In this document: one piece after another, positions 1-40,461 of the stretch
How the letters are laid out: each line of letters starts with the position of its first letter
How positions within the stretch are numbered: position 1 is the stretch's first letter
Source of the DNA: Verrucomicrobiota bacterium
Lineage (GTDB): Bacteria; Verrucomicrobiota; Verrucomicrobiia; Verrucomicrobiales; Verrucomicrobiaceae
Direction of reading: 5' to 3'
DNA length: 40,461 nt
NCBI GenBank assembly: GCA_009885695.1
Contig: VFKE01000013.1
Coordinates: 1 to 40,461, forward strand
Program-made: the position numbers and the translations under genes
Notes under the pieces: generated by a model
What the model was told of the DNA's origin: nothing
Seen by the model: the letters and a program-made list of their open reading frames with translations, nothing else
Databases searched by the model: none

Positions 1-95
1 CACGGCGACGCAGTTACTTCAAGTTCTCACCCAGAACACGGTTCCAGATGGCCAAGGTCTTCCACCTCGAAGGGTTGTGACGCTTCACAGCGCAC

Positions 96-154
96 TAGAA
101 GCGACGCCTCCGTCGCTGTTCCCGGTGCCGCAAGCGACGAGGGCGTCGCTTCTA
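96..154. repeat. REP-like palindromic element, family A copy 1
   Basis: Two 22-base arms (96-117 and 133-154) are inverted copies of each other with 20 of 22 positions matching; the core is GAAGCGACGCC. The spacer is 15 bases. The right arm and following bases (through ACTCTTTGTTCAGC) recur almost exactly at about 31684-31730. The nested palindrome in a non-coding location is typical of small REP/REPIN-like elements. Confidence 0.8.
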
Positions 155-173
155 CTCTTTGTTCAGCGTTTCC

Positions 174-285
174 TTAGAGCATTTATAAAAAAGACGTAGC
201 CGCATCTCGTAAGAGTGCGGGAAGCAGCCACGGCAGACAACGAAGCATGCCTATTTCCCGCGCTTTCGCTTCGCGGAAGCTGGCC
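174..285 (+). repeat. MITE-like element, truncated copy
   Basis: This segment begins TTAGAGCATTT and matches the left about 110 bases of the element at 7868-8018, with shared blocks such as GACGTAGCCGCATCTCGT and TTTCGCTTCGCGG. The right part present in the other copy, including the terminal GCTCTAAA, is missing here. It is therefore probably a decayed or truncated copy lying just upstream of the TPR gene. Confidence 0.75.
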
Positions 286-345
286 TGCGACCGCCGGGGG
301 GCGAAGTTTTCTTTCCAATCACGCAACGGCGCGTAGAATCCCGGC

Positions 346-2115
346 ATGTCAAAGCTGCATTCATGCCTGCTCGCCGTCATCACGGCCGCACTGGTGCCTA
401 ACAGTTCGGCGGGGCCTGCGGCCGGGCTGGCACCGCCGCGCATCTCGCCGCCCGCTGCCGACCTCCAACTGGCTTCGAAGCGTGAGAAACTCGCATCGGC
501 ACACGCGCACCTAGTCACGGCCTGGTTACTCGAGGAGTCCAGCCAGCCCCGCGAAGCCTTGGGCCATTATCTTGCTTTCATCGAGAACGGCGATGCTGAC
601 ACGGCTCTGGTGGCGCATATCGCGGACCTGGTGCTGGCCTACCAGGACATGAATTCCGCGCTGAAATTGCTGGAGGCACAGATCACGGCGCATCCGGATT
701 CGCCGCAGCCCAGCGTCCATCTCATCCGCTTCGCGCTGAAGCACGCGGACGAGCACGAATCCCTTTCTGCGAAAGCCAGTGCCGCCGTGAAGGAGATGCT
801 CCGTAAGTTCCCGCGGGATGCCACCGCCTACGAGAACGCCGCAGCCTTGCATCTCGCGCAGGGCAAACGCGGCGAGGCCATCAAAGTGATGGATGACGCC
901 GCGAAGCAGAACATCACGGACCCACACTTCTGGTTGCGCACGGGCCGCATGGCGCAGGAGGTCTGCCCCATCGCCGATGCCGACAAACGCGCCGCGAACG
1001 TGCAGAAGATCAATCCATTCTTCGAGAAGGCGCGCGATCTGGCACTGACAACGAAGGACCAGGCTGCCGCGATCGCTGCGGCGGATTATTTTCTCTTCAG
1101 CAACCAGCTCCCCGCGGCCGCGGAGATTTGCGAGAAGGTCGTGAAGCAGGGTGGCGGCCTTGAAGCCAGGAGTCGGCTCGTGCGGCTTTACGAGGCATTG
1201 GAAAAGCCCGCCGAATCGCTGCACGTGTTGGAGGATTTGGTGAAGACCTTTCCCACTGACGTGGAGCACCGCAGGCTCCTGGCCGGCGAGTATTTGCAAA
1301 AGCGCGAGATTGAGAAGGCAACGCAGCAGCTTGAAGCCGCTTTGCAGGCGGGCGGCGGCGAGTTGCAGGACTATCTCCAGCTCTGCAACCTGCTGCGCTT
1401 CAGCAAGGAGCCGGACAGGTTTCTGCGCTTTACCCAGCGCGCCGCGCAACTCTTCCCGAAGGAGCCGCGAGTCACGTATTTTGGCGCGCTGGCCCGCAGC
1501 CGCGCAAAGGAGTATGCCGAGGCCGCGAAGTTTTTCGACCGGGCCGCCACCCAGGCGGCGACCAGGGCGCCGGAGCTGCTTGATGACATGTTTCATTTCA
1601 ATCACGGCGTGGCTCTCGAACGCAGCGGCCACTTTGAAGGTGCTGCGAAGCAGTTTGAAAAAAGCATCCAGCTCACGCCTCCGAATGATCCGTCGCGCGC
1701 CGCGGGCACGCTGAACTACCTGGGCTACATGTGGCTCGAGCGCGGCGAGCATCTCGATCAGTCGGAGCAGTTCATCCGCAAAGCCAATGACTTGGAGCCG
1801 GACAACGCCGCCTACGTGGACAGCCTCGGCTGGGTGTTCTTCAAGCGCGGCAAGATCGCCGAGTCGCTCAAGGAGTTGCAACGAGCGGAGTCTCTGCTGA
1901 AAGAAATCACCGCCGAGGATGCCGAGATCCTCGACCACATCGCCCAGGCGCATGACAAGCTGAACCAGCGTGCGAAGGCGGAGGAATATTGGAAGCGCGT
2001 GCTGGATTTGAAGCCGGAGACCAAGGCGCTGATCGACCGCGCGCAGGTGGAACTCGGACTCAACCCGCCGAGACCGGAGATCAAGGATGAGCCGCTGCGG
2101 AAGAGCGTGAAGTAA
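346..2115 (+). CDS. Secreted tetratricopeptide-repeat protein
   Basis: The 589-residue protein starts with a basic then hydrophobic segment (MSKLHSCLLAVITAALVPNS) that looks like a signal peptide, so it is probably exported. The rest is almost entirely alpha-helical TPR units. Clear signs are the repeated spacing of A-x-x-Y/F and G-x-x-x-E-A patterns and sequences such as LNYLGYMWLERG and AYVDSLGWVFFKRG near residues 455-510, which are characteristic of bacterial TPR proteins. TPRs mediate protein-protein contacts; no catalytic domain is visible. It stands alone, followed by a strong terminator hairpin at 2143-2198. The specific partner and role are unknown. Confidence 0.85.
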   Translation: MSKLHSCLLAVITAALVPNSSAGPAAGLAPPRISPPAADLQLASKREKLASAHAHLVTAWLLEESSQPREALGHYLAFIENGDADTALVAHIADLVLAYQDMNSALKLLEAQITAHPDSPQPSVHLIRFALKHADEHESLSAKASAAVKEMLRKFPRDATAYENAAALHLAQGKRGEAIKVMDDAAKQNITDPHFWLRTGRMAQEVCPIADADKRAANVQKINPFFEKARDLALTTKDQAAAIAAADYFLFSNQLPAAAEICEKVVKQGGGLEARSRLVRLYEALEKPAESLHVLEDLVKTFPTDVEHRRLLAGEYLQKREIEKATQQLEAALQAGGGELQDYLQLCNLLRFSKEPDRFLRFTQRAAQLFPKEPRVTYFGALARSRAKEYAEAAKFFDRAATQAATRAPELLDDMFHFNHGVALERSGHFEGAAKQFEKSIQLTPPNDPSRAAGTLNYLGYMWLERGEHLDQSEQFIRKANDLEPDNAAYVDSLGWVFFKRGKIAESLKELQRAESLLKEITAEDAEILDHIAQAHDKLNQRAKAEEYWKRVLDLKPETKALIDRAQVELGLNPPRPEIKDEPLRKSVK

Positions 2116-2142
2116 CTGGCAACCACAAGGGCCCGGCGAAGT

Positions 2143-2198
2143 TGAAGTGCAACGTCAGCCCACTGACCACTGTTTTGGCTGACGTTTTCTCCACTTCA
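2143..2198 (+). terminator. Rho-independent terminator after the TPR gene
   Basis: A perfect 10-bp stem (AACGTCAGCC at 2151-2160, GGCTGACGTT at 2177-2186) runs straight into TTTTCT. An outer 7-bp inverted pair (TGAAGTG at 2143-2149, CACTTCA at 2192-2198) encloses it. It lies 27 bases past the TPR stop codon. Confidence 0.75.
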
Positions 2199-2287
2199 CC
2201 CTCTCTGATGGATGTGAATACCGCGCCTGAATCCCATTCCCGGGCGCACGCCAAAATAGTGATTTGTCACAAAACCACCTTGACTCC

Positions 2288-2830
2288 ATGACAGACGCCT
2301 GCATTTCGTCAGTAATGCCCGCCCCATCCACCACATCCGCCCCCACCGCCGCCGAATTACGCTCACACCATGACTGGCTTGAGTCTAACGGCAAGAAGGG
2401 ACGTCGCCTCGACAAGCGTAACGCCAAATGCTCCGGACTCGACCTCACGGGTGAAAATCTTGCGCAGGCCATTTTTACGGGTGCGAATTTTACCAACAGC
2501 AAACTCATCGGAGTGGACTTTACCGAGGCCGACCTTTCCGGCGCCAATCTCGAGGGAGCCAACGCCAACGGCGCACTCTTCGACAATACCAACCTGTGCA
2601 ACGCTAATCTGAGTGACACCTGCCTCGACGGCGCTGAGTTCATCGAGGCGAATCTCTCGAACGCCCGCCTCACGGGTGCCAAGCTCCCGGGGGCAGACTT
2701 AAAAAACGCCGACCTCACTCATGCCGACTTTACCGGGGCCGATCTCGACGGCGCGAATCTCAACGGTGCCAAGCAGGACGGCATCATTCTCGATGGCGCG
2801 TCCCTGGTGGACACGCGAGGCTTGGAATAA
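2288..2830 (+). CDS. Pentapeptide-repeat protein
   Basis: A 180-residue protein whose C-terminal two thirds (about residue 50 onward) is a run of A(D/N)LXX pentapeptides, such as ADLSGANLEGANANGALF and ADLTHADFTGADLDGANL. Pentapeptide repeats fold as a right-handed quadrilateral beta-helix; some members mimic DNA and protect gyrase, but most are of unknown function. The N-terminal about 50 residues are charged and non-repetitive. I chose the ATG at 2288; an in-frame TTG at 2264 would add eight residues but has no better ribosome site. No signal peptide, so probably cytoplasmic. A terminator follows at 2863-2909. Confidence 0.85.
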   Translation: MTDACISSVMPAPSTTSAPTAAELRSHHDWLESNGKKGRRLDKRNAKCSGLDLTGENLAQAIFTGANFTNSKLIGVDFTEADLSGANLEGANANGALFDNTNLCNANLSDTCLDGAEFIEANLSNARLTGAKLPGADLKNADLTHADFTGADLDGANLNGAKQDGIILDGASLVDTRGLE

Positions 2831-2862
2831 ACGACTGCCGCTTGTCATGAGCGCAGGGGATG

Positions 2863-2909
2863 ATAGCCATCGCCTTGCGGTGTTAGCACAATCTCAGATG
2901 GCTATTTTT
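2863..2909 (+). terminator. Probable terminator after the pentapeptide gene
   Basis: A 9-bp perfect inverted pair (ATAGCCATC at 2863-2871, GATGGCTAT at 2897-2905) with a 25-base loop is followed directly by TTTT. The long loop weakens the call, but position and T-run fit an intrinsic terminator. Confidence 0.55.
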
Positions 2910-2980
2910 CATTCTCTCCGTCAGCATCCCGCTGGTCGGTTGCCGCTTTTGCAGAATGCCGTGCTTGCGCTCGCGATCCC

Positions 2981-4246
2981 ATGTCCACTTTCTCCAACAT
3001 AGGCAATCTACTTTCCGGCCCCAGCGGCATCCAGGAGTTGATGGCTGATCTCGGCGAGGCTTTCTCCATTGCGCCGGACATGCGCATGCTCGGCGGCGGC
3101 AACCCAGCAGCGATCCCGCAGATGCAGGCGCTCTGGCGCGACCGGATGCGGGAATTGCTGGATGACTCCGGCAAGATCGACCGCGCGCTGCTGAATTACG
3201 ATCCGCCAGCCGGAAATCCGTTGTTCCGCGAGACCTTCGCCGCGTTTCTCAAACGTGACTGCGGCTGGAACGTGACGCAGGAAAACATCTGCGTCCTGCC
3301 CAGCAGTCAGACGGCGTTCTTTCTGCTCTTTAATCTGCTGGCTGGAGAATCAAGCGCCGGGAAGAAGCGCATTCTTCTGCCCCTCGTGCCGGAATACATC
3401 GGCTATGCAAATCAAGGATCATGCACCGATTTCTTCACCGCATGCCTGCCGCGGATTGAGGAGCGCGGCGCGCATGAGTTCAAGTATCACATCGACTTCG
3501 AGCGCCTGCGCATCACGCCGGACATCGCGGGCGTGTGCGTCTCCTGCCCCACGAATCCAACCGGGAATGTCATCAGCGCTGAAGAGTTCGCGCGCCTCCG
3601 GGAACTCACCGCGCAGCACCGCGTCCCGCTCATCATCGACAACGCCTACGGCCATCCCTTCCCCGGAGTGATCTACAACAGCTTCCGCCCGCAGTGGGAT
3701 GAGGGTATGATTTTTTCCATCAGCATGAGCAAGGTCGGCCTGCCCGGCGTGCGCACCAGCATGATTGTCGCCGCGCCGAACATCGTGAAGGCGCTCAGGA
3801 ACATGAATGCCATCGTCTCCCTGGCGAACGGCAACCTCGGCCAGGCCATCCTGCAACCGATGCTCGCGGACGACACACTCATCCGCCTCTCCCGCGACGT
3901 CATCGCGCCGTTCTACCGCCATCGGTCAGATCATGCGCATCGTATCTTACAGCATGAACTCGGCGATCACGTCCCATGGGCCCTTCACTCGCGCGAAGGT
4001 GCGTTCTTCCTCTGGCTCTGGCTGAAGAATCTACCGATCCCCGCAGCGGAACTCTATCAGCGGCTCAAAATGAAAAAGGTGCTCGTCATCCCCGGCCATT
4101 ACTTCGCCTTCGGTCTCGCCGCTCCGTGGTCCCACGCCGATCAATGCCTGCGACTCACCTTCTCGCAGCCAGAACATATTGTGCGCGAAGGCCTGGCGAT
4201 ATTGGCGGAAGAGGTGAAGGCTGTGTATGCCCGGGGTGATTACTAA
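2981..4246 (+). CDS. avtA: Valine--pyruvate aminotransferase (AvtA-like)
   Basis: A 421-residue class I/II PLP-dependent aminotransferase of the usual AvtA length. The N-terminus (a GPSGI...MADL stretch, then MLGGGNPAAIPQMQ) and the LNYDPPAGNPLFRE motif near residue 71 match the AvtA subfamily rather than general AspC-type enzymes. The PLP-binding lysine is Lys251 in SMSKVGLPGVR. CPTNPTGNV and the IIDNAYGHPFPG loop supply the usual cofactor contacts. AvtA transfers amino groups between valine/alanine and 2-oxoisovalerate/pyruvate in branched-chain amino acid metabolism, in the cytoplasm. The gene is monocistronic in appearance, with an AT-rich 58-bp gap before the next start. Confidence 0.88.
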   Translation: MSTFSNIGNLLSGPSGIQELMADLGEAFSIAPDMRMLGGGNPAAIPQMQALWRDRMRELLDDSGKIDRALLNYDPPAGNPLFRETFAAFLKRDCGWNVTQENICVLPSSQTAFFLLFNLLAGESSAGKKRILLPLVPEYIGYANQGSCTDFFTACLPRIEERGAHEFKYHIDFERLRITPDIAGVCVSCPTNPTGNVISAEEFARLRELTAQHRVPLIIDNAYGHPFPGVIYNSFRPQWDEGMIFSISMSKVGLPGVRTSMIVAAPNIVKALRNMNAIVSLANGNLGQAILQPMLADDTLIRLSRDVIAPFYRHRSDHAHRILQHELGDHVPWALHSREGAFFLWLWLKNLPIPAAELYQRLKMKKVLVIPGHYFAFGLAAPWSHADQCLRLTFSQPEHIVREGLAILAEEVKAVYARGDY

Positions 4247-4304
4247 TAATGTTAAATTTTTTTGAAAATTATATGAACACAAACACGTATTGTATTGCAC
4301 ATCC

Positions 4305-7271
4305 ATGACCACCCGCCACCTCGCGCTAGTTCTCATCATCGTTGCCTCAAGTCTGCGCGCTGCCGCGGCCGATAAGCCGCCGCGCGCCGCCGCTTTCTCC
4401 GTGCCGCAACCGCTCGTCCCTGCCGAGTCATTGAAAAAGATCCATCTTCCCGAAGGTTACCACGCGGAAATCATGGCTGCCGAACCGCTGCTACTCGATC
4501 CCGTGGCCTTTGACTGGGATGAGCGCGGGCGTTTGTGGGTCGTGGAGATGGCCGACTATCCACTAGGCATGGATGGCAAAGGCAAACCCGGTGGCCGGGT
4601 GCGGGTGCTCGAGGATACCGATGGCGACGGGCGCTTTGACAAGTCCACCATCTTTGCCGACGGACTAAACTTCCCCAATGGCATCCTGACATGGCGCGAT
4701 GGCGTCATCGTCACCGCCGCGCCGAATGTGTTGCTCCTGCAAGATACCGATGGCGATGGCAAAGCCGACAAGCAGGAGATACTCATCAGCGGCCTGCAAG
4801 AGGGGAATCAACAGCTTCGCGCCAATGGTCTGCGCTGGGGGCTCGACAACTGGGTTTACATGGCGCTCGGCGGTCACCACAGCAAATTCGGTGCCGACAC
4901 GCTATTGAAGTCGTTGCGCAGCGGGCATAAAATTCTCGTCGGCGCGCGCGACTTCCGCTTCCGCCCCGACACAGGCGAACTGGAACCGCAGAGTGGACCG
5001 ACGCAGTTCGGGCGCAACCGCGACAACTGGGGCCGCTGGTTCGGCACACAAAACGCACATCCGCTTTGGCACTACGTCTTGCCCGAGCAATACCTGAGGC
5101 GCAATCCGCACTACGGCGTGGATGAAACTCGTGTGCAGATGCTCACGCCTCCGGACAGTCCGCCCGTGTATCCATCGAGCGTGGGGACGAAGCGCTACCA
5201 CGACTTCGCCGCCTCCATGGGACACTTCACATCTGCCTGCAGCGGCATGATCTATCGTGACCAGCTCATGTTTGGTCCTGGCAGCAATGATGCTTTCGTC
5301 TGCGAACCCGTGCATAATCTTGTGCAGCACATGGCTGTCACCGACAACGGCGTGAGCTTCGCGGCGAAACAAGTATTCGGAGAAGGAAAGTTCGACTTCT
5401 TCGCCAGTGAAGACCGCTGGTGCCGCCCCGTGATGGTGCGCGAAGGGCCAGACGGCGCGCTATGGATCGCGGACATGTATCGCTTCATGATCGAGCACCC
5501 GCATTGGTTGCCAAAAGAGGGTAAGGACGAACTGCTCCCGCACTACCGTCTCGGCGATGATCGCGGCCGCATCTATCGAGTGAGCCGCAACGGAATGGCT
5601 GACTTCAAGCCCGTGCGCTTCGACAACCTCAGCACACCCAATCTCGTCGCCGCACTTGATACCAGCAATGGTTGGCGTCGTGATAAGGCGCATCAAATCC
5701 TGCTCTGGCGTGCCGACAAATCTGCCGTCACACCACTGCTGACCATGGCCGAGCAATGCAAGAATCCCCTCGCTCGACTGCATGCGCTCTGTGTGCTTGA
5801 AGGCCTCGGCGCACTCCCGCCCGCGACGGTGGCCCGCGCTCTCGGCGACGACACTCCCGGTGTGCGCGAGAATGCCCTGCGCCTCGCTGAGACTCGCTTC
5901 ACACCCGAGGTTCTCGCCGCTGCCGTGCGCCTCGTGGATGACAAGGATGCGAAGGTGCGGATGCAGCTCGCCTTCTCACTCGGTGAATCAAAAAACGCAC
6001 TCGCGGGCAAAACACTGGGCCGCCTTCTCATCGCCCATGCCGGTGATCCCATGATGGTCGCCGCCGTCATGAGTTCCGCCACGCCGCACATCCCAGCCCT
6101 GGTCGCCGCCGTGGCGGGCAAAGGACAGAGTGCACTCGACGACACGTTGCTTACCATTGCGCTCGGATTGAATGATCGCGACGCCATCGCGATGCTGCTC
6201 GCACCCATCTTCAGGACCACAGGCGGGCACTACACCTCGAAGCAAATCACCGCCTGCGCTCGTTTGCATGTGCAGCTCGCGCAGAGCGGCAGCACGCTCA
6301 ATAAACTCCGCGATGGTTCCGTCGGCGACGCGCTCGCGCAATTGCTTGCCAAGGCCACCGCGATCACCGCGCAAGCTCGCAGCATTGCCGCTGATACGAA
6401 AGCTCCCACCCTCGAACGCATCGCCGCCACCGGGCTCCTCAGCCTTGATCCCACCTCGCGTGACGAAGCATTGCCGATGCTCACCGTTTGGCTTGATCCA
6501 AAGCAACCTGCCGATGCCCAGGCTGCCGCCATCCGCGCCCTCACCGTCATCGCCACACCCGCAGTGCCTGAGGCCTTCGCCAAGGCCTGGCAGACGATGA
6601 CTCCTGCCACACAACAACTCGCACTCACCGCTTGGATGAGCCGTGAGCCTTGGGCTTTCGATCTCGTTCAACGCATTGAGCGCAAGGAACTCTCCGTCTC
6701 CGCCGTTGACACCACTCAACGCGCCCGTTTGATCAAGCACGACTCCAAACGCGTCGCCGCACTCGCCGGCAAGGTCTTCGACGCGAAATCCACCACGCGC
6801 AGCAAAGTCGTCGAGAGTTATCTTCCCTCCTTGGCGCTCAAAGGCGATCCTTCGAAAGGCCGCCAGATCTACACCCTCATCTGCGCCGCCTGTCACAAAC
6901 GCGGAACTGAAGGCCGCGAACTCGGCCCCGACTTGCTCTCTGTTGTCGAGCATCCGCCCGAAAAAATCCTCGGCAACATCATCGATCCCAGCGCCGATAT
7001 CCAACCGGGTTTCAACCCCTACACCTGCACCCTCAACACCGGCGAGCAGATCTACGGCCTGCTCGCTTCAGAGAGTGCCAACAGCGTCGTGATGAAACTC
7101 GTCGATGGCACGCAGAAGACCGTGCTTCGCAATCAGATCAAAACGCTGCAAAGCCAGCCACTCTCATTGATGCCTGAGGGCCTGGAGGCCGCCATCAATC
7201 ACCAGCAGATGGCCGATCTCATCACTTTCCTGCGCACCCCGATGGCAGCGGATGTCTCGAACAAGCCATGA
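4305..7271 (+). CDS. PVC-type secreted dehydrogenase with HEAT repeats and cytochrome c domain
   Basis: A 988-residue exported protein. The ATG at 4305 gives a clean signal peptide (MTTRHLALVLIIVASSLRAA); an in-frame TTG at 4290 is less likely. Residues about 45-430 form a beta-propeller of the PVC membrane-bound dehydrogenase type, with RLWVVEMADYP, LEDTDGDGRFDKS and LLQDTDGDGKADK motifs. The middle has HEAT-like helical repeats. The C-terminus carries a heme c site CAACH at residues 860-864 followed by GRELGPDLLSV, as in the PVC heme-binding domain. Such proteins are expanded in Planctomycetes and Verrucomicrobia and are thought to oxidise sugars or polyols in the periplasm and pass electrons to heme; the substrate is unknown. 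An AT-rich stretch at 4247-4300 probably holds the promoter. Confidence 0.9.
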   Translation: MTTRHLALVLIIVASSLRAAAADKPPRAAAFSVPQPLVPAESLKKIHLPEGYHAEIMAAEPLLLDPVAFDWDERGRLWVVEMADYPLGMDGKGKPGGRVRVLEDTDGDGRFDKSTIFADGLNFPNGILTWRDGVIVTAAPNVLLLQDTDGDGKADKQEILISGLQEGNQQLRANGLRWGLDNWVYMALGGHHSKFGADTLLKSLRSGHKILVGARDFRFRPDTGELEPQSGPTQFGRNRDNWGRWFGTQNAHPLWHYVLPEQYLRRNPHYGVDETRVQMLTPPDSPPVYPSSVGTKRYHDFAASMGHFTSACSGMIYRDQLMFGPGSNDAFVCEPVHNLVQHMAVTDNGVSFAAKQVFGEGKFDFFASEDRWCRPVMVREGPDGALWIADMYRFMIEHPHWLPKEGKDELLPHYRLGDDRGRIYRVSRNGMADFKPVRFDNLSTPNLVAALDTSNGWRRDKAHQILLWRADKSAVTPLLTMAEQCKNPLARLHALCVLEGLGALPPATVARALGDDTPGVRENALRLAETRFTPEVLAAAVRLVDDKDAKVRMQLAFSLGESKNALAGKTLGRLLIAHAGDPMMVAAVMSSATPHIPALVAAVAGKGQSALDDTLLTIALGLNDRDAIAMLLAPIFRTTGGHYTSKQITACARLHVQLAQSGSTLNKLRDGSVGDALAQLLAKATAITAQARSIAADTKAPTLERIAATGLLSLDPTSRDEALPMLTVWLDPKQPADAQAAAIRALTVIATPAVPEAFAKAWQTMTPATQQLALTAWMSREPWAFDLVQRIERKELSVSAVDTTQRARLIKHDSKRVAALAGKVFDAKSTTRSKVVESYLPSLALKGDPSKGRQIYTLICAACHKRGTEGRELGPDLLSVVEHPPEKILGNIIDPSADIQPGFNPYTCTLNTGEQIYGLLASESANSVVMKLVDGTQKTVLRNQIKTLQSQPLSLMPEGLEAAINHQQMADLITFLRTPMAADVSNKP

Positions 7272-7511
7272 TCTAGACCGCGACCCACACCGCGACCAAC
7301 TTCCGGGAACTTGGGGGCAACATTCTGGACACAAAAACGAATGTCACCTTGACCGGCGCCGTAGTATCCGCTTTTGATCACGGCGTGAACTGAAGCAACT
7401 GGTGGGAGTCGTGACAGACAGGTGCGCAGCGCTTGCCCGGCGGGGGCTTGATTGCGTGAGGCGCGATCAAGATCAACAAAGTCGGCCAATGAATCGGATC
7501 GCCCCCAATTG

Positions 7512-7559
7512 GACAGGCTTTCAGCCTGTCACCAGTGTTCCGGGCGTTCCGACCGCCCG
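7512..7559. repeat. Tandem REP-like hairpins
   Basis: Two hairpins sit 10 bases apart. The first is GACAGGCTTTCAGCCTGTC (7512-7530; 8-bp perfect arms). The second is CGGGCGTTCCGACCGCCCG (7541-7559; 6-bp arms). The TTTCAGCC core resembles that of the palindrome inside bioF (24706-24761). The first could also terminate transcription of the small minus-strand frame that stops at 7529, although no T-run follows. Confidence 0.6.
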
Positions 7560-7672
7560 CATCCCCAAGCATCAACGCCGGAAGTTACAGGAAAAATCAC
7601 CTGCACGGCCTCTTCCGAACCGTGCACAATCTCGAAATCTACGAGTTTTGCGTTTTCAGTTTCAGTAGTCAT
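7529..7672 (-). CDS. Small hypothetical protein overlapping the HTH remnant
   Basis: A 47-residue frame beginning ATG at 7672 (MTTETENAKLVDFEIVHG). Its start overlaps the stop of the preceding HTH-encoding frame in the four bases ATGA, the usual arrangement for translational coupling. The first 30 residues have normal composition. The last 15 or so run through the palindromic DNA at 7512-7559, so the natural C-terminus may have been replaced by repeat sequence. No family recognised. It may be the relic of a two-gene unit rather than a working gene. Confidence 0.3.
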   Translation of the reverse strand: MTTETENAKLVDFEIVHGSEEAVQVIFPVTSGVDAWGCGRSERPEHW

Positions 7673-7842
7673 GTCACTACCACCATCGGGTTCGCAATAA
7701 TCGAAAGCACCTTGGAAATTTTTATTCCCAAACGAATGGCGATAATGTCAGGTGTTTTCCCGATGGCATGGAGACATTTCACTTCTTTTTCGGAAGGTGT
7801 GAGCCGGTAACAGATGCGGGTCGTAACATCACCAAAATAATG
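7669..7842 (-). pseudogene. Remnant of a LuxR/FixJ-type helix-turn-helix gene
   Basis: A 57-codon open minus-strand frame with no ATG, GTG or TTG start contains LTPSEKEVKCLHAIGKTP then DIIAIRLGIKISKV. This fits the GerE/LuxR DNA-binding pattern (LTPREREVLxLIAEGxxxKEIAxRLGIS). The frame is closed upstream by TGA at 7843-7845, and the MITE-like element begins 26 bases beyond. The recognition helix is followed by only 15 residues. The lack of a start and the close repeat suggest a 5'-truncated gene; an unusual start codon cannot be excluded. Confidence 0.45.
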
Positions 7843-7867
7843 TCATTTTCACTAGGTAAAATCTCAC

Positions 7868-8018
7868 TTTAGAGCATTTTTCAAAAAAGACGTAGCCGCA
7901 TCTCGTGAGAGTACGGGAAGAAACCGCGGCAGCCAACGAAGTATACATATTTCCGGCGTTTTCGCTTCGCGGCTTCGCAACACGAACACGGCTACAAAAT
8001 TAGTTAAGCCGCTCTAAA
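7868..8018. mobile_element. MITE-like element, complete copy (151 bp)
   Basis: The ends are perfect inverted TTTAGAGC (7868-7875) and GCTCTAAA (8011-8018). A second inverted pair lies inside, GTAGCCG (7892-7898) and CGGCTAC (7989-7995). There is no coding capacity. A truncated copy lies at 174-285. Length, inverted ends and a second copy fit a non-autonomous miniature element; no mobilising transposase is in the window. It ends 1 bp before the att core at 8020. Confidence 0.7.
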
Positions 8019-8019
8019 T

Positions 8020-8076
8020 GGTGCCAACGGCGGGAATCGAACCCGCACGGGAGAAACCTCCCAACAGATTTTAAGT
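8020..8076. repeat. attL: 57-bp copy of the tRNA-Leu 3' half
   Basis: The 57 bases are identical to 22072-22128, which cover the intact tRNA-Leu(UAA) gene from the anticodon loop to the 3' end (minus strand). Beyond 8076 the match decays quickly, so this copy cannot form a tRNA. A tyrosine-integrase gene starts 120 bp away. This is the textbook footprint of site-specific integration into a tRNA gene. Confidence 0.93.
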
Positions 8077-8138
8077 TTGTTGCTTGCCAGATTAGGCCGG
8101 ATGATGCATGATGATGTCCGAACATGCAAAAACGTGTG

Positions 8139-8152
8139 TTTACCTAGGTAAA
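8139..8152. promoter_or_regulatory. Perfect palindrome upstream of the integrase
   Basis: TTTACCTAGGTAAA is a 14-bp perfect palindrome lying between attL and the integrase start (45 bases upstream of the ATG). Its place suggests an operator or integrase/excisionase site controlling int; this is inference. CTAGGTAAAAT also occurs once outside the island at about 7852. Confidence 0.4.
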
Positions 8153-8196
8153 ATAAGCGTTTATCATCATCTAACCTCATCAACCCCCTCCCCGAC

Positions 8197-9606
8197 ATGA
8201 ACAAGAAAAGTGTCCAAGATTCGTCCAAGCAAGATTGCTTGGACACTTCCGCCACCAAAGCCGCCGCTGGCAAAGACACCATGACTTACTGGCGCGACCG
8301 CATTTTCAAGGGCACTTACACCCGCGACGGCGTGAAGCTGGAGACGGCGCACTGGTGCGCAAAGCTGGGCCACGGTGGCCGACGCGAGACTTTCAATCTG
8401 GACACGGCCAACAAGGAGACGGCAGCAGCCAACGCAGCCACGATCTACCGGACTTTGGTCAAGGAGGGCTGGGATGCGGCGCGGACGGTCTTCAAACCGA
8501 AGCCCACACCCGAGGCGGCGAATGTCGGCGACTTCATCACGGCGGCGCTGTCGCTCTGCGATGTGCGCGAGGCGAGCCGTTGCGCCTATGCTGCCGCGTT
8601 CCGCCGATTGGTGGCGGAGTTGGAAGGGATAGACAGCAAGATGAAGATGGACAGTCGCACGGGCGGCGCGGCGCGCTGGCGCGGACGGGTGGATGAAGTC
8701 CGGCTGGATTCCATCACGCCGGAACGGTTCAAGGCCTGGCGCGAGGAATACGTCATTAAAGCGGGTAAGAGCCCCGTCGCCCGCCGCCGCGCGAAGACGA
8801 CCGCCAACAGCTTGCTGCGCAATGCTCGATCACTCTTTGCGCCCGCCGTGGTGCGCTTGCTGCCGAAGGAACTGGTGCTCCCATCCCCGCTGCCGTTCGA
8901 GGGCGTGGAGCCGCTACCCGAGGAAAGCTCGCTGAAATACGTTTCCCGCATTGATGCGCCCGCGCTCATGAGGGCCGCAGAGTCCGAACTAGGCGGCGAC
9001 CCGAAGAAGCTGGAATTGTGGAAGGGTTTCGTGCTGACGATGCTCGCCGGACTTCGCAAGGGCGAGGCAGACAAACTCCGCTGGCACTCAGTCAATCTTT
9101 CCACCGGCACGCTTAGCGTGGAGCCGCACGACGACTTCGATGCCAAGTCCGAGGAAAGCATCGGCACCGTGGCGCTGGATTCTGAAATCGTCGCCTTCAT
9201 GCGAGGCTGGCGCGCCCTGGACCCGAAGGGCGATTACGTCATGCGCTCCACCGTGAAGGCGCGCAATGTCTCCACCTACCGGCACTATCGCTGCAACCGC
9301 ATCTTCAATCAGCTTCGCGACTGGTTGCGCGAGAAGGGCGTGAAGGAGGTCAAGGCCATCCACACCATGCGAAAGGAGGCCGGCAGCATCATTGCCACCC
9401 GCAGTGGCATCTACGCGGCCAGCGCGTTCCTGCGTCATTCAGACACGCGAGTCACTGAGAAGTTTTACGCCTCGCTCAAATCATCCGTCACTATCGGATG
9501 GAAGGCGCTCACCGGCGATGCGCCGAAGGCCGACAATGTGGAGCACGGCGAGTTCCAGCCACAACCCAATCAGACACCGACACCGAAGCGGAGGGCGGCG
9601 CGATGA
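8197..9606 (+). CDS. int: Tyrosine-family site-specific integrase
   Basis: A 469-residue tyrosine recombinase. The catalytic set is readable in order: Arg287 in MLAGLRKGEADKLRW, His389 and Arg392 in HTMRKEAGS, His414 in LRHSDTR and nucleophile Tyr424 in EKFYASL. The N-terminal 100 residues resemble an arm-binding region, and residues 110-240 the core-binding domain. A proline/basic tail follows the catalytic domain. It lies just inside attL, the usual place for an island integrase, and presumably catalyses insertion into and excision from tRNA-Leu(UAA). The first codons contain repeated GTCCAAG motifs that also occur near attR. Its stop overlaps the next start (ATGA). Confidence 0.93.
   Translation: MNKKSVQDSSKQDCLDTSATKAAAGKDTMTYWRDRIFKGTYTRDGVKLETAHWCAKLGHGGRRETFNLDTANKETAAANAATIYRTLVKEGWDAARTVFKPKPTPEAANVGDFITAALSLCDVREASRCAYAAAFRRLVAELEGIDSKMKMDSRTGGAARWRGRVDEVRLDSITPERFKAWREEYVIKAGKSPVARRRAKTTANSLLRNARSLFAPAVVRLLPKELVLPSPLPFEGVEPLPEESSLKYVSRIDAPALMRAAESELGGDPKKLELWKGFVLTMLAGLRKGEADKLRWHSVNLSTGTLSVEPHDDFDAKSEESIGTVALDSEIVAFMRGWRALDPKGDYVMRSTVKARNVSTYRHYRCNRIFNQLRDWLREKGVKEVKAIHTMRKEAGSIIATRSGIYAASAFLRHSDTRVTEKFYASLKSSVTIGWKALTGDAPKADNVEHGEFQPQPNQTPTPKRRAAR
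8208..8248. promoter_or_regulatory. Candidate integrase arm-type sites, left end
   Basis: GTCCAAG occurs at 8212-8218 and 8223-8229 and inverted at 8238-8244. The longer AAGTGTCCAAG (8208-8218) is mirrored exactly by CTTGGACACTT (8238-8248). The same AAGTGTCCAAG is found just inside attR (22000-22010). Repeated short sites at both ends of an integrated element are typical arm-binding sites of tyrosine integrases; binding itself is inferred. Confidence 0.55.
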
Positions 9607-10943
9607 AGTCCAAACCACGCGGCGCGACGAAGAAAGCGGCGAAACACAAAGCCGACCGGGGCGGGGGTCGCTCCAAGCTGAGCGGCCAGACGTCCGAATC
9701 CGATTCTGAAGTGGAAAATTTATTTGCATTGTCCGGCATGAATGAAAGCGAGGACAATGTGAAAATTGCGTCACTGATTCGACGATGGAAAGCCAAGGAA
9801 ATCGACAAAGCCGAGTTCGAGCATCTTATGAAGATTGAATTGGATGCCGCCGAAGAAGAAAATAAGCGTGTCGATGCTGAGATCAACCGACTGGAGCGAG
9901 AAATAGAAAGGCTCAAGGCTGAAAATGAAAAACGTAAGCACGACGCAGAAATCGACGAGTTGATAGACACTTGGATAGAGGGGGTTGAAGGGGGGGAAGA
10001 CAGGGAGTTCCCCGTTGCCATGCAGCGGGTGAAGGATGATGGCACAGAAGAAATTGATTCATCATATGGAGAGAGGATGATGGAGGCAGCGAAGAAAGAC
10101 CTGCTGCCTGTCAATTTGTGGGAGACTGGGCTACTCATCTTTGGCAGCAAGCGCTGTGCTTATAAGTTAACGGAACTTCTTGATCGCATTCTTTTGATCC
10201 TCTCGCTTCCCTTTGAAATACAAACCCAAGAAGATGCACATGCGGGGGCAAGATGGATTCCGGGCCATGCTGTGTTGGCTGAATGGCTTGGTAGATTCTA
10301 TGGTGGCGTGGCCCGCGAGGTAAACGAAGTTACTAAAAAATTGCCAAAAGATCAAAATGGCAGACGCACCTACGACATAGTAAGTGCCAAGCACCGGCTT
10401 TTGCGACTGTTACAGCGATCCAGTTTGATGCGCGCGAGTTACGAATCGGAGGTGAACAGGCATCATCGAGATGGCTGGGCTGGTGATGCGGCAGACATGA
10501 TTTTGAAGCGCGTTCAAGGATGGAAATTATGGTGCCATCCTTTGCCCTTTATGCCTTCTCCGGGCGTAAAAGGTTGGCCGGAATGCGAAATTGACTGGAT
10601 TCTCACTCCGAAAGCCTACGCATGGTTTCAGGTGGCGTCCCCCTGGCATCTGGTATGGAGCAAGCGTGGCCCAAACGATGAGGAATCTACCTGTGAAGCG
10701 GCCAATGCACTGTTTCCTGCCGAATGGCGGAAACTTTGGACGCCCGACAGAGTCGCCCTTCTGCGAAAATACGAGCCTCCAACCACAAATAAAGCATTCG
10801 AGCTGGCTTGGACAACTCTTTATGCTCCTTTGCAAAGGACGATCCCCTTGCCTGCCCAAAGCAACATGCGAGGAGATTCGCCACGGAAGCGGGCAGGCAG
10901 CGTCAAAAACGCATTACGTGTGAGGCTGGGAATCCCGCGATAA
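9603..10943 (+). CDS. Unknown coiled-coil protein coupled to the integrase
   Basis: A 446-residue protein of no family I recognise. The ATG at 9603 overlaps the integrase stop (ATGA), implying coupled translation. The N-terminal 30 residues are very basic (KSKPRGATKKAAKHK), which suggests nucleic-acid contact. Residues about 55-120 form a charged coiled coil with long Glu/Lys heptads (EINRLEREIERLKAENEKRK). The C-terminal about 300 residues look globular with many tryptophans (WETGLLIFG, GWKLWCHPLPF, WHLVWSKRG). Base composition in 9700-10900 is more AT-rich than the neighbours, a sign of separate origin. The coupling suggests a role in the element's integration, excision or maintenance, but no function can be assigned. 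Confidence 0.75.
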   Translation: MKSKPRGATKKAAKHKADRGGGRSKLSGQTSESDSEVENLFALSGMNESEDNVKIASLIRRWKAKEIDKAEFEHLMKIELDAAEEENKRVDAEINRLEREIERLKAENEKRKHDAEIDELIDTWIEGVEGGEDREFPVAMQRVKDDGTEEIDSSYGERMMEAAKKDLLPVNLWETGLLIFGSKRCAYKLTELLDRILLILSLPFEIQTQEDAHAGARWIPGHAVLAEWLGRFYGGVAREVNEVTKKLPKDQNGRRTYDIVSAKHRLLRLLQRSSLMRASYESEVNRHHRDGWAGDAADMILKRVQGWKLWCHPLPFMPSPGVKGWPECEIDWILTPKAYAWFQVASPWHLVWSKRGPNDEESTCEAANALFPAEWRKLWTPDRVALLRKYEPPTTNKAFELAWTTLYAPLQRTIPLPAQSNMRGDSPRKRAGSVKNALRVRLGIPR

Positions 10944-10998
10944 TAGATAATCCACTATCGCGTTTTGGATTTTGATCGGGTTAGCGCATAGAGTGCGG

Positions 10999-11193
10999 AT
11001 GCCTGATCAAACTAGACCAAACGACAGCGCGCTCATCACCATCCACGATGCGGCGCGGGAACTGAATTGTTCACCCATCACCATCCGCCGGATGATCCGC
11101 CGAGGCCGACTCAAGGCGCTGCGCTTCTCCGCCACGATGGTCCGACTCCGCCGGGATGACGTGCTGAAGCTCATCACGGAGGCCGGCGCTTAA
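10999..11193 (+). CDS. Excisionase-like helix-turn-helix protein
   Basis: A 64-residue protein with a single winged-helix/MerR-like domain: ITIHDAARELNCSPITIRRM followed by RRGRLKALRF and VRLRRDDV. This is the pattern of the 'helix-turn-helix domain 17' excisionase family, where a tyrosine-type HTH is followed by a wing. The ATG at 10999 was preferred over an in-frame TTG at 10972. Its position in an integrase-bearing island supports a job as recombination directionality factor, but members of this family can also be plain regulators. Confidence 0.75.
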   Translation: MPDQTRPNDSALITIHDAARELNCSPITIRRMIRRGRLKALRFSATMVRLRRDDVLKLITEAGA

Positions 11194-11228
11194 ACGGGGG
11201 ATCAGGAACCAGTTTATTTATCCACGCC

Positions 11229-12503
11229 ATGACCTTCCGAGAATCGCAACTGGTCGAAGTCGGGTTCTTCAAATCCTGCATGGCCACGACGGGCGGCGAG
11301 AACCGGCCCCTTGCAGCAATCCTCACGCGCATTCGCGATGGAGAATGGAAAGACGCTATCGGAAATCTCCGCCGTCTTCCCCTTAAATCACCTTCCTACG
11401 ACCAGCACAAGAAGCGGCTCCCCTGCTTCATGCTCTCGGCCAGCACGGGCACTGGAGGGCACAAGGCCGCCGACATCGACCACCATTCCGGCTTGCTTCA
11501 AATTGACGTGGACGGGCTCGGCGACACGGAAGCTATCGCGCTCCGGGACAGTCTCGGCACCGACCCGCATATCTTCGCCGCCTGGCTCTCACCTAGCGCG
11601 CAGGGCGTGAAGGCGGCCATGTGCATCTCGCCGGACCCGGAGGAGCACAAGCGCTCGTTCAAGGCGGCACAAGGCTACATACGAGCAAGATATGGCGCGG
11701 AGATTGACCACAAGTGCTCCGACCCCTGTCGGCTTTGCTTCGTGAGCTATGATCCAGAATTGCGGATTAATGAGGGATCATCCCCGTTGCCTCTGGAAGC
11801 CGAAGCCAGACCCGTGAAGGAGGAGTCTTCGGGTCGCGGTTTTAGAAATCAGGGGGGGTGCGCGCACACTGATTCTTCTGAATCTCTGAATACTGAATAT
11901 GAATCCTCCATCCTACATAACATGAAGCTCTTTCAGGACTTCCCGGTCCTCGCGCGGTTCTATGACCTGCACGTTGAACAGCGGCTCGGGAAACCTCAGC
12001 CCGGCCACCGGAACAAGGCGCTGGTCGAGCTGGTCGCGGGCACTTTCTGTGTGGTGCACCCTCGTTTCGTCTTGGAGTTCGCGGATATCTATTACCAGAC
12101 GAATCTCACCATCTTCGCCGGGTATGACTACGACGATTATCGCAAAGAGACGCAGAACCTCCTCGCTGGCTGCCTCCGGAACTATCCGACACAAAAATTA
12201 AGCGCGGAGGCCAGAACGAACTATGCCGGTCTCACCGACGACACCGCGCGCGCCGTCTTCCGCATTTGCGAATCCTTGGCCGCGTGCGAGTCCGACCCGT
12301 CTGTGCCGCCCCCGTTCTTCTTCCTCGGCGCGGAAAGTCTCGGGATTCGCGTTGATGAGTTGGCGATGACCGCCTGGCGCATCATGCAGCGATTTGAGAA
12401 ACTGGGCATCATTCAGACCGTGGAGACCGGCAGAAAGCGCGTGAAGGGGCAAAAGAGAATGGCGACCCGGTGGAAATGGTGCCCGCCTTTGCGGAAAGAA
12501 TAA
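11229..12503 (+). CDS. VirE-N/BT4734-like primase-type protein
   Basis: A 424-residue protein. Residues about 60-170 resemble the BT4734/VirE N-terminal domain, related to archaeo-eukaryotic primase folds: LLQIDVDGLGD carries the acidic pair Asp93/Asp95, and the later SPSAQGVKAAM resembles the S-G-x-G-x-K-like segment. A DHKCSDPCRLCFVSYDP motif near residue 160 is also typical. The C-terminal half is helical with a winged-helix-like end, as in replication initiators of mobile elements. It probably serves replication or maintenance of the excised island. No helicase/ATPase domain is fused, unlike many relatives. The starting ATG follows a 35-base gap from the HTH gene. Confidence 0.65.
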   Translation: MTFRESQLVEVGFFKSCMATTGGENRPLAAILTRIRDGEWKDAIGNLRRLPLKSPSYDQHKKRLPCFMLSASTGTGGHKAADIDHHSGLLQIDVDGLGDTEAIALRDSLGTDPHIFAAWLSPSAQGVKAAMCISPDPEEHKRSFKAAQGYIRARYGAEIDHKCSDPCRLCFVSYDPELRINEGSSPLPLEAEARPVKEESSGRGFRNQGGCAHTDSSESLNTEYESSILHNMKLFQDFPVLARFYDLHVEQRLGKPQPGHRNKALVELVAGTFCVVHPRFVLEFADIYYQTNLTIFAGYDYDDYRKETQNLLAGCLRNYPTQKLSAEARTNYAGLTDDTARAVFRICESLAACESDPSVPPPFFFLGAESLGIRVDELAMTAWRIMQRFEKLGIIQTVETGRKRVKGQKRMATRWKWCPPLRKE

Positions 12504-12524
12504 TCACAGTAGAAATATACTCTA

Positions 12525-15500
12525 TTGGACTTCAAACTTGCATACGGCAGCAGACTTGACCAAATAGCAGCTTCGCCAAATACCATCGTCGTGCCTGACC
12601 CGTCGCCCATTCTCAATAACCCCTACGACGAGCCTCGCCTCCATTACGAGACGAATCCCGAAGGGGAGATCGACTACGAAAAAATTGTCGAGAGCCGCCG
12701 CATCTTTTCACCCACTCAAGGCCCGATGCCCACGCGTCAGGGGGCGCAGCGCGAGCTTCTCCCCGGCGAGCAGATTGCGAACAACGACGAACAGCACCTC
12801 ATCAATCTCATGCGCCGCGAAGTGGCGGCATGGCGTGAGGGCGCGGATGCCTCCGCTTCATACGCGGGTGTTACTCGTGTCACGGGTGACCTGCTTCGAT
12901 TCTGGTTTGCCAATCCCGACCGCGACGCCTCACGAAGCCTGTTCTTTGCCCAGCGCGAAGCCATCGAATGCGCCATCTGGCTGAATGAAGCGGCCGAGAA
13001 ATCCAATGCCGGGCAGCACATCCTTTCAGAACTCCGCAGGGCGCAGCAAACAGTGTCAGCCGATCCGGTCTGCCAGCTTCCACGCATCGCGTTCAAGCTC
13101 GCCACGGGTGCTGGCAAGACGGTGGTGATGGGTGCGCTCATTCTCTATCACTATCTCAACCGGCAGGAGTATGCCAACAACCCCCGCTTTGCCGATTCCT
13201 TCCTCCTCGTTGCTCCCGGCGTCACCATTCGAGACCGTCTCGGTGTGCTGCGATACGATGAACGCGGTGGCATCGAGGCGCAGGACTACTACTCGCAGCG
13301 CTGGCTCGTCCCGGAAAACTACAAGAGCAAGATGGGCGCACTCAATTCACGCATCGCCATCACCAACTATCACGCCTTTGAGCCGAAGGTATTGAGCGGA
13401 AACAAGAAGGGCTGCTTCGACGGCAAGCCCGGTTCTGATGGGAAGAAGAAACAAGCGCTCGAAGACTACGGCATCGTATTGAAACGGCTGCTGCCGAATG
13501 TCCGCCCCGGTTCACGCCTCATCGTCTTTAATGACGAAGCCCATCACTGCTACCTCCCGCGCGGGAAAGGCGAACGCAACGAGGAAGGCGACACGGAGGA
13601 GGAGAACAAGCGCGCGGCTGTCTGGTTCACCGGAATGCGTGAACTTGCCTCGCGCTACAAGGTGAATGTCATTTATGACCTGTCCGCCACTCCCTACTAT
13701 CTGCGCGGCTCCGGTTACGACCCTTACAGTTTGTTCCCGTGGATCGTAAGCGACTTCGGGCTGATTGAAGCCATCGAATCAGGACTGGTGAAAATTCCGC
13801 TCTTGCCGGAAACAGACACGTCGCAAGTGCTCACTGTGCCCGTTCTTCGGAATCTTTACGATCACGTCCGCGAGGAATTGCCTCGCGCTGGGAGAGCCAC
13901 ATTACGGGCACGCGCACGGGAACAAGGCACGGAGTTTGTTGAAGAAGCACCGAATTTGCCCTTGCTGGTAAAGACCGCTCTCGCGCAGTTCTACGAGCAC
14001 TACGAGACCGCTTTTAAAGGCCGCGCAGGCGAGCAGTTGGCTTTCGAGTCTGCGCCACCGGTGTTCATCGTCGTTTGCAATAATGTGTCGGTGTCGCGTG
14101 AAGTCTTCAAGGTCATAGGGGGTTTTGAGCTTCCTTCCAAGACCGAAGGCGAACCGCCGATCGTTTACCCTGGCACCCTACCGCTGTTCAACAATTTCGA
14201 CCCTGGCACACTGCAACCGCTCAAGCGTCCGCCCACACTGCTGATTGATTCCGATGCGCTGGAGAATTCCGGGCAGATCAACGACGACTTCAAAAGGGTA
14301 TTCGCTTCCGAAGTTGCTGCTTTCAAGCGTGATTACGCCCGCGTTCATGGACAGGGAGCAGCGGAGAACATCACCGACGTGGAAATTCTCCGCGAAGTAG
14401 TGAACACCGTGGGCAAGCGAAACGCCCTTGGCTCGCATGTCCGGTGTGTCGTTTCGGTGTCCATGCTCACGGAGGGCTGGGATGCCAACACCGTCACGCA
14501 CATCATGGGCTTACGCGCCTTCGGCTCGCAGTTGCTCTGCGAGCAGGTGGCAGGCCGTGCGCTTCGTCGCATCAGTTACAAGCTGAAACCCTATGATCCG
14601 AAGACGGGTGAGGAGCTGGATGCCAAGCAGGCGAAGACGCGCTCTGAAAAGAACGTCGTCTGGAAGTTCCCGCCAGAATACGCGCAGATCATCGGCGTGC
14701 CCTTCATGCCGTTTCGAGGCGGCGGCGGCGACACCGAGCCCCCGGAGGAGCAGATTAAGATTCACGCACTCGAAGAACGTGAGGAAGCAATGGAAATCAC
14801 TTTCCCGAACGTGCTCGGCTATCGGGTCGAACACCCAGAGGGCGAACTCCGCCACGACTTCACTGGCGTGCCGCTCTTTGATTTGGACTTCACGAAGATC
14901 CCGCAGGAGACGGAACTTGGTTGCGCTTTTGGCCCGCAGAAGGAGACGCTGACATTCGCGCAGGTGATGGCGATGCGTGAGCAGGAGATCATTTACAACA
15001 TCACCCGCTGCCTCATCGCCACGCAGTTCACCGATAACGACGGCAACCGCGAGTTTCAGCGCTTCGCCGATCTCAAAGCCATCGTGACGCACTGGTATCA
15101 TCACGGCATCCGGCTTCTCGGCAGCAACAATCCCGAACATCGCAAGGTCATCTACTTCGCCGACCCCTTGCAGGTTTGTAATCGCATCAAGCAGGGCATC
15201 AATCCGCAGCACAACACCGAGGAGCACATCCGCCCGATACTCAATCACTACGTCCGCACCGGCTCCACGCGCTTCGTGCATGGCCTTACCAGCCGCGAAG
15301 TTTACCCGACCCAGGCCAGCCATGTGAACTACGTGGTAGCGGATACAGAGAGCTGGGAGCAGCGCGCCGCCAAGGTCTGCGAAGACCTCGCTAAAGAGGG
15401 CATCATCACCGCCTACGTGAAGAATGCTTTTCTCGGTTTCCGCATCCCATATCAGAAGGCCACCGGCGAACCCGGCCGCTATGAGCCTGACTTCATCATC

Positions 15501-15731
15501 AAGGCAAAAGGCGGCACCACCGGTGAAGACATCCGCATCATCCTTGAAATCACCGGCTTCAATCAGGACAAGCAGGATAAACGCTGGACGGTGCGCAACC
15601 GCTGGCTCCCTTCCGTCAATGCCGTCGCGCCGCATTACGGATGGCCACGCTGGGAGTTTATCGAAACGGACACCGAGGACGGCTTGAAGAACTTGAAGCC
15701 GACTCTCACCGACCTCATCCACTCTCTTTGA
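12525..15731 (+). CDS. res: Type III-like restriction subunit (helicase-nuclease)
   Basis: A 1068-residue protein. The N-terminus (PILNNPYDEPRLHYE) is typical of a large family of type III-like restriction subunits. Walker A is ATGAGKT (Lys198); the DEAD/H box is NDEAHHC with Asp337-Glu338-Ala339-His340. LTEGWD and QVAGRALRR form helicase motifs V and VI. The C-terminal nuclease region has YEPDF (Asp989) and ILEITG (Glu1008, Thr1010), with threonine where a classical PD-(D/E)XK enzyme has lysine. The listed start is TTG at 12525; a GTG at 12591 just before PDPSPILNN is a strong alternative. With the methyltransferase at 17103 it would cut DNA lacking the matching methylation, using ATP. Confidence 0.88.
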   Translation: MDFKLAYGSRLDQIAASPNTIVVPDPSPILNNPYDEPRLHYETNPEGEIDYEKIVESRRIFSPTQGPMPTRQGAQRELLPGEQIANNDEQHLINLMRREVAAWREGADASASYAGVTRVTGDLLRFWFANPDRDASRSLFFAQREAIECAIWLNEAAEKSNAGQHILSELRRAQQTVSADPVCQLPRIAFKLATGAGKTVVMGALILYHYLNRQEYANNPRFADSFLLVAPGVTIRDRLGVLRYDERGGIEAQDYYSQRWLVPENYKSKMGALNSRIAITNYHAFEPKVLSGNKKGCFDGKPGSDGKKKQALEDYGIVLKRLLPNVRPGSRLIVFNDEAHHCYLPRGKGERNEEGDTEEENKRAAVWFTGMRELASRYKVNVIYDLSATPYYLRGSGYDPYSLFPWIVSDFGLIEAIESGLVKIPLLPETDTSQVLTVPVLRNLYDHVREELPRAGRATLRARAREQGTEFVEEAPNLPLLVKTALAQFYEHYETAFKGRAGEQLAFESAPPVFIVVCNNVSVSREVFKVIGGFELPSKTEGEPPIVYPGTLPLFNNFDPGTLQPLKRPPTLLIDSDALENSGQINDDFKRVFASEVAAFKRDYARVHGQGAAENITDVEILREVVNTVGKRNALGSHVRCVVSVSMLTEGWDANTVTHIMGLRAFGSQLLCEQVAGRALRRISYKLKPYDPKTGEELDAKQAKTRSEKNVVWKFPPEYAQIIGVPFMPFRGGGGDTEPPEEQIKIHALEEREEAMEITFPNVLGYRVEHPEGELRHDFTGVPLFDLDFTKIPQETELGCAFGPQKETLTFAQVMAMREQEIIYNITRCLIATQFTDNDGNREFQRFADLKAIVTHWYHHGIRLLGSNNPEHRKVIYFADPLQVCNRIKQGINPQHNTEEHIRPILNHYVRTGSTRFVHGLTSREVYPTQASHVNYVVADTESWEQRAAKVCEDLAKEGIITAYVKNAFLGFRIPYQKATGEPGRYEPDFIIKAKGGTTGEDIRIILEITGFNQDKQDKRWTVRNRWLPSVNAVAPHYGWPRWEFIETDTEDGLKNLKPTLTDLIHSL

Positions 15732-15802
15732 ATGCATGAGCACCAGCCTTAACAATATTCTCAGCATAAACAGAATGCCCGGCGTGCATTTTGGCCTTGC
15801 AC

Positions 15803-15826
15803 AACCCAAACGCTTGGGTTTTGTTT
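15803..15826 (+). terminator. Intrinsic terminator after res
   Basis: AACCCAA (15803-15809), loop ACGC, TTGGGTT (15814-15820), then TTGTTT. A compact 7-bp stem with a T-rich tail 70 bases after the res stop fits a rho-independent terminator separating res from the downstream genes. Confidence 0.6.
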
Positions 15827-15888
15827 ATATCACATCCCTCCCGTCCGCTTCGGCTACGGGACGCGGGGTGACCTCGCAAGGGGCCGCT

Positions 15889-15983
15889 CCAGCTAAAGAG
15901 CCGTGGGGTCCGCAGGGAGTCAACAGTGGCCACTGTCGATCTAAGCCAGTATTTACTGGTCACCCCACGGCGCTCTTTGCTGG
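15889..15983 (+). other. Structured DNA/RNA element: nested three-way junction
   Basis: An outer interrupted stem pairs 15889-15909 (CCAGC, bulged T, AAAGAG, CCGTGGGGT) with 15962-15983 (ACCCCACGG, CG bulge, CTCTTT, GCTGG). Inside it are two separate hairpins: the 14-bp perfect palindrome ACAGTGGCCACTGT (15923-15936) and CCAGTATTTACTGG (15946-15959). A further small hairpin (CCCGT...ACGGG, 15839-15859) lies upstream. The whole occupies the 302-bp gap between res and DUF3800, which holds no gene. It could be a structured RNA, a leader, a recombination or transfer site, or an inserted small element. Confidence 0.6.
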
Positions 15984-16033
15984 GATCACAAAAAGTGGTT
16001 CGAACTGCGCCAACCAACCCTTGTCATGCCACG

Positions 16034-16891
16034 ATGAACAGTGATGCAGTGATCGTCGATCCGCCAGCTCCCCACCACTACTTTGTGGATGAAAGCGGCG
16101 ACGGCATCATCTTCGATTCCAAGGGCCGCTCCCTTGTCGGCACCGGGAAGGTTCTCGACTACTTCATCCTGGGCATGGTGGAAATGTCGGATGTTTCCTC
16201 GCTCGACGCGGACTTGCGCCAGCTTCGTGCAGACCTGCTGGCAGACCCCTACTTCAAGGGCGTGCCGTCCATGCAGTCCGCGCAGGGCAAGACGGCCATC
16301 TTCTTCCACGCGAAGGATGATCCGCCCGAAGTGCGCCGGGAGGTGTTCAAGGTGCTCCTCCGGCACGACTTCAATTTCTACGCCATCATCCGCACGATGT
16401 CCGCCGTGCTCCGGGATGTCCGCAACCGCAACCAACGTGATCCCACCTATCGCTATAAACCCAGCGAGCTTTATGATAGCGCCGTGCGCCGACTCTTTGA
16501 CAAAAAGCTCCACACGCACCCGGCCTATAAGGTCATCTTTGCCAGCAGAGGCAGGGCGCGCACCCATGCGCTTCGTGAGCACCTGTTCCACGCGCAACAG
16601 CGCTCCCGGAAAGCCGTTGGCACCTTTCACCATGCCACCGTCGAGGTTCAGGCCATGCCCGCCAGAGATCACGCAGGGCTTCAAGTCGCCGACTACTCCC
16701 TCTGGGCGGTGCAGCGGCTTTTCACGAAGGGCGAGGGGCGGTTCCTTGAACTTATCTGGCCCAAGGTGGCGCTTCTGTTAGATGCGGATGACCGCTCAGA
16801 GGCTGCCTATGGCACCTACCACACCCGCAAGCGTCCACCTCTCGACATCGCAAAAATAAAATGTCGGAAGGTAGAGGATTCAGAGCGTTAG
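16034..16891 (+). CDS. DUF3800 domain protein
   Basis: A 285-residue protein with the family hallmarks: YFVDESGDG near the N-terminus (Asp19, Glu20, Ser21, Gly22) and RDHAGLQVADYSLWAVQRLF near the C-terminus. DUF3800 proteins are predicted to adopt an RNase H-like fold with acidic catalytic residues, and they are frequent in defence and mobile loci; their biochemical role is not settled. The ATG at 16034 was chosen because it leaves the conserved segment close to the N-terminus; an in-frame upstream ATG at 15926 would translate the structured element and is unlikely. Its position between the restriction and methyltransferase genes suggests a third component of the system. Confidence 0.85.
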   Translation: MNSDAVIVDPPAPHHYFVDESGDGIIFDSKGRSLVGTGKVLDYFILGMVEMSDVSSLDADLRQLRADLLADPYFKGVPSMQSAQGKTAIFFHAKDDPPEVRREVFKVLLRHDFNFYAIIRTMSAVLRDVRNRNQRDPTYRYKPSELYDSAVRRLFDKKLHTHPAYKVIFASRGRARTHALREHLFHAQQRSRKAVGTFHHATVEVQAMPARDHAGLQVADYSLWAVQRLFTKGEGRFLELIWPKVALLLDADDRSEAAYGTYHTRKRPPLDIAKIKCRKVEDSER

Positions 16892-17020
16892 CCCCGCATC
16901 ACACGGCATGAAGCCGAATTTCACCTTCCGACAGAGCTATTGTGCATGATCTTGACTGCAATGACAAGCCCCAACTTCCCACCCATCCACAAACCGCCGT
17001 CTTCGTAACTCCTCGCACTT

Positions 17021-17077
17021 TCGTCATTCGTCATTCGTCATTCCGTTTTCATCCTTCATCCTTCATCCTTCATCCTT
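17021..17077 (+). repeat. Two heptanucleotide tandem repeats upstream of mod
   Basis: TCGTCAT occurs three times head to tail (17021-17041), followed by CATCCTT four times (17050-17077). The rest up to the mod ATG at 17103 is pyrimidine-rich with no Shine-Dalgarno sequence. The repeat lies outside the coding frame, so changes in copy number would alter leader or promoter spacing rather than reading frame. The same CATCCTT unit is repeated before the start at 34524. Confidence 0.85.
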
Positions 17078-17102
17078 CCGCCTTCATCCCTTCTTCCCCC
17101 CC

Positions 17103-19901
17103 ATGTCCACCGAGTCCTACAAACATAAATCACAGAAGCGCGTCCTCATTCCCAGCCTTGAGGAAGCTGGCGCGGAACAGCACTCACCGGCGATGGCGCA
17201 GGCACCGGCGCACGCGGACTTCCCGCGCAATCCCGTCGTCACACGCGGACAAGACCCGGAGCTTTTCTGGCTCGGCAAATACGGCATGGAGAACGACGAA
17301 GCAGCCACGCGCGTGGACATCCGCTCCCTTTACCGTCACGAGCACATCGTCCCGGAAAACCTCATCAAGGGACTTTACCGGCAGGTGGAGGCCACGGACG
17401 ACGGCAGTGGGGTGAAGGAACAGTTTCTCCAGCTCGATTTCTTGTCCATTCCCGAAGCCTTCGGCAACGACATCAAGGCGGATGAACTCGAAAAGCAGAC
17501 CTCCTACTACGCCCATGCGAACGGCTGGAGCAACCGCCTGATGCAGGGCGACAGCCTGCTGGCCATGAACTCGCTGCTGCACCGGGAGGGCATGGCCGGG
17601 CAGGTGCAGTGCTGCTACTTTGATCCGCCCTACGGCATCAAGTATGGTTCCAACTGGCAGATCAAGCTCAACAACCGAACCGTCAACGACGGCAAGGATG
17701 ACGATCTCAGTGGCGAGCCGGAACAAATCAAAGCCTTCCGCGACACTTGGGAACTCGGCATCCATTCCTATCTCGGTTACTTGCGCGACCGTCTGCTTGT
17801 GGCTCGTGAGTTGCTTCACGAAAGTGGTTCCTGCTTTGTGCAAATCTCCGATGAAAACGTGCATCTCGTGCGCTGCCTGATGGATGAAGTATTCGGCAGC
17901 GGAAATTTCTGCACGTCCATCAAGTTCTTCAAAACTACGAGTCAAACAAGCAAACATCTGCCGCAAACGGCTGACTATATTGTGTGGTATGCCAAAAATA
18001 TCGAGTTGACGAAGTTCAGGCCGCTTTATGTGGACAAGGACATCTTTCAATCTGCGAACGTTGGCTACGATTGGATCGAAGAAGAGAATGGTAAACGCCG
18101 TCCGCTTAGTGGCGCAGAAAAGCGGGATGCTGCATTCCTCCTCGGCGCGAAGGCGCGAATCTGTGCATTGGACAACCTCACCTCTCAAAGCGGGGGTGCA
18201 TCAACGACATACCCATACCTTTTCAAAGGATCAGAATACAAGCCCACGACAGGTGGCTGGAAAACCAACATCAATGGGATGCGCGCATTGGAAGCCGCCG
18301 GTCGCCTTGCCGTTAAAGGCAGTCGCTTGCGCTACGTCCGATACTTTAGAGATTTCTCTGTTAGCCCGATCTCAGAGATATGGACTGACGTTGCAACTGG
18401 TGGATTCGTAAGTGAGAAGCTCTACACTGTTCAAACGACCGCGAAGGTCATTCAACGTTGCATTTTGATGACCACCGACCCCGGTGATCTTGTGCTTGAT
18501 CCGACGTGTGGCAGTGGCACCACGGCCTACGTTGCCGAGCAATGGGGGCGTCGCTGGATCACCACGGACACGTCACGCATCGCGCTGAACATCGCCAAGA
18601 CACGTCTGATGACCGCCACCTTCCCCTATTACCGCCTGCACGATGAGCGCGGCGATATTCGGCAAGGCTTCGTTTACAGGAAGGTGCCCCACGTCACGCT
18701 CAGAAGTATCGCGACCAGTGAACCCGCCGAGGAAGAAACACTCTACGACCAACCGGAGAGCGACAACAAACGACTTCGTGTCGCTGGTCCCTTCACGGTG
18801 GAGACGTTGCAAAACTATGAACCCGTTGCGCCGGAATCCCTGCGCACGCAGGACGCCGGCGAGGAGGCGGAGGATATGGCGCGCTTCGAGCAACGCATCT
18901 TTGCCCACCTGCAAAGCGCAGGCATCAAGACGGGCGACAAACGCGAGAACGCCGTCTTCCATCACGTCGAGCGCACGCCTTCAACCTGGCTTCATGCCGA
19001 GGGCTTCTATCGCGACACCGACGGCAGCGAACGCAAAGCCTACCTGCACATCGGCCCCAAGTTCGGCACCGTGAGCAAGGTGGCCGTGAACGAGGCCATC
19101 AAGGAATGCCGCACCAAGGGCGATGCCGACTGGCTCGTGATTCTCGGCTTTTCCTTCGAGAGCGACATCGAGAACAGCGAAGTGAAGCACACCGCCGAGA
19201 AGGTGAAGCATTTCCATCTTGGCTCCTTCCAAGTGACCAAGGTGCGGATGCACGATGACCTGATGCAGGAAGGCCTCATCAAGAAGGACAAGAAAGCCGC
19301 CAGCTTCGTCACCATCGGCGAGCCTGATTTACGCCTCACCCGTGCGAATGACAGCGTGATCGTGGAAGTGGCGGGACTCGACATCTACGACCCCATCAAG
19401 GACATCGTGAACAGCCGCAGCGTGGCAGACATCGCGTATTGGATGCTGGATGACGACTACGACGGCAGCAACTTCGTGGTGAAGCAGGTTTTCTTCTGCG
19501 GCAGCACCGATCAAGATGAATTCGCCGACTGGCAGAAAGGCTTGAGCAAACTTGCCGAAGCCAGCACCCGCGCCCGCGCCCAGCGCACCCTTCGCGTGGA
19601 GATTGACGAAGATGCGTTCTCAAGACTCTACGGCCACAAGAGCCACCCCATCCCCATCACGCACGACAAGCAGCGCATCGCCGTGCGTGTCATCAGCCAG
19701 TTCGGCGAAGAAACCACGAAGGTGCTCAACGTGGACATCGAAAGCCTGCCGAACGCCTTTGACCCGAAATTCCCGGACGGAAAAGCGCCCAAGAAGCAGC
19801 CCGCAAAGAAGACCCCATCGAAGACCGCGAAGAACGCAGCCCGCCCCGCATCGCGTTCTGCGCATCCTTCACGCGGAATCAAACAAAAAAGCAAATCATG
19901 A
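17103..19901 (+). CDS. mod: Beta-class DNA methyltransferase (type III-like Mod)
   Basis: A 932-residue site-specific DNA methyltransferase. The catalytic motif IV DPPY is at residues 174-177 and the S-adenosylmethionine motif DPTCGSGTT at 466-474. DPPY preceding the SAM motif marks the beta group, which makes N6-methyladenine or N4-methylcytosine. The region between (about 180-460) would hold the target-recognition domain. Residues 550-900 are an extra C-terminal region with several alpha/beta stretches, ending in a Lys/Pro/Ala-rich basic tail. Partner of res at 12525; its methylation would protect host DNA. The leader has heptamer repeats. The stop overlaps the next start (ATGA). Confidence 0.9.
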
Positions 19902-20098
19902 GCGCACAACCCAGCAATCAAAGCGCAATAAATACAGAAATCCCACCGTTCGCGCAATCGCAAATCGTCTTGCGTGTGCCGCGCACCCTCAAGGGCCGCG
20001 CGGTGCGGTGCTCGCGGATTCGCAATTTGAAGCTCTCGCCCTGGCTCACGGAAGCCATAGAGGAAAAATGCGAAAGGGAGGAAGCGGCCACCGGCTAA
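19898..20098 (+). CDS. Small ribbon-helix-helix-like protein
   Basis: A 66-residue protein whose ATG overlaps the mod stop by four bases (ATGA), so it is probably co-translated. Residues about 22-58 (a [16 protein letters not shown] strand and helix, then [15 protein letters not shown]) match the strand-helix-helix pattern of Arc/CopG DNA-binding proteins. The first 20 residues are Ser/Gln/Asn-rich and probably disordered. The likely role is regulating the restriction-modification operon, or acting as an antitoxin-type repressor; no separate toxin overlaps it. The family call is from pattern only. Confidence 0.6.
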
Positions 20099-20220
20099 TC
20101 CCGGTCTTTCAACTATCGCATTTTCAGCCGATTCTACGGGGGGCAGAGGTCAAATCCTGCCCCTAGTCGTTTTCGGGGGTAGGATGCGCGGAAGGTGTGA
20201 GAATCGTTAAGATACCGAAA

Positions 20221-20259
20221 GCGATAATCGCTTGACGATATTCCTGATAGGAATATTAT
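20221..20259 (+). promoter_or_regulatory. Promoter and operator of the toxin-antitoxin pair
   Basis: A sigma-70-like promoter is readable: TTGACG (20232-20237), 16-base spacer, TATTAT (20254-20259). The spacer is filled by the palindrome ATATTCCTGATAGGAATAT (20238-20256, 7-bp arms), and the perfect palindrome GCGATAATCGC (20221-20231) abuts the -35 box. A start site about seven bases after the -10 would lie only a few bases before the ATG at 20269, so the mRNA may be almost leaderless. Operators overlapping the promoter fit autoregulation by the antitoxin. Confidence 0.65.
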
Positions 20260-20268
20260 CGCCGCCCC

Positions 20269-20646
20269 ATGTGGACCCTCGCCTACAGCACCCAATGGCC
20301 GCGCGACGTGAAGCACTACGAGAAGAAGCACTCCCGCGAACTCGCGGCAGTCTTGCGGAATCTCGGACAACGCTATGTGCCGATGCTCAACGCAAGCCCG
20401 AATGCAAGGGCGGTTCAAGCGGGGTTCCTCCATCACGAACCTGAAGGCGTGGTAGCGATAGACCAGAAAGGTGGCGGCGTGGGATTGCAAGAGACGCGTC
20501 TTTACACCTTTGCGGATGACAGCACCCAAACCCTGTGGCTTATTACCGTAGGGAATAAAGATGACCAGCCGGACGACATCCAGTTCAGCCGTAAATTCGT
20601 AGAATCTTTAAAGGCCGAATCCGAGAACGAGAACAAGGCACAATAG
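20269..20646 (+). CDS. RelE/HigB-like toxin
   Basis: A 125-residue protein. The C-terminal half has the arrangement common to RelE/ParE/HigB toxins: ETRLYTFADDSTQTLWLITVGNK followed (in two parts) by DDIQFSRKFVESL, where family members have RxxYxxxx-L-x-L-L-x-x-G-x-K and an ERA helix. It is followed 20 bases later by an XRE-type antitoxin, the toxin-first order of higBA-like pairs. HigB/RelE toxins usually cut mRNA on the ribosome; activity here is inferred from family. A clear promoter with palindromic operators precedes it. The pair probably stabilises the island. Confidence 0.75.
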   Translation: MWTLAYSTQWPRDVKHYEKKHSRELAAVLRNLGQRYVPMLNASPNARAVQAGFLHHEPEGVVAIDQKGGGVGLQETRLYTFADDSTQTLWLITVGNKDDQPDDIQFSRKFVESLKAESENENKAQ

Positions 20647-20666
20647 ATTTTCCCCAAAACCACACC

Positions 20667-21299
20667 ATGAGCACCGAACTAAAAAAGAAAGAACCAGCAA
20701 AGACTACCACCGGTCGTTACAGCACCGTGGAGGAACTGATGGTAGCGTCCGGCGTCTCCGCTGAGACGCAGCAAATCGTGGCGGAGCTGCGCAAGGAATG
20801 CCAGCTCACCAGCCAGCTTGCCCTCATGCGCACGGCGGCAGGCATCACGCAGGAGCAGATGGCGGATAAAGTCGGCTGCACGCAAAGCTGTATTTCCAAA
20901 CTAGAATCTGGAAATGACGAGGACATCACCTTGAAACAGCTTCGCGCCTACGCGGAAGTAACAGGCCAGCGCATTGGCGTAGGAGTTGGAAAACCAGTAA
21001 GCCACGTGGAGGCCATTAAACTCCATGCGTTGGGAATGCGAGATCATCTCCAATCCCTGGCAAAGCTCGCGCATGGTGATCATGAATTGGAAGCTGGAAT
21101 CGAGAAGTTTTTCAGCGAGGCTTTCTTTAATATTCTCGACATCCTTGCGCTTAGTCAGCGTGAATTGCCGAATGGTGGTAACATCGAGTTTCGACTCGAT
21201 ATTGCCGAAAAGCCAAGAGGTGGAACAAGGCCCACGCCATCGCCTTCAAAGCTGCCTTCCACCTTCGGTGCGGTAGGACGACGAAAGATTGCCATCTGA
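20667..21299 (+). CDS. XRE-family antitoxin/repressor
   Basis: A 210-residue protein with an HTH_XRE domain at about residues 50-105: LALMRTAAGITQEQMADKVG, then CTQSCISKLESG. Such domains bind the operator and often neutralise the upstream toxin. The protein is about twice the usual length of a HigA antitoxin; residues 110-210 form an additional region with a helical part (IKLHALGMRDHLQSLAKLA) and a basic, Pro/Ser-rich tail. That extension may provide the toxin-binding face or another function. It lies 20 bases after the toxin stop and is the last confident gene of the island. Confidence 0.75.
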   Translation: MSTELKKKEPAKTTTGRYSTVEELMVASGVSAETQQIVAELRKECQLTSQLALMRTAAGITQEQMADKVGCTQSCISKLESGNDEDITLKQLRAYAEVTGQRIGVGVGKPVSHVEAIKLHALGMRDHLQSLAKLAHGDHELEAGIEKFFSEAFFNILDILALSQRELPNGGNIEFRLDIAEKPRGGTRPTPSPSKLPSTFGAVGRRKIAI

Positions 21300-21407
21300 A
21301 CCAGCGGACATCCTGCGTTTCATTCTGACGATTGGTTCTTGGTTAATCGATAACCGATTTCCTGACTTCAATTATTCGTCGCACTGCCGCCTCTTTTTTT
21401 CTGCCTT

Positions 21408-21623
21408 TCAAACCGGCGCAGGAATTGATGCCAATGACACGAAGACTAGCCTTCGCCGTGGCCCACCTAAAAACCACCCGGCCTTAATTGCACGAGCAAT
21501 GGCTTTGGCGTCCATCAGTCCTTCTTGACCGATCCGATATCGCACAATGATCCGCTGCGGCACAGATCGCCGCAGCGATGCCTTGACCCGCATCGGCTTG
21601 CTCACAGATGGCCTCTTGCTCAT
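21408..21623 (-). CDS. Doubtful small basic protein
   Basis: A 71-residue minus-strand frame starting ATG at 21623 (MSKRPSVSKPMRVKASLRRS), with a middle RIIVRYRIGQEGLMDAKAIA. It is very basic and matches no family I know. It would be the only leftward gene in the island and has no Shine-Dalgarno sequence. It is kept because it lies in an otherwise empty stretch; chance is a real alternative. Confidence 0.25.
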   Translation of the reverse strand: MSKRPSVSKPMRVKASLRRSVPQRIIVRYRIGQEGLMDAKAIARAIKAGWFLGGPRRRLVFVSLASIPAPV

Positions 21624-21835
21624 GTCTGAATAATACCAGCAAAATGCTATCACACCATAGTTCCAAAAAGGCGAGATACTGATGAACTAGCCGACACTGG
21701 CCCACCTCCCCGCCAAGTTGCAACTGCGCAAGAAAGACGGCTTCACCGTTGGCCGTGCCGCCCGCCCGATCAACGAGGCCGCGCTACGCGAAGCACTTGC
21801 AACCATCGGCGCGGAGTGAGAGCCACCCCAAGAGT

Positions 21836-21893
21836 CGGACTTTCCCGGAAGCGAGGGTGACGGACTTTCCCGGAAGCGAGGGTGACAGACTTT
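21836..21893 (+). repeat. 25-bp tandem repeat near attR
   Basis: A 25-base unit beginning CGGACTTTCCCGG occurs twice without mismatch (21836-21860, 21861-21885), followed by a partial third start (CAGACTTT). It lies about 180 bases inside attR. No function is evident; direct repeats near an attachment site may be replication or integrase-related sites. Confidence 0.75.
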
Positions 21894-21992
21894 GGCGAGA
21901 TCAACTTTCACTCCGTCCACAGACAGGGCGGCTGGAATGGGTTTGGCCGACGAAAATATCCGCCAACAGCGCGGCACCTCGATTCGACAACC

Positions 21993-22010
21993 GTCCAAGA
22001 AGTGTCCAAG
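21993..22010 (+). promoter_or_regulatory. Candidate integrase arm-type sites, right end
   Basis: GTCCAAG occurs at 21993-21999 and 22004-22010, the second within AAGTGTCCAAG (22000-22010), identical to 8208-8218 at the opposite end of the island. The sites lie 62 bases inside the attR core. Confidence 0.5.
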
Positions 22011-22071
22011 CATCAAAAATTTTCACTCCAAACCCAAATCACCACCATCTACATAACTCATTGATAATGAA

Positions 22072-22128
22072 GGTGCCAACGGCGGGAATCGAACCCGCAC
22101 GGGAGAAACCTCCCAACAGATTTTAAGT
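22072..22128. repeat. attR: 57-bp core within tRNA-Leu
   Basis: Identical to 8020-8076. It covers the tRNA from the anticodon loop through the T arm to the two C residues after the discriminator base. The whole tRNA is present at this end, so insertion leaves the host gene intact. Confidence 0.93.
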
Positions 22129-22159
22129 CTGGTGCGTCTACCAATTCCACCACGTTGGC
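22074..22159 (-). tRNA. tRNA-Leu (anticodon UAA)
   Basis: Reading the minus strand, a 7-bp acceptor stem (GCCAACG with CGTTGGC) encloses a D arm, an anticodon arm with loop CTTAAAA (anticodon TAA), a long variable arm (GGGAG with CTCCC) typical of leucine tRNAs, and a T arm with TTCGATT. The discriminator is A, followed by CC but not a third A, so the final CCA is incompletely encoded. It is the integration site of the island and lies 100 bp downstream of lexA on the same strand. Confidence 0.95.
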
Positions 22160-22259
22160 CATGCAGCCGAATCATACGAGCACTTTGCATCCACGGCAAT
22201 CTTTTGAATCAACAAGATTCATGCGAATCACTCGGAAATGCGTGGATTGATGAAGCTAA

Positions 22260-22880
22260 TCAGGATTCTGTGCGGTTGAAAGCACGCACAAGTCCCACCA
22301 TCACGCCCTGAATTGTCAGCTCACGCAAGGGAATCAGATCGGGATAACGCGGGTTCTCTGCCCGGAGACATGGCCGGCCTTTATCCATTATGAAACGCTT
22401 CAAGGTGCTTTCACCGTCGATGAGCGCAGCCACGATGTCGCGCGCCCTGGGTTCCCGCTGCTCCAGCACTACATAATCACCGTCACAGATATGTGCGCCA
22501 GTCATAGAGTCGCCCCGAACGCGCAGCGCAAATGGCCTCGCGTTCGAGGCCAGCCCCATCGCCCGCAAGTCCAAGGAAATATGCCGGTGCGCCTGCTGCG
22601 GATTGTCGGAGGCGAACCCGGCGGGAATGGCGCCAAAGACCGGAATATCCAGCATCTGTGAGCGTGACTGATGATCCTTGGGAAAGACCACGGCGCGCGC
22701 CTTGCCCGGCAGACGCCGGATGACACCCTTCCGCTCCAGTGCCCGGAGATGGCCCATCGCTGCGGTCTGACTGGCGAAACCGAAATGTTTCTGAATGTCG
22801 CGCGTGGACGGCATGACTCCCTCGTGGCGCTGGTAACGCCTGAGAAATTCGAGAAGCTGACCTTGCCGGTCCGTAAGCAT
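22260..22880 (-). CDS. lexA: SOS repressor LexA
   Basis: A 206-residue LexA of normal length. The N-terminal winged helix begins MLTDRQGQLLEF and includes MPSTRDIQKHFGFASQTA as the DNA-binding helices. The autocleavage bond is Ala87-Gly88 (FGAIPAG), the catalytic serine Ser125 (RGDSM) and the lysine Lys161 (GESTLKRF). RecA-stimulated self-cleavage would derepress the SOS genes. The ATG at 22880 fits family starts; a GTG at 22895 would add five residues and lie inside the putative operator. The operator TGAACACTGTTCA lies 9 bases upstream. The gene is divergent from the TPR gene at 22960. Confidence 0.93.
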   Translation of the reverse strand: MLTDRQGQLLEFLRRYQRHEGVMPSTRDIQKHFGFASQTAAMGHLRALERKGVIRRLPGKARAVVFPKDHQSRSQMLDIPVFGAIPAGFASDNPQQAHRHISLDLRAMGLASNARPFALRVRGDSMTGAHICDGDYVVLEQREPRARDIVAALIDGESTLKRFIMDKGRPCLRAENPRYPDLIPLRELTIQGVMVGLVRAFNRTES

Positions 22881-22888
22881 GGGAAAAG

Positions 22889-22915
22889 TGAACACTGTTC
22901 AGAGTTGACCGTCAA
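22889..22915 (-). promoter_or_regulatory. lexA promoter with candidate LexA operator
   Basis: TGAACACTGTTCA (22889-22901) is a 13-bp inverted repeat (6-bp perfect arms around one base) immediately upstream of lexA. On the minus strand a TTGACG (22910-22915) about 17 bases from TTCACT could form the promoter, with the palindrome in the spacer and -10 region as in other autoregulated lexA genes. GAAC/GTTC arms recur in LexA boxes of several phyla; the exact spacing used here is uncertain. Confidence 0.6.
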
Positions 22916-22959
22916 GCATTTTTCCTTTTGAGCGCGGGACGCCTGAGCAATAGTCGGAC

Positions 22960-23697
22960 ATGACCCGCCCCGCTCCCTTCACCTTTGCCGCCGCACTGCT
23001 CTTTGGTGGTTTGTTTTCCACTTCCCAGGCTGAGGAAAAAACTTCCAAGCCACCTTCCAAAAATCCGGCAACGACAAGAGCCGACGCCTCGCCTGCAAAA
23101 CTCGGCCTGGCTGATGATGGCAAGACCGGCCGCCTGCCCAGCCACACTACCGGCCTGTCCGATCTTGCCGCGCAGGCTTTCGCGCGAAAGGATTGGGAAA
23201 GGGCGCGCGGCTATTATCTGAACATACTCGCGACTGAGCCTGACAATCCGCTTACTCTCGCTAACATTGGAGCTGTCGAGCAACAGGCAGGCCGCTTGAA
23301 GGAAGCGAAAAATTACCTGCTCCGCGCCGTGAAGATCAATCCCGCGCTCCAGCAGACCTGGCTCGCGCTCGGTCTCGTCTGTCACGAGATGGGTGATTCC
23401 TATCTCGCTCTCTCTGCGTTCACCCGCGCCGTCCATGAAGATCCGCTTGATCCCAAAGCGCACAACTATCTCGCCGTGGTCGCCCGCAGCCTGGGCTGGC
23501 TCGACGCTGCGGAGGCGGAATTACAGCGCGCCATCGAACTGAAACCCGACTACGCCAACGCCCATTTCAATCTCGCGCTGATGTATCTCGATCGCAAACC
23601 GCCGTCCGTGGAGCTGGCTAGGCGGCATTACAACAATGCAGTCGCGCTCGGTGCGGAGAAAGATGGCGTGGTGGAAGAAAAGCTGAAGGGGAAGTAG
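22960..23697 (+). CDS. Secreted tetratricopeptide-repeat protein
   Basis: A 245-residue protein with a signal peptide (MTRPAPFTFAAALLFGGLFS, then TSQAEE). A low-complexity Lys/Ser/Pro linker follows to about residue 45. From about residue 65 there are four TPR units, for example WERARGYYLNILATEPDNPLTLANIGAVEQQAGR (written here as a type, in two halves: DWERARGYYLNILATEPDNP and LTLANIGAVEQQAGR) and ALQQTWLALGLVCHEMG. It probably acts in the periplasm or at the outer membrane as a scaffold; the partner is unknown. Divergent from lexA, 60 bases between confirmed elements. The stop codon at 23695-23697 lies inside the left arm of a palindromic repeat. Confidence 0.85.
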   Translation: MTRPAPFTFAAALLFGGLFSTSQAEEKTSKPPSKNPATTRADASPAKLGLADDGKTGRLPSHTTGLSDLAAQAFARKDWERARGYYLNILATEPDNPLTLANIGAVEQQAGRLKEAKNYLLRAVKINPALQQTWLALGLVCHEMGDSYLALSAFTRAVHEDPLDPKAHNYLAVVARSLGWLDAAEAELQRAIELKPDYANAHFNLALMYLDRKPPSVELARRHYNNAVALGAEKDGVVEEKLKGK

Positions 23698-23767
23698 CAA
23701 GGGCGTCTCGCCCTTGTTTGGCTCCATTATGATAGAGTCTTAGACAAGGGCAAGATGCCCTTGCTAC
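23694..23767. repeat. REP-like palindromic element containing the TPR stop codon
   Basis: The left arm (23694-23717, starting GTAGCAAGGGCGTC) and right arm (23744-23767, ending GATGCCCTTGCTAC) are 24-base inverted copies with two mismatches. Each arm also folds on itself (CAAGGGC with GCCCTTG). The spacer is 26 bases. The TAG stop of the TPR gene is in the left arm, so the element was inserted at or across the gene's end, or supplies its terminator. Confidence 0.8.
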
Positions 23768-23787
23768 AAAAATTGAGATGACTACAA

Positions 23788-25020
23788 GTGACTAACGAAT
23801 TCACCAGCCAAGAACTCCGCAACATCGCCGACGCCGGCCTGCTGCGGAAACTGCGCACACTTGAATCCCCGCAAGGGCCTCTGATCAGGCTGGAAAATCG
23901 CGAAGTCATCAACTTCTCATCGAACGACTACCTGGGCCTGAGTCAGAATGAAGAACTCCAGAGCGCCATGACGGAAGCTGTCGCGCGCTTCGGCGTGGGC
24001 TCTGGCGCGTCCCGACTGATTTGCGGAAATCTCGCCGCGCACGACCAGCTCGACCAGACCATCGCCGCGTTCAAAAACACGGAGGCGGCGCTCGCGTTCT
24101 CCAGCGGCTACGCCACCGCCCTGGGCACCTTGCCCGCGCTCTGCGGAAAGGACGACACCATCATCCTCGACAAGCTCAGTCATGCCTCACTGATCGATGC
24201 CGCGAAACTGAGCGGCGCGGCGTTACGCGTGTTCCCGCACCACAACCTAGACAAGCTCGCGCACCTTCTGAAATCAACCCGCGCAAAATCATCCAGCACG
24301 CGCATCCTTGTCGTTACGGAAAGCGTCTTTAGCATGGACGGCGACGCCGCGCCGCTGCGCGAAATCGTGGAGCTGTGCGAGACGCATGATGCCATGCTCC
24401 TGGTGGACGAAGCCCATGGCGTCGGCGTGCTCGGCCCGGGCGGGCGCGGTCTGGTCGCGGAGCTTGGACTGGAGAAGCGCGTGCCCTTGCAGATGGGAAC
24501 GCTCGGCAAAGCACTCGGCGTGAGCGGCGGTTACATCGCAGCATCGCGCGGCATGATTGATCTACTCATCAACAAAGCACGCAGTTTCATCTACTCGACC
24601 GCTCCGCCACCCGCCGTGGCCTGCACGGCGACAAGAGCGGTGGAGATCGTGCAAAGTGTACACGGTGATGAACTAAGAAAAAAGCTTCGCGAGAATCTCA
24701 ATAAAGCGCGGGCCTTCAGCCCGCACTCTTCAATTCCACACGGCGGGCTAAAGGCCCGCGCTCCATTAGCAGCAATCCTACCAATCATCATCGGTGACGA
24801 ATCCGTCGCGATGCAAACCAGCGCCGCTTTATTGGAGCGCGGCTTTCTGATACCAGCGATCCGTTATCCCACCGTGGCTCGCGGCAGCGCTCGACTGCGG
24901 CTCACGCTAAGCGCCGCCCATGAAACGATCCAGATCGAAGGACTTGTCGCGTGCCTTCACGACTTGATGTCGAAGCTGGGGAGCACGGTTGAACATCCGC
25001 TGCAAGAACCCGCCAAATAG
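23788..25020 (+). CDS. bioF: 8-amino-7-oxononanoate synthase-like alpha-oxoamine synthase
   Basis: A 410-residue PLP enzyme. Family signatures are NFSSNDYLGLS, SGASRLICGN, TESVFSMDGDAAPL, DEAHGVGVLGPGGRG and the PLP lysine in MGTLGKALGVSGGYI. BioF condenses pimeloyl-thioester with alanine in biotin synthesis; related enzymes make ketobutyrate- or sphingoid-type products, and no other biotin gene is nearby, so the substrate is not certain. The start is GTG at 23788 (an ATG at 23778 is out of frame and stops after five codons). A palindrome of 58 bases lies in-frame at 24705-24762, encoding an unusual segment in a normally variable loop. The 3' end overlaps the convergent glycosyltransferase by 114 bases. 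Confidence 0.85.
   Translation: MTNEFTSQELRNIADAGLLRKLRTLESPQGPLIRLENREVINFSSNDYLGLSQNEELQSAMTEAVARFGVGSGASRLICGNLAAHDQLDQTIAAFKNTEAALAFSSGYATALGTLPALCGKDDTIILDKLSHASLIDAAKLSGAALRVFPHHNLDKLAHLLKSTRAKSSSTRILVVTESVFSMDGDAAPLREIVELCETHDAMLLVDEAHGVGVLGPGGRGLVAELGLEKRVPLQMGTLGKALGVSGGYIAASRGMIDLLINKARSFIYSTAPPPAVACTATRAVEIVQSVHGDELRKKLRENLNKARAFSPHSSIPHGGLKARAPLAAILPIIIGDESVAMQTSAALLERGFLIPAIRYPTVARGSARLRLTLSAAHETIQIEGLVACLHDLMSKLGSTVEHPLQEPAK
24705..24762. repeat. Palindromic element inside the bioF reading frame
   Basis: GCGCGGGCCTTCAGCCCGC (24706-24724) is mirrored by GCGGGCTAAAGGCCCGCGC (24743-24761): 18 of 19 positions pair, and the flanking A/T extends it by one. The loop is 18 bases. Despite this the bioF frame runs straight through (residues translated as ARAFSPHSSIPHGGLKARAP). 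Such elements are usually intergenic; here it is coding. Confidence 0.85.
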
Positions 25021-26271
25021 TTTCTCGCGCAGCGCGAGCGAGAGATCAAAGCGCATGGCGCTGCTGGCAGCGAATGCGCGCAACAGCTCGCGTGCAGTCA
25101 CCTCCTTCGCAAAATTTCTCTGTGCATGTGCCAGTCCCGCCGCGCCCATCGCGTCGCAGCGGACAGGGTCTTCCAGAAGTGCAGCTAGCAATCCTGCAAA
25201 CTGCTCAGGCTGGTTTTCATCGCACAACAATCCCGTCATACCATCGATGACCATCTCCGGAATGCCGGCAAGCCGCGTAGCCACGCACGGTATACCAGCG
25301 GCCATAGCGTCCATAAGCACTGTAGGCAGATTATCCTTTCCGCCTTCGCGTTCCGTCTTGCACGCCAGTGCAAAAATTTGCGTCTCTTCAGCCAGTAAGT
25401 GCATGATTTTAGTCATGGGCAACGAGCCTATGAGCGTGACTTGTTCAGTCAGCCTAAGATTTGAGATTTGAGATTTGAGCTGTAGCTCAAGTGGCCCATC
25501 ACCGACGATTCGGCAATGAAATTTTAGGCCTCGATCACGCAGCAAGGCGCAGGCAGTTATAAGATCATCATGACCCTTCTTTTCAATCAAACGGCCCACG
25601 CTCAGAATGCAGAATGATGAGTGTGATCGATCCGCCTTCCTACGGGCCTTGATGAAGGGGGTTATATCCAGGCCATTGTGAACCATTCGCATCCGGTCTG
25701 CCGCGTCTGGGAACTGGTTTTGCACGAGTCGCATCGCGTATTCGCTTTCAGTTACTATGAGGCTCGCGCTCTGAAACAAGAAGGGCATCGGCGGGCATTG
25801 AGCTCCAGGTTCGCAAAAGATGTCGTTAGCATGCGCTGTGAAACTGAAGCTGAGACCGAAAAACTTTCGCAACCACCAGCAGGTGCGTGCGCCAATGCCG
25901 GCAAAATGCGTGTGCGCGTGCCGGACTCGCGCATTCAATTCGCGAAGCTTATGGCCGATCCACGCTGCCTCATACACGCGCTTCTTGTCTGGATGGTGGC
26001 CCCAAAAACGAAGTGTAAGAATGACGCTCTGAGGCAACTTCTGCTGATCTATCAACCGGCGCACCTCGTCATAGAGTTTTTCTTCCTGCGGCAAAAAATG
26101 AACGCGGTCGAAAAGTTCGCTTGGGAAGTTCCGCACAACCTCATCGCGTGTGTCATGTATTGAGAAGATTACAAGTCGCACCCCGAGCCGCTCCAGCTCC
26201 AAAACCTCTCGAACGCAAAAGGTCTGGGTAAAGGTGGGGAACCGTTCGAAGATGTAGGCTAGATGAAACAC
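24907..26271 (-). CDS. GT4-family glycosyltransferase
   Basis: A 454-residue GT-B fold glycosyltransferase. The N-terminal domain begins MFHLAYIFERFPTFTQTFCV, typical of colanic-acid/WcaL-like GT4 enzymes. The donor-binding C-terminal domain has SVGRLIEKKGHDDLI, GDGPLE and DAMAAGIPCVATRLAGIPEM plus the acidic E-x7-E region expected of GT4 retaining enzymes. It probably adds a sugar to a surface polysaccharide or lipid-linked precursor at the cytoplasmic membrane. The start is GTG at 26271. A truncated paralogue lies at 29518-29682. Its 3' end overlaps bioF tail to tail by 114 bases. A triple GATTTGA microrepeat lies in the coding region near 25460. Confidence 0.85.
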   Translation of the reverse strand: MFHLAYIFERFPTFTQTFCVREVLELERLGVRLVIFSIHDTRDEVVRNFPSELFDRVHFLPQEEKLYDEVRRLIDQQKLPQSVILTLRFWGHHPDKKRVYEAAWIGHKLRELNARVRHAHTHFAGIGARTCWWLRKFFGLSFSFTAHANDIFCEPGAQCPPMPFLFQSASLIVTESEYAMRLVQNQFPDAADRMRMVHNGLDITPFIKARRKADRSHSSFCILSVGRLIEKKGHDDLITACALLRDRGLKFHCRIVGDGPLELQLKSQISNLRLTEQVTLIGSLPMTKIMHLLAEETQIFALACKTEREGGKDNLPTVLMDAMAAGIPCVATRLAGIPEMVIDGMTGLLCDENQPEQFAGLLAALLEDPVRCDAMGAAGLAHAQRNFAKEVTARELLRAFAASSAMRFDLSLALREKLFGGFLQRMFNRAPQLRHQVVKARDKSFDLDRFMGGA

Positions 26272-26627
26272 TCAGAAGGGCGGGTGATAAGCGAAATTAA
26301 CGGCCTTTATACTGTTCATCGCGCAAGCATAGACAACATTCTGACTGGCAGGGGCCGAGTGTCGATGGATGAATGCTGACTCTGGCGTCAAGGTTCGTGC
26401 GTGCAATCTCATTCATGCACAAGCAGTGAAAATTCCGACACCACCACAGTAGTCAGTATCGTCAAGCATGCCTTCCTCGTGAGTTGTGATAGTCGGCCTG
26501 TTATGCATGGCGAGTGGATGACAAAACCAGATTGCAGGATAAATGTCAAAATCAGAATTTCGTTCCACTCATTCATTCCCTTTGTTTCGACAATCGACAA
26601 TCAACAGACTTTTGTCATCTTTACGCC
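26272..26627. other. Divergent intergenic region between two glycosyltransferases
   Basis: A 356-bp region that must carry the promoters for both flanking glycosyltransferase genes. I see no convincing gene. A short duplication of the heptamer TCGACAA lies at about 26587-26600, and the composition is slightly AT-rich. No clear -35/-10 pairs could be chosen with confidence. Confidence 0.5.
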
Positions 26628-28529
26628 ATGTCACGCCTCGCTTATCTTTACAGCCGCTACCCGGTGGTATCGCAGACTTTCTGCGACTCAGAAATGCTGA
26701 CGCTAGAGACAGCCGGGTTTGATTTGGAGATCATTTCACTCAATCGGCCACCGGACTCATTCCAGCATGAGCGGCTGGAACGGCTGAAGGCTGAGATCCA
26801 TTATCCGCCACCGGAGGATGTTCTGAACGCGGAGGTGCGCACGCCCGGATTTAATGAAAAATTAGGGGCGCTAATCTCGGAGCACGATGCAAAATACGGC
26901 CAGTCCTTCAAGGCGGCGCTACGCGCGCGGAATGCATGGCACTTCGCGCCATTGTTGCGAAAGCTCGGCGTGCGGCATGTGCATGTCCACTTCGCCAACC
27001 GCGCCACTCACACGGCGCTGTTCTTGAAGAAGCTCGGTTTCACTTTCAGCTTCACACCGCATGCGCAGGATTTCATGGTGGATCTAGGGTGTGATGATCT
27101 CCTGCGCGAAATGGCACGAGAGGCAGAGTTTGTGGTGGCCGTGAGCGACTACTCGAGAGATTTGCTGGCAAAAATCTGTGCGGAAAGCGAAGCAAAAATC
27201 TTTCGCATATACAACGGCATTGAGTTAGATGATTTTACAACTGCCAGGCATGTAAGCGGTGGCACAATACGCATTGTTAGTGTCGGTCGCCTGATCGAAT
27301 TCAAAGGGTTTCAACATCTTCTTCAGGCATTGAAGCTGCTGAAGGCGCGTAATGTTGAGATCGAAGCGCGAATCATCGGCGAGGGGCCAATGCGCGCAGC
27401 GTTGGAGGAACTGATTTCGGCGCACGGTTTGGCCACTCATGCACAACTATTGGGAAGACGTAGCCAGAAGCAGATTCAGCAGGAGCTAGCTGACGCGCAT
27501 ATGTTTGTATTGCCCGCCATTGTGGATCAAAAAGGCGCGAGTGACATGCTGCCAACAGTAATCACCGAGGCTATGGCGTGCGGCCTGCCCGTGGTGAGCA
27601 CGACTGTGGCGGGCATTCCCGAGATGGTTTTGCATGGGAAAACCGGTCTTCTAGTGGAGCCTGGTGATGAGCATGCATTGGCGAATGCAATCATGGAGCT
27701 GGCGCTTGATCCATCAAGGCGCAAGGCTTTTGGCGAGGCTGGACGCAGACGCGCGGAGGCGTTATTCGCGCTGAACAAAACAGCGAGGTGTCTCGGCGAC
27801 AAATTCAGATCTGTGGTGAATGCCCGACCGGCGCTCCAGGCAAGTGTGACTCTCCGCCGCGAAGCTCCTATCGTTTACCTTATGAACTCGTATTATGGAA
27901 TGGAGACGTATCTCCAACAATTTCACGATGAACCGCGTTTGCGCATTCTGGCATGCTCACTAAGTCAAAAGCATGGCCAACTCGATGCGAGCGCGCTAAC
28001 ACAGATCGAGTTTCTGCCAGATGCTTCAGTGATGGAATCCCACTGGCTGCGGCATGTGGCCAAGCGTTTTCAATTGGAGAAACTCCGAAAGATTTTAGGT
28101 GAAGCGGTCGATGGCGAGGATTTTTATTTGCAAGCGCGTCGTTCAGTCTATCTGGGCGACGTTTTACAGCGCCGAGGGGTGCGACATGTGCATGCGTTAC
28201 ACTCCGACGCGGTTTTGTGTGTGTGGTTTCTGAAGAAATTAACGGGATTACAAGTCAGCGCCACGATCGAAGCATCGCCCCTGATTAAACGTGCAACCCT
28301 TGCAAAGCTGCTCGACGATTTTGATCTGGTTAACAACTCCGATGAAAAACGCGCGGGCGAAACTGAACTTCTACAACGAGGGGCAATTCTACAATGTAAT
28401 TCCCCGACCCGCCGCCAATTTCGATTCGGGGCGTTTCGTCTGAATCTGAGCACCCCGAGTGTGGTGCAGAATCGCAGCAATTTGGTGCGTGAGTGGTTTG
28501 AGAAAATCGTGCATAACCTACATGTGTGA
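26628..28529 (+). CDS. GT4 glycosyltransferase with an extra degenerate C-terminal domain
   Basis: The ATG at 26628 gives a 633-residue protein starting MSRLAYLYSRYPVVSQTFCD, clearly homologous to the minus-strand glycosyltransferase next to it. Residues 1-395 form a complete GT4 enzyme with SVGRLIEFKGFQHLL, GEGPMRAALE and EAMACGLPVVSTTVAGIPEM. Residues about 415-630 are an additional domain: IVYLMNSYYGMETYLQQF..., RRGVRHVHALHSDAVLCVWF and KKLTGLQVSATIEA resemble the N-terminal (acceptor) half of another GT-B enzyme, without its donor half. It may be a partial duplication or an acceptor-binding module. The upstream in-frame ATG at 26514 would add 38 residues unlike the family and was not used. 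Confidence 0.82.
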   Translation: MSRLAYLYSRYPVVSQTFCDSEMLTLETAGFDLEIISLNRPPDSFQHERLERLKAEIHYPPPEDVLNAEVRTPGFNEKLGALISEHDAKYGQSFKAALRARNAWHFAPLLRKLGVRHVHVHFANRATHTALFLKKLGFTFSFTPHAQDFMVDLGCDDLLREMAREAEFVVAVSDYSRDLLAKICAESEAKIFRIYNGIELDDFTTARHVSGGTIRIVSVGRLIEFKGFQHLLQALKLLKARNVEIEARIIGEGPMRAALEELISAHGLATHAQLLGRRSQKQIQQELADAHMFVLPAIVDQKGASDMLPTVITEAMACGLPVVSTTVAGIPEMVLHGKTGLLVEPGDEHALANAIMELALDPSRRKAFGEAGRRRAEALFALNKTARCLGDKFRSVVNARPALQASVTLRREAPIVYLMNSYYGMETYLQQFHDEPRLRILACSLSQKHGQLDASALTQIEFLPDASVMESHWLRHVAKRFQLEKLRKILGEAVDGEDFYLQARRSVYLGDVLQRRGVRHVHALHSDAVLCVWFLKKLTGLQVSATIEASPLIKRATLAKLLDDFDLVNNSDEKRAGETELLQRGAILQCNSPTRRQFRFGAFRLNLSTPSVVQNRSNLVREWFEKIVHNLHV

Positions 28530-28534
28530 GCGGC

Positions 28535-29455
28535 TCACATGCGCCTTGCCCGCGCCACCTCATTTTTGATGCCTTCATCTATGGAAATACGTGCCTGCCA
28601 GGAAAGTTTCTCTCGGATACAGGTTACATCCAGCCTATTGTCCAATACATCCCAATGGCGCGTAGGTTGCTGTTCGATCTTCAAAGCGCGTCCTGTGATT
28701 ATTTCCACCCGCTCAATGAGTGTGGTCAAGGAAATCCCAGTTCCGCTCCCCAGATTCCACGTGCCCGTAAGCCTCTGATCGATGATTAGCCAAAGTGCTT
28801 CAAGAAAGTCGCTGCAATGTAAGTAGTCCTTGACGGAGTCGCCCCCCCAACGGTGGAAGACAGCACCGGAGAGAGCGCAACGCACCAAGTGAGCGATGAC
28901 CCCCTGCGCGTCTTGTGGAGTGGATTGGAGCGAGTAAACGCTGCCGACTCGAAGAACGCAGTATGGCAGTTGACTGTCCCTCAGAAGACATTCACCAAGC
29001 AATTTGCCGTTGGCATAAGTTCCGATAGGGTGGGCAGGGTCAGTCTCGCGGCTGGCACGCCCTGGAGCAGATCCATATACCGCCCCGGTTGACAGAAAAA
29101 TAAACAGCGGCGGTGCCGGATCGCGCTGCAAGCGGGTAATGAGCCTCTGCATGAGCGGCAAGTCCACCTGTTCGAATGCTTTGGGATTTTCTTCCGCCGT
29201 TGCGGGGACAGTGCTCCAAGCCCCGTGGATCAATGCCTCGGCATGCAGTGGGCCGAGGCCATTGAGAAGATCCTGCAGATGATCGTGCCCTTCGCCGGGA
29301 GTTCTCGAAAAGGATCGGACGTGACCTCGCCTTGATTTTACGGCTTGGATGGCGCCACCAATCCTTCCACGTCCGCCCGTCAATAGAATCACTGGTGAAG
29401 TGCTTCTCTCACAAAATTGCTCAGTTTCAACCGTAAGGGCTCGCATGATTATCAT
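28535..29455 (-). CDS. NAD-dependent epimerase/dehydratase (extended SDR)
   Basis: A 306-residue extended short-chain dehydrogenase. The nucleotide-binding loop is TGGRGRIGG (about residues 26-34), the LSTGAVYGSA strand is typical of sugar epimerases, and the catalytic pair is Tyr and Lys in GTYANGKLLGE. YLHCSDFLEALW and WNLGSGTGISLTTLI are also characteristic of UDP-glucose-4-epimerase relatives. It probably makes a nucleotide sugar for the flanking glycosyltransferases; the exact substrate cannot be told. It ends 5 bases from the convergent glycosyltransferase stop. The ATG at 29455 was taken; an ATG at 29446 is possible. Confidence 0.82.
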   Translation of the reverse strand: MIIMRALTVETEQFCERSTSPVILLTGGRGRIGGAIQAVKSRRGHVRSFSRTPGEGHDHLQDLLNGLGPLHAEALIHGAWSTVPATAEENPKAFEQVDLPLMQRLITRLQRDPAPPLFIFLSTGAVYGSAPGRASRETDPAHPIGTYANGKLLGECLLRDSQLPYCVLRVGSVYSLQSTPQDAQGVIAHLVRCALSGAVFHRWGGDSVKDYLHCSDFLEALWLIIDQRLTGTWNLGSGTGISLTTLIERVEIITGRALKIEQQPTRHWDVLDNRLDVTCIREKLSWQARISIDEGIKNEVARARRM

Positions 29456-29517
29456 TCACAACTATTTTGAACTGTCTGTAGCACGTTCGCTCATGCGAGC
29501 AATCTGGCAACGGAGTT

Positions 29518-29682
29518 CTACGCGGAGCTATGATCATGCTCTATGCCCGCCGCACCCAGCGCATCACTGCGGACCGGCTCCTGCAGCCGCACACCGATTC
29601 GCTCCAGCTCCAGAATTTCCCGCACGCAGAAGGTTTGCGTGAATGTCGGGAATCGCTCGAAGACGTAGGCGAGGTGAAACAC
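29518..29682 (-). pseudogene. Glycosyltransferase remnant with an internal deletion
   Basis: From a GTG at 29682 the frame reads VFHLAYVFERFPTFTQTFCV and so on for about 33 residues, nearly identical to the start of the glycosyltransferase at 26271. It then jumps directly to EPVRSDALGAAGIEH, which matches EDPVRCDAMGAAGLAH near residue 385 of that protein. About 350 codons are missing. The frame ends at TAG after 54 codons. Upstream bases also match. It is the remains of a duplicated glycosyltransferase gene. Confidence 0.75.
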
Positions 29683-29797
29683 TGGGAAAGGGATAAGTGA
29701 AAAGGGGCAAGTGAAAAGGAAAATCCTGACCGGGAAGTGAATTCACGCGACCCCATTCCTCATGCATGAAGCGACCGGTTCAAACACCCATGCAGAA

Positions 29798-31621
29798 TCA
29801 GGGCGCGAGGCTCGGAGATGATTCACGCGGATCGATGTGGGCCTCGCCCGGGATCAGCCTGATTTTCCGCTTTACACCATCATAGGCATAAGCCCGCAGC
29901 GTGACCTTGCCGTCTTTGGGCAGAAGCGTACGATCCACCGGCCAGCGCCAGCCGAAGTAGTGATCGTAAAACTTCCTGCGCCGGGCGACACGCTCGAAAA
30001 AGTCATCGGGTAGTTCCGGTGAGACCAGCGCGATGATCTTCTCCGGATGCTCCAGCGCTGTCGCGGTGATGAGGATGAGCGCTGGCGTGCCCGTCGGATC
30101 CTTGGGCACCCCGCAGGCCCCCCGCAATTCCTCCCCGCCATCAGTGTCGGAATGCAAGCTCACGTTCCACTCTTTCCGCGATACGGCAGTCAGGCGGGGA
30201 AAGGATGACACCAGCGAGTCCGGCGCAAACACCACGCCGCGCAGCCGGTCCTGCTCCTTCAAGAAGCTGACCAAAGCCGGAACCTTGGCACCGAAGTCGA
30301 GATTGTAAAATACACCCGGCGCCACCGGCAGGACCTTGGCGAAATCAAGTGCGGCCTGCCTGGATGCCATCCGCCGGTGAAAAAGCTCCATCCGCTGGAT
30401 GCCGTCGTTCCAGCTCAGAACCTGGGCGATAACAAATACGGCCACGGCCGCAGGCGCCATTTTTTTCATCCATCCAACGGCTGATTCAGTTCCTCCAGGG
30501 CGCGTCCATGCCGTGACCGTCAGCATGAGCACCCCCAGTGGCAGAAACAGCATGAAGGTGCCGTAGTAATCTGTCAGGCCCGTTTCCGGATTGACTCGGA
30601 AACGCCCCAGACAAATCGAGGCGGCGTTGAAGATGGCCCACAGACAGAGCGCGATCCAGGGCCACGCGCGGCGGATCAGGACGGGGTCAGGCCCGGACAA
30701 CAACCTCCAGCAGCAGCCGAGAAAAGCCGCGAGCAACAACGATCCCCAGGCCGCGCACATCGGCAGGAGTTCAAACCCCGTGCCGCGCCCCAGCGCATGG
30801 CCGCACATTGCGACCACGTAATGGATGCTGTCCAGCGGCCTTTCCAGCAATGCTCCCATTTGAAGTTCGCGTCTCTCGCCCGGTCCGAAGGCGTTCAGCG
30901 CGATCCATCCCGCGAGACCGCAGAAGATCAGCCAGGCCGCATTTTGCAGCACGCGCGCTTTCATGCCGCTGCTTTTGAAAGCCATGCACGCCGCAGGCCA
31001 CAGCAGGAAGCCCACCGCAAATCCAGTGCCAAACGCAAACGCCGAAACGAGAGCCGACAACAGCGCCAGCAACCAGCGCCACCACGGAATGCGGTCAGCG
31101 CTCAATGCCAGCAGACCGATCACGAGGCAGGCGCCGGGAATGAAATTCTGAAAAACAAAATCCCAAATCCAGGCCTTCCCCTGGGCCGCCGTGAAAATGC
31201 AGAGGTTGGCCAGGAACATCAATCCCGCGCCGTGCGCAGGTCTTCCGAGCCAGAGCGGGCGGGACAAGGCGAGCACGCCAAGTGCGATGACCAACGATAA
31301 CATCCACGACACCAGCGGCAGCAAAGCGACGTCACCACGCGCAAAATGAAGCACGGTAAAGTAAACGGCCTTCCCGGGCGCGCTCGGGTGGACGTTGTGC
31401 GGGGTGAATAATTGCAGCCAACTGTAGCGCCCTTCGCACCAATGCTGGTATTGCTCCACAAACCCCCAAGAATCCTGATAAGGCAGCGGAAGACGAAACT
31501 GCAGGATGAGGGCAAAAACCACGAACGCCGGTGAAAATGCCAGCGCCCAGCGCAACCAGTTCCCCACCTTGGCATCCCACTGCTTCGCTGCTGAATCTTC
31601 CTTCACTTCAATACCTGTCAT
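29798..31621 (-). CDS. Polytopic membrane protein
   Basis: A 607-residue protein with a short charged N-terminus and about nine to eleven hydrophobic segments within residues 25-430, such as WALAFSPAFVVFALIL, GACLVIGLLALSA, WLLALLSALVSAFAFGTGF and LLLAAFLGCCWRLL. The C-terminal about 170 residues are polar and probably exported. The early loop PYQDSWGFVEQYQHW with acidic residues resembles the first periplasmic loop of polyprenol-sugar-dependent (GT-C) transferases, but the family is not certain. Its place after the glycosyltransferase/epimerase group suggests a role in surface glycan assembly. The 5' end is followed by a repeat-rich gap. Confidence 0.75.
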   Translation of the reverse strand: MTGIEVKEDSAAKQWDAKVGNWLRWALAFSPAFVVFALILQFRLPLPYQDSWGFVEQYQHWCEGRYSWLQLFTPHNVHPSAPGKAVYFTVLHFARGDVALLPLVSWMLSLVIALGVLALSRPLWLGRPAHGAGLMFLANLCIFTAAQGKAWIWDFVFQNFIPGACLVIGLLALSADRIPWWRWLLALLSALVSAFAFGTGFAVGFLLWPAACMAFKSSGMKARVLQNAAWLIFCGLAGWIALNAFGPGERRELQMGALLERPLDSIHYVVAMCGHALGRGTGFELLPMCAAWGSLLLAAFLGCCWRLLSGPDPVLIRRAWPWIALCLWAIFNAASICLGRFRVNPETGLTDYYGTFMLFLPLGVLMLTVTAWTRPGGTESAVGWMKKMAPAAVAVFVIAQVLSWNDGIQRMELFHRRMASRQAALDFAKVLPVAPGVFYNLDFGAKVPALVSFLKEQDRLRGVVFAPDSLVSSFPRLTAVSRKEWNVSLHSDTDGGEELRGACGVPKDPTGTPALILITATALEHPEKIIALVSPELPDDFFERVARRRKFYDHYFGWRWPVDRTLLPKDGKVTLRAYAYDGVKRKIRLIPGEAHIDPRESSPSLAP

Positions 31622-31658
31622 GAACTGTGAAGCCTAGGGAGACACTGCTTAATCGCAA

Positions 31659-31718
31659 GTAGAAGCGAGCCACCATCTCTGATCCCGGTGCAGCAAGCGA
31701 CGAGGGCGTCGCTTCTAC
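31659..31718. repeat. REP-like element, family A copy 2
   Basis: The right arm (31696-31718) and following CTCTTTGTTCAGC match 133-167 almost exactly. The left arm (from GTAGAAGCGAG) is degraded and pairs only partly. It lies between two minus-strand genes. Confidence 0.75.
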
Positions 31719-31734
31719 TCTTTGTTCAGCACTT

Positions 31735-31762
31735 CCCTTATCCCTTATCCCTTATCCCTTAT
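31735..31762. repeat. Heptanucleotide tandem repeat CCCTTAT x4
   Basis: Four perfect copies of CCCTTAT (31735-31762) followed by a variant CCCTTTC. It lies just past the end of msrB. It is another 7-base satellite, like those at 17021-17077 and 34494-34514. Confidence 0.85.
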
Positions 31763-31779
31763 CCCTTTCCACTTTTCCG

Positions 31780-32379
31780 TCACTCACCCGCCGCCTTCTT
31801 AACTTCGGTCTTTTTTTCCTGAACCTTGAGCGACTCCACGGGCTCCAGCTTCGGGGCAGCCCCGCCCTTGGGGACAAACAACAGCGCGGCACCGTTGATG
31901 CAGAAGCGCCGGTCAGTGGGCGTTTTGTAGCCTTCTTTTTCAAAAACATGGCCGAGGTGCGCGTCGCAACGCTTGCAGATGGTTTCCACGCGACGCATCC
32001 CGCTCGAGTTGTCCACGCGTTCGAGAACGTTGTTGGCCTTGGTCGCGTCATAGAACGAGGGCCAGCCGCAGCCACTATGAAACTTTTCGTTGCTGGTGAA
32101 CAGCTCGGCACCGCAGCAGACGCAATAGTAAGTGCCTTCACCCTGCTTGTTGAACACCTCGTAAGCCTTGCCATTGGGAGCCTCGGTGGCGGCTTGGCGG
32201 GTGATGGCGTATTGCTCGGGCGTCAGCTTCTTGCGCCATTCCTCGTCGGTCTTGATCACTTTGGCAGTTTCCATGGTTTTGCTTTTCTTTTCGTTGGAAC
32301 TTGGTTTGTCTTCAGCGCACGACAGGCTGAATCCTGACAGGAAGATGCCGAGAATGATGTGATGCGCGTACTTTTTCAT
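31780..32379 (-). CDS. msrB: Peptide-methionine (R)-S-oxide reductase, exported
   Basis: MsrB reduces the R-form of methionine sulfoxide in oxidised proteins. The family features are present: two zinc pairs (YCVCCGAELF and CKRCDAHLGH), GCGWPSFYD, and the catalytic cysteine in RFCINGAAL. The start at 32379 (MKKYAHHIILGIFLSGFSLS, then C) gives a signal sequence with a cysteine just after it, so it may be a lipoprotein although the lipobox is not a perfect match; in-frame ATGs at 32391 and 32400 are possible. A C-terminal tail rich in Lys/Glu (about 25 residues) is longer than in typical MsrB. It would protect periplasmic proteins from oxidation. Confidence 0.9.
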   Translation of the reverse strand: MKKYAHHIILGIFLSGFSLSCAEDKPSSNEKKSKTMETAKVIKTDEEWRKKLTPEQYAITRQAATEAPNGKAYEVFNKQGEGTYYCVCCGAELFTSNEKFHSGCGWPSFYDATKANNVLERVDNSSGMRRVETICKRCDAHLGHVFEKEGYKTPTDRRFCINGAALLFVPKGGAAPKLEPVESLKVQEKKTEVKKAAGE

Positions 32380-32448
32380 AGTGACAGCCATTATAGTCAT
32401 GAGATGCCGGAATATGTTCGTTATTCCCAAATAATACGCCCCTAAAGA

Positions 32449-33993
32449 TCACGGCTTGCGCAAATCATAGCAAAGAATCCGCTGCCCGCAGGACTGCCTC
32501 ACCATTTCCCGCTCGTTCTGCGTGACGTAGAGCAGGCCCCGGCTCACCGCAGGCAGGCACCAAGTCTGCGGCGCGTAGAACAACTGGGCGCGGGCTTCGA
32601 TCTTTGCATCCTCCGGCGTGAGGTCGAGCCACAGCAGTGCACCGGTCTCCCCGAGGCACAGAACCTTGCCATCGACCCGAAGCAGACTCGCGCGCATGAT
32701 GCCCATCTTCGCGGATCGACCGCCGTTCTTCTGCGTCATCTCCTCATCTTCCCAGGCAACTTCTTTGCGCCATTTTTCAGTGCCGTTCGCGGCATCGACG
32801 CAAACCAGTTGCGACGACTGCTCCGTCTCGCCGTCTATGCCATAGAGAAAGCCATCTTGCTGCACGGGATTCATCCAGTGCATGGCAAAATCGGGTGCGC
32901 GCCAGACTTCGCTGGTCTTGAAGTTCGCATCGAACTCGATCATCACGCCGCCGAGCGGACGACCCTTGGGATAAGTGGTGCTGATGAACACCCGGTTCTT
33001 TCCCGGGATGACCACCGGCGAGCTGCCGATGGCCTGAATGTATTCAGCCGCCCGCCACGGATGACGCACCAGCACCGTGCCGTCCTTCGGATCAAGCACC
33101 AGCAGCCCACCGGTCGCCGGCTTGCTCTCGCCACCGGCATAGATGGTCACTACATCGCGCCCGTGGATTTGTCCTCGCACCGGCGACGCATAGCTCGCAC
33201 CCCATTCATCTTTCACACCCCAGGCCAGCTTCCCAGTTTTCAAATCGAAGACCCCCACGCAAAGCCCCGGCTTCGCCAGCGCGATCATGCGGTCGCGGGT
33301 GACATCGTCGGGCACGGGCGCCTCCTTGCCACCGACGTTCACGATGACTTTTCCATCGTGGATCAACGGCGTTCCACCGTGCCCGAAAAAATCCTGCGGC
33401 ACATGGAACTCTTTCTGCAAATCTCGCCGCCACGCGACCCGGCCCGTCTTGAGATCGAGACAAGTCATTACACAGGTCACACCCACCGTGACGACGCGGC
33501 CCTCGGCGATCACCGGACTGCCGCGCGGACCGTTGCCGAAGCCATAGCGATCTTTGTATTGAATGGGATAATCGTGAATCCAGAAGCGCCTGCCCGACTC
33601 TGCATCCAGCGCCTCGATGGTTTCCTTGCCGTCGAGATTATGGAAGACGACGGCATATCCTCCGGCAATAGCGGGAGATGTGTAACCGTCGCCCTTCTTC
33701 ACCTCCCATAGCAGAGTCGGCCCGGTCTTTAGAAACTCATGCAGCAGATGCGTCTCCGGTGACGTTGCGTCGTCATCAGGTCCAAGAACGCGGGGCCAGT
33801 CCGACGTGCGCGCTTCATTGCTCAAAGGCTGCGGTTTCGCGTGAAAAGTCAGCCGATCAAAGTCCCGCGACTCCGTCGCGGGCTGTTCCGCGAAAACCTC
33901 GAACTTGGGTGGAGCAGGATCCGCGAACGGTTCCGCAGCGCTGACGCCGGCTGCGACCGTGAGAAATAAAATCCATCTGGACAGCGGCTTCAT
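32449..33993 (-). CDS. Secreted PQQ-type beta-propeller (BamB-like) protein
   Basis: A 514-residue protein with a signal peptide (MKPLSRWILFLTVAAGVSAA). The rest shows repeated propeller blades with alternating GYAVVFH, EALDAESGRRFW, CLDLKTGRVAWRRD, GVFDLKTGKLAWG and LVLDPKDGTVLV segments, the pattern of PQQ-like/BamB repeats. There is no catalytic PQQ dehydrogenase motif, so it is best seen as a binding or structural propeller of the kind abundant in Planctomycetes/Verrucomicrobia. Only 22 bases separate its start codon from the divergent start at 34016. Confidence 0.85.
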   Translation of the reverse strand: MKPLSRWILFLTVAAGVSAAEPFADPAPPKFEVFAEQPATESRDFDRLTFHAKPQPLSNEARTSDWPRVLGPDDDATSPETHLLHEFLKTGPTLLWEVKKGDGYTSPAIAGGYAVVFHNLDGKETIEALDAESGRRFWIHDYPIQYKDRYGFGNGPRGSPVIAEGRVVTVGVTCVMTCLDLKTGRVAWRRDLQKEFHVPQDFFGHGGTPLIHDGKVIVNVGGKEAPVPDDVTRDRMIALAKPGLCVGVFDLKTGKLAWGVKDEWGASYASPVRGQIHGRDVVTIYAGGESKPATGGLLVLDPKDGTVLVRHPWRAAEYIQAIGSSPVVIPGKNRVFISTTYPKGRPLGGVMIEFDANFKTSEVWRAPDFAMHWMNPVQQDGFLYGIDGETEQSSQLVCVDAANGTEKWRKEVAWEDEEMTQKNGGRSAKMGIMRASLLRVDGKVLCLGETGALLWLDLTPEDAKIEARAQLFYAPQTWCLPAVSRGLLYVTQNEREMVRQSCGQRILCYDLRKP

Positions 33994-34015
33994 GTTTCAT
34001 CATGCTAATCGCGCC

Positions 34016-34426
34016 ATGAAGCTTGCCAAACAATTCCTCGCCTCTTCACTCGCCCTCTGCGCCGCTCTCCTCGTGTCTTGCGCACAGGTGGGACTGCAGT
34101 CCGCCGCCCGCCCCGACCATGTCTCGCATGTCGTTCTCGTCTGGCTGAAGAACAAAGGCAGCGCTGCCGACCGCGCCAAAGTGATCGAGACCACGAAGAT
34201 GTTCCGCGATCAGATCCCCGGCATCATCGCCATGAGCGTCGGCGAACCGCTGCCCAGCGCCCGAGCAGTGGTGGACAGCAGCTTCGACGTGGGTCTTGTC
34301 ATGCGCTTTGAAAGCAAGGAAGCCATGGACGCCTACGAAAAACATCCCGTTCACACGAAGGCCGTAAAAGAAATCCTGGCCCCGCTCGCGTCGAAGATCG
34401 TGGTCCACGACTGGACAGTAAAGTAG
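34016..34426 (+). CDS. Dabb-domain lipoprotein
   Basis: A 136-residue protein. The ATG at 34016 begins a lipoprotein signal MKLAKQFLASSLALCAALLV ending in the lipobox LVSC, and residues 40-130 match the stress-responsive Dabb alpha/beta barrel: HVVLVWLKNKG, IPGIIAMSVGEP, DVGLVMRFESKEAMDAYEKH and a final VHDWTVK. Dabb domains are dimeric ferredoxin-like folds with varied roles; no particular substrate is evident. It is expected to be anchored to the membrane. The longer frame from 33905 would cover the start of the divergent gene and was rejected. Confidence 0.85.
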   Translation: MKLAKQFLASSLALCAALLVSCAQVGLQSAARPDHVSHVVLVWLKNKGSAADRAKVIETTKMFRDQIPGIIAMSVGEPLPSARAVVDSSFDVGLVMRFESKEAMDAYEKHPVHTKAVKEILAPLASKIVVHDWTVK

Positions 34427-34493
34427 CCCAAGGATTCCGCCAATAACTGCGGGAGTTTTATAAAATTTCCGGCGAATTGATTGCGATCGGTTT

Positions 34494-34514
34494 CATCCTT
34501 CATCCTTTATCCTT
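34494..34514 (+). repeat. CATCCTT heptamer repeat before the DUF4149 start
   Basis: CATCCTT at 34494-34500 and 34501-34507, then TATCCTT (34508-34514). It lies 9 bases before the ATG at 34524 and is the same unit as in front of mod (17050-17077). Confidence 0.8.
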
Positions 34515-34523
34515 TTCCCCTCG

Positions 34524-34976
34524 ATGCGCCGCCTTTCACTCTACGCTTTCGTCATCACCCTGCTCTGGCTCGGCTTTGTCAGTGCCATCAGTTTTCTGGA
34601 AGCGCCGATCAAATTCAAAGCTGGTGTGGAGCTGAAGGACGCGTTGAGCATCGGGCGACTGGTCTTCGACGCGCTCAACCGAGTCGAGTGGGTCTGCTGC
34701 ATTATTTCGTGGCTCATTGTCCTCCGGCTCAGAATCGTTCGCACGCGCGGCAGCCTCATCCTGCTGGCCTTGATCACAACCATCCTCGCATTCCAGACCT
34801 GGGGGCTGTTGCCGCCACTCGATGCCCGTGCGATTGCCTTTCTCCACGGCCAAGTGCCAGACGCGAGCTGGCATCATCCGGCCTACATCGGCGTCGAAAT
34901 TGTCAAAGCACTGCTCCTCGGCGTTCTGGCTTCCATGCAAATCCAATCCTTCGCGCGCGCGGTGATTTCGGAGTGA
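34524..34976 (+). CDS. DUF4149/TMEM205-like membrane protein
   Basis: A 150-residue protein with four hydrophobic segments: residues 7-27, 60-72, 78-98 and 125-140. The first segment ends with SAISFLEAPIKFK and the second begins DALNRVEWVCCIISWL, features seen in DUF4149 proteins. Function is unknown. The first codon lies 9 bases downstream of a run of CATCCTT heptamers, with no Shine-Dalgarno sequence. Confidence 0.7.
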   Translation: MRRLSLYAFVITLLWLGFVSAISFLEAPIKFKAGVELKDALSIGRLVFDALNRVEWVCCIISWLIVLRLRIVRTRGSLILLALITTILAFQTWGLLPPLDARAIAFLHGQVPDASWHHPAYIGVEIVKALLLGVLASMQIQSFARAVISE

Positions 34977-35039
34977 CGCGGCGATCTCATGTCGTTCCAT
35001 CGGGCTTGCGCTCTCCGTTGTGGCGGGATAGAATGGTGA

Positions 35040-35309
35040 ATGACCGTCACTTTGACCATTACAGACGAAGTTGCTGCCGACCTGACCGCGAAGTTTGGCA
35101 ATCCCGGACTAGCAGCCTTGGATGCGCTGGCGGCTGAAGCGTATGAGCAGGGAACCCTTTCCCTTGCCTAGGTGCGTGCCATGCTTCGTCTTGAATCGCG
35201 CTGGGAGGCGCAGGCGGTTTTATCACGGCATGGCGTATGGCCCGGCACTACTGTGAATGATTTACAATCCGACCTCGACACGCTCGCCAAAATTCCCGCC
35301 GCTTCCTGA
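35040..35309 (+). pseudogene. UPF0175-like antitoxin gene with an in-frame stop
   Basis: From ATG at 35040 the frame encodes MTVTLTITDEVAADLTAKFG and continues to SLA, then TAG at 35169-35171, then VRAMLRLESRWEAQAVLSRH for 45 more codons to TGA at 35307-35309. The two halves together match a UPF0175-type antitoxin, where the interrupted position usually has Gln or Glu; a single CAG-to-TAG change explains it. The TGA overlaps the ATG of the next gene (TGATG). The toxin is also broken, so this is probably a decayed pair. Confidence 0.7.
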
Positions 35310-35801
35310 TGCTGGTCATCAGCGATACCTCCGCGCTTTCCGCGCTGGCTGAGACTTCGATGGTCAATCTCCTGCCATTCATCGCAGGCGATGTGACCAT
35401 CACTGAGACCATACAACATGAGTGCGCGGACTCTGGCGCACCCGCTGAACTGAAAGCATGGATCGTCGCGCCCCCGGCTTGGTTGAGCATTGTGCCCGAT
35501 CCCGCAATTCTTTTGCCGGAAACAATTGTCCTCGATCAAGGCGAGGCCAGTGCGACACACTGGCCTGCAGGAGCGACCGGGGAGTCTTCTGATTCTCGAT
35601 GAAAAACGCGGTCGCTCAGTGGCAGTAGCACTTGGTCTGCTAATGATTGGAGTTCTTGCCATAGTCACCAGCGCCGCCATCCGTGGGTTGGTGGATTTTA
35701 ATTCGGCAATGGCGAAACTCAAGGCGATAGGCTTCCATCTCTCCAACGAATTGATCAAGCAAGCACGACTGAAAGTAACAGCCGACAACTCGGGTGATTG
35801 A
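35309..35801 (+). pseudogene. Frameshifted DUF3368/PIN-like toxin gene
   Basis: The first frame (MLVISDTSALSALAETSMVN, with the early Asp of a PIN-like fold) runs to LDQGEAS and stops at 35602. A second frame carries on the family pattern from about 35555: SLLILDEKRGRSVAVALGLL, then GFHLSNELIKQARL to 35801. Joined, they make a normal DUF3368 protein of about 160 residues. The break lies close to 35550-35560 and needs a one- or two-base change. DUF3368 toxins are the usual partner of UPF0175 antitoxins. Confidence 0.75.
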
Positions 35802-35821
35802 AACCCTTTTTACCACATTCA

Positions 35822-36472
35822 TCAGGGAGTTTGAGCAAATCCGGCAAACTCAAAATCCGCCAGCGATGCATGCCGCCTCCAGGCACCATCGAAATCAAGG
35901 TGCGCCGTCACGGCACAGGGCACGACCACGCAACGCATTTGCGCCGCATGAGCCGCACGAAGTCCGTTGAGAGAGTCTTCTAAAACGACAATTTCACCAC
36001 CCGGCACACCGAGCTTGCCCGCAGCACGCTGAAACAAGCCAGGGTCGGGCTTCGCCCTCCCGGTGTCTTCGAGACAGGTAATGTTTTGAAAAGCCTCCAG
36101 CAGGCCGAGATGCTTCAGCCATTGCTCCACCCACCAGCGCGGTGAACTGCTGGCGACTGCGCAGGGCAGCTTCAACTCATCCGCTTCCCGCAAGCGGTCC
36201 CGCACACCCGGCAGCGCATCGTATGCGGAAAGGATCGCCATGACGCGTTTCCGACGCTCCGCATGTATCGGCTCCCAGTCGAGTTCGCGCCCGGCCAGTT
36301 TCTCCAGCTCGCGCTTTGGGTCGTAAGCGCCGAAGTCGCTACCCACGCACTGCGCCCAGGTTTCGAGCGTGAGCGGCTGGCCGTGTTCCGCGTAAATCTC
36401 CCGCCAGGCCTCAAACGTGGCCGTCTCCGTGTCCATGATGAGTCCATCGAAATCGAAAATGATGGCGCGCAT
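35822..36472 (-). CDS. HAD-superfamily phosphatase (beta-phosphoglucomutase-like)
   Basis: A 216-residue haloacid-dehalogenase-type hydrolase. Motif I is FDFDGLIMDTE (Asp7 nucleophile, Asp9 acid), motif II the ASSSPRWWVEQ region, motif III the Lys in RAKPDPGLF, and motif IV IVVLEDSLNGLRAA. The alpha-helical cap inserted after motif I places it with beta-phosphoglucomutase/phosphatase relatives acting on sugar phosphates; the substrate is unknown. The start at 36472 is supported by GAAGGA eight bases upstream, one of few clear Shine-Dalgarno sites here. It is separated from the DUF255 gene by a palindromic element. Confidence 0.88.
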   Translation of the reverse strand: MRAIIFDFDGLIMDTETATFEAWREIYAEHGQPLTLETWAQCVGSDFGAYDPKRELEKLAGRELDWEPIHAERRKRVMAILSAYDALPGVRDRLREADELKLPCAVASSSPRWWVEQWLKHLGLLEAFQNITCLEDTGRAKPDPGLFQRAAGKLGVPGGEIVVLEDSLNGLRAAHAAQMRCVVVPCAVTAHLDFDGAWRRHASLADFEFAGFAQTP

Positions 36473-36493
36473 TGTTTTCCTTCGCAGGTGTTT

Positions 36494-36557
36494 AAGTAGG
36501 CGATGCCTCCGGCTTCGCATTGCGTCAATGAAATGAAGCGGGACGCTTCACCTACTT
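36494..36557. repeat. REP-like element spanning the DUF255 stop codon
   Basis: Outer arms AAGTAGG (36494-36500) and CCTACTT (36551-36557) enclose a hairpin TGAAGCGGGACGCTTCA (36534-36550). GTAGGCGATGC and GCTTCACCTAC pair with two mismatches. The TAG stop of the minus-strand DUF255 gene (36552-36554) lies in the outer arm. Confidence 0.7.
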
Positions 36558-38705
36558 ATTCTCCAACAATATCCCCAGCGCCTCCGGTGTGGTGACCGGC
36601 GCCTGACAAGTCTGGTTCCGGCAGACATACGCCGCCGCCTTCCCGGCGACGGGGGTCATGCTGGTGATGGTCTCGTTCTTCTCCGCAAGGAACTTCTGCC
36701 CCTCGCCGCCATCCGCATAGAGCACCACCGCCAGCGGCAGAAAATGTCGCCACGTCTCTTTCGTCAGCGCCTGGAATCCGGGATCTGCCTTATCGCCAGC
36801 GAGCACGATCTCCATGTCGCCGTGATGCAGGAAATACAGAGCGGTGGTCATCACCGGCACACCGAAGGGCGAATTCTCCAACGTATGACCAAAAAGCCTC
36901 AGCAGTTGCTCTGCTCGTCCGCGCAGATCTTTCCGCGCGAGCATTGAGGAGAGGCGCAGCAGGTTGAGCGCGGCCACGGAATTTGGCGAAGGCTCGGCGC
37001 TGTCATGATCCTCCTTCACCTGAAGCACGGAATTCGGAATGCTGGCACTGACACTGAAGTAGCCGCCGTGTTCTTTGTCCCAGTATTTCGCGTCGAACTC
37101 CTTTTGCAACTCGACGGCCCACTTCAGCCATTTCACATCGAAGCCGGCCTCATACAAATCGAGCAAACCTTGGATAAGCAGGGCATAGTCCGGCGCAAAC
37201 GCGGGGATGTTCGACACCCCCTCCCGCCAGCTCCGGCGCAAGTCCTTGCCGGGTGTGCCGCAGAGCTTGTCGTGGATGAACTGCGCCGCCTGCTCCGCCA
37301 GCGTCAGATAACTCCGGTCGTCGAGCACGGACGATGCTTTCGCCAGCGCGGAAATCATCAAGCCATTCCAGGCGGTGAGCACCTTGTCATCGAGATGCGG
37401 GCGCGGGCGCTTGGCGCGGGCTTCAAACAAGGTCTTGCGGCCGCGCGTCAGGATATCGGCGACCTTGTCCTCCTCCAGCTTGAAGTATTCTGCGGTCTTC
37501 TTCGGTGAAAACGCACGGAAGAGCGTGTTCAACCCCTTCAGCTCGCCATGCGGATCGCTCTCAGGCCGGGCGTTGCCATCGCGGCGCGCTCCATACGCAT
37601 AGCGGAATATGCCGCCTTCGTTTTTGCCAAGAAGGCTGTCGATCTCGTCTGCCTTCCAGACGTAGAACGCGCCCTCGCTTTTCTTCGTTCGCGTCTCGTC
37701 AGTATAGCTGTCCGCATCCTCAGCGGAGAAGAAGCCGCCCTCCGCATGACGAAGGTCGCGTTTGCAATAAGTGATGATTTCGCGCGCGATCTCGGCAAAG
37801 AACTCGATGCCGGTGTTTTGAAAGCCCTCGATATAAGCCACGGCAAGCTGCGCCTGGTCGTAGAGCATTTTTTCGTAATGCGGCACATGCCAGAAGGCGT
37901 CCACGGAGTAACGATGAAAACCGCCGCCGAGATGATCGCGAATGCCGCCGAACGCCATCTGGGTCAGCGTGGTTTTCACCATGGTCTCGCTCCAGCCGGA
38001 GTCGTGATCCTCGTTCTTCAACTCGAACCACTTCTTCAAACGCCACAACATCAGCAGCACGACCGGGCGCGGGAACTTGGGCGAACCGCTGAAGCCGCCC
38101 TCGTGATAATCGAACTGGCTTGCGGTGTCGTCGTAAGCCTTCTTCAATACCGTCTCCAATGTCGCTTCGTGCTGCTTCTGCTCGTCGCTGATATGCTCTT
38201 GCAACTGAGCCAGTGCTGCGGCGCTTTTCTCGCGGATGCCCCCCGCGTCTTTCTCCCAGACCTTGGTGATCTCGCCGAGCAGTGACTTGAATCCTATCCT
38301 GCCGTATTTGTCTTCCGGTGGAAAATAAGTGCCTCCGAAAAATGGCTTCAACTCCGGCGTCAGAAACACACTCATGGGCCAGCCGCCATGGCCGCTCGAA
38401 GCCTGCACATAAGTCATGTAGGTAAGATCCACATCGGGTCGCTCCTCGCGATCCACCTTCACGCTGATGAAATGTTCGTTGAGCACCTTCGCGGTCGCCT
38501 CGTTTTCGAAAGATTCATGCTCCATCACATGACACCAGTGGCAGGTGGAGTAGCCGACCGAGAGAAAAATGGGCTTGTTCTCGTTGCGGGCCTTTTCAAA
38601 GGCGGCTTCACCCCACGGCATCCAGTTGACCGGGTTGTGCGCGTGCTGGAGAAGATAGGGCGACTTCTCGTGGGCGAGGGCGTTGGTGTGCTTGGGTTCG
38701 GGCAT
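36552..38705 (-). CDS. DUF255 thioredoxin-fold / glycosidase-like protein
   Basis: A 717-residue protein of the YyaL/spermatogenesis-associated protein 20 family. The N-terminal domain (residues 1-165) is thioredoxin-like, with [31 protein letters not shown] (CxxC) and [17 protein letters not shown]. The remainder is an (alpha/alpha)6-barrel with [31 protein letters not shown] and [13 protein letters not shown] motifs, resembling N-acylglucosamine epimerase/cellobiose epimerase folds. It has no signal peptide and the biochemical role is not established. The ATG at 38705 precedes the conserved [14 protein letters not shown]; the longer frame begins at a TTG and was rejected. Divergent from glpK. 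Confidence 0.9.
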
Positions 38706-38758
38706 GGCGGGGATGATGTTTAGACTCAAAATCGGGAAGTTCAAAGGCGCAGGCTGTC

Positions 38759-38801
38759 TCTATCAATTTACGATGGACGCCGCACCACCTCCTTTGATAG
38801 A
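38759..38801. promoter_or_regulatory. Inverted repeat in the glpK/DUF255 divergent region
   Basis: TCTATCAA (38759-38766) and TTGATAGA (38794-38801) are perfect 8-bp inverted copies separated by 27 bases, in the 119-bp gap between two divergent genes. It could be a binding site for a regulator of glpK; this is inference from position only. Confidence 0.35.
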
Positions 38802-38824
38802 CTAGATTACGTTCGCCGCGCCAC

Positions 38825-40318
38825 ATGAAATACATTCTGTCTCTCGACCAGGGCACCACCAGCTCGCGTGCCATCGTGTTTGACCACTACGGCTCCATCG
38901 TCTCGGTGGCGCAACAGGAGTTTCAGCAGATCTTCCCCAAACCCGGCTGGGTGGAGCACGACCCGGAGGAAATCTGGCTCACTCAGGCGCGTGTCGCTTC
39001 CGAGGCGCTGGTGAAGGCGCGGCTCATGGCGACGGACATCGCGGCCATCGGTATCACGAACCAGCGCGAAACCACCGTCGTCTGGGATCGCAAGACCGGC
39101 AAAGCCATCTGCAATGCCATCGTCTGGCAGGATCGACGCACCGCCGCTGAATGCGACAAACTCAAAAAACGTGGATTAGAAAAAGTGATCCGCAAAAAAA
39201 CCGGCCTGGTAATCGACGCCTATTTTTCCGCCACCAAGCTCCAATGGATTCTCCACAACGTGCCCGGCGCCATGGCGAAAGCGAAAGCCGGCAAGCTGGC
39301 GTTTGGCACCATCGATTCCTGGCTGGTCTGGAACCTCACCAATGGCAAGAGCCACGTGACCGAGCTTAGCAACGCCTCACGCACCATGCTCTGCAACATC
39401 CACACCGGAGAATGGGACACGGAACTACTCAAGATTTTTGGCGTGCCGCGTTCGATGCTTCCTGAGATCCGCTCCTCCAGTGAGATCTATGGCGAAACAA
39501 AACTTCCCGGCGGAGCCTCCATCCCCATCGCCGGCATCGCAGGCGACCAGCAGGCTGCGCTGTTCGGACAGGCCTGCACGAGTCCCGGCATGGTTAAAAA
39601 CACCTACGGCACCGGCTGTTTTATGCTCATGAACACGGGCACCAAACCTTTCACCTCAAAGAACAAGCTGCTTACGACGGTTGCCTGGCGCATCGGCAAA
39701 CGAATCGAATACGCGCTTGAGGGCAGCATCTTCATCGCCGGTGCTGTGGTGCAGTGGTTGCGCGACGGACTGGGCATCATCCAGTCTTCGCGCGAGGTCG
39801 AGCCGCTTGCCGCGCAGGTGTCCGACACCGGCGGCGTTTATCTCGTTCCTGCTTTCGCCGGACTGGGCGCGCCGCACTGGGATCAGCACGCCCGCGGCAT
39901 CATCACCGGCCTCACCCGCGGCAGCAGTCGCGCACACATCGCGCGTGCGGCGCTGGAGGGGATCGCCTTTCAGGTCGCGGATGTGCTCCACGCGATGGAA
40001 GCCGATTCCATAATCCGCCTGCATGAACTCCGCGTGGACGGCGGCGCGTGCGCCAATAATTTGCTCATGCAATTCCAATCCGACATCCTCGGTTGTCCCG
40101 TGGTGCGGCCGCTCGTCACGGAAACCACCGCGCTGGGTGCCGCGTATCTCGCCGGGCTGGCGGTTGGTTACTGGAAGGATCAAAAAGAAATCGCGCTGCA
40201 ATGGCAGGTGGACCGCATTTTCAAACCAGCGATCAAAGATTCGGTGCGGAAAAATTTGCTCGCGGGTTGGAATTGCGCGCTGGGGCGCGCCAAGATTGAG
40301 GTAGGGACGGCGCATTGA
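38825..40318 (+). CDS. glpK: Glycerol kinase
   Basis: A 497-residue FGGY-family kinase of the normal length. The ATP/phosphate-binding [13 protein letters not shown] is at residues 8-20, [11 protein letters not shown] follows, [13 protein letters not shown] lies near residue 240, [11 protein letters not shown] and [15 protein letters not shown] are family motifs, and [20 protein letters not shown] is the C-terminal FGGY signature. It phosphorylates glycerol to glycerol-3-phosphate. No facilitator or dehydrogenase gene is adjacent. The final codons (VGTAH, TGA) are part of a hairpin formed with the group II intron-like sequence on the other strand. Confidence 0.95.
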
Positions 40319-40371
40319 GTTGCGCCGCCCCTCCCACCGAACCGGACGGGCGGGTCTCCCGCATCCGGCTC
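40300..40371 (-). ncRNA. Group II intron domains V-VI (probable)
   Basis: On the minus strand 40371-40339 reads as a 33-nt hairpin starting GAGCCGGATGCGGG and ending CGTCCGGTTC, with the AGC triad near the 5' end and complementary outer arms, the signature of domain V. It is followed by a second hairpin (40331-40304, an 11-bp stem with one mismatch and a loop containing the glpK stop) that would be domain VI. No intron ORF is complete in the window, but a partial CDS ends 5 bases upstream. One base shorter than the usual 34-nt domain V. Confidence 0.6.
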
Positions 40372-40376
40372 TCCAG

Positions 40377-40461
40377 TCAGTAGTTGGCTGCTATACGCAG
40401 TCGGATGATTTCAAACTCGCGGGCGGCTTCCAGGTTGAAGAGCCCGTGTTCGTCAAAGTAG
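40377..40461 (-). CDS. C-terminus of a protein running off the right edge
   Basis: The last 27 codons (starting YFDEHGLFNLEAAREFEIIR and ending AANY) of a minus-strand gene that begins beyond the window, with TGA at 40377-40379. Domain V of a group II intron lies just downstream, where the reverse transcriptase/maturase ORF of such introns usually ends. I cannot identify a maturase domain from so short a piece; it could equally be a neighbouring gene. Confidence 0.5.
   Translation of the reverse strand, partial: YFDEHGLFNLEAAREFEIIRLRIAANY

Follow-up and report, generated by a model that had tools for sequence, protein, structure and literature searches.

How does a hairpin-forming repeat come to lie in frame inside the gene of a core enzyme? 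Palindromic repeats within protein genes mostly come to notice as isolated oddities. The case considered here lies in bioF, within a 40,461-nucleotide stretch of DNA (the window) that is contig C133 of a verrucomicrobial genome assembly (G000; 3.47 Mb, 216 contigs). REPIN/RAYT systems are miniature elements made of two inverted REPs, together with a Y1 transposase. The bioF gene of the window holds a real in-frame insertion of a REPIN-like element. In the reading that we consider probable, this 62-bp palindrome is a copy of a REPIN-like family, likely moved by a RAYT transposase and tolerated in frame since the encoded stretch is predicted to be disordered.

The Palindrome in the bioF Reading Frame

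The bioF gene (23788..25020, plus strand) encodes 410 aa from a GTG start and is predicted to specify 8-amino-7-oxononanoate synthase. Its product matches Aminotran_1_2 in a domain search and solved BioF chains in alignments, and it has the alpha-oxoamine synthase sequence and fold expected of BioF. A previous, sequence-only reading of the locus had placed a palindrome inside an otherwise intact coding sequence, and this description holds: the frame is open throughout, with the element in frame. The element (24703..24764) encodes residues 306-326 of BioF (KARAFSPHSSIPHGGLKARAP), that is, 21 residues where about 19 had been proposed. By the alignment gaps counted, the local stretch exceeds that of the Burkholderia BioF chains 5jay and 6onn by five residues. 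In the predicted structure, residues 314-323 have pLDDT values below 50, and the element-encoded stretch of BioF is predicted to be disordered. The insertion may have been tolerated because of this predicted disorder; BioF with the element would still be functional and the insertion probably neutral.

The element is composed of two tagged halves that face each other across an 18-nt spacer (24725..24742). The left half (24703..24724, plus strand) consists of the tag AAAG and the hairpin GCGGGC-CTTCA-GCCCGC, other copies being GGAG-tagged, while the right half (24743..24764, minus strand) has a GGAG tag followed by its hairpin. The core arms (24705-24724 and 24743-24762) pair at 19 of 20 positions, and the 19-bp stem with one mismatch and an 18-base loop that had been proposed is correct to within one position. 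They belong to an extended inverted repeat (24700..24767) with 25-nt arms (24700-24724 and 24743-24767) that are 88% complementary and 18 nt apart. The predicted RNA fold of 24700-24770 reaches -40.5 kcal/mol (z -7.46), and none of 200 dinucleotide shuffles was as stable. With up to three mismatches allowed, the arm pattern matches twice in the window, both times at the element's own arms, against an expectation of 0.00.

A second palindrome lies upstream of bioF (23694-23767), with 24-nt arms, a 26-nt spacer and GTAG at both ends. The left GTAG overlaps with the stop codon (TAG) of the open reading frame 22960-23697.

A Dispersed Family of Tagged Hairpins

Is the palindrome peculiar to bioF? 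It had been proposed to look for the stem elsewhere in the genome, and the search finds a palindromic repeat with further copies on contigs C77 and C186, which brings the paired copies in G000 to three. As in REP and REPIN elements, the hairpins are short and tagged; they are scattered through the genome and arranged as inverted halves with a spacer of 18 nt (bioF), 17 nt (C77) or 4 nt (C186). The C77 copy (C77:11347-11405) is a full inverted pair, and at C186:36486 the 25-nt right arm of the bioF element (24743-24767) recurs exactly, with its inverted partner 4 nt away. Similar residues encoded by DNA that lacks the palindrome, which would have spoken for convergence, were not encountered where DNA could be read. 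A palindrome arisen by chance, or convergent residues at the bioF loop, might draw on the GC-rich region and on the natural variation in loop length (17-43 residues in 124 loops). The stability of the fold, the zero expectation for the arm pattern and the exact 25-nt recurrence on C186 all argue the other way; with the dispersed copies already contradicting it, we give this explanation practically no credence.

The C77 copy is common to G000 and G001, a genome of the same genus, at the same place and with the arms and most of the spacer conserved; the repeat family therefore predates the split between the two. Its half motif, a tag plus a hairpin, has the consensus GGAGC-GCGGNC-TNNA-GNCCGC. 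The exact half motif matches 75 times in 15 of 57 genomes, against one match for the reversed pattern, and a looser version gives 12 matches in G000 (some of which are not hairpins) against two for the reversed control. By hand count, the free stem pair is complementary in 72 of the 75 exact copies (A-T in 63, C-G in six, G-C in two and T-A in one) and not in the other three. The stem is thus kept by paired changes of four pair types, as in REPs and REPINs. The tag is GGAG in family copies and AAAG/GGAG in bioF, which sets the family apart from the GTAG superfamily.

In-frame copies inside other proteins were sought with the loop region of one BioF relative (P0002), a search that reaches only proteins sharing exact words; it returned three BioF proteins among nine candidates and no other shown to hold a copy. 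Six large open reading frames in relatives overlap the half motif. Five are without domain matches, and the one at L061 has its best domain match at residues 88-353, outside the half motif near the N terminus. In the frame over the C77 copy (L011), domain matches start at residue 126, beyond the copy. No clear internal insertion appears among these six frames and L011.

Contigs C20, C77, C107, C109 and C158 of G000 carry members of one more hairpin family, with GCGGGCANNNTGCCCGC or the complementary sequence, in places beside CAGGC...GCCTG hairpins.

Association With RAYT Transposases

Which protein could mobilize such a family? Matches to Y1_Tnp (PF01797) are found in 54 of 57 genomes, with 17 in G000. 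In genome G024, five halves surround a RAYT gene that encodes 227 aa on the minus strand (L135:1423-2106). Two of these halves have one and three mismatches, and the halves delimit units of about 155 bp. This gene is the sole clear flanked case among 50 RAYT loci scanned; one other locus (L107) has a single three-mismatch match, and the shuffled control gives one match. When the G024 RAYT protein was used as query against 68 family genomes, 30 loci were fetched and scanned. At up to two mismatches the half motif lies on both sides in two of the 30 (L254 and L258), with none at the other 28, and the reversed motif in none of the 30. L254, which is the same gene as L135, has a pair on one side, the other side showing one half where the contig ends; L258 has paired halves on both sides. 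A looser scan of nine loci, run without a control, adds L255 and L257, where both flanks share the tag and stem but have CTCCGA as the loop. Flanking halves are hence seen for four of the eight fetched RAYT homologues at 65% identity or more, a ninth (G069:C94) being outside the fetched set.

Paired copies around RAYT genes, the association known for REPs and REPINs, are therefore present in four relatives (G024, G079, G061 and G059), with units of about 155 bp in G024 and G079. At 26 of the 30 fetched loci no flanking halves were found (two-mismatch scan, with the looser scan for nine), barring a pair with another stem at L273. Within G000, the exact motif flanks none of the 17 Y1_Tnp loci, and the homologues nearest to the linked RAYT are 41-47% identical to it. 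We infer that the repeat family is likely moved by RAYT, and that a RAYT (Y1 tyrosine) transposase likely carried the element into bioF.

The pair at L273 (1359-1418; G000:C111) is a 60-bp pair of GGAG-tagged hairpins with a different stem, and it precedes a RAYT gene of G000.

Carriers and Non-carriers Among BioF Relatives

Two protein searches, each represented by the top 120 among some 8000 scored proteins, yielded 132 distinct BioF proteins. Arm peptides at the bioF site are present in six of the 132 listed: the window protein (P0001) and P0002, P0003, P0006, P0007 and P0029, the latter five being known as carriers from protein alone. P0029 departs from the BioF frame after the loop, and P0064, matched by a partial BioF of G001, stops before it. 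A scan of contigs for relatives gave none at first; with alignment, the best 80 of 581 loci included none above 60% identity.

The arm peptides used for a reverse-complement test were chosen after the alignment had been seen; they permit exact reverse complements in five of the six carriers and fall 2 of 20 nt short in the window, whereas random peptide pairs (n=3000) never gave fewer than three mismatches. Arms crossed between carriers are 0 to 4 nt off. P0006 carries a distinct arm subtype (GARASRP...GRDARAP), and a cross between subtypes, P0006 left with P0003 right, also gives 0. In P0003 the left arm has S in place of F and the right arm E in place of K, and in P0006 too both arms differ at once. 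How could the two arms change in step? Correction in place may be responsible, but loops of the CTCC kind of P0003 also exist in the wider family (CTCCGA), and insertion from a different donor accounts for the coupled arms of P0003 equally well.

Relatives without the element do exist, as anticipated (G001, P0004 and P0008). The clean gap of the same size that was expected in them is not seen: they have 15 codons (45 nt) fewer, against 21 codons in the element, as if about six codons had been replaced. In G001, whose bioF is split across two contigs with the loop whole within one, the loop has 20 residues against 35 in the window. The insertion would thus have swapped about six codons, turning a 20-residue loop like that of the nearest element-free alleles into one of 35. 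The window loop is the longest in an alignment with 30 relatives (one row without loop). Among the listed BioF proteins, however, loops of up to 55 residues lack these arms, so loop length alone is no mark of the element.

Four BioF proteins with long loops (P0047, P0050, P0051 and P0078) share DRLKP.LQQ or RLAPLLEHPEKAA-like peptides, which may, judging by protein alone, represent another in-frame repeat.

Was the element gained once or several times? In a tree built from the 292 columns before the loop, for 35 rows picked from the list, the distribution of carriers takes six changes, and again six over the 5-95% bootstrap range, with at least four forced by well-supported branches; shuffled carrier labels take 5.7 on average. 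FastTree likewise interleaves carriers with non-carriers. These results bear on the possibility that bioF received the element once, in an ancestor, and that the insertion was kept in some lineages and lost in many, while template-switch correction of the quasi-palindrome kept its arms alike. The agreement of carriers in site, frame and near-constant length is consistent with such a history, as are loop peptides that by our own reading may be eroded arms, in P0024 (a possible right-arm remnant) and less clearly in P0019, P0013 and P0018. Template switching is also described as homogenizing inverted-repeat arms in coding genes (PMC8604942). On the other hand, many separate losses would be needed, the tree changes being as numerous as with shuffled labels. 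Moreover, the loop start N-[IV]-x-A-V, alike by eye in seven element-free proteins (G001, P0004, P0008, P0011, P0012, P0016 and P0025) and read as ancestral, would be hard to regain after loss. An old insertion with many losses is therefore unlikely.

The carriers in different lineages would instead be the outcome of insertions that recurred or of loop alleles that were exchanged. Under exchange, a single insertion would have been followed by homologous recombination that spread the part of bioF with the element from lineage to lineage. Across 395 aligned residues P0003 and P0008 agree at 376 (95%), although the element is present in P0003 alone; they show no difference over residues 1-204 and 19 differences after, resembling a recombination mosaic. 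In addition, carrier loops have exactly 35 residues in four cases, 36 in one and 30 in one, whatever the length in their sisters (19-25), and the four at exactly 35 fit related alleles better than separate insertions. Against this stand the widely different spacer peptides of the carriers (HSSIPHG, LHDTEYS, LPFIYEN, LHGNKES and PAESELR) and the other arm subtype of P0006. Allele exchange is a possibility to be taken seriously, although we stop short of calling it probable.

Other Palindromes in bioF Genes

Do palindromes enter other bioF genes? DNA was available for 125 bioF loci, at least three of them the same gene twice and two being the halves of G001, and 124 show the loop. Coding-sequence palindromes with a score of at least 14 occur in three of the 125: the window, L195 and L203. 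At L195 (2955-3027), the bioF of a named Verrucomicrobia MAG has a perfect 26-bp inverted repeat (GGTAGGGACGCG...; 26 of 26 pairs) in the same loop and in frame. Its arm matches 15 times in its own genome with up to two mismatches, against 0 for the reversed control; two of these matches look by position like the arms in bioF itself. At L203, an in-frame palindrome with GTGG tags covers codons 149-169 of the bioF match, away from the loop. Here the arm has 37 matches in its genome and the control 0, two again looking by position like the gene's own arms. The same bioF loop is thus occupied by two different repeat families in distant genomes (the window and L195), and the three cases hint that it is a tolerant site.

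It is also conceivable that the hairpin is retained for a role in the bioF mRNA, such as pausing, stability or attenuation, and is not a mere passenger. The strong predicted RNA hairpin would suit such a role, as would the fact that both arms change together in P0003 and P0006. Close relatives manage without the element, however, such palindromes are confined to three of 125 bioF coding sequences, with one of them elsewhere in the gene, and donor copies that differ, since CTCC-type loops exist in the family, account for the coupled arms as well. We regard an mRNA role as very improbable.

Returning to insertion by RAYT, the more far-reaching form of this reading takes the codon position in bioF as a landing pad. 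REPINs moved by RAYTs would have entered it in frame repeatedly in Verrucomicrobiota, each replacing about six codons with a palindrome of 21 codons whose arms, and with them two separated peptides, then changed together through hairpin-templated correction. We put this forward tentatively. Repeated insertion and allele exchange are rated close together, and no separation between them is claimed. If the landing pad is real, selfish hairpins supply a core enzyme with novel loop residues.

Comparison With Known Systems

The kind of element is already known. Intragenic REP dimers have been published, including in a verrucomicrobe: in the text of Di Nocera et al. (2013, PMC3733652), dimers or groups that encode 20-30 aa make up over half of the REPs inside genes, and the highest number of intragenic GTAG REPs is given for Opitutus terrae. 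The authors suggest that REP insertions in flexible loops may be neutral, and they point to recB, in which two Xanthomonas species have REPs at nearly the same position, a precedent for insertion at one site (PMC3733652). Like the bioF family, the intragenic dimers described there (GTAG/CGTC) are tagged hairpins, often inverted dimers, mostly intergenic and in some cases in frame. Two differences are apparent. Firstly, the tags listed in that text are GTAG and its GYAG, GYRG, GTRG, GTMG and GTGG forms, or CGTC, whereas the bioF family has GGAG, a string not found in the main text (PMC3733652). Secondly, bioF offers a single site with carriers, near-identical non-carriers and two arm subtypes.

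Among the papers listed in a literature search, those that mention RAYT lack GGAG, and for 8-amino-7-oxononanoate synthase with a palindromic insertion only work on BioE in Elizabethkingia came up. With REPIN/RAYT systems the family shares its two inverted halves and, in relatives, RAYT genes flanked by paired copies. It differs in its low copy number in G000, where none of the 17 Y1_Tnp loci is flanked by the exact motif and movement is presumed.

The sequence-only reading had likened the element to Rickettsia palindromic elements. The likeness stands as an analogy, both being palindromic repeats that enter protein genes in frame, in the rickettsial case unrelated ones (PMC10969869). It fails on size and host: the rickettsial elements, as described in that source, are about 150 bp and encode a conserved peptide, while the bioF element is 62 bp, verrucomicrobial and built from RAYT-linked halves, which places it outside that group (PMC10969869). 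Its nearer kin are the intragenic REP dimers (PMC3733652).

Measured against the main text of PMC3733652, two features look new, the tag GGAG and a patchy turnover seen at a single codon position, and the family adds a RAYT-linked group whose tag lies outside the REP catalogue given there. The bioF loop provides a natural series: some alleles carry the element and near-identical ones lack it, the arms fall into two subtypes, and an unrelated family occupies the loop in a distant genome. This series bears on how mobile hairpins enter proteins in frame, on their neutrality, and on the constraint that arm pairing places on protein change.
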